From assembly GCA_963971425.1 (NCBI GenBank), contig OZ020520.1, forward strand, positions 24,694,754 through 24,758,753: 64,000 bases of DNA. Direction: 5' to 3'. Positions 1-64,000 of this stretch are shown here, in pieces (the first letter of the stretch is position 1; each line of letters begins with the position of its first letter). The position numbers and the translations under genes are program-made. The stretch comes from Bryoerythrophyllum caledonicum. Lineage: Eukaryota; Streptophyta; Bryopsida; Pottiales; Pottiaceae. The notes beneath the pieces were generated by a model. That model was not told the DNA's origin, ran no database searches, and was given only the letters and a program-made list of their open reading frames with translations.

Positions 1-1667
1 TGGAACAGTGCTAAAGGAAGAGGGGTCTTCCTGGCCGTCATTGGACTGTTGGGAGAGGCCCTACTCTGTGGTCCGGGAGGATTTGTTTCCGGTGTTGCCA
101 CCGGCTCCTCCATAGATTCTTTACCCTTCCCGTAGGGTTCCGGTGCCTGCTGTGAAGGTCCGGTCGCCTCCGGAGAAGATGTAAGGTCGATGGTGGGGTT
201 GGGTGACGCCGGCTTCTCTGGAATGACGGAACTGGCTGCGTTGTTCGCCAGTAGTTGCATCTGTCCCCATGCCTTCTCCATCTTCCGGCCGTGGTCGAGA
301 AGAAAATGGATGATCTGGCCCCGGTTCACCTCACCTTCCTTCTCCAGATACTCGGTGAAGAGAATGCTCCGGTTGATAGTGTCAACTGGAAAACTCAGAG
401 CTGCCCGGACCTCACCCAAGGCTTGAGCTGAGGCAACCGCTTTGTCTTCTGCTGTCTTCCAGGGTACTTGGGCCTCCTCCAGCATTGCGTCCGCTTTTGA
501 TAGTTCCTACTGCATTTTCGCCCGGGCTTGAAGAAAGGTTCGATGCTGTGCTTCCATCTGCTCTAGCCGGAAATCGTTCTCCTCTAGGGTCTTCAATCGA
601 GGCAGGATCTCCTCCGAATTCTCAATCCGGAGCTCCCCCATGACGGCGTATATTAGGGCGGTGCTGTCATTCAGGTGTTGGTTGATCCGGGTGGCTCTCC
701 ATGCGACATGTTGGAGTAGCTCCATGATGTCCTCCTTGTTACTTCCGGTGAGTGTTGGAAGATCCGGAGTTGGACATCACCCTGGCCGCTTCGAAGGCCC
801 CGCTCCAGCATCATCTTCAACTTCCGGAGTGTGGTCCAGACATGCGGGTGGGGAACGCGCCGGTGGGGATTCCGGCTGTACCGAGCGACTCCTCTTCCGC
901 GACTAGGGTGTTTGCGCCGGAGCGGTCTCCGTGTCTTCATCCTCCTCTCCATTATCATCAGCCTCAACCCCTCCGTACCTTTGAATGGTTAGCAGGGCCT
1001 CGTACTCGTCATGCTCCTCCATTTTAAGTAACTCGTGTCGGTGGTAGAGGTGCGTCAGATATGCCGGCAGCGGGGACCCTGCCTTCCGGTTCCGGTGGAG
1101 ATTCTTGACTAGTCGCTCCACCAACTCTTGCATGAGAGAGCCCCAATCGACAGTGATCTTCTCCCGCATGGCTCCCAAGAACGTCGCCGCCCACTTCAGT
1201 ACCAAGCGCTTGGGTTTTTCCAAGTGAAAAATAGGGTTTAGAAACCCTATTACAATCCGGGCTCTTAGGTCAGCCAAGTCGTCGATGGAATACCCTTCTT
1301 TCGAATCAGCCGGCCCCCGGAACTCCTTGTCCGTGAGCTCGTCCTTCCGCTCCGCCACCTTGATGTCCCCATCGGCAAAAGCATACGTCCGCTTCCAGTC
1401 TACCCGGGTCCACTTCTCTGGGTGCGCTCGTATACTACCGTCGTACTGGTTATCCGGAGCGCCGATCAGCTCCGTCACGACCTTCTCGTCTTTCGTTCCC
1501 CATGCTGCAGCTATCAGACCGGAGCACCCCATGATGTCCAGGAAGTGGAACAACATATGAAGATCACGGTCCGCCGTGGGGTACTCCGGTATCACTCTCA
1601 TGATGGGTGGTCCCCCGGTGGCAGTGCTCTTCACCTTCTCCTGTTTCCCTGCCCGTTCACCGGCCAT
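1..1667 (-). pseudogene. Decayed gag-like ORF, 3' part cut by the window edge
   Basis: One reading frame runs on the minus strand from an ATG at 1665-1667 to the window edge, broken only by TAG at 903-905, TGA at 777-779 and TAG at 507-509. Because the frame stays open between these stops for hundreds of codons, I read it as one disrupted ORF rather than several genes. The first ~255 residues form a helical globular domain containing the stretch KWAATFLGAMREKITVDWG; an acidic, proline-rich linker and a coiled coil (about 725-400) follow. This layout resembles the gag-like or 'putative plant transposon protein' ORFs of plant retroelements, but I see no zinc knuckle, protease or reverse transcriptase within the window. 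The first stop could be the true end of a 254-residue protein. Family assignment is inference. Confidence 0.4.
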
Positions 1668-1951
1668 GGTGCTCTCCCGATCGAACCTGCACGCACTGAC
1701 CTCACAAGGACTCTCTACTACTACCGGATGCTTGAGGAGCAACCGGCTTAGAAACCAGCAGAAAGAAGCAGGAGAAAAAAGAATCGAAAAAATGCGGGGG
1801 AAGTTAAGAAGAGGAAGAAGAAGAAGAAGATAACTGATTTGGGAAGTTCCGTCGGTTGCTCTTTTAACAACAGCCCTAAGGTACGGGATTCTCCAACGGT
1901 AGTGACGTCACTATCAAAGTTTTTTAACGGCTCTGATGTCACCATCCCCAT

Positions 1952-2200
1952 TATGACGGAATTCGTAACGGGTATCTACTAATTCTTTCTCCCGGTTCTA
2001 GGTTCTTCCGGATAGCTCAGCTTATAACCGGATTTAGTCGTGACTGGCCGTCCAGATTACGTACTTTGTTAGAGCTTTTAAGGACTTAACCGGTCCGTCC
2101 AATATCTTATCTTCTAATTTCTGATTCCGTACTACATTACTTACTTTTACTCATCTTTTACCACTAATTTTTTTATTTAAGCCGGATTTTACGGTTAACT
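1952..2200. other. Non-coding AT-rich spacer
   Basis: No convincing ORF or RNA was seen. It separates the gag-like ORF from the GACGTC-rich repeats. Confidence 0.4.
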
Positions 2201-2360
2201 TCCGGAAACCAGTGGGACGGCTTCCCACACTTGCCCTCCACAGGGATGGAGATGTCCTCGTCCCTTCCCGTCTAGGAGGAGATGTCCCCGCCCGAATGCA
2301 CAGAGGTGGGGACGTCCCCACCCAAACGGAAAGGGGCGCAGACGTCCCTGCCATGCCTAA
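2200..2360. repeat. GACGTC-rich palindromic repeat, left block
   Basis: The block repeats short palindromes built on GGGGACGTCCCC. The small ORFs across it translate into repetitive Gly-Asp-Val-Pro strings on one strand and Gly-Thr-Ser-Pro strings on the other, so they are by-products of the repeat and not genes. Confidence 0.7.
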
Positions 2361-2530
2361 TTTTCTTATCATCAATCTTTGGATGGCCATAATTTACTCA
2401 AAATTGATTCAAATCAATCATATGAGGTGTATTTTGCTAGCTACGGAAAATTTGGATGTCAAAAAACACCTCATATGCTTGATTTGGATTATTTCTAAGT
2501 GAGTTATGGGCATTTCAAATTTTTGATGAG
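2350..2530 (+). repeat. Small fold-back repeat, copy 1
   Basis: The two halves of this unit are imperfect reverse complements: a segment reading CCATAATTTACTCAAAATTG is answered ~100 bp later by AAGTGAGTTATGGGC, with ATCATATGAGGT against ACCTCATATG inside. The whole unit recurs in opposite orientation at 3310-3490. Confidence 0.65.
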
Positions 2531-2694
2531 AAGAAGACTTGGTTGTCCGTGCCGTGACGTCCGCGTCTTGACATCCCCACCGTGAAGGTAGTCCCTTGTT
2601 TAACGCTTGCAAAACTTGGCTTTCATTCCCATCTCTTACAACTTACCCCCTTCCCCCTTATTGATTTAATTATTTGACCAGTGTGAGGAAGGGA

Positions 2695-3035
2695 GTAAGG
2701 GATGGAAATGAAAGAAATTTAATTAAATAAACATGGTATGGAGATAGAATGAAGGGGGAAGTGTTAGTGAGAGACAATAAAATAATTAAATCTAGTGGAG
2801 GTTGGAGGGTGGAAGGAATGGGAATGAAAGACATTTAATTAAATAAGCATGGTATGGAGGTAGAAAGAAGGTGGAAGCGGTAAAAAAAGACAACAAAATA
2901 AAAAAATCTAATGGGGGATGGAAGTAAGAGATGGGAATGAAAGACATTTAATTAAATGATCAACGTATGGAGGTAGAGGGAAGGAGGAAGTGGTAGTGGA
3001 AGACAACCAAATAATTAAATCTAATGGGAAGGGGT
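2695..3035 (+). repeat. Three tandem copies of a ~115 bp repeat
   Basis: Each copy begins near GGGAATGAAAGACATTTAAT, continues through TATGGAGGTAGA and an AAGG-rich stretch, and ends near AATTAAATCTAATGGG. Copies start at about 2700, 2815 and 2931. There is no coding potential. Confidence 0.7.
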
Positions 3036-3309
3036 AGAGAGTACGGCCTCCGAAGTCATACCTCAAATATAGAGTTCCTTCCCACATATTGGCAAAGACA
3101 TAATCGTTGTTATTATTGGGGAATGTCAAGATCTTTTCAGACCTAAAAATAATAGCCAACTCCCATCAATGCCTCCCCTAATCCGAGGGAGAGAAGAATG
3201 GCCTTTGCAAGGCCCAAGCCAAGTTTTACAAGCATTAAGCTAGGGACTACCTTCAAGGAGGGGACGTGAGGGCAAGGATGTTAGGGCGCGGACAACCAAG
3301 TCACTTCCC

Positions 3310-3490
3310 CTCATTCAGAAATTTGAAATGACCATAACTCACTCAAAAATAGTCCAAATCAAGCATATGAAGTGGCTTTTGACATCTACATTTCTGTAAA
3401 TGGCAAAATTGACTGCATATGATTGATTTGGATCAATTTTGAGTAAGTTATGGCCATCCAAAGATTGGTGATAAGAAAATTGGGCGGGGT
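3310..3490 (-). repeat. Small fold-back repeat, copy 2 (inverted)
   Basis: This is an inverted, diverged copy of 2350-2530: ATGGCCATCCAAAGATTGGT near 3450 is the reverse complement of the left unit near 2385. Together they frame the ~0.8 kb centre that holds the tandem repeats, giving a large fold-back structure. Confidence 0.65.
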
Positions 3491-3840
3491 AAGACGTCAT
3501 GGCAAGGACGTCCGCACCCCTTCCCGTTTGGGCAGGGACGACCCCGTTTAGAGAGACAACGCCAGGGACGACCCCGGGCAAAGACGGGGACATCCTTGCC
3601 CGAAGGGACATGGGCGGGAACGTCCTCACTTGGACGAGATGGGGCATGGACGTCTCCGCCCCTGTCCGGGGACGTCCACACCCCTATGCGTCCGGGCAAG
3701 GACGGGGACGTCCCTGCCTAGAGGGACATGGGTAGGGAGGTCCGCGCCTACACGTGGCAAGGGCGGGAACGTCTCCGCACTTCTTGCACCTTAAATGTTT
3801 AAGTCCGCGCCCTTACTATTTACGTCCCCAACCTGCGTGG
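3490..3840. repeat. GACGTC-rich palindromic repeat, right block
   Basis: Like 2200-2360, it is dominated by GGGACGTCC-type motifs separated by GC-rich spacers. Its short ORFs are repeat artefacts. Confidence 0.65.
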
Positions 3841-3849
3841 CAACGATTT

Positions 3850-5990
3850 GGTGCCAATGTGGCCACCACGTCGCCGGTTTTTTACCTTGCCAGTAAGTCA
3901 ATTCTATATTGACTGTATCGGACGGGCCAGACCTCTATCAGATGGGCAAATCAGACAGACGGGCGAACTGGACGTTTGCCCAGCATGACAACCATGTTCT
4001 TACCTTTTAATATTGGAGTGGGTGTATCGTAAAAGACACAAGAAATCAAACATCCACAACTTAATTGGAGATCCTACCTTACCACGTAATCTCTTTCCAA
4101 CTTGGTATTTGCTCCTCACATTTTTCTTTAGTTAAAGTATCTCGAAGGCTGCATGTTTTTGTTCAAAGTAGACGTTGTGCCCCATGCACACCAAAATGAC
4201 TTCACTCACTCAACATGAAACAATTTGAGGCATTGGTCTTATGCAAAAGTTGTCAGTCTTATCAATGTTAGTAAAGTCACACTACAGACTCAACAGATAC
4301 GTCTGTATATATTTTAGTTCTAGAGTCACACACTTACCTACAATCACACACCGTTACCAAGAGGTGTTGACATCTTCTTCCTTTAAGAAGGCCACATACC
4401 TTGTACTATTAATATTATTATTAAGATATACATCAGTTATCTTCCTGTGCACCTTGCACCAGGCTGTTCATGAATCATCACCATCAAGGGGAAATGACAA
4501 GTGAAGTAGTAATCCAAATATCAACCCGGTTCCCAAGTGATTTGCGTTGGGCAGATACGTTGTCTCACGACGTGTCGCAACAGTCCGCCGTGAAATAATA
4601 GCCGCACATGACGCCGCAATCGCCACCAAAGAAACGTATCTGACCAACGCCGTCGTCAGAGCGAGCGAGCGTGCTTATCTGGTTGTGCGTCGACAGGCTA
4701 CAGTGCCCAGCTTTTGCGACTCAAAAGGAGTTGCATTGAGTTCTCGCTCAAGGATAGCGTCTAGTCGACTGAGTGTGACCTCGTGCCATGCGCGCAGGTG
4801 GGACCGTGAATCGGCCTAGATCCCTACAGCCAGGTGCGCATCATTTGGCTCAATTGGCCCTTAAATGTCACAATGTGCCTGCTGTTACGACACTTCGAAC
4901 ATTCAATCGCGAGAACAGTACCCTCATGTGAAAAGTCGAACAGGTACTTCGCATGGCATCACAGCGACCTTTCTCAGCCACTCAGACGCCGTAGTGTGCT
5001 GTACATACAACTCCCGTGGGTCGTTTAAGGGTTGGTTCATGATGACCTTGTCTCATGCAACTTACGTGGGTTGTTTAAGGGTTAGTTCATGACCTTGACT
5101 CTTTGTCTGCTAGCTATTGATCACCAATTTTTTCCTAATATAAATCTCTGGATTACGCTTGATCGACTCCATCCTGGCACCTCCCTTCGAAACATGGTCA
5201 CAGTCAGCACGACGTCGCAGCCGCATAGTTTCAATGAAAGACGTTTCTGAACGTTTCTGAACTAACATAAACGTTTGTTTCAAAAGGCGTTTCAAAACGG
5301 CAACGCTTTCCAGAGGCTTCAGGGTCCCGGACCCTCCTCCTTGCTTTCTCATCGCGCATCCTGCTGCGTCGTCCTGTGAGTATCTTGTAATATGTTTCTC
5401 GTACTTTTCTTGTTTTTTTTCAAAAGAAACTAGGGTTGTGTGCATTTAGGTCAACTGAATTTTTAAGTTTCGACGTTGAAGAGGAGTTGGAGGTTAACAT
5501 ATACTATTGTCTCACTTTTTTAGAGCTAAATTATAACAAGAGTATCCTTCTAAGTTTTACACCAAAAAAATAAATTTGTGATTGTCAAACATCGACCCAA
5601 AAGTGCACTTGTTATTGTCAAATGTACGTTTTGAAACATTTCGATGCGTTTTGAAACGTGTTTCGATGTGTTTCAAACGCGACAGGAAACTATGCGCAGC
5701 CGTGACGTTATGTCAGTGAACTAGTTACTCTAGCTCCCGAGTCCCAACGTTCGACGTTAGTACCGAGCTCCTCTTCAACTTTGGTTTCCGATCGTTTCAA
5801 AATCCACGCGCCCGATCGATGGTGTTGTTCATGTCAACATGAATAATCTAGGCAGCACAGTGAGGTCGATCGGTTCTGTTGGCGCCCAGCCCCAAATCGT
5901 CGGTCTCTTCTGCAATTGACTAATTAATAACGACCTCATCCTCGAACATAATCGTTACTGCAGCATCTGCTCGAGCGCTCACTCATCTAC
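3850..5990. other. Intergenic region without a recognised gene
   Basis: I see only short ORFs without recognisable domains. Local structure includes a duplicated ~35 bp segment around GTTTAAGGGTT (5020-5095) and clustered GTTTTGAAAC/GTTTCAAAC motifs at 5630-5680. The last few hundred bases presumably hold the promoter of the methyltransferase gene; no clear TATA box could be assigned. Confidence 0.4.
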
Positions 5991-5994
5991 GTCA

Positions 5995-7952
5995 ATGGCG
6001 ACGTCGGAGTGCCGCTCGCCGAAGCCGTCCATGTCGCCCGGGCTGACTACCATCGGGCCGCTCCTGCTGCAGTCGGCGCCGAAGCTGCAGGTGATGATGG
6101 CCATGGAAGGCGGCGACGGCGAGACCAGCTACGACCGCATGTCGGTGGTGCAGGCGACCGCGAACCACAGCCTGCAGCCCTCGCTGTCCGCGGCCGTCAC
6201 TCGCATGAGCCTGCCGAGGGCGCCCACCCCGCTCCGCATCGCGGACTTCGGCAGCGCCACGGGTCGCAACGCCTTCGCCTACATGGACTTCCTCGTCACG
6301 CGCATCCGCCAAGAGTACCAGTCCCGCAACCTCCCCATGCCGGAAGTGCAAGCGTTCTTCAACGATCTCCCTGGCAACGACTTCAACACTTTGTTCGGGC
6401 TCTTGCCCCCGGTGAAGGAGCACGCGGACTCCTTGGAGACTGGCGCCGGCGGCCTGGTGCGCGAGTACTTCGCCGCCGGCGTGCCGGGGTCCTTCTACGG
6501 CCGCTTGTTCCCCCAAAACAGCCTCCACTTCGCCACCTGCATATATTGCTTGCACTGGATCTCAAAGGTAATCAACTGGATCCATCATTGGTCAACATCA
6601 AAACTTCAGCGATCGAGGACCAAATTCGCCACTGATCGACAGTCTTCAGTACTTGTGCAGAACATTCTAGATGCAAATCCGAACATTCTCAGTTCCTTCT
6701 AATCATCTCTGTATCCTAAATAGATGACCGGCACTAGTAGGGCATGTGAGAAATTTCACACATGAGTCGAGAAATAGAACTGGTCAAATTAGAGAGATGG
6801 TATTGTGAAAGTTGCCGAAATATAACCTCATTCCAATCTTACAAACATACCCTGGATTACGGTTTTCAAAGTGATCTCGTTTCTTCACCGTGCCAGATAC
6901 CGCCAGGAGTGGCAGACCCGAAGTCCGAGCTGTACAATCGAGGCTCATGTTGGATCATGGGAGGGAAGCCGGCCGTAGCGCGGGCGTACGCGGAGCAGAG
7001 CAAGGCGGACTTCCGGAGGTTCCTGCATAGCCGCGCCGCGGAACTCGCGCCGGGCGGCATGCTTCAGTGTTTTCTCAGCGGCCGATCAGACCTCGCCGAC
7101 CCCACGAACCAAACCATCCCGGAGCGTTGGAACCGGTTTCAATTTGGACCGGACTTCGAGAACGCATGGGAAGATCTCATCGCCGAGGTAGAGCCGCAAC
7201 CCTCCTCATCCCTCACATGGGTCTGAAGATTTTCTAGATCCAAGATCTACGTGGTACAAGAACACAGCCAACCTTTTCATCAAGTGAAGAGCTGTTTCTT
7301 GGTCTCTAGATTAAGAGGTGCACCTATTAGTCTTATGACATACGCAGAGATGATGTGTCTAGAACCAACACTGCGCCAAGGATAAGTACGTTATATTGAT
7401 TTTGATGATGAACAAAAACGACCTCTATATCCTGCGAAAAGCTAACTAAAGGCCACTGTCTGTTGGTCTTTAGAATAGCTGGTCCATAGTTTTTGTCACC
7501 ACGATATGCTTGACGTACCGAACTTAACCGTGATCTTACACCATCGACATGATCGACAGGGAATCATCACGCAGGAGACGAGGGACGCGTTCAACGTGCC
7601 GATGTACGTGCCACACGTGGAAGAGGTGCGGGACTCGATCCTGGCCGTGGGCGGGTTCGAGTTCGTGCGCCTGGAGCTACTGGAGGAGATGGACCTGTAC
7701 CCGGAGGACGCGCGCATGAGCCTGCTGCAGAACCCCAGCAAGTGTTCCAAGTTCTTCTCGTCGTGGATCCGTGCGCTCGTGGAGCCGCTCATGGCCGCGC
7801 ACATGGGGACCGAGTGCGCCAACGAGTGCTTCGCGCGCCACGAGCGCCGGATCTACACTCGCTGCCACGCTATGCTGGGAAAGCCGCACGAGCAGGCGCA
7901 GTACAAGTTCTTCACCTTCGACTTCCTGCTCGTTGTTCTGAGAAAGCTGTGA
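5995..7952 (+). CDS. SABATH family SAM-dependent carboxyl methyltransferase
   Basis: Predicted exons are 5995-6567, 6897-7187 and 7560-7952, with GT-AG junctions that keep phase 0, giving 418 residues. SABATH enzymes transfer a methyl group from SAM to carboxyl groups of small molecules such as salicylate, jasmonate, IAA or farnesoate, or to N atoms in caffeine-type pathways. The sequence shows the N-terminal SYDRMSVVQ segment, an SAM-binding motif IADFGSATGRN (family usually ADxGCSSGPN), the CLHWISKIPPG stretch that crosses the first intron (family SLHWLSxVP), and the AWEDLIAEGII segment at the second junction. The N-terminus before SYDR is longer than usual (about 45 residues). The substrate cannot be read from the sequence. 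Introns are 329 and 372 bp. Confidence 0.88.
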
Positions 7953-8667
7953 GATGTGGAGTCATGTACTTCCTCTTCTTGTGGTTGCAATGTCCTGCTA
8001 TTTATTTCGCCGTTGTTACCAGGTGACCAATAGATCAGGGCTCTGGACGGTGTTAGTCTAGTACAACCATGACTTCTTGCTGGTTTGCTCATGTGTCTGA
8101 TGAGCGTGAGGAGTGATGCTCGGTCGACTTGTGCATTCCGTTTCATTGGATTAGGGTTCCCGCTTCATGCGGTATTTTTGCATACCAACTGTTGTCCGGC
8201 TTTCGTATCAACTCCTGTACAGTTTTCAGCGCAATATTGATTTTGACTCGAAGTCGTGCTCAAGAACGACCCCAATGAAACTGACACCCTCTTTCTAATG
8301 AAAGGTGGAGTTTCATTGCAGCAGCTATGATACTACCTCGATAAATTTCCACTTGCAGCACTACGATGGGGAATGAACTCCGCCGATCAGGCGAAAACAG
8401 CAACGATTCCTGCAGAATCTAATCCCAGATGAGTGACTCAAATGGGGGTGTACAAGTCCAGTTCACGCATCCAGAGTGAGGTCAAACATCCTCGAGAAGG
8501 GACTCAAAATCTGCCCAAATCCTGGGCATGTGGTTCAATGAAGATAGATGTACAACAGTTTACAGGAATGCTACAGCGTGAATTATGTAGATAAACTATT
8601 CTGGCGTGGCGAGCTGGGATGTTCCGGTTCCAGCAATGCTCACATGCTCAACTGGGAAGGTCGAAAT
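7953..8667. other. Convergent 3' intergenic region
   Basis: This lies between the stop of the methyltransferase (+) and the stop of the DUF4079 gene (-), so it should contain both 3' UTRs. Small ORFs are not supported. Confidence 0.5.
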
Positions 8668-11244
8668 TCAAGGGAATTTGGTGAACTCCAGTACTTTCAG
8701 TACGATTTCCCACCCGGTGGGAATCTGCCAGGCGAAGAGCAAGAGGTTGACAGTGTTGAGCGCGATGTGGAGGCTCCGGGCAGTTCCATTGCCCTTCTGC
8801 ATGGGCGGCACAAGCGATGCAGCTAAAGCCCAGAGCACGGTGATGCCTGCAGAGAACGCGAACCAGTTTGAGGCTTGGACAAATATGAGATCGTAACTTG
8901 AAGGAAGTAAGGATGTACAAATGTCGCCACTTCCAGGTTTCATTTTAGGAAACTTTTTAACGTGGAAGCAGGAAGCAGGAACGTCTGCCGCTTCACCATT
9001 TTGACATGGCAGGAAAACATCAGTCATTAAGAAGCTTCAGAGAGAGTCCGACACTCCTTCATCATATATAACGAGCTCTCTTATTTGATGTTCTCCGCCA
9101 TGTCAAAATGGTGAAGGGACGAAGGACCCCACCGTTATTGCTTCCATGTTTAAATGTTTCTTCATGTGAAACCTGGAAGTGGCTCCATTTCTATGATTTG
9201 AAATGAAAGGTGTGCAGAGCCGTACCCACGCCAGCGTACAGATGAGGGCCCGGGAATAGCTTCCCTGTCCTAATGTAAGTGTTGACAGCGCCACTCACAG
9301 AAAACAGAACACCGGTGCCCAACAATATAGAACCCCAGTTGAAGTGACGGTCCCTAAACCCTCCTTTCACAAGAGCCTTCCTGACCTGTAAATTTTCCTC
9401 AAATGTCAGGACTCACAAGACAAAAAACACGTAAACTAATCTTGAAAAGTAGCTTGAAAGTACAAAACACTAAATTCGTAACGGTGGTGGTTCTCAAATT
9501 GACAAATGGGCGGTCTAATTTCTTCTCTCCTCATGTGATGAAGCTAACAGATCCCCACTAGATCTAGTGCCTGATCAGAATACAGAAATGAAATTTTAAA
9601 AATCAACATAATTTTGGATTTACCGTCCTACCATGTATGAGTCAAGTCACCCAAAGTTTCAATAAGATACCGGTCTTCAATCAACTATACTCCTTTTCCT
9701 CACTCGAAACAGCTATTCGATACTGAAAAGTTTGGTGATATTTAAACTATAGTTAGAAGTAGTTTTAGCCGCCTTTGGGAAGGAAGGAAAAGAGGCAATC
9801 GAGCATGAATATTCTTCCTCTTTGAGCTACGCTGTTAGGGCTGATTCTAACGATTAAAAATGAGAAAAGAGGACAAAACTCTAGGTGTCTTAGCCTCACT
9901 TTACAAATGACTCTATCATGAAAGAGTATGCATGATCATGTACCTCTGTAAGCTCTTTGATTATGCCCATCGACTGGCCTGACCAAGAGAAAACCTACCT
10001 TCCTAACATTATGGAAGAGAAAAGATGCATGTTCATTCATACCTCAGAGAGTTCCTTGATTTGGCCTTCGACTGGTGATGGGACGGCTTGGCCCTCGGCA
10101 GCCACGGCGGGCACCTGTTTCTTCAGCTCGTTGATCTCGTCCTGGATGGTGCGGACGCGGCGCCATTGCCAGCCCAGGTAGCCCGAGTACCCGGTGGCCA
10201 CGAACAGCCCCAGCATCACCACCGGGTGAATCAGGGAGAAGATGCGGCCCTCCAGAATGCCTAACTCTCCTCCTGCTGCGTACGCATCCTGCTCACCACC
10301 AGAAAACGACTCATATCATCAAATCCTGCATTGTGAATATATGAATGATGTGCGCATATCTATCACGTACCTGGGCGTCGAGAAGAAAAGGGGTCAAGCT
10401 CGCAGTTGCGGCGAGCAAGGCGCGTTGGAAGAAGAAGCTTTCTCCGACAATGTTCGACTTCCCAGGAAGGGCGGCGACGGGCTTCTCTGATGCGGAATCA
10501 GCCTGCTCGTGCGTGATGAATCTCATGAGCTTTGAGCTTGCTTGAATTCTAGTTGCCCGGCACAGACTCGGCCTCCGACCTCCCACTGCTGCCGTCATCT
10601 GCCATGCCATCAACATCACCTCCCATCAGTCCATGTGAACTCAGGATGCAAAAGTGATAGGAAACCGAAAAGAAAGAGGCGTTCTCATTGCGGTAGTCGA
10701 CCATATCCATGTTAAAAAAGGCAAAAAAAAAGCTCAGGAATAGTAACCACAACATGCACAGCTGAATCTCGTTTTATAACGAGGAAACACTTTCTGTAGT
10801 TGAGCGGCATTCCGTGCACTTGTTTTCAGGTCTTGCAGGAAATCACAAAGGAAGACAGAGAAGGCGTGAGACAAGACAGGCGCACCTGTAAAATGCAACC
10901 AGTTTCGATAACCTCTCTGGAAACTCTGTTTATACTCTAAACAATCGCCCAAGATTTCAGAAGAGAATGGGTCTACTAGCATAGAAGGAACTGGATTTCA
11001 AAAGACACTCAGCATGCGCAGCAATGCAAGACAAACACGAGAGAAGAACCAGTGACCCACGATGGAAGAACGGGCAACAACGAGCACTGAAGGACAATGC
11101 GGCAAAAAGAAGCGACATGCATCATTTGTTAAGACATTCATTTACCAAGAGGGACGACGGCGTGCTGCTGGCCAGTGAAGGAAGCGAGGACTCCTTCAAA
11201 CAAAGCCCACTCGCGGCGGCACGAACAGTTGCCATAGCGGCCAT
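8668..11244 (-). CDS. Plastid DUF4079 (PF13301) membrane protein
   Basis: Predicted exons, in transcription order, are 11244-11146, 10598-10371, 10288-10043, 9385-9226 and 8846-8668; every junction is GT-AG and keeps frame, giving about 303 residues. The family spans cyanobacteria and plastids, is membrane bound, and has no assigned reaction. The N-terminal ~75 residues are rich in Ala, Ser and Thr and fit a transit peptide. Then follow a hydrophobic segment (FSLIHPVVMLGLFVATGY), a short linker with PSPVEGQIKEL, the conserved KGGFRDRHFNWGS and RTGKLFPGPHLYAGVG, and the C-terminal ITVLWALAASLVPPMQKGN and HIALNTVNLLLFAWQIPTGW membrane segments. Intron 4 holds a fold-back MITE; intron 3 holds a duplicated exon end that could act as a 30-nt cassette. 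It is divergent from the MORN gene. Confidence 0.82.
8926..9183. mobile_element. Fold-back MITE in intron 4 of the DUF4079 gene
   Basis: The ends are inverted: GCCACTTCCAGGTTTCA at 8926 matches the reverse complement at 9167-9183, and the inner arms CTTCACCATTTTGACATGGC (8991-9010) and its exact complement (9097-9116) are perfect. The element is ~258 bp with arms of ~85 bp. A similar inner arm (CACCATTTTGACATGGC) recurs near 42390. No target duplication was obvious. Confidence 0.7.
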
Positions 11245-12370
11245 CTCGCCTTCAGAATGCAGAGCCGAAATTGATCGAGAGGAGAAAATGGGTGTGTGCG
11301 ACACACGATGAGCTGAGAAGAGTGAGTAGGAGTTGTGGAAAAAGTGGCAGAAAAGTGACACTGCATGAAGCGCAAGACAGATGCGCTGGAGGGCTCGTGA
11401 CGGCCAGTCGTGTGGCTATGAGACGCCAGTCATGTGGATAACTGGGGAGCGACGCGGACGACTTGTCACGCCCGGAGGACACACAACTTCCCCGGGCCGG
11501 TCCCACAGAGGATGGACGACGATGGACATACATCCACGATCACGTTCGTCGAAACAGTTCCGCTGCAGATGCGGCAACACACAACTGAGCGGCAGAACAA
11601 TCCGGGCGAGGATTCCATTCGGATCAGGCCCTTGCGTGCGCGACGACACGATCCGAGTCACGGGAACATGGAGCGCACAAAAATCCCCTCGCCATTCCCT
11701 CCCTGGCAGTGATCGCCGCCGCCTGGTTCACGATGATAATGTACCCGCAGTTCTGCTCCTCGAGCGAGAATCCTTGCACAGTTTTTGATGGGTTGAATGG
11801 CGCCTTGGTTCGGGAATCCGATTCGGAGTCTGGCGCGGTGTGGCTGAATTAGGGTTTGCAGGGTTTTGGAGTGACGGGGCTGATGGTTGCGGTGGGTCTG
11901 GAGCGTTTTTCGATGTTGTTTCGTGTGTAGCTCGGCACATCTGTGGATTGGGGTGTGCGCTTCTTCTTTCTACGGCTTTGGAAAGTTGTTTTTCAGGGGT
12001 CAGGGAGTGTTTGGTTGAAAATTTGTCAACGTTGGCGTTGGAAGTGGGTGACTTTGGCGGCAGTTTATCAGAAGTTTGAATTCAATTTGTTTGTTTTTGC
12101 CAGGAGCCGTCTGTGTTGATTTTTCGTTACCAGGAGGACTACACCAGCACAAATGCGCGCAGGAGGAGGCCATGAAGGCGCATCAGGTTGCTGAGTCCAC
12201 CATCGCAGCCACGAGAATATGCAGGTAAGTGTTGAATTAGGGCTGGCTCGTGAGCGTGCAAACGACCTGACTGGTTGATTAAGGTTCGTGTGGTGATGCA
12301 GGCGAGGTCGGCTCCGCTGCATGGATGTTCATCTCTTTCGTCTCCTTCGTGAGCCGGGCTTTTTAAAACT
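11245..12370. promoter_or_regulatory. Shared divergent upstream region, with a 5' UTR intron of the MORN gene
   Basis: The DUF4079 gene starts leftwards at 11244 and the MORN gene rightwards at 12371, so both promoters lie here. A good intron sits in the probable MORN 5' UTR: donor GCAG/GTAAGTG with intron start at 12225, acceptor GATGCAG ending at 12301. No confident TATA box was found. Confidence 0.55.
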
Positions 12371-13904
12371 ATGGAACTGCCGAAAAAACTGAGCAAATCT
12401 CCGTCGACGTTGCTACGGTCGCCCACCATCAAGTCCGGGATCAACAGCCTGACGTCGCTGGACGAGCTCGAGCGCAGCCACCATCAGCAGCAGGCGAGCA
12501 AGGCGCTCCGGGGGTGCTGCTGGCCGCCTCGCGATGGTGGACACGCCTACCTCCGAGAGCGCCTCCAGCTGCTGGTGCCGCCATCGATCATCGTCGCGGT
12601 CCCCCTGGTGTGGTGGTGCGTGAGAACCAGCAGCCCCTCCAGCTACGGCCTCAAGTGGCTGTCGCTCGACAGCCTCATCCCCAGCTGGTACTGGCTCAAC
12701 GTCTCGGCCCTGCTCGTGCTGTGCGCGGCCGTCGTGGTGTCGGTGCACCTCGCCGGGGGCCCGCACCTCTTCGGGTCGCGGGCAGTCATCTGGGACGCAT
12801 GTGGACAGATCTGGCTCTTCGTGAACACCACTTGTCTGCAGCCGCTGGGCGCCATCCTGCAGCAGCTCAAAGAGAACGAGCGGAACGTCAGACTTGCGGC
12901 GCAGTCTTCTTCGTCGCCCGCCAAGGCCACGAAGCCGAAGAAGACGCAGGCGTATGGCGAGGGCGTGCAGACGTTCAGCAATGGGGATGTGTACGAGGGA
13001 GAGTTTTTCCGGGGCAAATTTTCAGGCAGCGGAGTTTATTATTTCTATAAGAGTGGGAGGTATGAGGGTGACTGGGTGGATGGCAAGTATGACGGCTTTG
13101 GTGTCGAGACATGGGCGCGGGGGAGCCGCTACCGCGGCGAATACCGACAGGGCATGCGCGAGGGTTACGGCATCTACCGGTTTTACACGGGGGATGTGTA
13201 CTCGGGTCACTGGTCCAACGGACAGAGCAATGGTTGCGGCATGCAAACTTGTGGTGATGGGAGCTGCTATGTGGGCGAGTTCAAGTGGGGTGTCAAACAC
13301 GGCTTCGGCCACTACCAATTCAGGTACAGACTCATCTTGTGCAAGCCTCTGTGTTTCGGTGGTTTGTTTGCAAAACATGCACAGTGAACTATTTGTTCAT
13401 TTGTTGATTCTGATGGTGCAGGAACGGAGACACATATGCCGGGGAGTATTTTGCGGACAAGATGCACGGATACGGCGTCTACAAGTTTGCGAACGGCCAC
13501 CGTTACGAGGGCTCGTGGCACGACGGACGCAAGCAAGGGCTAGGCATCTACACGTTCCGGAACGGTGACACGCACTGCGGCCATTGGCATGTGGGCACGC
13601 TGGAGAGCCGAAGCGTGCAGATCCCCAACGCCTCAGCTCCAGTGGCCGTCAATCACTCCAAAGTTTTGAACGCGGTGCAGGTAATTCTCTTGTATCTGAC
13701 CGAAATCTCTACACTTTTAGTGCAACAAATTGGGCTTTTGGTTCACTTCCATTTCCTGTTTCGGCATTCCAGGAAGCTAAGAGGGCGGCGCAACGAGGGA
13801 TGGACGTGGAAAGGGTGGACGACAAGGTGAAGAAAGCGGTGGGCCTTGCTAACCAGGCAGCCAACGCTGCGCGTGTTGCGGCGGTCAAGGCTTTGCACCG
13901 CTGA
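12371..13904 (+). CDS. Membrane-anchored MORN-repeat protein
   Basis: Predicted exons are 12371-13323, 13422-13680 and 13773-13904, in frame with GT-AG junctions, giving 447 residues. Plants have a conserved family of such proteins, often mislabelled SET7/9-like; MORN repeats bind phospholipids or act as membrane-associated scaffolds. A short conserved N-terminus (KKLSKSPSTLLRSPTIKSG) is followed by two hydrophobic segments (about residues 75-92 and 110-130), then seven or eight MORN units (about residues 195-410) of the pattern YxGxxxxGxxxGxGxxx, for example YEGDWVDGKYDGFGVETW. The C-terminus is an Ala-rich helix (AVGLANQAANAARVAAVKAL). No SET domain is present, so methyltransferase activity is not expected. 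Confidence 0.85.
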
Positions 13905-14672
13905 TCTTCTTGTCCATAGCTGCTACAGATTGATGTGTTTACAGCTTGATTATTATAGTGAAAGGAGGGAGGCCGTCTAGCCTGCAGGACGTGTGAAGTG
14001 CATTCGTTCACCACCTTGCTTGTAAAGTAGCCCTAACTGTTCTGTATCTGTTTCAGGAAACGTTAAAACGAGTGTACATTGGAAAACCCTATCTCATCTC
14101 CCAAGCGCTTGCATCTTTCCCTCATACTCTCCATGTACTCGCTCTCTACTCAACCAAGGTTACCGAATACGGAATATGTGTACTCGTATTCTCACTACAT
14201 TCAGTTGTCGTTGACGTATTCCGAATACGCCTGAATACATGATTAAATACATATTTCATAGTTTTTTCGAATACATGCATTCGGACAACTGTAAACTCAA
14301 CTACACTGAAAATCGTGTAACTGTGTCGAAACACTGCTTCAAGTTACACTACAGAGACCACACTAATTTGGTGGTTGCACTAATTTAGTAACCTTACTTG
14401 AAGTGACGAGTGAACGAGGCACCTCCTCCGAAATGTTTGTCGATTCTGCAAAATGATCCTGCAATCAGCTTCACGGGAATACTCGATAGTTACGGTTAAA
14501 GCTCACCACGGTCTTGTAAAGAATGATCGCCGGTGCCATAGCATGCCATAAGCTTACAATGTTCTGAGCGGTGCGGAGGGCCTTATCTTGAAAAGATAAA
14601 GGCGCGCCACATCCGTGACGACGGAGACGACATCTTGAGGCTCCAGTGTTGTCGAGGTCGCGCGGGGCGGCT
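13905..14672. other. Intergenic region with GAATAC-rich palindromic DNA
   Basis: It contains the 3' UTR of the MORN gene and the 5' region of the glyoxalase gene. Between 14160 and 14290 the motif GAATAC/GTATTC recurs in both orientations, suggesting a degraded inverted repeat. No gene was seen. Confidence 0.45.
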
Positions 14673-17600
14673 ATGGCGACGGCTATGGCGATGATGCAGG
14701 GCCTGGTTCCGTCAGTGAGCGCTTCGAGTTCTTGTGATTCGGTTTCTCGTCCAGCTGCAGTTCGCTCGCCGCTGGCTCGCTTGCCGGCGTCGTCGCTCCT
14801 CGGCTGCGCGCTTCCAGTATCACGTGAGTTTACTTTTGCGGAGCAGCTGGAGGATTCTTGCTGATGTGTTCGGGAATTCGAGGCGGAAGGCTCTGTGTTC
14901 ATGAGGTTAGGTTTGTGCGATTAGAGATGTTGCCAGGGACGTGTAATTTAGCGCGCAGTATCGAGTTCGTGTGCAATTTGAAGCGTGACGGATGGAATGG
15001 CTATGGCGAGTTTTTGTTGTCAGGTTGCGGGTTTGCGTTGATCTTTTCTGCTTTGTTTGTAGCTGTTGCGATTAGGATTAGCCATCGGACAGTTCGCTAG
15101 GACTAGTGCGTGATTTTAATGGTTTGCTCTGGAGAATCTGGCTTCTTGAGGTTTGTTGTACGTTCTTGTGCTGTGTACGAGGTATTCTTCGTATGGAGAC
15201 CGAATGCTGTTTTAGTATGCATGCATCTGAAGCGCTTTTGCTTTGAGAGATGTTTCCATTAGCTTGTGATTGAGCGCACACTGTCACGATGTCTGCGTAG
15301 CGCTTACGTTGCTGCGATTCGGCGAATTCTGTTGTCAGGTTGAGGAATGGCAGCGATCTTTTGTGCTTTATCCGCAGCGGATGTATTCTGGACAATTCGC
15401 TAAGACTTGTGCGAGATTTCATCGCTCGTACTATCGTGTCATTGCTGAGTTCAGTATTAGTTTCGGTGCTACATTGACGGGAGAAGTACGACGAACTATG
15501 CATCTTTCTTTGGCGCGTCTGACGATTGAAATCAACATTTTTCCTTCTCCGTTCTTGGATTGGTTTTTAGTCTGCCTTAATTGATCTTAGATTCGAGTTG
15601 CGTGTTTGAGGATTTTGAAAGTGCAACTTTGGACAGCGGCTGAGTCGTGATGGCATTTGACATTGTGGTTCGTAAACTTCGTTAGTGGACGTTTCTCAAA
15701 TCTCGATCGGAGAAGATCGGATTGGTCAACCGCATTACCGCTTAGGAGTGGAGCAAACTAACGCCTATTTGTTGAGTTAAGTCTTCTCAGTCGTCTTGTT
15801 TCGGCTCTTAGAGAATTGATGATAGCTACATTTTGCTTACATTGTAGCCACATAATAGCTACATTCGTCTATAATTTGTGGAAGGATGTCCTTGTGTTAC
15901 AGTGGACCAGAGCTTTAACATAGCTGATCTCTGACAGAGCAAGTCAGGAACGACTTTTTGCATTGATCTATCTACCTACAAATCGAGTGTTCTGTTTGCA
16001 GCGGTTTGACCGTTTACTTAAAAAGGATACATGTAAACCATGTGCTTGAGAAGCGCACTGCGGATTCACGAAAGATATGTTTGTTAATGTTATTTATTTG
16101 TAGTTATTTTGTTCAGTGGGGCAGCGTAATTTTCAAGTTCATGAAAATTTTGCACCTGCATTTTTCTCCCATTGGTGTCCTATTATTTAAGAAGATCCTG
16201 GGTTGGCGATTGTAGATGGTGGAATTAGAGGCCGGAAATATTTGCGGACGCGGGTGATTCAGGCGTCAAGTCAGATACCAGAGGAACTCGTGCAAAGGAG
16301 GCTGATAAATCTGCTGGCCTTGGCTGGCGCATCATTCTCTTTTTTGCCCGTGGACCTTCTGTCTGGTCAGAGTCAGGATACCTTGTCTTTGAATTGCTGT
16401 GCCATCTTTTGAGTGTTTCTTTTCATTTGCGGATTTCTCTCGGTCACATCATAAGAGTTAATAGCCCATGTCACATCGTGTAGATGAATATTAGATTTTA
16501 GGTTATGGATCGGTTTCCACACGATGTTTTCCTTTGATTTTGCCGTGTGTAGTCTAGGTTTAGGAGTTTTGGTTGATGTAGTTTTCGGGTTTTGTATTAC
16601 AGTGCTTTTGATTGTGCTCAGAGCTATGAGCGAGTAGTTTTATCCAATTTTTATTCTATTTCTTAAGGATGGCCTTCTTAACGCTCTCTTCTCTCTTTCC
16701 TTCGTGTTTGAAGTATCTTCCTGATGTGAATTGTCGTGCATCTCTGCAGGTAGGCAAATACCAGGTCTTCCTGGATTAAGTCAAGTGTTACAAGCTAAAG
16801 GCTCAGGGATTGTAGCGTCTGCTGCGTCAACTGGGGCGGCAACGAGCGAGGAGAGTATCTTAGAATTCGCCAAGAATGACAACCGCCGCATGCTCCATGT
16901 TGTGTACCGTGTTGGTGATCTTGACAAAACCATCAAGTACAATACACTTTTTTCACCTTCGCTCTTATGTCTGCAAATGATCGTCTCTATTCTTGTGATT
17001 TGTTCTTACGTCGAGCATTACCTCTGCACATCTCACTGGATGTGGTGGTCCCTTCGTTATCTTTGGCTAATGTATGTGCTTATGCAGGTTTTACACAGAA
17101 TGTTTAGGAATGAAACTTCTGAGGAGAAGGGATATTCCCGAAGAGAAGTACACGAATGCTTTCTTGGGCTACGGTCCTGAAGAAAGCAACTTTGTAGTAG
17201 AGTTGACATACAGTAAGTCTATCGAGTTATTCTGATGATATCACCTCCTGTATTTTCTATTAACTTTTGTGGCCACATTTTAGCCTACGTCTTCTGTTGC
17301 GCGTCTACAAGCGCTCGTTTTTTATATCCTTGATCCCACTTCGAATGTGAGTTCAAACATTCAAAGTATATTATAGGTACCGTTTGATGTTCAGCTCCCG
17401 TTTGCCATCCATAATCAGGAAGATGATTCTCTAACTTTTTCTTTAACATTTGTACAGATTATGGAGTGGACAAGTATGACATCGGCACCGGTTTTGGTCA
17501 TTTCGGTATTGCTGTTGAGGACGTAAGTTCAGCATTTTAGATCCAGAAGGTTGAAGGATTTCCTCAAGTAACATTATATATCTGTTGTGCAATCGCTACC

Positions 17601-18780
17601 AGCATGAAATTGAAGACTTTTATTATAGGTGGTTCGTGCATGGTAGGAGTGATAATCCTCCTAGTTTTGGGTGCTTATATATGCATGAAAAGCATGCTCA
17701 TACTTTCTAATTGTGATAAACTTTCCTTAACAGGTTGTTTTAAGTCCTTGATACAATTTTGCAGGTCCAAAAGGTGGTTGATCTTGTCAAGGCAAAGGGT
17801 GGAAAGGTTTCAAGGGAGCCCGGACCCGTGAAAGGCGGCAAGTCGATCATTGCATTTATTGAGGACCCTGATGGCTACAAGTTTGAGCTTATTCAGAGAC
17901 CCGCAACTCGAGAGCCTTTTTGTCAGGTCATGCTCCGTGTTGGAGACCTTGATCGGGCAGTTCAGTTCTATGAGAAGGTATTGATTCCTCTGTACCGCTA
18001 CTCTTTTGTATCTGGATGTCCAGAACTAGCCTTACTTTTTAAAACCACTTCGTATTTTGTGCTACGTTTTGATTGTGATGGGATTTTGCTTTGGCTTTTC
18101 ATTCGCACTCTAAATGTTGGTTTTGTCAATCTGTCTAGGCCTTTGGAATGAAGGAATTGCGCAGATGGGACAATCCTGAACAGAAGGTAATAGCACAGTT
18201 CTTGCAAGTCACTCCCACTTTTGTGTTCACAATTGTGTTTCTCATCCAATTTTTCTGATAGTTCTCGACTGGTCTTTGTTACAGTTCACCCTTGCAATGA
18301 TGGGCTACGGTGATGATGAATTGAACACAACCGTCTTGGAGTTGACATATAACTATGGTGTAGCAGAGTACACCAAGGGCGACGGCTACGGTCAGGTATA
18401 TTCGAATTGAAGTCTCCTCAGAAAAGATTCCACTTTTTGATCTACTATTTTCTTACATGCTCATGCTTTGTGATTCCAGATTGCCTTGGGCACAGATGAT
18501 GTGTACAAGACTGCAGAAGCTGTGAAGGTCTTCGGAGGGAAAATCGTTCGTGAGCCTGGTCCTCTTCCCATACTCAACACCAAAATCACAGCTGTCCTAG
18601 ATCCTGATGGATGGAAATCAGTACGTGACAAATTCATGTTCTTGAACTGTTTTAGTTAACAGTTTGTCCTACATTCTTTGCTGTTTTCTCTTTGTGAACT
18701 CCAAATTTCAGTTTCTGACACGTGAGTGGATCTTTCAGGTTTTCGTTGACAATGTTGATTTTGCGAAGGAGCTGGAATAA
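14673..18780 (+). CDS. GLYI: Lactoylglutathione lyase (glyoxalase I), two-domain plastid type
   Basis: Nine exons are predicted: 14673-14823, 16750-16936, 17088-17212, 17458-17522, 17765-17977, 18139-18186, 18285-18395, 18480-18620 and 18739-18780. All junctions are GT-AG and the frame is kept, giving 360 residues. The enzyme isomerises the methylglyoxal-glutathione hemithioacetal to S-lactoylglutathione. The first ~75 residues are Ser/Ala/Arg rich and fit a transit peptide. Two glyoxalase domains follow: the first starts at [20 protein letters not shown] and includes [20 protein letters not shown] and KFELIQRP; the second starts at [20 protein letters not shown]. Domain 1 keeps the His/Glu metal ligands of the Ni-type plant enzymes; domain 2 looks less complete (QVMLRV in place of HVVYRV). 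Intron 1 is unusually long (1.9 kb). Confidence 0.92.
14824..16749 (+). other. Long first intron of the glyoxalase gene
   Basis: The intron runs from GTGAGT at 14824 to the acceptor CTCTGCAG at 16749. Several ORFs of 70-140 codons inside it lack codon structure or domains and are not supported. Long leader introns in plant genes often enhance expression, but nothing here proves that. Confidence 0.6.
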
Positions 18781-19840
18781 ACCACGTCAAGGCCCAAGAT
18801 TTTCAAAACTCAGCAGCCCAATGTAAAGCGAATCGGCAGCTTTGTAAGTTCTGTGAGATTATGTACACCATGTCATAGTAAATGACCGGTATATGTACAG
18901 TTTTCTGTGAGTCTGCAATTTATGAAGAATAATATCCTTCAGCTTTAACATATGCGTGCGTCAATATGTTTTCTGGGAGGGCAATGCTTGCGTTGTAGGT
19001 GTTCACTTATCATACCAGATAAGGCCCAAGGTTTTTACAAATTCAGCAGCCAAGTAAACATTGATATGGCTACGTACGGAAGTCAACACACTATTTTTTA
19101 ACCCAGGTACTGTAACCTATGTTCCTGGAATTCCTCATGTCCTCATGGTTTTGAAGATCTGGAACAGGCCCCGATGCGCTTGTCTTGCTTTCATCAAATG
19201 TAGACATCGATGGGCATATTACCACCGTTGATTGACATGCTACAGCTCACCGAGCAAAGCCTACATGTTGCTTTGCCCAGGCGATTCTTGCCGATACAGT
19301 TATATATTTATTAGGTAAATTACTTATACAAATCTTTTATTTAGATTTTCAATGTTCAATTTTCAACTATTAACTTTTTCTGCTGTTTCATTCCCTCACA
19401 ATTCAATGCTGGAGTATGTTGGGTGGGGTTATTTAGGTGAAAAAATAAATTATTTGGATGAAACTATGGGGTATACTATGCAGGCATGTTAATACTTTAC
19501 CACTCTGGCTTGTTTATGGAAAAACCAAGATTTTTTCTGATTTTTTATTTTGGACAAGTCTCCATTTTGAATTAATTATGTACAAAACTGACCATAGTGT
19601 AGGGTATTCCTAGCTTTTCCAAGATTCTATAAATCAAAATCACAATTGGATTGTTGGAGAGTGTTCATGTAATGTGTGCACAAATCTAAACCTCATATCT
19701 CGAAGCCTCATGAATTTCATGCAAATTGAGTTTTAGCACCTCCGGAGTCCCATTTCGGGCTTCCTAGGCAGTAAAAGGGTTAAGTAAACAACAGATATCT
19801 AAGTAAATAATAGGTATATTATGTAAATGATGGGTGTATG
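18781..19840. other. Intergenic AT-rich DNA after the glyoxalase gene
   Basis: The first ~170 bp should be the 3' UTR. A diverged duplicate of part of it (AAGGCCCAAG followed by AAAACTCAGCAGCC, 18789) recurs at 19021-19055. Around 19790-19840 there are short repeats of the type AAATAATAGGTATATTATG. No gene was recognised. Confidence 0.45.
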
Positions 19841-19850
19841 ACAGGTATAA

Positions 19851-20241
19851 GAGCATCTCCACTCCAAGACGGAGAACCACCAAATTGGAGTTTTGTGAGG
19901 TCAAAAAGTCGCACCCATCACCTCAAAACGGGGAAACTTTATAAAAATTTAGAAGTTTTGGTGCATGGCACACCAAAAGCTCCTTGGATGGGGGGAGTGC
20001 ACCATTTTTTGATGTTGGTGACACACCCATACCCTCGCGACACGTGGCGCCATGTCATTGATATCGACACATGACGCCGTGTCATTGGTGGCCGGAGGTA
20101 AAAGGTCAAAGCATTTTTTTGGGTAAATTTTTTTGGAGTTTGGGGTGGAGCCAAGCAAGCACCAAACCCTAAACCACTCCTGGCGTGAAATTTTTTTTCC
20201 ATCCTAGCGTGGAAAATTCCACGCCAGGAGTGGAGATGCTC
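19851..20241. mobile_element. Tourist-like MITE of the PIF/Harbinger superfamily
   Basis: The termini GAGCATCTCCACTCC (19851) and GGAGTGGAGATGCTC (ending 20241) are perfect inverted repeats. They are flanked by the direct trinucleotide TAA at 19848-19850 and 20242-20244, the target duplication typical of PIF/Harbinger. It is 391 bp and encodes no protein. The terminus resembles the widespread plant GAGCATCTCCA MITE end. The larger Harbinger element at 35081 ends differently after GAGCA, so mobilisation by that element is uncertain. Confidence 0.85.
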
Positions 20242-20244
20242 TAA

Positions 20245-21421
20245 CAAGGCTGGCCTTGATCCGTTGGGGACAATGGGGTTCCACAACTGAAGTGAATATA
20301 TAAATGAAAAACTTGCAATTCCTCAAGATTGAAACTATATACTCTCTCGAACATGTCGATTTTGTTATTGCAAGAATGAAGAAAGCATACTGTATCAAAA
20401 CTAGAGGTCAATAAAATTCGGAGTGAGAGAAACATTTTTTTTGTGAACCCTGCTATACAGGATCAGCGCATCATATTCCGAGGCCAATCATTCAGAAAAT
20501 GTTATAACTCGACAATTTTATCGCCGTGCACCGACTAAGTGTCTACTTAAATGTACAAATTGAACACCAAAACTCTCTGCCATTCCTCCCATGACATGAC
20601 ATATCACTGAAGATAAAATAGCACATTGCAGCATCAGTTGAACTTACTGCAAAATGTGTGCACTAGCTCAGAAGTAGTTGGGACTGTCCTTCCATTGCTG
20701 GGATTTCCTGTTCATCCTCTTCATCGTCCTGCACCGAATAAGTTTCATGAAGTCAAATATCCAAACTAGACATCCCTTTCCATGACGTTACTAGCTCTTG
20801 AAGAATTAACATAACATTTCACCGAAGGTAAGATAGTGCTAAGAAGAAATTTTTAAGCTGAGCAAATTAACATGTGTTCTAACCTCTTCTTTCATTTTAC
20901 ATGATTAACATCAGCCCTGATTAGCGCTAAATTGATCTATAATCAGCTCAAAGACGGAAAAGGCAGATCCATGGTACAACATGTCTCAAAAGGAGGAAAA
21001 CTGGTTCTAATTTGGGCCTAAAAAACACCAAGATCTTCCCTAGTCAATTGAAGGATAGACTTCCAAGCTTTGCTCTTAAGAAGTAACCATTAGTAAATCA
21101 AAAGAGAATATCTTCATCATGATTCACAACATTCTAGAACCAATGCTAGGGAGAAGGATTTCTAGATGAGCTTTGAACCATTAAAACCGAAATAAACTAC
21201 AAGAGGCTTAAAGAAACTGAAGCAAGTGGCCATCATAGAGAAGAAACAAATGTGTGTCAAGGAATGACCATGGCCCATAAAAATAGGAATTAATGACTGT
21301 TGAGACTGTGATTCGAACTGTGATTCCAAGAATCGAATACGTTCAACAATGTTAAGGTTGGGTGATTTTACAAACAACTCAGCAGAACAGATTGAACTTA
21401 CTGCATAATGAATGGCAAAGC
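20245..21421. other. Region downstream of IWS1 with a duplicated 3' end
   Basis: At 20636-20682 the plus-strand sequence repeats, with few changes, the last ~45 bp of the IWS1 end region (21395-21440), including the reading of the C-terminal NYF-stop. Preceding minus-strand codons read KRMNRKSQQWKDSPNYF, similar to a basic IWS1 tail. The remainder is AT-rich and shows no gene. Confidence 0.5.
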
Positions 21422-22732
21422 TCAGAAGTAGTTGACAGCGCCGCGGCCTTCAACGCTGATCTTCGAAGCCTGCATGCTCTTCTTCGCCGTCTTCAACTGC
21501 TGCAGCTTCTTGTTCATCTTTTGCCGCTTCTCGTCCTGGCGCTGCTGCCTGGCGCGGTTCTGAAGGTCCTGCGGATCCACCTTCGACTCAGGACGGCGCA
21601 CAAAGTCCAGCGGAAGCGCTTCAGGGCGAGACGCATGTTGTCTGTAGCCGGGATCGCCTCGCTTCAGCTCTTTGGAGCCTTGAAACATATCCAAATCGTC
21701 TCCTCGGTCGGCGTGCTTCGCCGGTGCCTTCTTCACAATTCTGCGAGGCTGCGGCCGCTCCTCGTCGTAGGTGCGCAGGTCCTCATACCTGGTGCTCTTC
21801 TGGAAAATTGGCCGGCTCCATTTGTCGACGAGGTCACGCGCGAGTTTTTTGTTCGTCGGCGTTTCCTCGGGAAGACGCGACAGGAACATCACTACCTTGC
21901 CCAAGCCGCTCTTCTTAAGCTGCTCACGCCGCTCGAAAAGCTCGACGTCGATGGGGAGATCCGTGAGCAGCTTCAGGAGCGTGGTGCGGATGTTCATGTT
22001 CGGGAGGGAGCCGTCGGGCAGCGGCTCCAGCCAGTTCTTAAGCGACGAGAGCACGCCGCGGTCGAGAAACTCCATCTGGAGTTGCCGCTTCTGCAGCACC
22101 GTCCAAAGCTCCGGCAGCATCTTCAGCTTCTCGATCGCCGGCTTTGCGGCGCGGTTTAAATCTGCGTCGGTCTCGGCCGCCACGTCCAGCTTCGCCATGA
22201 ACTGCTCCACAAACATGGCGATCTCCTCCGGCGTGCGCTCCAGCTTCTTCTTTTTCTTCCCCTTCCCGAACAAGCGCCCGTCCTCCGCGTCGTCCTCGTC
22301 CACCTCCTCCGCCTCAGGGTGGCGCGCGTACCCGTCCTCATCCTCCCCGTCACTATACACAACGCGATCCTCCTCCGCCACGCCTTCGTCGTCGATAAAC
22401 CTGTCCTCGTCGCCGACTCCGGCCACCGAGTCCCACATCTCGTTCATCTCCTTCTCCCCGCCGCCACGCACCTGCCCGCCGCGCGCCTTCTTCGCGGGTC
22501 TCCGCCTCGCCGGCTCTTCCTCCTCCGACTCCGACTCCACCACCGCCCTGCCGCGCTCCTCGTCCGACTCCTCCTCCACCTCCACCACCGCCTTCTTCAC
22601 CAACCGCTTCCGCCCCCGCCCCCCGCCCCGCCGCTCCTCCACCTCCGGCTGAATCATCCCCTCCTCCTCCTCCGACTCCACATCCCGCGCCCTCCCTGCC
22701 GACTCCGGCGATCCCTCTCGCGAATCACTCAT
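21422..22732 (-). CDS. IWS1: IWS1 transcription elongation factor
   Basis: A single uninterrupted frame from the ATG at 22730-22732 encodes 436 residues. IWS1 (Spn1 in yeast) binds SPT6 and RNA polymerase II in the nucleus and links elongation with chromatin; in Arabidopsis it also supports brassinosteroid-responsive transcription. The N-terminal ~165 residues are acidic, charged and low-complexity. The TFIIS N-terminal domain (about residues 165-300) includes WTVLQKRQLQMEFLDRGVLSSLKNWLEPLPDGSLPN and VVMFLSRLPEETPTNKKLARDLVDKWSRPIF, both strongly conserved in the family. The basic C-terminal tail ends in KISVEGRGAVNYF. Introns are absent here. A plus-strand ORF across the gene is an antisense shadow. 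Confidence 0.93.
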   Translation of the reverse strand: MSDSREGSPESAGRARDVESEEEEGMIQPEVEERRGGGRGRKRLVKKAVVEVEEESDEERGRAVVESESEEEEPARRRPAKKARGGQVRGGGEKEMNEMWDSVAGVGDEDRFIDDEGVAEEDRVVYSDGEDEDGYARHPEAEEVDEDDAEDGRLFGKGKKKKKLERTPEEIAMFVEQFMAKLDVAAETDADLNRAAKPAIEKLKMLPELWTVLQKRQLQMEFLDRGVLSSLKNWLEPLPDGSLPNMNIRTTLLKLLTDLPIDVELFERREQLKKSGLGKVVMFLSRLPEETPTNKKLARDLVDKWSRPIFQKSTRYEDLRTYDEERPQPRRIVKKAPAKHADRGDDLDMFQGSKELKRGDPGYRQHASRPEALPLDFVRRPESKVDPQDLQNRARQQRQDEKRQKMNKKLQQLKTAKKSMQASKISVEGRGAVNYF

Positions 22733-23156
22733 CCTCACAAACTCCCTCTCTCTCTCTCACACACAACAAGCGCACCAAACTGCAAATGAAGGTGAAAATG
22801 AGAACACCGGGGCTATAAGAGAGGCTGCGACTAGGGTTTCAACTCTGGATTGCCACAAAGTGGTCAAAACTTGCTCGAATTCAGCGAATGAGGAGTTGAA
22901 TTGTAGCGCTCGCCATGGCGCTGCGATGAAAGGATGCGCAACGCTGTTCGATCGCTGTTGGTAGAGATGTGAGCCTTCAAAGATCAAACCCTAGATGAGT
23001 TCCTCCGACAGAACGTCCTTCAGAAATTCACGTCGAGTGTGCAGTTGAAAGGGAGCTATTCACAAAGGAACTTTTAAAGTAGCTTTTTCACGCAAAAGTA
23101 GGAAATGTGGCATTTACTTTCAGACTTTTACTTTACATACTTCAGGAATCTCGGTA
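22733..23156. promoter_or_regulatory. Upstream region of IWS1
   Basis: This is the 5' flank of IWS1 up to the pogo element. A TC-rich stretch (CTCTCTCTCTCAC on the plus strand) lies just upstream of the start and is a common plant leader feature. No other signal was assigned. Confidence 0.4.
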
Positions 23157-23412
23157 CAGTCACAACTCTATAAATGTTACAGGCCGGGAGCAGAAAATTT
23201 ATAACATATATATAGAATTATAACAACTAACATTTATAGAATTTAACACGACAATATATAAAATTTATAGAAATAACGCTTAAAAAACCTCAAATTAAAC
23301 AATATAACGTTTATAAAAATAAAGGATGAAAATACAAATGATATAACATAATTCAACTAAACTAATTGTAAAACATAATCCATATTGTAGTAGCTTGACG
23401 AGATTCTTCCAA

Positions 23413-25023
23413 CTAAACTAACTGAAAGAAAGAATCTATAGTGGTTTGATGACAATCTTCCAAACGATGAGATGAAACTTCCTTTTGAAGTGCTCGGATG
23501 GTTCTAATGTGTGATAGAACATCATTTGGTCTTTGTTGAAAGTATTTTTCCAATGTCTCTAGACAACGCTCAGCAGCTCCAAATCCCACAACTTCTTCCA
23601 CTACATCAACCATAGCCTCATCAACATCAACTTCTTGATGTTCGGTAGGAAGCATATCCAAGAAATCCTCATCGACGAGTTCATAGGGATTGTTTAAGTC
23701 ATATTCTAGCTCATAATTTTGATATTCATGAGCACCCATGACAGAACTCTCTCCAATATTAGAAGATAACAATGTCAATTGATGAAGTAAAGCAGTAATC
23801 TCATCAACCTCTTCTGTCTGTCTAGTTTCCTCTATCTCCCTCTCAAAAAGGATTGAAAGAATGCTAGTATGTTTCCAACAATTTTTAATTGTTGTTGTTG
23901 TGACTCCAACACGCCACGCCCGCTCTACCATAATGACAGCTTGATACAAATCAATTGCAAACACCTTGTTTGCAATAAGACATTCTATCTCATATTGAAT
24001 CAATAACTTTCGGTATTGTGCCTTGAAAGATGTTATTATGCCTGCATCCATAGGTTGAAAACGGCTAGTTGTGTTTGGAGGTAAGAAAACTAACCGTGTC
24101 ACCCTTAATCGTGAACCCACGTTTGGCACCTGGTGACCAGAAAAATTATCCTCAAGCAAAATTACCTTTTCTTTCTGTGCCAATATCATTCTCCTCTCAA
24201 AATCCAGTATAAATTGCTCAAAAATATCCGTAGTCATCCATGCCTTCTTGTTAGCAGCCCATTTAATCCCTAAGTTTTCTAGATTTAAAATGTGCCTAGA
24301 AGTAAAGGCTATGGGCCTTTGAAACTGATTAATAATCAGTGGAGGGAGGCAAATAGTCCCTGTAGCGTTTGCTGTGAGCGCTATGGTAATTCTCTCTTTC
24401 TGTTTCTTCTTTCCAGAGAGTCTTCTGGTAGCCAAAGTACGACTTGGCTCCAATCTATAAATTAGGCATGTCTCATCCATATTAAAAACATCATCACTGT
24501 TGTATTCTGATACAAGAGCTTTGATTTCTTCCATCCTCAATACAACTTCTGCTGAAGTATCAGTAGAAGCATCTTCTCCGTGACGCGTATAGGCTCGAAT
24601 GTTAAATCTTTTTTTTAATTTTCCTACCCATCCATATGAGAAGTGAAGTTCCTTCTCGATGTAATATCTTGGCATTAAAGTGTACAATCACTTAGCTGCA
24701 GCTATCACTAAGTCATCGGATATGGTAGCACCCCGCTCTTGCATTGTGATAATCCAGTTGAAGGTGGCTTGTTCCACTTCCGGACACTGCACCTTTCTAA
24801 TGCGTTTTGTATCAGCTAAATGACCGACATCAAAAGTAGTGAGTGACTCCTTACATTTCAACAACCTACCGATAGTCATCTCCGTAACTGAAGTTTCATA
24901 CCTCGCATTGGCCCATTCAGTCAAAGCCTTGTTGCTCATTTTTTGCCCTGAAGTCAACAAATTCTCACGATGAGATAGAATCTTTTGTTTCTCTTTAAAG
25001 GAGAACTCCCGGCTCCTAGCCAT
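23413..25023 (-). pseudogene. pogo/Tigger transposase with one in-frame TGA
   Basis: A 537-codon frame begins at ATG 25021-25023 and is broken only by TGA at 24688-24690. Before the stop lie a Psq/CENP-B-type helix-turn-helix (about residues 1-60, FSFKEKQKILSHRENLL) and the start of the second helix-turn-helix. After it comes the DDE_1 catalytic domain: first Asp in VFNMDETCLIYRLEPSRTLA, second in VILLEDNFSGHQVPN, third in PPNTTSRFQPMDAGIITSFK. Apart from the stop the gene looks intact, so inactivation is probably recent. The transposase would cut at the CAGT ends of the host element. Confidence 0.88.
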
Positions 25024-25049
25024 TGTGAACTCTCTGCTTCTACCCAATA

Positions 25050-28000
25050 CGTAATGCTCAAAACATAAATGTCCCTAGTGTACACAAAATCCTCATAAAA
25101 ATTAATGGTGCCTCGACCACCAAAAACCTTGAGCAAAATCAATTTGGGTTGAATTGGAAACCAAGTGGCTAAAATAATTTAGTAGATAATAGAATAAATT
25201 GTGAGAGCTTCTTGCAAAATAAAATTCTGGAACTTGGGGCCTATTGTTGGTGCTAAATGTTTGAGCCTGATGCTAGTTCAACAAATGTCTAAGTCAATGA
25301 CACTGGATTGTGTTATTGTCTAATCACTATGCTTGATGATGCCAATGAAACTTGATAAAATGTCCCAAGTCTTGATGATGAGTATTAAACTGAAAATAAA
25401 AATTCTAGAATCATCCTAGGTGTTGCAGCCGCATGCCTGATGATGCATGATGATGCACGCCAACGATGCACAGTCTGAAGTCTCGATGATACTTGATGGA
25501 GAGTTTTAAAATGAATAAAAAAAATCCAAATGCCAGAATCGTTTTGCTGCCACTATCATGCCAGAATCGTTCAAAATCATCAGAATGCTAGACTGCTAAA
25601 GCCAATGCCAGAATAATCAAGGCCGATGCCCGATGCCCGATGCCCGATTGTGAGAGTCTAAAACTCCCACTTGGTCGCCCCTACCCAAAAAAATTAGTTA
25701 AAATAGGGTTTTTAATATTAGTTAACTAGAAAAGAAGTTAGTATTGTGTGAAATTAGATTAGATAGCGAATAGAGAAAATAGGGAAATGCTTAAGTAGTT
25801 AATTAGGTTTATAGTGGTGATAAAACCAGGTCTTAAAATCACTAATTTAAGTCCCGGGAAACAATTTCAAAAGAGTCCCGGGAAAGATCCCGGGACGTAA
25901 GTCTAAAATCACCACTTAAATGTAAATTAACTAGTTAAGTTTAGGAGTAGTTAGAAGTAGTTGAGTTCTTCTAGATGCTAATTCTAGTTTGAATTAGTAG
26001 TATTGGTAGAGAAAAGAAAAGAAAAGATAAAAAAGAAAAAGAAAAGAAAAGCAAAAAGAAAAGAAAAAGATTCCAAAAAATAAAAATATATTTAAAAAAA
26101 AATACATACTCGGGTATCAACCCGGGTATGAACTAGCTCGGGTACCAACCCAGGTATGGAGTGATATCCGGGTACCCGGGTATCAAACGGGCAGCAGCCC
26201 GGGTATCTCTAGCAGTCATGGCCGACTCCCTCTCCCCGAAATTTTCCTCTTCTCTAGAAATTCTTCTCCCCCCTCCAGATCTCTTCTCTCTCCCCCTCAT
26301 CTAAAATCTTCCCCCCCTCAAATTTTCTCCTCTATCTCCCTATCTAGTTCTCTCTATCTCATAGGTTCTCCCTCTCTCTCTATTTTGTCTTTGTTTAGAG
26401 TTGGGGTTTGAAGAAGTAGTTGAAGAAGTGAAAAGGAGATGCAACTAGGGTTTCAAGAAGATGAGGTTTGGAGGAAGATGTGCACGAGCTAGGGTTTGGT
26501 GGAAGAAGTGCGCAAGCTAGGGTTTGGTGGAAGAAGTGCGCGAGGTAGGGTTTGGTGGAGATTTATAGGGTTTGTGGAAATGGAGGAGATTTGTGGCAGA
26601 AGCGAGAAGATAAAAGAGACAAAGGAAGGAGGTTGCGGGTGCAACGACAAATGTGACTCTTACCCATGTTGGGTTTCTTTTGTTTGTGAGAATTTCTTGT
26701 TTGTGAGTCTTTTCCTCTCTTGTCTACCGGGATGACTCCCCGGTAATATCCTCCCTGATCTAGAGAAAAAGTCCCTCGGGGGATTTCATCAAGACCTTAT
26801 TGTGTTGTATACATGTATAGTTGTTGTCGATTGTCCTAGCCTTGTGGCAAGTTGTTATTTTGAGTTGTCTCCATCCTCCTATCATTTTAGGTCTTGCCCA
26901 CAATTCCTATATTTTTCCCGGTCTTCCCAGTCAACCGGAAAGAACCTCTTTCTAAGTCCTTGTCTCCAAAGTCCTTTCCTAGTTACGATTATATGTACCT
27001 TGTGTTGTTAGTATGTCGCTAGATATGTGAGACACCAATATCCACATATTCTAGCAAAGTGTTCCGGAGTTGTTTACCAACTGACCGGTAGAGTTGTGTT
27101 TCCGGGCCGGACCGGAGTTTGTGACTAGTTAATAGGGAGATTGGTGGAAGTACAGACATTTTGAGAATTTTGTCCACCCGGGACAACATGGCTCTCCGGT
27201 GAGTCGGGTGGATTCCCCATCCTCCAAGGAGTGGGGCTTGAAGGTCTATGAGAGAAAAAGAAGCCTCCCGGTAACTTCTACCGGAAAGGAACCGATAGAC
27301 CTCCCTTCTTCAACCTCGGAGTCCTTGGTGGAGTCCTCTGTAGCTATACTAATCAAGCTCAAAAAGACTCCGCATGAATCTATAGATACACCCAACCTTC
27401 CGGTGGATACCGCCACTCCACTGGTAGACCTCCCGGTGGATATTCCCAATCCACTAGTAGACCTGCTGGTTGAAACATCCGACCTCCCGGAGGATTCTCT
27501 GGACCATATTAGTACTTCCAGATGTGGTGACAATCTCTATACGTTTCAACCGGAAGAATCTTCCGGTTGAGTCTTTATTATATGTTATGTGTTGATTTAC
27601 CTCACCGGTTGGTGGGATGTTGTTTTAAATTGTTAGAATTAAACACTAGGGTGAGAGTAGTGATGTCGATGGGGCCCCATTGCACACCCGGTCACTACCA
27701 CTTGAGTGGTTTCTCCAGCTATTTACTTTTGTTAGGAAAAGGTTCACTGGTCCCGGGACCAGGAGTCTTCCACTTTACCGGTCTACCGGAAATCCGCCGG
27801 TGACTAGGCTATCCTTGATTTTAGGATCGAGATGCCGTTTTGTCCTGTAGTGGAGCTACTTTTGGAGGGTAACTATTGACTTTAGTGCACTCCCTAAATG
27901 CCATTTTGTCCTTTCGGGGTCTAGTTTTGGAGCGTAGCTATTGACTTTAGTGCACTCTTTAGATGCCATTTCCACCTTTTGGGGATCTAGTTTTGGAGGG

Positions 28001-29330
28001 TAGCTAGTGACCTTTGTGTACTTAAGGGCCTTGGGCTCTTGTGTTAAGTATTCTTCTCTTTGTTGATCTCCTCGTATCTTGCCTTCATTGCTTGTGTCTA
28101 GAGTCTTTCTTGAGCTTGTGTGAGTGGACCGAGAGAGAGTTGAGTCCTCCTAGTGTGTCTTTGCTAGATGTGCAAGGTTGTGACTTGTTGTGTGTTAAGT
28201 GATTGAGTGTGAGTAGAGACATCCCGAGGGGCTAGGATATCCGGGTTAGATAGGTAGAGTGAGGTCCGGGACATGTGCTCTAGACTTTTCACCGGTGGGA
28301 CGGGAAGAGTTGTTTTATCGGTTGGAATCCGGGAAGTCCACGGCTATTTATGATAGCCTTCCATAAGTGGGAAGTGTTCGGATTGGTGGGGAGTAGGGGG
28401 TGACATCCCCCTTCTCTCGGTACACCGGGAGATATCCCGGCTAAGCCTGAGTCCGGAGAATACCGAGATTATTACCCTTGGAGTGGATGAGTTCCGACGA
28501 TCCCCGTGGAAGGTTGTTTTGCTCATATAATTTGCTTAGTACTAACTTGTTGTGAGTCTTGTATCTTCTTGCTTTGATTCATTGGGTGTGGTTGTAATTG
28601 GAACTCGGGCTTACGTGACCGGTTTACTGGGACAAGTTCCCAGTAGATTGTAAAGACCGGTGAACCGGCTGCGACCTTTTTAACTCTTTCAAGGTGTAGG
28701 GTTAGATTGTGGATATTGTGGCCTCTGAACTGCGAGAACGGAGGGCAGTGACTTTCCGGGCACTGTAAAAACTTACCGGAAATCTACTCTGACGCTTAAC
28801 AGAGTTTAACTGAAACACATGTGGTTACTTGTTACCGGTTACTAAGGTACTGGGGAAGCCATCTTCCGGGATGTGCCGAGGTATTATGTGTGAATTGTTG
28901 TTAAGATTTAAAGAATTTGATGCACGATAAAAATCCCTGGAAATGATCTGGTAAGGTGGGCTTGCTTAAGGTTAATTTTGGTTAATTTTGAGAATAACGA
29001 ACCACTGGACTACGACACCGATGCTGTTGCTTGGCTCAAAATCCAATGCCCAAGCGTGACTATCTCTGACGGACTCTAACCCATAACCCTAAACCTAAAT
29101 CTCTCACCCAAAACCTTGCAAGTTTCCTACCTACACTGCAAGAAAGGTTATTCAAGTCATCTCACTAGCTCTTCTCGCCCTCTCACCATTCCTCCGAAAT
29201 TTAGAACTTGATTCAAAGTGCACAGAGATGATTCTCTTAATAAGAATGAACATACAAGTTATGCTCAAAACATATGGTGTAATGTGTATGTGAAGATTTA
29301 AGTATAAAATCTATGGTTTTCATGTATCAT
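25050..29330. other. Inserted repeat-rich DNA inside the pogo element
   Basis: No convincing protein is present. Features in order: GATGCCC repeats (25630), CCCGGGA-containing duplications (25850-25895), an A/G-rich tract (26010-26090), overlapping CGGGTACCCGGGTAT palindromes (26105-26205), CCGG-rich sequence with a 123-codon ORF of repeated Pro-Val-Asp units (27199-27570), and three ~66 bp tandem repeats (27831-28025). The CCGG-rich part may be a large LTR or non-autonomous retroelement, but I could not find matching termini. Confidence 0.4.
27831..28025 (+). repeat. Three tandem ~66 bp repeats
   Basis: Units start with ATGCCGTTTTGTCC, ATGCCATTTTGTCC and ATGCCATTTCCACC and share TTTTGGAGGGTA and TGACTTTAGTGCACTC. 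They are non-coding and lie in the CCGG-rich inserted DNA. Confidence 0.7.
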
Positions 29331-30699
29331 TATGTTGTTATTCCCCAAATCTAACACTTATAGAATTGAATTAACAAAGGAGGGAGCAGAGAATGTTATA
29401 ACATTTAACATATAACACTTACTAGTGTTAAAATGAGCGTTTTTCTATGGAAGCAAAAATTTTATAACAATATGGAATTATAACACTTATAGAAGTAACA
29501 TTTATAGAGTAGTGACTGTATCTAAGATAAATAGCAGGCATACGTTTTCTTACATGAGGATTGTCTTTAAGGTTGGATGATCTATCACCACCATCAACCC
29601 CATAATCAATAGTCTTTGTGGGCCTAAACCACTACTGTGGTCATTAGCACAACTTACTGTGGAAGTAGAGAGTTTTGTATGTCGAGAATGGGTCACAGCT
29701 TACTATCCACTTTGAAAATTTGTAGCAATTTCAATATGAAGAAATAAATGGTCACGACAATTGCAATATTCGTGAAATCCTATTTTGAATTCCCAAAAAA
29801 AATCTTACCACATATACAAACGCTATAGATAGGTCAACAAGCTTAAGTTGATGGTTATAGGTCATCCAAGCTTGGTTCGTTGGGAATAATAGGGGTCCAC
29901 CAGTTTATCATGAAAGGCACACATGGCTTTGGTGTAGCAATTTGAGTCATGGTACACTACACTAAATATCACTTTTAGTGTAGGATCACGAATAGTGTAC
30001 TTACCTTTGTACACTATTCGTGAATAAGTTTACAAATAGTGTTAGCCACCAAAATCATCAATAATATCCCAATCAACCACCTACCCAGCCGCCATGCCTT
30101 AATTGACCACCTACCCTCTTTCTCAATCCGATATTATCCCTTCTTGCCTTTGCAGATTTCATCACTCTTGGACTTTGATGTTGCATTCAGGACACTTTGC
30201 ATCTTTGAGTTTAGATATGTGAGGTGAGCCTGATCTTGGAGTTATCTACTCTACGGGTTAGGCAAGATTTTTAGGGTTCCATGCTGGTCCCATGCTTCCA
30301 TGCTTCCAGAGTTCTTGACAGTGCGTAGGTATTTTCTGCCCAAATTTTCTAATGCCCTGAAGTTATTTTTCAGATGCCCGTTTTTTAATTTCCAGTGGGG
30401 GATTTCTTAGCAACAAAATTATTTCTGGTCGTTTGTTTGTTGGACGGGGGGGCTTATACTTCAGGGCTTTGGGGTGGGGCGATCTTGCAGACAAGAGTTA
30501 TGGGATAAAACAAGTGCATGTGGGCAGGGAGAGAAACAGTCACGCAGTGGGAACCCAACAACGGTGACAGTGTGATGCAACAACCAAAGTTTCCTAACAG
30601 TGTCAACAACAACAATGACGAGCCAGTGGGAGCCAACTGTACAAATTCCAACGCCATTAGCATACATGATACCATCCTCATACCATTAGCAAGCGTTCT

Positions 30700-32332
30700 C
30701 ACTGCCAATCTGATTGAATTACCATTTCCACACGCCACGACGCCGTCTACACATACTGGTAGGTATGGATGACTTTCATCCTCTGTCAAAACGCCTAGTA
30801 GGAATCATGAACGTAAACTCCGTTTTTCATCTTTCAGGGATAGAGCCCGACATTCGGCGAGAGCCTTGCAGCAGGTTTCAACTGTACAAACCCGTAAGGA
30901 CGTTGTCGCATGTCGCATGGATGATCGAAGACGAATCGTTGCGTGGCAGCCCTAGATTGCACGCCCGCACGGTACGCAAGTTCCCTAAGCACTTCAAGGG
31001 CAAACACTCCACCAACCTCGTCCGTGCAAGCCGTTGGTGGGCTCAACGAGATTCTCTTGCGCCAGTTGTGGAGCCCGCAATAAACCAAGCCATGTCATTT
31101 ACCCGCAGCAATTTGTGCAAACGGAAGCGTTTTCTCAACAAAGCCAGAACTGGATGAGAGCCAAGGAGGTCAGCATGGGTCCTTTGGCTTTAATCATTGC
31201 TGCTACAATCTTTTGAAGTATATAGGCGTTCAAGGGTAAAATTCTCTCCTACCCTCCTAATTGGACTTATCCTCTCAATACTTTTAGCGTTGAACTCTCC
31301 TTATACCGCACACTCTCGGGACCCCAAAGATGATAGATCTATAAAGGATAAAACCACACACTCATGGATTCAACATTTTATGGATGCAAATAACATAGTT
31401 TTGTTTTCACAACGTGGTCGGTTAACATGTAGCCTGGAAAAAGAAGCTCAAATAGAAATTAATGTTGCTCATCATTTAGGAATTTTGCAACGAGGTTTTG
31501 CATCCGATGAATTTAATGAGAATCTTGTTGAAAATTTAGATGAGACACATTTCACCATAAATATGGACAACGGTAGAACATTGGGGTTTCGTGAAGATTG
31601 TTCGGTAAAATATGCCGATGTAGTTGCGAAAAGAGAATCAGTGACAATGGTTGTTAGGATTTCGGGCGGATGTAGGGCAATGATAGGATCCCCCATGATT
31701 ATATTTAGCAATGAAAATAGAAATTACCCTATCCGAGGATTAGAAGATTCTATCCCCGGCGTGTGTTACCGTACAGGCCCGAAAGGATGGATGGACCAAT
31801 CCATCTTTCCTCAATACTTTGAGGAACCATGAGCATTTCAACCCGACATTTATAACCGTACAAAAATAGTGTGGGTTGATAATTGTTCAGGCCATAATCT
31901 AACCCCTAGATTAGCGGAGGTATTAGTCCAAAAAAGAACCGTTTTAAGATACTTACCTCCATGTGCCACTCACCTAGTCAACCCACCGATACTTTTATTA
32001 TTTCAAAGATTAAAGATGTGTGGACAAGGCGATGGAAAATGAAGAAATCGGAGCTCATTCAAAGTGATGCATGGCAAAATATTCCGCGCGGTGACAATCA
32101 ATGGTTCGGTAAACTTCTTAATTCCGGTAAAAGATTTTTTCTCCAATTGGCGGCCGATTCCATTGAAGAAGTTAATGAGTTATTAGATTGTGATAATATG
32201 TCTTATGCTCGTAAATCTATGATTAGATGTAGTTTAGCTTTAGGGCTAGATGGCACGTGGAATACTAATCAATTATTTCCACAGTGCCTTCAAGAGATTG
32301 TTGCAAAATATTGTCAATATTTTGAAGGATAA
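30700..32332 (+). pseudogene. Broken DDE_1 transposase
   Basis: The main frame runs 31197-31832, meets TGA at 31830-31832, stays open in the same frame to about 31990, then needs a frame change to continue in the ORF ending at 32332. The catalytic domain is recognisable: SWIQHFMDANNIVLFSQRG, ENLDETHFTINMD (first Asp), IVWVDNCSGHNLTP (second Asp), and LPPCATHLVNPP followed after the shift by DTFIISKIKDVWTRRW (third Asp region). An N-terminal helix-turn-helix candidate is spread over frames at 30830-31160 (for example HARTVRKFPKHFKG). It is presumably the transposase of the enclosing element. It is clearly dead. Confidence 0.75.
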
Positions 32333-32358
32333 GAAGTGCCTCATTTGCCTACGGCAAA

Positions 32359-33294
32359 TTAACCCCTAAATGATCAAACGTCCCCCTGGGGTCAAATTGG
32401 ATTTTGGGCATGTACCTACAATTCTGAAAAAAATCCTTTTTCTCTGAGATTTTTATACAATTTCGTCTCTGATAAGAGATTTGGGGAGAAATTTTTATTT
32501 TATTTTTTGGATTTGTGGTTTGAACGTTGATACCACTCATAGTAAAAAAATGGGGACTCCGGGCTCCTCCAAAAATTTTCACAAAAGTTTCTATTGACAT
32601 TGAGATTTTTCACACATCTAAATAATATTTCCTTCTTTGAAAATTTTCAAAAAAAAATCTTGTCTGTAGTGTAAAAAGCCATTTTATTCCAAGTCAAACA
32701 TTTTCACACATTGTTGGGCAACGGGGGAAAAAAATTCATCTTTTCTACATAAATCCTAGAGATCTTCATATTTTTCACTTTTTATATTTTCAACAACAAT
32801 ATGTGGAGAAAACCTTCTTTATTGACCGTTTGGATTATCATTCAAATACGTACGGAGTTCACAAAAAAATAAAACGTGAAATGGCAAATTTTGAACCTCC
32901 ACTCCTTGCACACTGGTTAAGAATATGCTACACCCCTTTTTTACCTCTAAAAATTGGTGTGTTGGGAAATGACATCATGCTTAAGACAATAGTAAGAGAT
33001 TTAGACCTTGTACAATGCAAAAATTTGATAAAAAAGTGAAGTCAAAGTCTGCTGATCTACTCAATGCAAGGAAGAAAATGAACCATCGTTTTGACTTTAA
33101 ACACTAAAATCTATCAATCCGTGTGGTGGATTGCAACCAAAATTTATTAGCATGTTTATATAGAAGTCTATTTTAAGATCTTACGGTTGAAAATCAAAAA
33201 TTCACTTTAAAATGTGATTTTCATGTCTCTTTTTGGCAGTGGCAGTTTTGGACTGGTTTTAGAGCGAAAGTAGTCATGGTCCTTTAGGGGTTAA
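32359..33294. mobile_element. TTAA-bounded MITE, copy A
   Basis: It starts TTAACCCCTAAATGATCA and ends TGGTCCTTTAGGGGTTAA. Its right ~290 bp, inverted, resemble the left part of copy B, including GGTTCATTTTCTTCC and AGACTTTGACTTCACTT. No transposase is encoded. TTAA duplications with CCC/GGG termini recall piggyBac-type insertion, but TTAA could equally be part of the terminal repeat. Confidence 0.65.
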
Positions 33295-33299
33295 TATCT

Positions 33300-33790
33300 A
33301 ACCTTAAAATTTTCAAATCCTTACTTTTCCTATTGCCTGCTTTTCCTAACCCTTACTTTTTCAACCCCTTGCTTTTTCAAATCCTTACTTTTTCTAACCC
33401 TTAGTTTTTGTAACCCTTACTTTTTCAACCACTTACTTTTCTAACCCTTACTTTTTGAACCCCTTACTTTTTCACCTACTTACTTTTCTAACCTTTACTT
33501 TTTCACCTACTTACTTTTCTAACCCTTACTTTTTCAACCCCTTACTTTTTCATCCACTTACTTTTTCTAACCCTTACTTTTGTAACCCCTTACTTTTTTA
33601 GCTCCTTACTTTTTGAAATCCTTACTTTTTCAAATTCTTACTTTTTCAATCCCTTACTTTTGTATTCCTTCCTTTTTGTAACCTTTACTTTTTCAAACCC
33701 TTATTTTTTCGACCCCCTACTTTTGCTAACCCTTAGTTTTTCAATTCCTTACTTTTTCAAATATTTTGTTTTTCAACTGTCTTCTATCTC
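33300..33790 (+). repeat. Pyrimidine-rich satellite, (CCTTACTTTTTCAAC)n-like
   Basis: About thirty imperfect units of 14-17 bp built on CCTTACTTTTTCAA fill this stretch and decay towards 34200. One strand is almost purely pyrimidine. It sits exactly between two TTAA-bounded MITEs. Confidence 0.85.
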
Positions 33791-34292
33791 AAATGTTTTC
33801 TTTCTGAATCTTTTACTTTTGTAGTACCTTATTTTTTAAGCACTTTTTAAAAAGAATAATTTTGAAAAAGTTTACTTTTTCAATGTGGTCATATTTCAAA
33901 AGCTCCATTTTTCAATCACATACTTCTAAAAAGTTTTCTGTTTCCATTGTTTATTTTTTGAAATGAACATTTTTCAAATGTCTCCTTTCCAAATGTTTAT
34001 TTATTCAAATGTTTATTTCTTTAATTGTTTCCATTTTCAAAATTTTCCAATCTTCTATTTTCCTATTTTTGCAATTCCATTTTTCTTCCATATCTAGGTT
34101 CTTCTCTCAATCGTTTATTTTCCAAATCAATTTTTGGTGTTCATTCCATTCTAAATTCTATTTTATCCAAATGTTGTTTTTTCTCTAATTGTATTTAAAT
34201 CTTTGTCGCTTCTTATACTCAAAATGTACACATAATCTTTTTCTATCTTGATACACTAAATGTGCACAAGTGAAAAAATTTATACTGCAATC

Positions 34293-34745
34293 TTAACCCC
34301 TAAAGGACCAAGGCAGTTTTACACCAAAAACACTTCAAAATTGTTGGATTCTAGTGCAATGGATAAAGAAGGAAACAAAAACTTTTATTTTTAGTTCTGA
34401 CCGTAGGATCTCAATAAAGGCTTATTAAGTAATACATGTTCAAAATTTCATAAACTTTGACCGCACGGATTGAAAGATTATAGTGTTTGAAGTCTAGCAA
34501 ATGGTTCATTTTCTTCCCTACGTTTAGTGGATCAACAGACTTTGACTTCACTTGGTGTCAAAAAATTTCACTACACAAGGTCTAAATCTATGTCCAATTT
34601 AGGAAAAAATTGTTTTCCCACTAAGCTCTTGGAAATGTCTTTCTATAGTGAAAATTTCAAAGAAGAATGTTGGAAATTGACACCATAGGAACCTAACCGA
34701 ACTTTCAAAAAGCCCATTTCGGGACAATGGTCCTTTAGGGGTTAA
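34293..34745. mobile_element. TTAA-bounded MITE, copy B
   Basis: It starts TTAACCCCTAAAGGACCA and ends TGGTCCTTTAGGGGTTAA, an 18-bp perfect inverted repeat. At 453 bp it is a compact member of the same family as copies A and C. Confidence 0.75.
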
Positions 34746-35555
34746 GTAGAATTCACAAATAGTGTAGTAGTTGGGTAAAGGGGGAAGTAGTTCCATACTA
34801 CTAACCCATGTCCGGTGGGCATGGACTTAGTGGTGGAATGAACGGACATTTTATTCACGCCGGCCCCCTCCGGGGACCGGCGTTCTTCTTCTTTGTAGTA
34901 GTTGGCATTTAGTGTAATGATTTGTCACTACACTAATTGCCCAGTTCACAATTAGTGTACAGGTTCGCTTTTAGTGTCCACTACACTAAAAGTGATATTT
35001 AGTGTAGTGAGGTGGTTGTGAGTTCAAGTCTACACGCTGGAGTCGTGCCTACCACCATAGTCTATCAAACTATGGTGTAAGAGCAAGTCCAGTCTTTCCC
35101 CGTCAAATGCTTCCGGCAACGGGGATTGACGGGGTCACTGTGGGAGGCGGGAGGGGAATGCCGGGACCCTGCCCTAGTCGATGCCCTGAAAGGGCTCCCG
35201 GCATGGGCTTACCAGTGCCCCCGTGGAGCTCCCGGAGCCACCGTGACGATCCGGCAGGGCATTAAAAAAATGAGTTCCATAAGGGGAGGTTTTCAAGAAG
35301 ACGCTAACTAATTGCCTTCACAAAACAAGATTGTCCATCACTTTCTCATAACAAATCCAAAAGAATGAATCAAAGCTTCACACATAGACAAAAATTATAA
35401 TTTATGAGAAAAAAATACAAAAAAACTCAATTTTTTGTGGATCTTTGAATGACCTATGTGACATGAAAAATGAATGAATTTGAACATTTTATAAGGCTTT
35501 CATGCAAATACAAAGTACAAAATCTGTACACTTTAGTACATTTATAAGAAATATA

Positions 35556-37148
35556 TTAAAAGTCACCATCATATTCAGAAGTTATGGAGGACCAATAATC
35601 TTTAGAAAATGTAAGAGTTTGTCCTTCTATTTTCTGATTGACTAACCTAGTGCAAATTCCTTTCTTGTTAACTAGTACTACACCTAATTTAGAATTTGAA
35701 TGTTGCTCTATACCTGCTAAATTAAATTGTAAGGTTCCATGAACTAAAGTTTCTGATCTTATAAAAAGCCCTGGCCTACTGGATGTAGAAAACTTATACC
35801 ACATTTGGTGAACAACAAAATCACATCCTTTAATGTCACCATGATGAAACCATGTAATAATTGATGCTCCTTTATCCATTGAATCAATATGAGGTTTGAT
35901 TTTTGAATTTTTTGATATGTGCATGGAATGCACATTTGTTAAATGGTCCTCTTGTCCAATAGCAATACACTTTAGCTCCACAAATTGATCTTCAAAAAAT
36001 TGATTGATGGAACTGCCAAATTTTTCCATATGCCTCCATATGTTACTTGCAATCAAATCACCTAAGGCCTTCCAAGAATATTCTTTTGCATGTGATTCTA
36101 TTGATAGATGATATTGAACCACATTACCACGTACATTAGGGCCTCCATGAGAACCATATCCATAAGTGATTGATAAGTAGTTTCCTCTATTTTCATCTTT
36201 CCCACTTTTTCCTCTATATGGACAATTTTCATAGTAAGTATTTCATTCTATTAAAGTACTTTTACAAATTGCTTTTTGTAATAAGTGAGTTATGTAAAGT
36301 AAAGAAATATAATCATTAGTCAAATGATTATGATGAAAGATTTTATCCTTTATGATCAATGCTCCATCTAAAACTAATAAAGACTCATCTCTTGTACTTA
36401 TTATTTTTTCTTCTGAATAATTTTGCTCCCAACTTCCAAGTATCTTTATATTTTGAATGTATCCAAAAAGTATCTTCTAATTCATATTGAATTTGCTTAC
36501 TTTTTTTTCTCTTTTTGTTTTGTCCTGTACTATCAATCATTTTACATTTTGTAGATAATGTAGTAAAACATACATGAACATCAATTACTTTACTAATTCC
36601 AAAGTGTTGCAATATTTCACTTGCAAAATTATTATCTTCTATTTTACATTTAATAACATATTGCTCACTTTGTTTTTCATTTATGATGTATTGAGAAAAT
36701 TTCTCAACAATTCTATGAAATTCTTCTATGTCTTTAATGGGCACCACACCACAAATACACAAGTTCATCTCTCTCTCCTACAAAAATTTTCTACTTCAAA
36801 ATTATTAGGTACTTTACATTTTTTGCATGTAATTTGACTCTTTGTAAATTCTCTTAGACAAGATTCACAAATTTCATGACAATGGCTTCTATAATCATTT
36901 TTATGTGGGGTTGGAGATTGATGTTCTTTAGGTTTTAGTGCAAATATATTTTTAAAATATGGAAGTTGTAAGGTAAATGTGCATGGTACCACAAACATTT
37001 TTGAAAATGACTCTCTTCTCTTATGATTACCAAATACACAACCCTTAGCCATTTCCCCTCCATAGTTAAGTTCCAAAATATTTTTGTCCTCAATATAAAG
37101 CACACTTTTGACTTCAACCCCACAACTTTTTGCAATTGGAGATTCCAT
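35556..37148 (-). pseudogene. RING-like plus 2OG-Fe(II) dioxygenase-like gene, frame-broken
   Basis: Three consecutive minus-strand ORFs (37148-36765, 36768-36385, 36122-35556) appear to be one disrupted gene. The first ends with a cysteine cluster HCHEICESCLREFTKSQITC followed by KKC, a RING/treble-clef-like pattern. The second overlaps it by four bases, an apparent frame change. A further frame change near 36390 leads into an open stretch broken by one TGA near 36240, then GNYLSITYGYGSHGGPN and the third ORF. There PHIDSMDKG (His78, Asp80) and SETLVHGTL (His128) are about 50 residues apart, the HxD...H iron-ligand layout of double-stranded beta-helix dioxygenases; TET/JBP-like or AlkB-like proteins are possible relatives. 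Introns could explain some of the breaks. Function is inference. Confidence 0.5.
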
Positions 37149-37454
37149 ATAAAAAACAATCGAGATTATTAAATTAATAATATTGTGTATTTGACATCCA
37201 ACTATAGAAGTGAAATAATTATAATTAAACAATGTTTTTTCTTTCACCTATCAAAAACCACTTAAAATAAAAGTACTATCTCTTTGTATATTTAAAAGAA
37301 GCATCAACTAACAAGAATAACAATACTACTTCATTTTAATCTTTATATACACTTCGGATGAACATAAAAAGTGAAAGAATGTGTTGGGATAGGCTTCAAG
37401 TAAAGTAAAAGATTAAAATAAAAAAAACTTTTACTTTTGTCATATAATTTAAAT

Positions 37455-37650
37455 CAAAATAAAAAAGTAAAGTGTATTGAGGTGTATTTGAGGTGTGCTT
37501 GAGGTGTTCTTGAAGTACACCTCAAGCACACTTCAACATGCTTTTATTTTTTTCATTGGATTTCAACCAAAAGTTTATATAAAAAAGTAAAAGCGTGTTG
37601 AGGTGTGCTTGAGGTACACCTCAAGCACACCTCAACACGCTTTTACTTTT
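37455..37650. repeat. Two hairpins, one a perfect 33-bp palindrome
   Basis: The arms 37583-37615 and 37618-37650 are exact reverse complements separated by two bases (core GAGGT-AC-ACCTC). A related but imperfect hairpin of the same motif (TTGAGGTGTGCTTGAGGT) lies at 37468-37545. Both sit between the divergent dioxygenase-like gene (-) and the transposase (+). Confidence 0.9.
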
Positions 37651-38105
37651 CTCATTGAATTTCAACCAAAAATGACTCTCAAACATTCAAATCAATGTGG
37701 GAGGGGCAACATACTAAAAATGCACTATGTACATTTTTTTGGTTATAATCTCACACTTCCTACTAAATTTTGTACTTAAAATGGGAGAGCATGACTATGG
37801 ATTAAGGTAACAAGCTTTGAAATTGCACAGGCTCTGATATCATCCACCATATTCAAATATATGTGGCTTTTATATGTAACAAACAATGGGAACTGCTTCT
37901 TGTGTCATACTCTTACAGTTGTCCTCGTTGAGCAATGTGCGTGGAAATAGGGGAATAATTCTCACTTGCACCATGAAAGTACACATTTAAATGCAATCCG
38001 AGGTCCCGCTAGAGGGCCCTGTGCTGGGTTCATTTTTTCTCTAATGTAGAAGACTGTTTTAGTTTTTTATTTTTTGTGGAAGTGGTTATTGTTTAGGGTC
38101 AAGAG

Positions 38106-39416
38106 ATGGAAAGTTGGGAGGATGAGCTTGAGAGAAACCTTGGAGTGGATTTAGGGTTTGAAGAAGATTTTGAAGATGAATTTGAGAATGAGCTATTCAT
38201 GCAAATGGTTGATGTGGTGTCTTCAGAGCTTTTGGGTGAGTCCACTTCCACTCCCAAGGTTGGTGGAAGTGTACATGGTCGGAAGTTTGTATTCCGTGAG
38301 AGGGAAATCTATCATAATCTTTTGTACAAAGATTATTTTGCGGATGTCCCTACTTATGGACCTTTGTTGTTTAGGAGACGTTTTAGGATGCAAAGAGAGT
38401 TGTTCTTGACCATCGCGGATGCAGTTGCCAAGTTTGATCCCTGGTTTGTGAAGAAATTAGTTGCCTGCGGACGTTTGGGTCTCTCAACCTTGCAGAAGTG
38501 CACTGCCGCTATCCGTATGCTTCCATACAGAGCAGCAGCAGATGCAACTGATGAGTACTGTAGGTTGGGAGCGTCTATAGCCCAAGAGTGCTTGAGGAGG
38601 TTTGTTCTGGCTATTAGAGGGTGTTTTGAGTCTAAGTACTTGAGACAGCCGACCAAGGAGGATTTGGATTTGCAGATGAGTATCAATGAGGCACGAGGCT
38701 TCCCGGGGATGTCTGCTAGTCTGGATTGCATGCACTGGACTTGGAAGAATTGCCCCGTTGCTTGGCAGGGGCAATACCACGACAAGGACAAAAATCGGAG
38801 CATCATTCTAGAGGCAGTTGCAGATCAAAGTCTCTGGATTTGGCATGCATTTTTTGGCTTACCAGGGGGAATCAACCACATCAACGTGTTGGACCGTTCC
38901 CCTTTCTTGCTCAACTTCTTGCGAGGGGCTGGTCATGACATCTCATTTCAGGTAAACGACCATGTCTACCCCCGATACTACTTTCTCACTGATGGGATTT
39001 ATCCACCCTGGTCATGTTTTGTGCACCCAATACATGAGCCCGACGGTGAGATGAAGAAACATTTCACGAAGTGTCAAGAGGGTGCCCAAAAGGACGTGGA
39101 GAGGGCATTTGGTGTGTTACAGGCTAGATGGGAGGTCATAAAATATCCCGTGCGCCAGTGGGACTTAGGTATCATCAACGACATTATGATGTCTTGCATC
39201 ATTATGCATTACATGCTTTTGGAGGATGAGAAGGACTTGGCACTAGAGCCTTTTGAGGATTGTGGGATTCCAGTGGAGCTTACCTCCCATCCTGATACAT
39301 TCCACGATTTGCAAAGTGGCACTAGGGAAATAGAGAGCATAAAGTCACACTTTGGTTTGAGGAATGATTTGATTGATCACCTTAGGAGTTTGAGGGGACG
39401 TGGTAGGACTTTGTGA
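38106..39416 (+). CDS. PIF/Harbinger transposase, plant type (PF04827)
   Basis: An uninterrupted 436-codon ORF encodes the DDE nuclease that cuts and joins Harbinger ends. The N-terminus is acidic (EDELERNLGVDLGFEEDFED). The central part has the family segment LGLSTLQKCTAAIRMLPYRA. The catalytic residues fit the family: first Asp in MSASLDCMHWTWKNCPVAW, second in HINVLDRSPFLLNFL, and Glu in QKDVERAFGVLQARW. Length and order match plant_tran proteins. This is the only full-length transposase in the window. It lies inside a well-bounded element, but its DNA-binding partner is broken. Confidence 0.95.
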   Translation: MESWEDELERNLGVDLGFEEDFEDEFENELFMQMVDVVSSELLGESTSTPKVGGSVHGRKFVFREREIYHNLLYKDYFADVPTYGPLLFRRRFRMQRELFLTIADAVAKFDPWFVKKLVACGRLGLSTLQKCTAAIRMLPYRAAADATDEYCRLGASIAQECLRRFVLAIRGCFESKYLRQPTKEDLDLQMSINEARGFPGMSASLDCMHWTWKNCPVAWQGQYHDKDKNRSIILEAVADQSLWIWHAFFGLPGGINHINVLDRSPFLLNFLRGAGHDISFQVNDHVYPRYYFLTDGIYPPWSCFVHPIHEPDGEMKKHFTKCQEGAQKDVERAFGVLQARWEVIKYPVRQWDLGIINDIMMSCIIMHYMLLEDEKDLALEPFEDCGIPVELTSHPDTFHDLQSGTREIESIKSHFGLRNDLIDHLRSLRGRGRTL

Positions 39417-41063
39417 GCTCAAAGTAGGAAACTACAACTTTATTCAGAGTAGAATCGGGCATTCAAGTTTAGGCCTTGGCCATAGTTTCTATAAACAAAT
39501 TCATTACCTCCTACAATCCCATGTTGGTTTGCATCTACTTGAATTGAATTTCCTAAATTGTACAAGCTCTGAGGGTGAGAGAATGCTACAGTTCTATTCC
39601 CTGTGAATTGAGGTTGGAAAGTTTGTGCCTCTGGTTGTTGCTGAGTGCTTTGGACACATGACATTGACTCCTCCCAGAAGTTGGCCTGACTATCCTCTAC
39701 ACATCAAAACAATACAACAATATTACAATTGGATAGATAAAACAACACATGCAAAAGAGTCCCTGCAGTCTACAGCGAAAATCCCACCGGACACAGTCAA
39801 CACAGATGAAGCAGACCCGGCCGAGTCAGTGGACTCTTGGGCCCAAAAAAAACGTCACAGCCATCATCTCTGGATCGAGGGGGAACAGAAACCTATCAGC
39901 GACAAAGACAATCGCAGGCACCATCTACCGGGGACCTCGAGCGGTGTAGATTACAAAAAAATTAAAAAAGAACCTGATGACAACATCTGAACCAAAGAGG
40001 GCAACATTAACTTCGGAGAGAGCAACATGAGCATGCCAGAGAACAAAGGAACTCAAAGCCTAGGCCGAGAAGGAGAAAAAATAAAAAATAACAAAAAACC
40101 AATTGCCTTCAGCCCCGAACATCACATAGTCTCCATGCACATGTCAAAGTCCAACTGGGGATGAAAGAAAGCGAAAAAAAATTAAAAAAAATGCAGGAGG
40201 TGCATCGAAGTGCTCCGGAGCTGGTCGAGCAGAGACCGAACCAGAACTGATGCAGCAACCTTTCCCAACTGCAGACTTTCGTAGATTAAAGAAGAGAAAA
40301 AGGAAAGCAAATTAAATGAAACAAAAGAGGAAGTTGATAGTTGAATTGAAAAAGAATGGACGATGATGTGGGGAGTTGAAATGAAAGCAAGTCGAAGTTG
40401 AAAAAAAAAAAAAAAAACTGAAAGGAACATCATACCATTTGTGACACAGGACATAAAACACGACCTTGGAGCATTGACAGAAACATAAAAGAGAAACAAT
40501 AAAAAACAACCGGAAAGCTCGTCCCATGTACACCGCAAGCACTAGCAATTCGGTTGGGACACAGACTATGGGATGGCTGAAGACAACATTCACAGAGACT
40601 ACAAACCATAAAAAAAAAGGTGTCAACTTGCAGCCTGCATGAATTCGAGACGACGAACATGAGCAGGGTCGACATTGACAGGAACTCGACATTAAGAGAG
40701 ACCTAGGTTTAGTTGAAAAAAAATAAAATTGAAGAACCAAAGGACCTCCGAGATCGGCTACAGACTGCAGGAATTCGGCGCGGAGAGGGCATCGACACGG
40801 CAATTCGACATTAATCAAGAGTTATAATTTTTTTTTAAAAACTTGTAGGCCTCAATAGCAGGCGAATTACCAGGCAAGGGGGAGTGCAGGGGGCTCGCAG
40901 CCGGAGCGACTGCAGAGGAGGGCGTCGACACAGTCGGAGCAGGCGCGACAGGTGACACTGTTGGAGCAGGTGCGGGACTCGACACCGCCGGAGCAGCCTG
41001 CTGGTTCACTACGCCAGCTAGGGCCACTCCTGCTGATGGAGAATTTGCAGCTTGGGAGGCTGT
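39417..41063. other. Spacer between the two Harbinger genes
   Basis: No gene was seen. It includes an A-rich stretch with a run of about 17 A (40400-40420) and a minus-strand Ala/Pro-rich reading frame at 40815-41027 that is in the same frame as the Myb/SANT pseudogene beyond its stop at 41064, so it may be an old C-terminal extension. Confidence 0.45.
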
Positions 41064-42020
41064 CTATTGCAGTCGGGGCCGCTTGCCCCTCGCAATTTCC
41101 GCCGCTCGCTCGGCCATCTGCTTCTCATGGTTCGCCTTCTCTCGCTTCGCGGCTCGCTTCTCCGCATCGATTCGGCGCTTGATGCGCTCTAGCTCCTCTC
41201 GGCGGCGGAGCTGAAAGTACTCCCGGGCCTCTTGATCGAGCTCTTCCATATTCAAGCGGAAGATGCTCATTGCAGAATGGTCCTGCATAGCCTCCGCCTC
41301 CCGCATGTTGGCCAAGGCCATCTGCTCCGTCGCCCTCGCTTAGGATTTCAGAATAGAATCTCGTCTCCTCGCTTCAAACAGCTCCTGCTTGGCGGCCTTT
41401 TGACCCCGCGGCCTCACCAACTCCCTTGGCGCCGCTTCACCTATAGCGGCACCCTCTCCTTCGGCGCTGCCACCATCCCCTTCTGCGGTCACTTCGACTT
41501 CTCCCTCCTGCGGTGGCTGCACCGGCAAACTCACCCTACGGGCAGCCATGGACGAAGCTCTAGGGCTCCCCTCCTGTGCGTGGCCCCTCCTCTGCACGTC
41601 ACGAGGGGATTCCCACCACTTGGGCACCTTCCTCAACAAAGTCCAGCAATGGAGAAAGCCAAACCTTTGTTGCTTTGGGTGCTTGTCCCTGTAATATTCA
41701 AGCGCCCGATCTAGCACATCCTCCATTGACGTGCCTGACTCTCTACAATCCTCCACCTGCTTGTACGCACCACAAAACTTAGAGACGTCATGCTTAATGC
41801 TCCCCTACTTGGTCTCTAGAGATCTTGCAGGACGAAGCGGACACCCCCTCCCCTTTGTGCGATTGAAGTGAGTGGTGATGCGCTCCCAGAATGCGGTGTT
41901 GCGCTGTCCATTTCCACAAATTGGGTACTGTGAAACAACCAAAAAACTCCTACACAAGCAGGTCTCTTCTGCAGAAAAATTCTTTGCCTTCCTTCCCCTT
42001 GCCGCCTCCACACCTGCCAT
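41064..42020 (-). pseudogene. Myb/SANT-like Harbinger partner protein, two in-frame stops
   Basis: A single frame from ATG 42018-42020 is broken by TAG at 41805-41807 and TAA at 41340-41342. The N-terminal Myb/SANT trihelix reads AKNFSAEETCLCRSF and later AFWERITTHFNRTKG. The first stop falls where homologues have ETKW, so a TGG to TAG change fits. After it come DVLDRALEYYRDKHPKQQRF and FLHCWTLLRKVPKW, the NAM-associated region of such proteins, and a charged coiled coil ending ERAAEIARGKRPRLQ. In Harbinger systems this protein binds the transposon ends and takes the transposase into the nucleus. This copy is probably dead. Confidence 0.8.
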
Positions 42021-42216
42021 GGTGGCATTGACTGAGTTTGCAGGGAGGAAAATGTCTCCTTGCAAAGCTGCAATTTTTGCCGAGACCGGGAGGTGGATGG
42101 CGAGACGCAACAGGGTGGAGTGAGGAGTGCGGAGCCAATTGGGGTGCGGCTAAACGGCCGGGCCCGCCAAGCGCTGTTGGCGGGAGCCGTTGGCGTGGCG
42201 ACTGGGCTTGCTCTAA

Positions 42217-45200
42217 GGCACTTAGTGTCCCGTGCCATTGGCTTAGTAAAGAAGCCATTAGCTTAGTAAAGAAAATGAACTGACACTATATTCACATCGG
42301 CTCCCTTCGGAGACCGGAGTTCTTGTTCTTATTTAAGATGAAGATTTTTATTGAGAGGACACCTAAGGCTATTTTATTCATTTCACCATTTTGACATGGC
42401 AAATATAAGCTTGGATGAATGAGCCAAGGAACCTTTTGTTATCATGTATAAGTGACTGGCTCATCCAATCTTCTCTTGCCCTGTACTTTGTACTTTTGTA
42501 ATTAAAAAACTTGCAATTAAAAATATTTAACAAATCGTATCAAATGATGTGATAGTAAATTATTAAAATGGAACAATAGATTTTTTTCTTTTTTTCTTTT
42601 TTGATATAAAAATAAGTAGTGAAGGACCTCTACTATTTTACCGCTTTGGAATAGCAAGTAACCATGGATAACCACTATAAATTTATTTCTGGTTTTATTG
42701 GTTTTAATTTTAGTTGTATTTATTGGATTGGTTGTGATTTTTTATTTTTTTGGTTGTGTTTATATATGATTTTACATGTCTTTGTTTATTATCATATTTG
42801 ACCTTGTTCTTGATGATTTGTTGACTATGTTTGATGAATGCTTGTCTTTGCTTGAAAACAGTGACCTAACTTGTTTGCCTACTGACTCAATGCAGTGATC
42901 ATTCAATCTTGCTTGTAGATGCGACGCTTCAAAACTCCTTTTCAACTATTTATTTTTCAACCTTACACTCTCATTGAAGCAATGCCATTATAATCACCAA
43001 TTCATAATACAAGGTTTTTTATTTTCAATTAAACTTTCCAATATCATAGCAATGGTCATGAAATTTTGTTTATCAGCTCTTGTAAGTTTAGACTTATGTA
43101 TACACAAGGCTTAAACTTGTGCTAGTGTTAGATTTTAGATTATTCTTATACAAGGCTTAAACTTCATAGCGAGTATTTATGTTTTTGTAAGTATTGGCTT
43201 TTTGTATGTTTAGCCATCCATTCATGGTTTTTTTATTCCATTGCGCTCTCACCCGCGCACGGCTCCATCGAACTTTTGCTCTTCAACGGCTCGGTCACTC
43301 GCTTGTTTTCTAGCGACTCCATTACGCGCTCGCTCTCTAGTAGCTCCATCACGCTCTCGCCCGCGCACGACTCCATCATGGCAAGGGGGGGGAAGGGAAC
43401 AAATTCTTAACACCCATCGTAGACACGGTGTTGATCGAGCGGGGGAAGCAAGGAGGGGAAGCAAGCGGGGTCGAGAGACAAGGTTTGCCTTGACAACGCT
43501 AGGAAAAATAAGGCTCTATTCACCAAGCCATTTCTTCATACACCCTACAGCCAACGTGGACGGTCCAATTGCAGCCTTTGACGGCTCCTATTGCACCCCA
43601 TTAGGGCAAGGTGTACATCGCAGTGCTCCGGGTATACTACCAGCTTGCCTCGGATATTAGTCAAGAAGAAGCAACAAGGGACAAAACTCTAGCCTCGAGG
43701 TTGTTCAACTGATTTGAAGTACGCACATGCTCACTAATGTAGTGCGTTTCGACCTCGATCAGCCAGTGGCAGGCTCCCACTCGGGTGATTCCCAACTAGT
43801 GCACTAACCGTGCACATGCTCCACTACGAATGGGTGGATTTGGATCACTTTTGACCACCAGTCTTGGAATTTACACCTAGAGGCGACATGTTATTGACCT
43901 CGTTTCAATGCACTCAAGTTGTGCTTGTAAATTGCCATAGGTCTATAGAAATTGACGTCCTTTATCATGCGAGAACAAAGTTTTATTGCTGAACAAGGAT
44001 TTTGAGGACCAATGGTTTTGAGGAGTTTACTGGTAGTTGAACATTGTACAAATTTTTTTAAGTGTCTTCAACTAGAAAACAATCATTGACTTAAAATTTA
44101 CAAAAAAAATATTTTTCTTTAATGGAATTTCAAGTGTCTAATTTAATTACAATTTTTCTTTAACAATATTATATCAAATTTGAACATTAAAAGATGTGGT
44201 TCAATAATATTTAAATGAATATTATTATATTTTATTATCATTTTGAAATAAAGTTTTACATATTAAATTTTATCTTTAAAATGATTAAAAATTGAGTAAA
44301 CAACCGAAATTAATGATTTATTATCGAGAAAAATTAGCAACACATATTGACCTACAAATATCATAAAATTTGAGTTTGAAATCACCATGATATAATTTTT
44401 TTTAAAAAGCACTCCTTTGCTGCCTAAAGATTAATTTCCTTAGAAAGAAACATGTCTTACAAACCTAAAACCTCCCCCAAAACAACCTAATCACGTCAAA
44501 TCCTAAGAAGAATAAAAGTGTAAGAAGAGACATGCGCCTAACACACAAATGTACTAGCTCTTTGCTAAGATTGAATTGTAAGAAAATGAATATACGTAAT
44601 TAGTACCTTGCAAGGCCTTTGCTTGATGACGAGAAAGCGCCCTTGCAAACGGTTCAGGTCTGCTGTGGAAACTTCTTGGTTGCGTTGACGATGGCCTTGA
44701 GCTCAAAGTGGTGTTCATTCTCAGACATGGTAAAGAGCAGAGAGGCAATAGGAAGCAGGGTCGAGAGAGAAGAGAATTCCGCCGCGACAGCCCTAAGGGA
44801 GAGCATATCCGCTTCAACACACGGAGCATACTCCTCATATACCATTTGGCTAGCGCTAGACCGTCCAATTGCAGCCTATGACAGCCCTTATTGCACACCC
44901 ATTAGGGCATCCCATCTACGCAGAAGGTACATCTCAGTGTCCATGCTGACGATTCTACGGGTGGTCCAAATCAAACTACTTAATTCCCATAAAATTGTTA
45001 ATATCTACATCACAGGAAGAAATAACTCAATTTGTTCTAGATTATCTGAGGTATGGGGATGGTTGACAAGATAACAACATCTCCACCGGGGCCCTATTGT
45101 GGCAAAAATGCTCGAGCCGACACATTTTTTCATAGAACCATTCTTCCTTGCAAGCAAAATCAACGTCTTCGATGGAAGGGACGACGTTTAGGTGACATTT

Positions 45201-46197
45201 AAACGCCATTTCAACCAAGTTTACTGGTGCTATACTACTGTTTGGTGGGTGCAGATTGCAAATTGCAGCCATGCACGTGGCGTAGAGATCGTAGAGCAAC
45301 AACTACTATAACTTCAGACGACAAAAAGTGTTGTAACTACAAGAGTTGGAGACGACAGGAAGTTTGCTTCGGATGAAAAGTGGTTTTTTGGCCTAGGCAA
45401 CAAAGCTCCATCTGTTGTTGTGACGAGGCAATGTATGTGGCTAAAGGGTTGCCCACTTCCTCCACGCCAAAGTCCTTGGTCCGTTGTGGCTGGTCGGCTT
45501 TTAGCAGTGGAGATGCTTTAAGAAGGCATGCAAGTGGATTGCACAGGATTACACGGGCATATAGAAACTATAGTGTCATGTATTTGTACGCGTGTGGTGA
45601 TTGGGAGTGATGAAACTTTTTTGTTTTAACCCATTAACGACGAAGTGGTGCACAAGGTCTTGGAAAAATCTACAACTATAACAAGAAAACGGTAGGACCG
45701 TAAGGGCTCTGTCTTTACACTCGATTTGTAGTTTCAAGATCATATATTAACCTATTTAATACAACATGGTGAATTTAGTATTTGGGGCATTTTTTATAAA
45801 TTTGTTTTCACATATTTTTTTCTTTTCAATAATTGCATTGAATATAATTGCAATAAAATTTATGTAAGTTGTATGTAATTATGTACAACATGATATCTAT
45901 TCTATGTATAATGTTCAATGCCTAATGTTTAATTCTAATCTTGTATGTAAACTGGTATTTAATGTTCAAAGTCAAATCTATAGTTTAAAATATGATTGAA
46001 CATGATTAGATATAAGCATTTCATATTTTAATTTTATTTTAATATTTATATAGTGTACGTATTACAAAATCCATATTTAGATTATTTATGGTTGTTTCCA
46101 ATCAAAATATCCATCATTGAAGAAATTATGGATCATTTCTTATTTTATTTTCCTTGAAGTATTTTTGTTTAAATAAAATGAAATGAGGTTGAATTTT
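42217..46197. other. AT-rich non-coding region between Harbinger and Helentron
   Basis: No gene was recognised. At 42271-42330 lies a segment directly related to 34836-34893. At 42384-42400 is a copy of the CACCATTTTGACATGGC MITE arm. An ~80-bp segment (GTCCAATTGCAGCC...GTACATC) occurs directly repeated at 43563-43622 and 44863-44933 with diverged flanks. At about 45629 there is a TTAACCC end of the TTAA MITE family. The 3' end of the Helentron must lie in the last part but could not be fixed. Confidence 0.45.
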
Positions 46198-46695
46198 TTA
46201 AAAACTTTGGTAATGTAGTTTAAAAGCACAATATATAGGTTTATGATAATCCGGCCAATATGCATCTGTAACTCCATACTTAGCATCTACTCCAGGGATG
46301 TTTGTCCAAATATGATCTATCAAAGAATTATTCTTTGTAGTACTTGTTAATATTTTTTGATGTAAACAATGGTTATGCATATAATTTAAAATCTCATTAG
46401 CATCATATTTTTGGGTTGTATTTTCTAAAATATCAACATTGAAATCTCCCAGAATAATAATTGGACATTCGTTTGGTGCTTTACATATCAGTAGTTGTAG
46501 AATTTCTAGAAATTTTTTTAATTTGGTTGAATGGGATCTATATATAGTAATAACATGTATAGCATTTCGAGATCCCAAATTAAATGAAGCAGCAATAAAT
46601 TCACTACCATTGTATGTTTCGATGTTGCAAGATCCCATACGATTTTCGTACATTAATAATATTCCGTGTTTATCATAAGCATGTATATATTTATA
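46198..46695 (-). pseudogene. Helentron endonuclease/exonuclease/phosphatase domain
   Basis: The frame continues past the TGA with YKYIHAYDKHGILLMYENRM and includes the EEP motifs IIILGDFNVDIL, LIDHIWTNI and YWPDYHKPIYCAF. With the N-terminal portion at the end of the helicase ORF it forms a complete apurinic-type endonuclease, as in Helentrons and some retrotransposons. Confidence 0.88.
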
Positions 46696-48348
46696 TCAAG
46701 AAGTATCAATGTAATTTATGATTTCATTTGCATGTTCTACTCTGGTTTCTTGAAAATATAAAATATGAGCTGCTTGCATATTATGATCACTTTTATAATC
46801 AATGTGATGTTTTTGTAATGAATTTATATTGATACTCTGGATAATTATATGTGAATGACGCATTGTTTGTAATCTTGGTACAAGAAATTCCCATTTTGCA
46901 ATTGAATTTAATCTGTTCATTTCATCAGTAACACATGCATCTACACGAAAATTGGAAATAGTTAATGGAGCAAGTAAATATAATTTTTCTTTGGTACGCA
47001 CACGAGATAATGCTACATAAGTTAATCCGTGTTTATTAATATTACTTGGATTAAAAGCTACATCATCCAATGATAAACCTTGCGAGCGATGAATTGTTCG
47101 TGCTGCGGCTAATTGAATAGGAAATTGTATACGTGTTAAAAGATACTTGTTATTCTTGCTAAGATTTATTTCTTTTGAAACTAACTCTATAGGAGTCCAA
47201 GTAGAATCTACATTTTGATCTTCATATAATTGAGCATTTGCGAACCTTGCAGTTTTACCAATTTTTTCATTGAAAATTTTTATCCATACATATGTTTTAT
47301 TGTTAATTGATGTGGCTGTTTTGAATAATCCATCTGCTCCATGAACAAGTCCATCTGAGGTGGCATAATTGTGGGTGAGTTCCACCAACATATTTTTTTT
47401 AACTTTGATTGTAGTTTGAAGTCCGGCAGTTTTATTTGGATTGTCTGGAATTTTAAATGTTGATGGTAGTGAATGATGTCGAATATCAATTGCTTCAAAA
47501 TTAAATGTAGGTTCTGTAGATTTCATAAACTCTCTATTGTTATGAGCAGATGTTTCCGTATTAGTGTAATATAAATAAGGAATTATTGAACTTTCTGGAG
47601 GTTTTTTCAAACATAAATTATTTATGAATTCCACATCTTCTACTGTATGAGTTGCCTTTCGGAATCTATTTAATATATTTATAAATATGGGATCATTTTG
47701 ACGCACAATGGTTTGTAGCTCGTAGCATTTCATATGTTGATGCCAAAAATTTGGAGCTATAGCATTAAGACCATAGTCAAGTTGTTGAAAAACCCATTTA
47801 TCTCTTACTGGAGGAGCTTGATAAAAATCACCAGTGACTATAACATCTAAACCTCCAAAAACTTTATTTTGTACATGCATAATTGAACGAAGTCGTTGAT
47901 CAATAGCATGTAACATTCTAGCACCTACTAGTGATACTTCATCAAGTACAATAAATCGCAATTCTTCATATTGATCTGTTAATTTATTCAGCATTTCTGA
48001 AGATAAATTATTAAGATTTTCAAGTGATTGATTGATAGGAATATGTAAAGCTGAGTGAATAGTAGTTCCATTGATATTAAAAGCTGTTTTTCCTGTGTAA
48101 GCCATAAGTAAGGCTTTTGCTTTTAACGGATTGGAATGTAGGTCTTTATGATAAATACGTAACAATCCTTGAATTATGGCATGAAGTGTGTATGTTTTTC
48201 CTGATCCTGCACCTCCAGTAAGAAACAAATATAATGATTCATTTGGAAAAGTTCTTTTCCTATACATTATATCATCATAAATTGATCTTTGCTCTTCATT
48301 AAGAGATCTTAGTATTCCAAAATATTCGTCATTTTTCATAAGTTCCAA
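46696..48348 (-). pseudogene. Helentron PIF1-like helicase domain
   Basis: Superfamily 1 helicase motifs are intact: Walker A LFLTGGAGSGKTYTLHAI, motif II FIVLDEVSLVGARML, GGLDVIVTGDFYQAPPV, and the C-terminal AARTIHRSQGLSLDDVAF and TYVALSRVRTKEKLYLL. The end of the ORF already contains the start of the endonuclease (SININSLQKHHID, LYFQETRV). It stops at TGA 46696-46698, with the same frame continuing into the next ORF. Confidence 0.9.
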
Positions 48349-48362
48349 AACATTATTGTTAT

Positions 48363-50090
48363 CTACTGATGTATTTTGTACGTATTTGTAGACTTTGGTT
48401 TTATATAAATATCACTAGCTAAGTCATATTTTTCAGTATTCATGCTCATTACAATCGATTCCGTTTCTTCAATAGATGCATCTTTCCAAATATCAAAATC
48501 CTGACATAAAACCAATTCATTTGCAAAATCTTGAAGATCTATCCATTCATCACCACAATCTTCTAATGCATTTTTTTGTATTTGGTAGTTAAATTTTTTT
48601 CGATTACATGAAACCATTTCTACTTGTTCGTCATATGCTTCTTTCCATGTTTCCTTTCCAATCTTTTGAGACTCTTCAGATACATTGAAAGGAACATATA
48701 GTAATAATTGTTCACGACACCAATTTTCTATATCTTTTATTTTATTGTAATGAACAAATCTTATTATTTTAGACTTTCTTCGGATCGAGATTTTATTTTT
48801 ATAATAGTTATAGTCTGCTACAAAGGCAGCCAAACATATGTTTTCTAAATTACTTGGTCTATCAATGTATTTATCTATAATAGATTTGCACATAACTTCT
48901 GTGCAATCTTTGTCTAATTTAAGTAATTGGTTTTGAGGTTTTAAAATAAATGCACGCTCTTGTGATGGTGATGTATTTATAAAACCAAATGAACGAGAGC
49001 AATGATATAATGGTATTGATAAAATAAGATATATTGCTAACTGAGCTGACATTTGTTGGGCATTTAAAAAGGCATTTCCTAGTTTCAAAATTCTTAAATT
49101 AGCATCTGTTTTTTCTGCAATACATTTTTGTAAAATTGAATTTAACTCTACAGTAATAGTTTTATCAACTTTTGTCATAAAGGATGTACAATAAGTGGCA
49201 GCAGCATATGGATCTAATATAAATTGAACATCTGTATTTGCATACCAATTATGAGCTATAATTTTGTTAAAAGCATTGGTACATATATTACTTAATGAGC
49301 ATTTTAGAAACACTTGTGGTCTTTTAAGTTGGCTACATAACACCAATATGTAAGTTTGTTCATCAATTTCAAATTTTGATAGAAATTCATCAAATTCAAC
49401 CTCAGTTCCTACCTCTACATTTTGCAAATATGTAAAAATTTCTTTAGCCTTCTTTTTTAAGAATGATAGTATAGAGTCGTTTGTCTCAGCGAGAGGTTCC
49501 AATACCATTGTACGATTCATTGGAGGAAGTGGGTAATGAAATCTACATATAGATTGTCCTTTCTTTTTGCATGTTCGTGAATGTTTATGGGTTTGGGCTT
49601 CTTGTAAAGCTGCAGGTAACAAACTCTTATCACTGGATATGTATTTATCAACAAAACTTTCAATTTCTTTGTTGGAATTAGTTCTAAATTGAGGTGCATT
49701 TTTTACCCAAATTACAGCATGCTCATGTTCACTTCCACGATGTTGAAATTCGGTTATAAAAAAAAAATCCAAAACTTCTCCTAAAATAGATGATTCTTTT
49801 TTGAGCAAATCTCGAAAAGCTTTTGTACGATGATTATAGTATAAAGCGCAAGTCACCGGATCAGACCTTATTAACTCAGCAATATGACTAGATTCCAATA
49901 AATCAAAATGTGGTAAATTGAGTCGTTTAGAGTTTAGCTTATACAAAGTTTCAATTAATGGTATCCACAATCGTTCTGCACTTGTCAAAGTAATAAAAAA
50001 AGTTGGAGGTCCCAATTGTCTAATCATAGCAAACAAATTTTTCCTTAATCCTTCAACATAATCTGGTGATGTGCGTAATTTCTCTAAATC
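48363..50090 (-). pseudogene. Helentron Rep (HUH nuclease) domain
   Basis: The Helitron-like N segment NLFAMIRQLGPPTFFITLTS leads to the HUH motif in EFQHRGSEHEHAVIWVKN and to a cysteine-rich strand HKHSRTCKKKGQSICRFHYP. The paired tyrosines expected of Rep fit DPYAAATYCTSFMTK. HUH Rep proteins nick one strand and join ends during rolling-circle transposition. The frame changes near the 3' end (about 48380) before the helicase part. Confidence 0.85.
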
Positions 50091-50093
50091 TCA

Positions 50094-51596
50094 AAACCCT
50101 ATATGAGATTGTAAAAGTTTATCAAGATTGGGTTCATCAACAACTTGCCCAGCGGTTAATCTTCTTCCTGAAAGCTTACCTTTTCGAATTCGAATCCAAC
50201 TAGAATTCCTTACTTTTTGTATACAGATTTTAATTGCTTTGAAGAAAATATTTTCGATGTTTGTAGCAAAATCATGATCCTTGTGCAAAATCTCCCAACT
50301 TGCTATTTGATGATAAGAAAAGTTTTCATTAATGTTTTCATTCCTAGGATGTCCATAAAATAATGTTGGATGATTCAATTCTTCACTAAACTTGTCTTTA
50401 AAAATTCCTATAGGAGAATATTCTTGACCGGGAGCAACAGATAACATCTTATCAAAATCATGAATTTTATCAGATTCTAAGAAATTATGTACTAAAGTTT
50501 CACTTGGTGGATTATCAATTTCTTCTTCAAAGTCATTTTCATTTATAGTATCACATTGAATATCTAAATTCATACTTGCTTTTAGGTGTAAAGAAAATAA
50601 ACTATACCACTGTGGACGAATTCTAACATTACATTCTTCATAAATGGATGTTTTTATTAAATCCTTCAATGCTAACATTGTCTTATTTGGTCGTATGTTT
50701 CCTGCCATATATGGGGACTTATATTCTAATCGGCGTTTTAATAACACCCCAATTGTTGTTCCATCTTCAGGTAAACGTGGAAGAATGGATTGTGTTAAAT
50801 CAATATTTGCAGGCACATTTACAATACTTCCATGTAATTTGTATTGACCATAATTGTACAATCTATGTATTTGTGCAAATGCTAAGCGTGGTGATATTAA
50901 TCTTTCTTCTAGTGATGTCAATTCTTTCACACTTGTAATGATATAATTTCTTGAAATGTTATTTGGAACACAAAAAACTGGAATCTTCTCATTTTTAACA
51001 CAATTTAAACAAATATTGCATACATATAAATTTTCATCTTGTTTTAATACAAGACTTCGATGAAGAAAATTGTTTATTTGGTATAGAAGCTTTTCATTTA
51101 TCAAAGTAGATGATGAAAGAAAATTATATCTTTCACACAATTCACATACAAAGGTTGGGGTATCATTTAATTTATCATGAAATTTAACAAAAGGGTCATT
51201 TTTTCTTTTTTGTAACTTTTGAATTAAAGTGGAATTGGCTTTTGCTTTGGATGATAGAAGTTTCATTCGCTTAACTATTTGTACTGCAGTTTTATTGAGG
51301 GTTGGATTTTTGATAACAAATGAATTTGCTTTATCAACATAAGTGTTATTGACATCATTGTTTATAATTTTTTCTAATTCAACATCCATCTCTTTCCATC
51401 TAGTATATGATCGTTTTTTTGGTGATGTATAACATTGGGTTGAATGTAAAGTAACATCAATTGGAGTGATGTGAGAATCTATTACTTGTGATTTTTTCAA
51501 TATGGGGGTCTTAGGTTTTAAATTTCCAGATTTCAAGTTTCTAATGTGACGCATTACTTGATTCATTGTTAAATCAAGTTCGTTTTTCTGAAACAA
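50094..51596 (-). pseudogene. Helentron linker with zinc-finger-like motifs
   Basis: About 500 codons join the OTU and Rep parts. A Cys pair FVCELCERYNF and a second pair YVCNICLNCVKNEKI look like a zinc-binding region typical of the N-terminal part of Helitron proteins. The ORF ends at TGA 50091-50093, after which the same frame continues DLEKLRTSPDYVEGLRKNLF, the start of the Rep region, so the stop is a nonsense mutation. Confidence 0.8.
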
Positions 51597-52591
51597 AAAA
51601 TTTGTAGCAATTTCGGAAGTCGTTGAATACTAGCAATTTCGGAAGTCGTTGAATACTTTGACATTAAAGTTCTTAAAAGGTCATCTAAATCTACAGTCCA
51701 AAACATTCGTTTAATTTTTTTATTTATATTTCCTACCAAATTTTGATCCATGTCTAATTTCGGTTTGGATTTTATAATTGTTTCATTAGCTACACTAGGA
51801 AATGAGCCCATGTACATTTCATTGTTGAACACAACATCATTTCTATTTTTTGTTAATAAGTCTTTGGAGTTAAAAATATCATGGTCAAATGTTTTAGTTG
51901 AAGTACTTGAATTTAAACATTGTTCATTGAAATTTGATTGCCAACTAGAGAGATATGTTTGATTTGATTCATCCTGAATCAATGTCTCTTGTGAACTTAG
52001 AACCTCAATTTCATGTGATGAACTTGAATCTAAATCAATCACATCATTATGACATTTATTTGTATTATTAGTATTACAACTATTATCATTGGATAAAATT
52101 ACCGGCATTGATTGGTGTATTTTTTCAATAGGTTCGTAATGAGAGTTTCCAAATGCTAAATATAATGGTTCCAATTCAAATTCTTGTCCAGATATACTAA
52201 TGATTTTTGCACTATTATTAAGCCAAACATAAATGGGTTTTTGTAAATAGTCGGAGATCCATTTGATGGTTGTAAAGTCCCCCCAAAGTCCACCATTACT
52301 TGCACTAAGAACCATTTTTTTTATATAGTCATGCTCATTATATACACCTTCATGTAAATCATGCAACCATTGAGGATTTATTTCTTGATTTCGTGTTTGT
52401 AGTGCTTTTGGTGTATTTAAAACTAAGCATTGGGCAAGATGATTCATAGAATTTTTTCTTAAGAGAATAGATGAAATCTCATAGTCCAAGAGATATGAAA
52501 TAGAGTCGAATAAACAATCACCAACAATGAATTTATAAGTAGTAACTCGACGTAAATTACACTCTTTTAATTTCTCATCTATAAGAGCCAT
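51569..52591 (-). pseudogene. OTU cysteine protease domain of the Helentron protein
   Basis: The N-terminal domain begins MALIDEKLKECN and contains the OTU catalytic Cys motif KFIVGDCLFDSISYLLDY and the His motif AFGNSHYEPIEK about 130 residues later, so the catalytic pair is preserved. A Ser/Asn-rich linker follows. The frame is thrown out after SKYSTTSEIA by a 26-bp tandem duplication; with a single copy the frame runs directly into the next ORF (NFLFQKNELDL). OTU proteins remove ubiquitin-like modifiers; the role in Helentrons is unknown. Confidence 0.85.
51604..51655. repeat. 26-bp tandem duplication that breaks the Helentron ORF
   Basis: TAGCAATTTCGGAAGTCGTT plus GAATAC occurs twice back to back. 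Since 26 is not a multiple of three, it shifts the frame by exactly the offset seen between the OTU ORF and the next ORF. Confidence 0.95.
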
Positions 52592-52784
52592 TATATCAAT
52601 TTATATATATATATTAATTGAAACAAATCTATAGTGATAAATGTTTGATAAAAAGTATTTACAAAGTCTAATTTTTTAATTTACAAATAAATTTTGAAAT
52701 AATGAAAATAATAATGGTAGGAAATTCTATATTGTAAAACAAGTTGATAAAAATGAATGCTACAAAGTGAAATAATAAAGGTGA

Positions 52785-53130
52785 GAAAAGGTTTTTGAGT
52801 TTATGCTTTTGAGTTTATGCTTTTGAGATCAGGCTTTTGAGTTCATGCTTTTGAAATCATGTTTTTGAGTAATTTGAGTAATTTGAGTAATTTGAGTAGT
52901 TTGAGTAATTTGAGTAATTTAAGTAGTTTGAGTAATTTGAGTTTTTGAGTTCATGCTTTTGAGTTCATGTTTTTGAGTTCATGCTTTTGAGATCATGTTT
53001 TTGAGTTCATGTTTTTGAGTTCATGCTTTTGAGTTCATGTTTTTGAGTTCATGCTTTTGAAATCATGTTTTTGAGTAATTTGAGTAATTTGAGTAATTTG
53101 AGTAGTTTGAGTAATTTGAGTAATTTGAAA
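52785..53130. repeat. Minisatellite upstream of the Helentron ORF
   Basis: Two unit types alternate: TTTGAGTTCATGCTT-like 16-mers and TTTGAGTAA-like 9-mers. The whole pattern is repeated twice (52790-52935 and 52938-53128). Helentron-related elements often carry short tandem repeats in their non-coding parts, so it may belong to the element. Confidence 0.85.
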
Positions 53131-53661
53131 GTTTGGAGGATAGATACCCCTTTGGAGGAAAACAATAACACTTTACTTTTATAAAGAGAAATACAATATA
53201 CTATTGCTCTTAATCTTCTCACACTAAACTTCTCCCAGGAACACACCAGAAGATTTAGGCTGTGTAAACTAACTAATCTGCTGATGTGAGGAACGACATG
53301 CACTGCCCTCCAAAGCACTGCCGAAGCACTACCCATGAACACCAAGGACTTCGAATGGGCTGCAATGTTGAAAAAATAGAGGCCACCTGTTTTCGTTTAC
53401 AAAACCCAGCCTAGAAACTGAACTAATTTGTGATATCACTAGAACAAGCTAGGCCAGATCCAATAGAAAGCGCTGCCATGCTAACATACATCTGGCTGAG
53501 GAGTAACAACATATGAAACAAAAGCAGTGGAACATAGAAAAGCGACGTTGAGCATCCTCTTGGTAGCTATGGGGAGGGCGGCCATGGCAAGCAAAAATGC
53601 ACAAAGATACAAAATTTAATTATATGGAAATTAGATATAAATATACAAGACATCAATGAAC

Positions 53662-55014
53662 TCACTTCGCCTTGGTTAAAGATTCTGACCCTATGGAGAC
53701 TCCCATATCGTCCAGCTTCCTTTTAGGAGGTGTTCTAAAAGTACCCTCACTACCTTGTGAAAAATTCGTATCTATAACACTAGTACTAACCTCCATATTT
53801 TCTTCATAGCCACACAGGACAACCATAGGTGTCAAAGAGTAGATACCTTTCACTTTTAAGCTTGACAAAAGCTTAATTTGATTACCACGTGAGAGAGCAA
53901 GAAATTGCTCCTCACTCATCCTTACTAATGCTACCAACCACTGACCCTCAATGGTGATGGAGTATTCTCCATCACCATTTACTATTTTCGTACAAAGGTG
54001 TGCTTTTTTCACGACCTCTTGCATACAACGACAGTGATTACAGTAAAAACCTCCTTCTATTACCATCAAATTAGTATACTGACATTTGATGCAATGATGC
54101 TTAAAGGGAGCAACCGAAGGTCTTTCAATGGAGAGTATTCCTTCCACCTGTAAAAAACAAAAGGGATAGTTAGATGTGAAAAAATGGCATTTTACTATGG
54201 TAAATGGAAAAAGTTAAAAGACTGCAAAACTTACCGATTTACATGCCGTCATTGTTTTCTTCCCAATCTTTTCAAACACCCTTTGCAACTCCATTCTGGT
54301 GCTTTCATCCACGACAGGGGTGATGATGGTGTGATTTCTTGTAATGAGATATTTATCTCCGGAAAGGGTTGTTGAAATGTTCTTGAAAAGCACCATAACA
54401 CATAATCCATTGTTGAATGCCTCTACAACTTGTTCATATTCTAGTTTAAATTGGTCAGAGAAAGCTAAGACAACATAGTCTCCTTCTTTGATACCATCTG
54501 CAACTACCACTTGGTATAAATTTCCATACTTCCCAGCAAAAGACCCCCTCACCTCTATCACACACACTGCAATAGTTGCACTTGCCCACACCTCATGGGA
54601 ACGGGCCCTGAATTCTGAAACAGTGTCAGTATGATAAAATTCGGGAACAAAACCAATAGGGATCGGTTCTACCAAGCTCACAACAGTAGAAGACATAACT
54701 TTCAGAACAAACATCAGATCCCCTTTTTCATGCGACTTTGCACTTTTCTTTGCCACTCCAAAATTCTCGACTCTAATAATTTGTCCTATACGAAGCTTGG
54801 ACTCGTGTGCTCTAACCTGTTCCTCTTTCACACTTAATGTGACGGTTGTAAAACCCTGGCTGTCTACCAGATCACAATGAAGGTATTTAAACTCAATCAC
54901 CTTGGTAGAATCGTAGTTACCATAACGATTCAACACCTTCCCTTCAAAGGCTACATCTCTCAAACCCTCCATGATCTCATCAACGGACACAACCATTCTC
55001 CTCCTCTCAGCCAT
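53662..55014 (-). CDS. RPA1-like single-strand DNA-binding protein
   Basis: Two exons, 55014-54235 and 54147-53662, are joined across a short GT-AG intron (GTAAG donor, TTTTTTACAG acceptor) and give 421 residues from ATG 55012-55014. The first exon has two OB-fold-like domains in the style of RPA DNA-binding domains A and B; the second carries a zinc ribbon HHCIKCQYTN...YCNHCRCM, then a third OB-like region and a basic tail (PPKRKLDDMG). RPA1-like genes are common cargo of plant Helitrons. It lies 1.1 kb upstream of the Helentron ORF on the same strand but has higher GC, so it may be cargo, a captured gene or an older neighbour. No breaks were seen. Confidence 0.7.
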
Positions 55015-56635
55015 TTCCTCACGACCTCTACTCACACACAATGGAACAGACTCAAATTGCAAATACTACACTCTCTCTAATAAATGCTACACTGTCTCAA
55101 ACTTCACAAGCTACACACACTGTCAAACTGAAATGTGGGTAAGAATCAATCCTGGGGCCACTCTTCATATAGGTGCCGAATTAATGTTGCCGCAAACCGC
55201 CGTCAATCCGCTGCAATGGCATTAACTATGGTCTGACAAAGTTATCAGTTCGAAGATCCACTTCTCTATGCTTTGACTAGATTTTCCACAACTCTGACCA
55301 GACCTGCAACTAAACTAATTACGCCAACCAGACATCAGTTTAATAATACTCAATTATCACAAGTTACTGAGCTTAGCCGAATTTAATTTCAATAGTGCCT
55401 AGAACTGAGTACGCAATGAAACCAGAAGGTACAACTTCGTGCACAATGACCAGCATCATTAAACCTGCACGGTTAAAAGTGCAAAAAAAATTCAGTGTCA
55501 AGAAATAGTTTTAAAAAGTTCAAAACTCGAAGTCATGAGAAGGAGCTCGCTACAGCAGCTTGAACAAAACATCCCATAACCGCTTCTGATTGGAAGCAAA
55601 AATCTAGAAAGTTAACTTACAATCTGTAATATTCATCTGTAATATTAAATCTTCTTAAGACTAGCCACTATATCTTCCAACGCCGTTAAGAATATGCTGC
55701 ACACAAATGAAAGGTACATTACAATTTAGGAACCGAAACAGAAGTTCACATCAGGTTTGTATATCTAACATGTAGCTGCAACTTCCAGCCATACTATTCA
55801 CATTTGTATAATCATAGACATACGAGAAAAAATATTGGATATTACGTTAATGAAATATTCTCATCACAGCCTGAAGTTTGTTACGACCAAGGACTTTCTG
55901 TACCACATGCGAAAAGTCCAGAAATGACTAGTCTAGATGTACCAACCTCGGCATGTAACAGTTGGGTGGAACTGCCTATCCAGAAACTGCTCGGCAACGT
56001 AAAGCGTCTCACCAGCTGCCAAGAATAAAATCTCATCAGAACATTTTTCTACTGTATTACACAACAGAAAATCACCTGCACGAGAGAAATGCTGCCTGTT
56101 TGCAAATGCACACTCATCATGTTCAAGTTGGTCGTGCATCACCGTTGGAGACAAGAGATGTTGAAGCCGGCGTCACCATTTTACCTCACAATCCACGTCA
56201 CAACCAAAGTCCACTCTTATCTGTGAAAAAAGGAAAAACAAGTTACATACCGAACTAGAAGTACTTGAAAGCAACAAGACTATAAACCCTCGACGCATCT
56301 TCAAACATCACTTGACAAAAAACAGACTGATAGCTAGCAAATTCTAAAAATTTATGTTTGCCAAAGGAATAACCATTTACAAAATGAGAGCAAAGTCTGC
56401 AGTAATCAAGCCATACACGATTCAAACCAAGACGTGAAAAATCATCTAAAATGATCACCGATGTCTTTTCATCACCAAACTCCTCGACTAAGCTCCAGGA
56501 TACGTCGTTGTTAAGAGAAAACATTGTTCAACAAGAAAGTTTCACAATGTAAAGACCCCCAAGGTTAATCGTTAACATATATGACAGATTCACATGAGCA
56601 ACAAATAGTGCTCCAGCAATGACCACGAACTAACC
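55015..56635. other. Region between RPA1-like gene and enolase fragments
   Basis: Minus-strand ORFs at 55933-56154 and 56255-56524 have no recognised domain; the second begins with MFSLNNDVSWSLVEEFGDEK. They could be further exon fragments of unknown genes, but no splice pattern ties them together. Confidence 0.35.
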
Positions 56636-57096
56636 TGGTAAAGTGGGAGCTTGGAAACCCCAGCCTTGCAGACAGCGAGTGAACCTGCCAAGATAGCGTT
56701 AGCTCCCAACTGCATAAAAAGAAACCAAAATCAGAATTTCACATCCTGTAGCAACCATTCAGTCCCGTCCCGAATGCAACATCAACACAAAAGACAAAAC
56801 TCTCTACATTTCTAATCTCGAATTACGCAAAAAAAGTTACATCGATACCTTCTGCTTGCCTCCATCCCTCAACTCCAATGCCTCGTACACACCTTCACAA
56901 AACACAACCACAGCTAATCGTCAACACAACCATCAACCCTTGATCAATCCTCCAAAAATCCAATAACCGAACCACATGCCAAATCGAAAGGAAAAAAACA
57001 CAAGCCCTCAAAAAACAAACGAGTATCTCACCACTGGAAGCACCGCTGGGCACCGCAGCACGGTACCATGACCCATCAGACCAGTAAATGAGGCAC
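56636..57096 (-). pseudogene. ENO: Enolase gene fragment, three exons with the middle one missing
   Basis: Three exon-like blocks with GT-AG borders encode separated parts of enolase: 57096-57032 (SDGSWYRAAVPSGASSG), 56892-56849 (GVYEALELRDGGKQK) and 56709-56636 (LGANAILAGSLAVCKAGVSK). The first two join in correct phase. Between the second and third, enolases have a further ~50 residues including the WGW motif, absent in the 139-bp gap. No N-terminal exon or the rest of the barrel was found nearby. Enolase converts 2-phosphoglycerate to phosphoenolpyruvate; this copy cannot. It is a genomic (intron-containing) fragment, not a retrocopy. Confidence 0.8.
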
Positions 57097-57363
57097 CTGA
57101 AGTAGACAATGAGGCACAATGAGGGATGGAGGCATGTTTATACTTCTATCAAACGCCAAAATGGGATGACCGAAAAAATGGGATCTGCAAAAAAAATGGA
57201 TCTCCCTCTCTAGGGTTAGGTGTTACCGTTGAAATCATCGTGCTCTTCTTCTGGTAACTCCATCCCCTGCCCTGGTTTTCTCACCTCCCGATAAACCGAA
57301 TCTCTGCTGTCCCGAATCCAACGGTTTTCAACCACAATCCTTCGACTATCCAATGCGGTGATT

Positions 57364-58109
57364 TCACGCATCCTCGGGTGTTTTGTTTATTGACCACCCA
57401 TCAACTCTTGAAACTCCATGAAATCCACAAATCCATGTGTAGCCCATGGTCACAGTTCCCGATGGGTTTGCTGCTGGCTGAGGCTGGAAATAACTCGAGC
57501 CATTCGCTGGTGTCATCTGCTGCGGTGGATAACCTTGCATCATGGTGGGCACCGTACCGGGCGCAGAGTTCGGGTTAAAATTCGGAGCTTGGTTCGACGA
57601 AGGATATGCCGACCATTGCTGGGTGTGCGATTGTTGTTGATAATATCCGTTTGTTTGGGAAACCTGCGCAGCTCCGTTACTTGCAACTTGCGTTGAGCAT
57701 ATCTCTTGGGTTTGAATATACGCGCCTTGGACGTTTCCCTGAGCGTTAACCTGCACACCCCCGGCGACTTGGGTGACGACCGTGGTTTTCACTTGGGTGA
57801 CACAGCTCTGCTCCATCCACTCCGTTTATCCACGCTGCTAATCATCTGCTTACATACCTCAAGCGAGTGCCCCTTATCCCCGAGACTAACCAAGACCGAT
57901 TGCAATTCGCTGGCCGAAATCTTACCTCTCATTGGATCATGCACAAGCGACGCCTCCGCACTAACCGACGACACCGCGCTTGTTTGATGAAAATCAATAA
58001 ATTCCGCCACACTTATAAACCCATCATCATCCTTATCAATCTGTATCATCAGCTCCTGCACCTCCCCGTCCGAAATCTCACCCCCGAGCGACGTCAACAC
58101 CTTACTCAA
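57364..58109 (-). pseudogene. EF-hand (calmodulin-like) gene fragment with a Gln/Pro-rich tail
   Basis: The 5' ORF (58109-57789) has no ATG and opens inside an EF-hand protein: KVLTSLGGEISDGEVQELM, then the calcium loop DKDDDGFISVAEF, and a second degenerate hand SLGDKGHSLEVCKQMISSVDK that stops short of its loop. A frame change leads into 57816-57364, a Gln/Asn/Pro-rich tail (NGYYQQQSHTQQWSAYPSS). The missing start, broken second loop and unrelated tail suggest a truncated chimera. It lies on the same strand as the enolase fragment and RPA1-like gene. Confidence 0.6.
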
Positions 58110-58379
58110 CTCTGTTTCTGGGGTTTCCTGTTTCTGGGGTTTCTGTTTCTGGGTTTTTCCATTCCGCGTTCACATTCTAGATTTTTCCTGTTTCTGGGTT
58201 TTCTGGCCTGCAGGTAAGTGTGAACGCAAAAAGAAATAGGTCATTGGACTTTTTGCGAAATCGTTGCGGGCCTCAATACAAAGCCTCTGTCTAGGACAGA
58301 GCCAATAAATCATGCACAAGAGCATCTACGTGTGGGTATACTTCACTGTTCATTTTTTCACAAAAATCATTGTAGTTCA

Positions 58380-58799
58380 TTAATTCCTAATGGACCAAGC
58401 CTTGTGCTTCACCAAAACCACCCCAAAATTGCCACTTTGATATGAGATATTTTATGACTAATTAAAACATCCGTTTACTTTTTCAACCGTAGGATCTTCA
58501 AGCTAACTACCATAGATGAACCTCTAATTTGACTTAAAATAATTAGAAAAGTCCATGCCGAATTAAGTGGAAAACAATTTTTTGAAAATGCCGAATTTAT
58601 TGGAAATTTATGTTTATGTAGATTTTGTCGCATTGAGAGACATCAAAGGGGATTAAGGCTTGGAAAGGTCTTCATTCATGGCCTCTCATGCATGAAGTCT
58701 TGGATTTGGAAATCAATCCAACCAATCCAACGGTTCAATCACTCCCAACAAATGAGCCCCTTCGACCACTTTTTGGTCTCTTTGTCGTTAAAGGGTTAA
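58380..58799. mobile_element. TTAA-bounded MITE, copy C (diverged)
   Basis: It opens TTAATTCCTAATGGACCAAG and closes GTCGTTAAAGGGTTAA. Internal text such as TCAACCGTAGGATCTTCAAG matches copies A and B. At 420 bp it is older than copy B by sequence divergence. Confidence 0.65.
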
Positions 58800-59158
58800 C
58801 TTTACTTTTTTGAGAATCGTCCAACCAACAACATGTCCGTCGCTAAAACCCTCGCCGGACAAATAAGGCGAAGAAAAGCGACGAAAAACTTCCACGACAA
58901 ACGAAACCTCCCAAGAATCGTCCATCTAATCCCCCGCCGTCCGCAGCTAAAACCCTCGCCGGACAAAGGAGGAGAAGAAGATAAGCTAAAGCCCTGCATC
59001 ACAGCAGAAAGCACAGTCCTCGACAGAACCACCTCACAAACCCACACAAATCACCCAATTTCCACAAAACCCATCACCCAAACTCTCAACGCCTTCCTCT
59101 CGCACACCCCACTCGCACAAATCCGCCTCTAAATCGACCAATTTTGCGAATTGGGGCG
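58800..59158 (+). promoter_or_regulatory. Upstream region of the YchF gene
   Basis: It contains the promoter and leader of the YchF gene, starting directly after the TTAA MITE. A duplicated segment (AAAACCCTCGCCGGACAAA at 58845 and 58951) lies in it. No TATA box was assigned. Confidence 0.4.
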
Positions 59159-62134
59159 ATGGCGATGGCCACGCACATCCCCGCGGTGCTGTGTCGCACG
59201 CGCATTCCGCTCATCGCCGCGGCCTCCGTCGTCACGCAGCACCCCCACGCCACGCTGTTCCTCTCCACCAGCCGCGGCGTCGTCGCAGCAGCAGTGTCCG
59301 GGACGCGCCTGGACTTCGCCGGCTCGAGCGTGATGACGGGGCAGCGCGTCCAGGCAGGGCAACGGCGCGCGTTCTCGTGCACCAGGGTCAGCATGGCGCT
59401 CAAGAGCGGCATCGTCGGGCTCCCCAATGTCGGCAAATCCACGCTCTTCAACGCTTTGGTAAGTTGCACAATCCGCGAAATCCAATTTGGAGGGTTTTCA
59501 TCAGAAACTCATGTCCTGTCGTCGACTTCATGTGCACAACCCGAGAAATGCCATCAGAAATTCATGTTTTATGGCTTTATCGCCTCGCCCTAAAACCCAG
59601 AAATTGTGGTGGGTTTTACTCTTTCTGAAGAATCTGTTGGGTTTTAGGTTGAGAATGGGAAAGCGCAGGCGGCGAACTTTCCGTTCTGCACGATCGAGCC
59701 GAACGTTGGTGTTGTGGCGGTGCCGGACTCCCGATTGGAGGTGTTGTCGAACCTCAGCAAGTCGCAGAAGATCGTTCCCACGAGTGTGGAGTTTGTGGAC
59801 ATTGCGGGACTTGTCAAGGGTGCAAGCCAAGGAGAGGTCGGTTATGATCATCATCACTTAATAACATTATTCTTGTACACTTCGATAAGAATATGAAAGC
59901 AGGGAGCATTGATGTTTCAAGTGATGTGCAGGGTCTCGGAAACAAGTTTCTGTCGCACATTCGTGAAGTCGACTGCATTCTTCAGGTGAAGAATTTTGAA
60001 CTAGCATCTACTTTTGATTCATATATAAGTGATCTTGTTTGTTTGTGGAATGCTGATGTGCTTGAGTTGTGTGGGTAGGAAGGTAGTTCGGTGCTTCGAG
60101 GATAACGATATTGTGCACGTGAACGGGAAAGTGGACCCAGAAGTGGACATCGACATCATCAACTTAGAACTAGCCTTTGCAGATATTTCTCAGGTGAAAT
60201 TTGTGTCCCATCTATTCTTCTTGTAGCCTTCAAACTTGCAAAACAATCGAGATCTCACCTTCAGCATGAACTTGTCTCAATGTTAGCTGATTCAGTCATG
60301 ATTTTAAAGCTTTTACTCAACTTTCATCTAGCATTTCTGTGTATAGTGTTTCTTCATCTCTAATGCCGTTGAATAATGTAGCTTGTTACCTGTCGTATGT
60401 TGTGAGTTTTTGTTTGAGAATCTTCCATATTCTGATCTTCAATAGCACGATGTTTGAAGTCTGCAGATTGAGAAGAGATTGGAGAGGCTCAAAAAAGGCA
60501 GAGCAAAGGATCCTCAAGTGAAGGCAAAGGTAGCATCGTCTTTACCCCCTGAATATTTTGAAGGCCTGAATTGCTGGAGTTCCTCTCTAAAGTCATTAAA
60601 AGTTATACCCTCTCTTTTGATTCTGATTCTTCTTTTTTCTCACTCTAAGTAGTCATTAGATTGACAGGAGAGCTTGGTGCTCTCTCAACTGGAATCCTTT
60701 AATTAAAGAGTGGAAGAGCTTGATGTTCTCTTAACTCAAGTTAGAAGTAGTTTTAGCCGTATTTGAGAAGGAAGAAGAAGAGGTCATGAATCTTAGCCAC
60801 CTTCCTGTTGTTTTCTTCCTGTTTTTTCAGGAGGAAGCTGAGCAAGCAGTTCTTCTGAGGATCAACGACGCATTGCTAAATGGGCAGCCCGCAAGGATGG
60901 TCCCTTTAAGTGAGGAGGAGAGGAAGATTGTGGAGCAGCTCTGTCTGCTCACCATGAAGCCTGTGATTTTCGCCGCCAACGTTGCGGAGGCGGAGCTTGC
61001 CGACGCCTCTGGAAACCCCCATGTTGCCAAAGTCAGGAAATGCGCTGAAGCTTTCAATGCGGAGGTTGTGGTCGTGTCTGCTCAGGTACACTTCTTCAGA
61101 AGCCTCCTACAACTTAATCCATTTCATTACTGGTTAATTTTACTAAGAAAAAGATGGATTAATGCAGGTGGAGGCGGAGCTGACCGAGCTTGACCCAGAG
61201 GAAAGGTTAGATTACTTGCAGTCTCTGGGTGTCACGGAAGGAGGATTGGGCTCACTTGTGCGCGCAACATACAACTTGCTGGGATTGCGCACATACTTCA
61301 CCTCCGGAGAAAAGGTTTGGCACTTCATCTAAATTGCAGTTGATGAATCTCACCTTAATTGATAGCTTAACTGATGATTTTTGCACCTAGAGCTTCACTA
61401 TTGAAACTCACGTAAACAGCCATTATGTTTGATCCAGCGAACAGTTTTGTGGTTTCTGATCATGAAACATCATCCTGCAATATATATGTGTTACTTGATT
61501 AGGTGTAGAATATGAACTTTGCATTTGAATTAGTGGTCTTTTATCAACAGGAGACGAGGGCATGGACCATTATGGCTGGGATGACAGCACCACAAGCAGC
61601 AGGCGTTATTCACACAGATTTTGAGCGCGGCTTCATTCGTGCTGAGACTGTAAGCTTGGGAACTTTTGATGAGACTTTTCTATAGTTTTCTTAAAAACTC
61701 ATCTGACCTTTTTCGCTTTTTGATGTTGGCATGCAGATAGGGTACGAGGACTACGTCAAAGCAGGCTCGTACACATCTGCAAAGGAGAAGGGCTTGGTAA
61801 TACCCTTTCAAATCTTATTTGTTTTTCTTTTTAAACCCCCTTTTGTACTATAAAGTCACCTATCTTTTGACTGATAATACTATTATTTCCTCACTCTAAG
61901 TTGCTATTAGATCAATGGAGGAGCTTGGTGTTCTTTAAACTCAAGTTTTAGCCGCTTTTGAGAGGAGAAGGGGAGGTCGTGTTGTATCATGAATCTGTGC
62001 CACCTCCTTCCTCTTTTAGATATTTAGAGTAATTTATTTACAATCGTGTGTCTATTCATATGCAGATGCGTGCAGAGGGTAAAGAGTATACCGTGAAAGA
62101 GGGCGATGTCATGCTATTCCGTTTCAATGTGTAA
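59159..62134 (+). CDS. YchF/OLA1-family P-loop ATPase/GTPase with organellar transit peptide
   Basis: Ten exons are predicted: 59159-59458, 59648-59836, 59932-59985, 60083-60193, 60467-60529, 60831-61085, 61168-61314, 61551-61649, 61737-61796 and 62066-62134. All have GT-AG borders and all are whole codons, giving 448 residues. YchF proteins are Obg-related P-loop NTPases tied to ribosomes and stress. After ~80 Ala/Ser/Arg-rich residues that fit a plastid or mitochondrial transit peptide come G1 [14 protein letters not shown], the switch region [14 protein letters not shown]3 [16 protein letters not shown], a G4-like NVAEAE in place of NKxD, and the C-terminal TGS segment YFTSGEKETRAWTI...GFIRAET and [20 protein letters not shown]. 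Introns 5 and 9 share a short repeat. Confidence 0.95.
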
Positions 62135-64000
62135 ACATTCAAAGCGGACTATTGTTTTCCCCTTCCACAGATTGATAGATCGCCTCTTTGTTTGGAGGGG
62201 GGTACTGTAGCTGTTTCCTCCATTTTAGTACGAGAGAAAATAGGTTATTAGAACGGATTTATTTCATTAGCCAAATCACATTAGGGACAGGTTGATTACA
62301 ATTTTTATGTCCTCCAATAAAACCTAGCAGACTTCATTCCCTGTGGTGTGAACGTTCAATATTCAATGGGATCGTGCATGTCAGAAACAGGACCTTGAAT
62401 GATTGCTAATACCTGTTTAGTACCTTCCATGTGACCCCATTGAAAGCTTAAAGGTACTAACCCTCCTGTTCTTCCTACAGCGATTGTCTCAGGCCCAAAA
62501 TCTCTGTAGACTCTTTGGCTTAAGAATCATCAATCAGGTATCTCTTTCGTTGACAGCCTAAATTTAAAACCATGCTTGTGTGTGAACTCAGGTGAAGCCA
62601 TAGTCAACATTTTGGAGATTTGTACTTCTGAGTTGGAGTTTTCCACTCATTTTCCAGTACTATTTTTGTGTAAGGCCACCAAGTAAGTCATCTTTTTTGT
62701 CTCTGTCGTGAATTAGCGTTTTCACATCGTAATCTGACAGCGTCGTTGGGGTTTTATCATGTTGACAGGTTTAGTTTGCAGTCAAACTCTACATCGTTAT
62801 GATGTTAGTACAGGTACCTGTTAAAACGAATCAACGAACTTGATTTCGAAGTGTGTAATCTTGTTCATGTTGGCACCCAAGCTGCCCGACTTTTATTTTT
62901 TTGATGATTCCTCACATTATGTAGGCATTGATGAGCTCTTTTCTATTTATGATTTCTCAGACGCTGGTGTATTGATATACACTGACCGTGAGAATAAATA
63001 TTGAACGCTCTGTCTACCTAGAAAGTAATTGGTTGGAGGAGGAACATCAAACTCTGCTCTGATAATTGATAATATTGAACGTGGGCCACCGTTATGACTG
63101 GTAACAACCTGCCCAGAGTCACCATTTCACAAAGCCAAAATAATCAACGGTTTTCTGTGGAGTGCGTCAGGTTCTCCACATTGAATGCGGTCAGTCTGCC
63201 CAACTCTTCTGCAGGTCAGGCTTTCCACTTCTTCTCTCTTTAATGGCTCCGTTAATCATTCTTTCCCAACGTCAATCATCTCCTCTGAAAATTATTGAAA
63301 TATCTCCCTCTGTGTCTCTCTGTCTCTCTTTTCAACTACAGGGATTAAGCAACTAATACACCATCATTCCTGTTTTGTGTAGATTGCAACCATGATATGC
63401 CGGTCGCTTCCAAAGCTTTGCTGGACCTGGAACTGATTGGGGTGCTGTGCAGGTGAGGCTGCAGGGTTGGCAATAAATAGCATCCACATGAATCTGTGCC
63501 AGCTCTGAAACTCCTCATGATGGTGCCCAAGTAGAAGCCAAATCCGGTTCCTGGAGAGCGAGATGAAAACTGCTCCGGTACCCTCTCTCTCCGACGAAAT
63601 CAGCTGAAAATGCAGATATCCTCCACCGTAACTGTCTGTAGAAATGCCTCATCTGTATCATGTTATGTTCTCATCAGAATAGTATTGCTACTCTCTGTAC
63701 AAATCCGTCTCATCATCCCCCCTTCTGTCATATTCTCATCAGGAAAGTAGCAGGATTATTAGCAAAGTAGCAGGAAATTGTGTTACATCCGCATCAGGGA
63801 AGTAGCCAGACCATCAATGCCATGTTCTCATCACAAACACAGATTACTGCTAACTTTTCTATGATTTGGCACATTGATGGTGCACAGGATAGCGCTGGAG
63901 CGGGCAGAGACAGTTGGTGGCCCTTTTTGGACTGATGCTCTGCTACAAGTTCCTATATCATGCCCCCTCGTCCATCCTCAGAGCACCATCTCCTTCTGCA
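62135..64000. other. 3' flank of the YchF gene; no further gene recognised
   Basis: The first few hundred bases should be 3' UTR. Between 63730 and 63840 the motif CATCAGGAAAGTAGC recurs three times with variation. ORFs of about 60 codons here are not supported. Confidence 0.45.

Follow-up and report, generated by a model that had tools for sequence, protein, structure and literature searches.

The window, by which we mean the whole 64-kb stretch of DNA analysed, contains a PIF/Harbinger element of 7.1 kb (35081-42213). Besides a transposase gene and the remains of its partner, the element holds a third gene that resembles dioxygenases of the TET/JBP group. Its features are:

35078..35080, no strand: left TAA target-site duplication (sequence read)
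35081..35094, + strand: left terminal inverted repeat GAGCAAGTCCAGTC; this left end is present on 8 of 14 related loci
35263..38047, no strand: stretch holding the TET-like gene; gone in the sister element L030, with 138 other bases instead (comparison with L030)
35556..37148, - strand: TET/JBP-like gene without introns, broken in the window copy (three frames; the open sister frame has 527 aa)
35556..36242, - strand: dioxygenase domain, open frame of 228 aa, H118xD120xxD123 ... W131 ... F142 ... H168GT ... K185 (alignment)
36765..37148, - strand: N-terminal Cys/His-rich region, GCxxxxH ... PC ... CHKxCxxC ... C (alignment; no Pfam zinc finger above cut-off)
37493..37671, no strand: tandem repeat of about 92 bp, multiplied in other copies (copy comparison)
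38106..39416, + strand: PIF/Harbinger transposase, open frame of 436 aa (ORF and Pfam)
41064..42110, - strand: remains of the Myb/SANT-like partner (NAM-associated, PF14303) in three broken frames (ORFs and Pfam)
42200..42213, - strand: right terminal inverted repeat GACTGGGCTTGCTC (sequence read)
42214..42216, no strand: right TAA target-site duplication (sequence read)

A sequence-only reading of this DNA had claimed 14-bp inverted ends and a TAA duplication, and both can be read at 35078-35094 and 42200-42216. On the left, TAA is followed by GAGCAAGTCCAGTC; on the right, GACTGGGCTTGCTC is followed by TAA. The 14-bp ends are inverted at 13 of 14 bases, and they are the only two sites in the 64-kb window with at most two mismatches to this type of end. 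Short inverted ends with a 3-bp TAA/TTA duplication place the element in PIF/Harbinger, and the transposase matches the Pfam models Plant_tran (E 2.4e-81) and DDE_Tnp_4 (E 1.9e-8). Three motifs that we take to be the D, D and E sites are all present. Of the usual pair of genes expected by that reading, the transposase is open, but the partner is broken: PF14303 is found in two of its three frames, once above the cut-off (E 2.8e-10) and once below (E 0.004), and its Myb/SANT pattern was judged by eye alone. The element resembles other plant PIF/Harbinger elements in its inverted repeats, TAA duplication, transposase and putative Myb/SANT-like partner, and differs from them in the extra TET-like gene.

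In the window this third gene is dead, a relic next to a transposase frame that is still open. Its Cys-rich part and its HxD...H part lie in a common frame; two insertions (2 and 7 bases, compared with the open sister L009) put the middle out of register. Against the same sister there is a 1-base gap at about 37149, adjoining the start codon, and a TGA stop lies at 36243-36245. The HxD...H core with a spacing of about 50 residues, noticed earlier, holds up exactly (H168 follows H118 at a distance of 50 residues). A cysteine cluster is also present, and four full-length relatives largely keep it. The label "RING-like" is not established, because no Pfam zinc-finger model reaches its cut-off; the matches are weak only (DZR_2 0.087, zf-RING_10 0.24, zf-C2HE 0.041).

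TET enzymes alter methylated DNA in animals and algae. In a PDB sequence search (177,635 sequences, E≤10) the sole match of the window domain was the 5-methylcytosine-modifying enzyme CMD1 of Chlamydomonas (E 0.0031). CMD1 was also the sole match of L009 (E 7.7e-4), and a reversed-sequence control gave no match. CMD1 is not known as transposon cargo. All three iron ligands of CMD1, and also its base-reading Asp, have aligned counterparts in the window domain. Of the active-site residues that PMC7854593 names for CMD1, 11 fall into the aligned stretch; with CMD1 residue numbers placed on the alignment by hand, eight are identical (H345, D347, D350, I356, W358, F371, H397 and T399), two are conservative and one is different. 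The HxDxxD...W...F...HGT core is therefore alike in our gene and in the C. reinhardtii enzyme (7CY4-7CY8; PMC7854593). There are also differences: only about 70-80 residues can be aligned, S335 and T337 are H and S here, and a Lys is conserved in the co-substrate region of the moving gene.

Our gene is linked further to this group by another TET/JBP family of the same genome, to which L060 and L062 belong. L062 matches CMD1 with E 2.6e-10, and the Pfam model Tet_JBP matches both below its curated cut-off (L062 6.6e-5, L060 1.7e-6). Profile-profile comparison (hhalign) joins this bridge family to the window family with E 5.3e-8 over 72 columns. The score of 57.0 compares with at most 24.9 in 100 column shuffles, and subsets of the 22 alignment rows (4, 10 and 5 rows) score 39.0, 50.7 and 44.5. 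Among rows that have a letter at the position, H118, D120, D123 and F142 are conserved in 21/21, W131 and H168 in 20/21 and K185 in 20/20, which includes the HxD...H facial triad of the TET/JBP group; conservation is favoured here because the 22 rows were picked for open frames. By analogy with TET2, K185, which follows the distal His, may be the basic residue for the 2-oxoglutarate carboxylate.

The gene has multiplied. It has many relatives across the genome, some of them undamaged, and short Harbinger copies carry it without a transposase. Many other loci bear stops or only part of the domain. Among 14 related loci examined for Harbinger ends (L009-L022), eight have the left end, eight the right end, five both, and four both ends with TAA on each side. 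Three of these four have one flank in common and are therefore not independent insertions. Five of the twelve full-length copies have one common flank and three have another, so some copies have spread as part of other repeats. Among the 40 matches to the Harbinger transposase, one has a TET-like gene within 12 kb, namely the window element itself; the search for sister copies with ends, transposase and third gene, proposed earlier, found no other.

Six piggyBac elements that have a transposase and both ends contain a relative with 38% identity. Their membership is clear from a DDE_Tnp_1_7 transposase, a TTAA target and inverted ends. Among the 13 longest and most alike of 41 piggyBac transposase matches, six have the gene at a distance of 2.5-6.9 kb (about 0.003 expected per copy), and all six fall among nine copies whose transposases are 98-100% alike. 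In all six, homology runs on either side as far as the TTAA and breaks off no more than a few bases from it; the TTAA letters were read in one element (L037 with L040), and the ends of the other five come from homology. The piggyBac copy that was read from end to end, L037, carries Asp at the position of the distal His, and another of the six, L047, has the His.

We think that the third gene is probably a diverged TET/JBP Fe(II) dioxygenase with CMD1 as its nearest solved structure, carried as cargo by a plant Harbinger and in parallel by piggyBac, and that its open copies may serve against silencing. As far as sequence relationships can tell, the CMD1 match and the L062 bridge bear out the earlier proposal of a TET/JBP-type dioxygenase as plant Harbinger cargo. 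Open copies would bind DNA, perhaps with their Cys-rich N-terminal region, and would oxidise 5-methylcytosine in element copies that have been silenced. This would leave time for transposase genes to be expressed ahead of remethylation by the host. The gene would benefit both the element it sits in and, acting in trans, the short copies that bear it but lack a transposase. The conserved K185 points to 2-oxoglutarate as co-substrate; ascorbate, as in CMD1, would be the other option. Carriers with a TET-like gene suggest a way for elements to escape silencing.

One could also argue that the enzyme belongs to the TET/JBP group and acts on something else (thymine, 6mA or RNA), or makes 5-glyceryl-methylcytosine with ascorbate as CMD1 does. 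Ascorbate is abundant in plants. Group members such as CMD1, JBP and CcTet differ in substrate (PMC12730594, PMC7854593), and D350, which reads cytosine N4 in CMD1 (PMC7854593), is kept as D123. K185 speaks against this, because at its presumed position, judged from TET2, a basic residue for 2-oxoglutarate is common among 2OG oxygenases. We regard a different substrate or product as rather unlikely.

Alternatively, the TET-like gene could have been captured by chance, bring the element no benefit, and rise and decay in copy number with the transposon. The broken window copy, the many damaged loci and the shared flanks among full-length copies would all be expected of such a gene, and so would its evolution in young copies. 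There, dN/dS is 1.14 between the window and L009 (on 11 changes), 0.72 between L037 and L044, and 0.88 and 1.51 for L039-L045. Against this, the one deep comparison, between L009 and L022 (itself without Harbinger ends), gives 0.265 over 452 codons. Constraint is seen in this single well-resolved comparison; in young copies it is weak or absent, nearer neutral. Chance capture also sits poorly with the retention of catalytic residues by open copies from three groups that share about 40% identity, and with the gene's presence in six piggyBac elements with nearly identical transposases. On balance we consider it unlikely.

A third possibility is that the gene encodes a double-stranded beta-helix oxygenase of another family (AlkB, prolyl hydroxylase or other) that resembles CMD1 by convergence of motifs. 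The Pfam check suggested by the sequence-only reading finds neither Tet_JBP nor AlkB in the window family. PF12851 and PF20515 do not match it, a Tet_JBP search of the whole genome lists none of its loci, and direct membership in the Pfam family is rejected on these grounds. Also against our preferred reading, CMD1 scores less well with the family profile (E 0.38 and 0.055) than with single sequences; no PDB match comes from the L039 domain, and full-length L037 finds only an unrelated chain (E 0.25). AlphaFold2 models are unusable, both for full-length L009 (11 rows, pLDDT 45.3, dioxygenase part about 21-44) and for the window domain (22 rows, pLDDT 39.8). But no Pfam oxygenase model of any family matches at E≤10 either, CMD1 stands alone in the PDB with the L062 bridge behind it, and similarity covers about 70 residues rather than a motif alone. 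Another family is therefore improbable.

The sequence-only reading saw its main alternative in a nested insertion, in which the gene came with another element that jumped into the Harbinger, and it asked for sisters lacking the region with clean borders around 35.3-37.9 kb. One sister, L030 (95% identical), does lack 35263-38047; its borders, however, are not clean. In place of the 2.8 kb seen in the window, L030 holds 138 unrelated bases, so this is a replacement and not an insertion. We rejected L030 as a complete gene-free element, as no right end was found. We also considered 24 places, in which the gene is represented by about 56 bases only, as a separate element's edge. Six were read by eye: five continue into a Harbinger right-end piece within a GC-rich repeat, and the sixth is cut by N, so the 24 places are uninformative on nesting. 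By eye, the borders show neither a duplication nor an end repeat, and among the loci read there was no solo copy bounded precisely here by ends and a target duplication of its own. Both Harbinger ends flank the gene at 5/14 related loci, and the fungal transfers compared by Kojima lack a border signature in the same way (PMC12730594, section 3.4). We regard nesting as very improbable and acquired cargo as more likely.

Such cargo has precedents. TET+ Harbinger elements (PHISTA) and ten other TET+ DNA transposon lineages are described in fungi, the Harbingers in rust fungi (Kojima 2025, PMC12730594). Hence, the earlier claim of novelty has to be narrowed: no plant report of a TET+ DNA transposon was found among the open-access papers listed by the searches (the 2014 KDZ paper may mention plants), but the combination itself is known from fungi. 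The fungal transposons are similar in that TET/JBP-type genes occur in several DNA transposon superfamilies and CMD1 is among the nearest solved relatives of two of three types. The differences are a TA duplication there and a 3-bp TAA in a plant here, our N-terminal Cys-rich region and short transposase-free copies, and piggyBac as carrier, a word that does not occur in that paper. KDZ transposons (Kyakuja, Dileera, Zisupton) likewise carry a 5mC dioxygenase; they are fungal and have a transposase of another superfamily (PMC12730594). The latter source also mentions a plant transposon with its own anti-silencing gene, a likeness to what we propose for our element.

Beyond this locus, we tentatively propose a plant lineage with a large, much mobile TET/JBP radiation, in which at least two families exist, one of them across a Harbinger and a piggyBac lineage, and serve to strip or alter 5mC on the carrying elements' own copies. 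VANC, the plant anti-silencing gene, belongs to Vandal MuDR elements; VANC proteins are sequence-specific regulators, not oxygenases. If our proposal is true, a plant would possess a TET-type route in addition to active demethylation by glycosylases, which is already known, and the TET-type route could be a source of the disputed oxidised cytosines in this lineage. For fungi, an arms race has been proposed in which transposons acquire 5mC dioxygenases again and again; such a race would then include plants as well. The existence of TET equivalents in plants is called an unanswered and controversial matter in PMC6949463. This question can be put to a direct test here, since recently multiplied transposons of two superfamilies carry a diverged TET/JBP gene: the open natural copies allow measurements of activity, co-substrate and product, and within a single genome the methylation of gene-bearing elements can be set against that of elements lacking the gene.

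In the search for a carrier of group B (L039), no transposase was recognised by eye among frames of at least 120 aa within 7 kb, nor any convincing element ends. Viral contigs gave three pattern stretches and no relative of the gene. In PHROGs, ten families were each matched by one of 11 members (best E 0.0012). Plant-type content was seen as well, in the form of NAC domains and one Methyltransf_7 frame.

Sequence comparison gives good evidence that the third gene of the PIF/Harbinger element in the window belongs, together with its near relatives (the window family), to the TET/JBP group. The genome that we searched comprises 437 Mb in 894 contigs, and the window is C8:24694754-24758753. A Harbinger element with 14-bp inverted ends, a TAA duplication, a transposase and a partner gene had been read from the sequence alone, and all of this was borne out, except that the partner gene is broken.

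35081-42213, PIF/Harbinger transposon, 14-bp ends with 1 mismatch, TAA on either side
35556-37148, minus strand, third gene, no introns, one main frame

The transposase is an open frame of 436 amino acids (Pfam Plant_tran, E 2.4e-81), and two of the partner gene's three frames carry the NAM-associated domain in Pfam, one of them above the cut-off. In the third gene, a single frame holds both the cysteine-rich first part and the final 228 codons (HxD..H). The middle has gained 2 and 7 bases relative to a natural open copy and is out of frame, and a TGA lies ahead of the final part. In the sister copy L009 (contig C7), the same sequence reads as one uninterrupted frame of 533 codons, or 527 counted from the ATG. 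Hence, the three frames of the window copy, noticed earlier, reflect damage and are not exons. A tandem repeat of about 92 bp occurs roughly twice in the window copy (37493-37671) and about ten times or more in L009 (5066-6400).

Searching the genome with the domain as DNA yielded 39 matches: 12 full length (96-100%), two shortened, one at 83% and 24 of about 56 bases. The protein search yielded 103 matches at E<=1, of which 60 places were used, second fragments and weak matches being left out. The loci that were read sort into group A (with the window copy), group B (L039, an open frame of 536 codons) and group C (L037, 539 codons); over the domain, identity to the window copy is 42% for L039 and 38% for L037.

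The proposal of a TET/JBP-like dioxygenase is supported by a match to CMD1, the Chlamydomonas enzyme that modifies 5-methylcytosine, in which the iron ligands are aligned, although none of 11 window-family members matched any oxygenase model in Pfam at E<=10. Against PDB sequences the window domain matched one entry group, CMD1 (E 0.0031), and L009 matched CMD1 alone (E 7.7e-4); a reversed control sequence had no match at E<=10. Family profiles score CMD1 more weakly (E 0.38 with 11 rows, 0.055 with 22 rows from all three groups), with CMD1 the sole match in both. The L039 domain had no match among PDB sequences, and full-length L037 matched only a succinate dehydrogenase chain (E 0.25).

In PMC7854593, H345, D347 and H397 of CMD1 are given as binding iron and D350 as contacting cytosine N4, and the co-substrate pocket includes I356, W358, F371 and T399. 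All eight are identical in the window domain, with CMD1 numbers placed by hand on the alignment of the two. At V342 and T337 the same alignment shows conservative substitutions, and S335 is lost. Among the 22 aligned rows, counting those with a letter at the site, the exceptions are H168D once (L037), W131C once, T170M twice and a residue other than I at 129 five times; these counts refer to a non-random set drawn from open frames, leaving out L059 (with stops; one of 13 domain pieces fetched) and the broken L041 and L042. Two AlphaFold models were too poor to be usable, so the dioxygenase fold itself is putative.

The Pfam Tet_JBP model, run over the genome, gave 11 matches, all short of the cut-off and all outside the window family. 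Since all are weak and the model also matched E. coli, this search alone is little proof. Three of the 11 were read (L060-L062), and by their sequences they are a second, more canonical TET/JBP family with many copies. L062, at C15:254600-255500, matches CMD1 at E 2.6e-10. In Pfam, L062 hits Tet_JBP (E 6.6e-5) and the Tet-like 2OG-FeII_Oxy_6 (E 8.4e-4), and L060 hits Tet_JBP (E 1.7e-6), all three values being below curated cut-offs. When the window family is aligned with these three loci, hhalign gives a probability of 94.8 and a pairwise E of 5.3e-8, and the HxD, W, G.F and HGT motifs line up. The score is 57.0, against at most 24.9 in 100 column-shuffled versions and 13.1 reversed. Each group alone scores 39.0 (A, 4 rows), 44.5 (B, 5 rows) and 50.7 (C, 10 rows), three rows lying outside this split. 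BLASTP of L009 against L062 gives 3e-7 for the pair. L062 has 125 tblastn matches in the genome at E<=1, several with stops; window-family loci are among them from 9.9e-4 up, the L009 place at 0.45.

Pairwise dN/dS (NG86) is 0.265 between L009 and L022 (452 codons, dS 0.65); L022 lacks Harbinger ends, so the two copies may have different carriers. Between groups it is 0.21-0.48, at large or saturated dS, and younger pairs give 0.43, 0.47, 0.54, 0.72, 0.88, 0.90, 1.14 and 1.51. These values fit a protein maintained over long times, with many recent copies decaying.

How did the Harbinger come by the gene? The sister element L030 (contig C4) is 94-95% identical to the window element through the transposase. 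Its left end reaches to 35262, followed by 138 unrelated bases and then by sequence from 38048 on; its right end was not found. For six more transposase copies, at 76-77%, tblastn detected nothing of the gene in 1.5-kb flanks, which would span its N-terminal part only. On this basis the gene looks acquired, apparently through replacement with no visible insertion signature. The nested insertion considered earlier thus finds its sister without the gene region, but not its borders. L030 may instead have lost the gene.

A search for other Harbinger copies with transposase and third gene had been proposed; of 40 transposase matches, the window's own is the only one with the gene no more than 12 kb away. 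No transposase was found by blastn in 9.9-kb stretches at 14 group-A loci, where the Harbinger right end, if present, lies at most about 0.35 kb past the point where the shared left part stops. Three group-A loci (L017-L019) keep that end and have a different left border, at 35278, with a flank common to all three. A GC-rich repeat combines a short end piece of the TET gene, tandem repeats and a Harbinger right-end piece at five of six places read (L023-L028), the sixth being cut by N; with 18 others, these six make up the 24 matches of about 56 bases.

Group C has a different carrier. L037 and L040 together make up a piggyBac element of 7.5 kb (TTAA-CCCCTAA...TTTAGGGG-TTAA). From 41 genome matches we chose 13 near full-length transposases (75-100% identity), and six have the gene 2.5-6.9 kb away, where about 0.003 per copy is expected. 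All six are among the nine at 98-100% identity; near the remaining three, none of the 103 protein matches was found. In the six elements, which span 7.5-12.0 kb, homology runs to the TTAA of L037/L040 at either end and stops within a few bases. A carrier of group B was looked for and not found.

One could also argue that the gene is a passenger. We prefer a proposed anti-silencing role, given that the active site is conserved, that the deeper comparison shows constraint and that the gene is associated with transposons of two superfamilies; this preference is slightly tempered because the conservation rows were chosen for open frames and L022 may have another carrier. Under such a role, any open copy would supply an enzyme with putative activity, judged from its family, that would oxidize 5-methylcytosine on silenced copies. 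The benefit would go to whichever copies the enzyme reaches. Kojima (PMC12730594) describes TET/JBP genes in 11 lineages of fungal DNA transposons, the Harbinger ones in rusts, whereas the host here is a plant. The existence of TET equivalents in plants is treated as unresolved in a review (PMC6949463), and our literature search, of partial coverage, found no TET/JBP case in plants or plant transposons.

Contigs C5 and C13 had no matches to the domain, third-gene protein, Harbinger or piggyBac queries, and every other contig among C1-C15 matched at least one. The NAC domain has 31 matches in the genome, all 31 above cut-off, and none in 14 control genomes; these matches and a Methyltransf_7 frame in the window mark the host as a plant. 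The window also contains a DDE_1 transposase domain in a 424-codon frame (23413-24687, minus strand) and a Helitron-like element (46696-52600, minus strand), whose long open frames encode PIF1 helicase, Helitron_like_N, DUF6570 and OTU protease domains.
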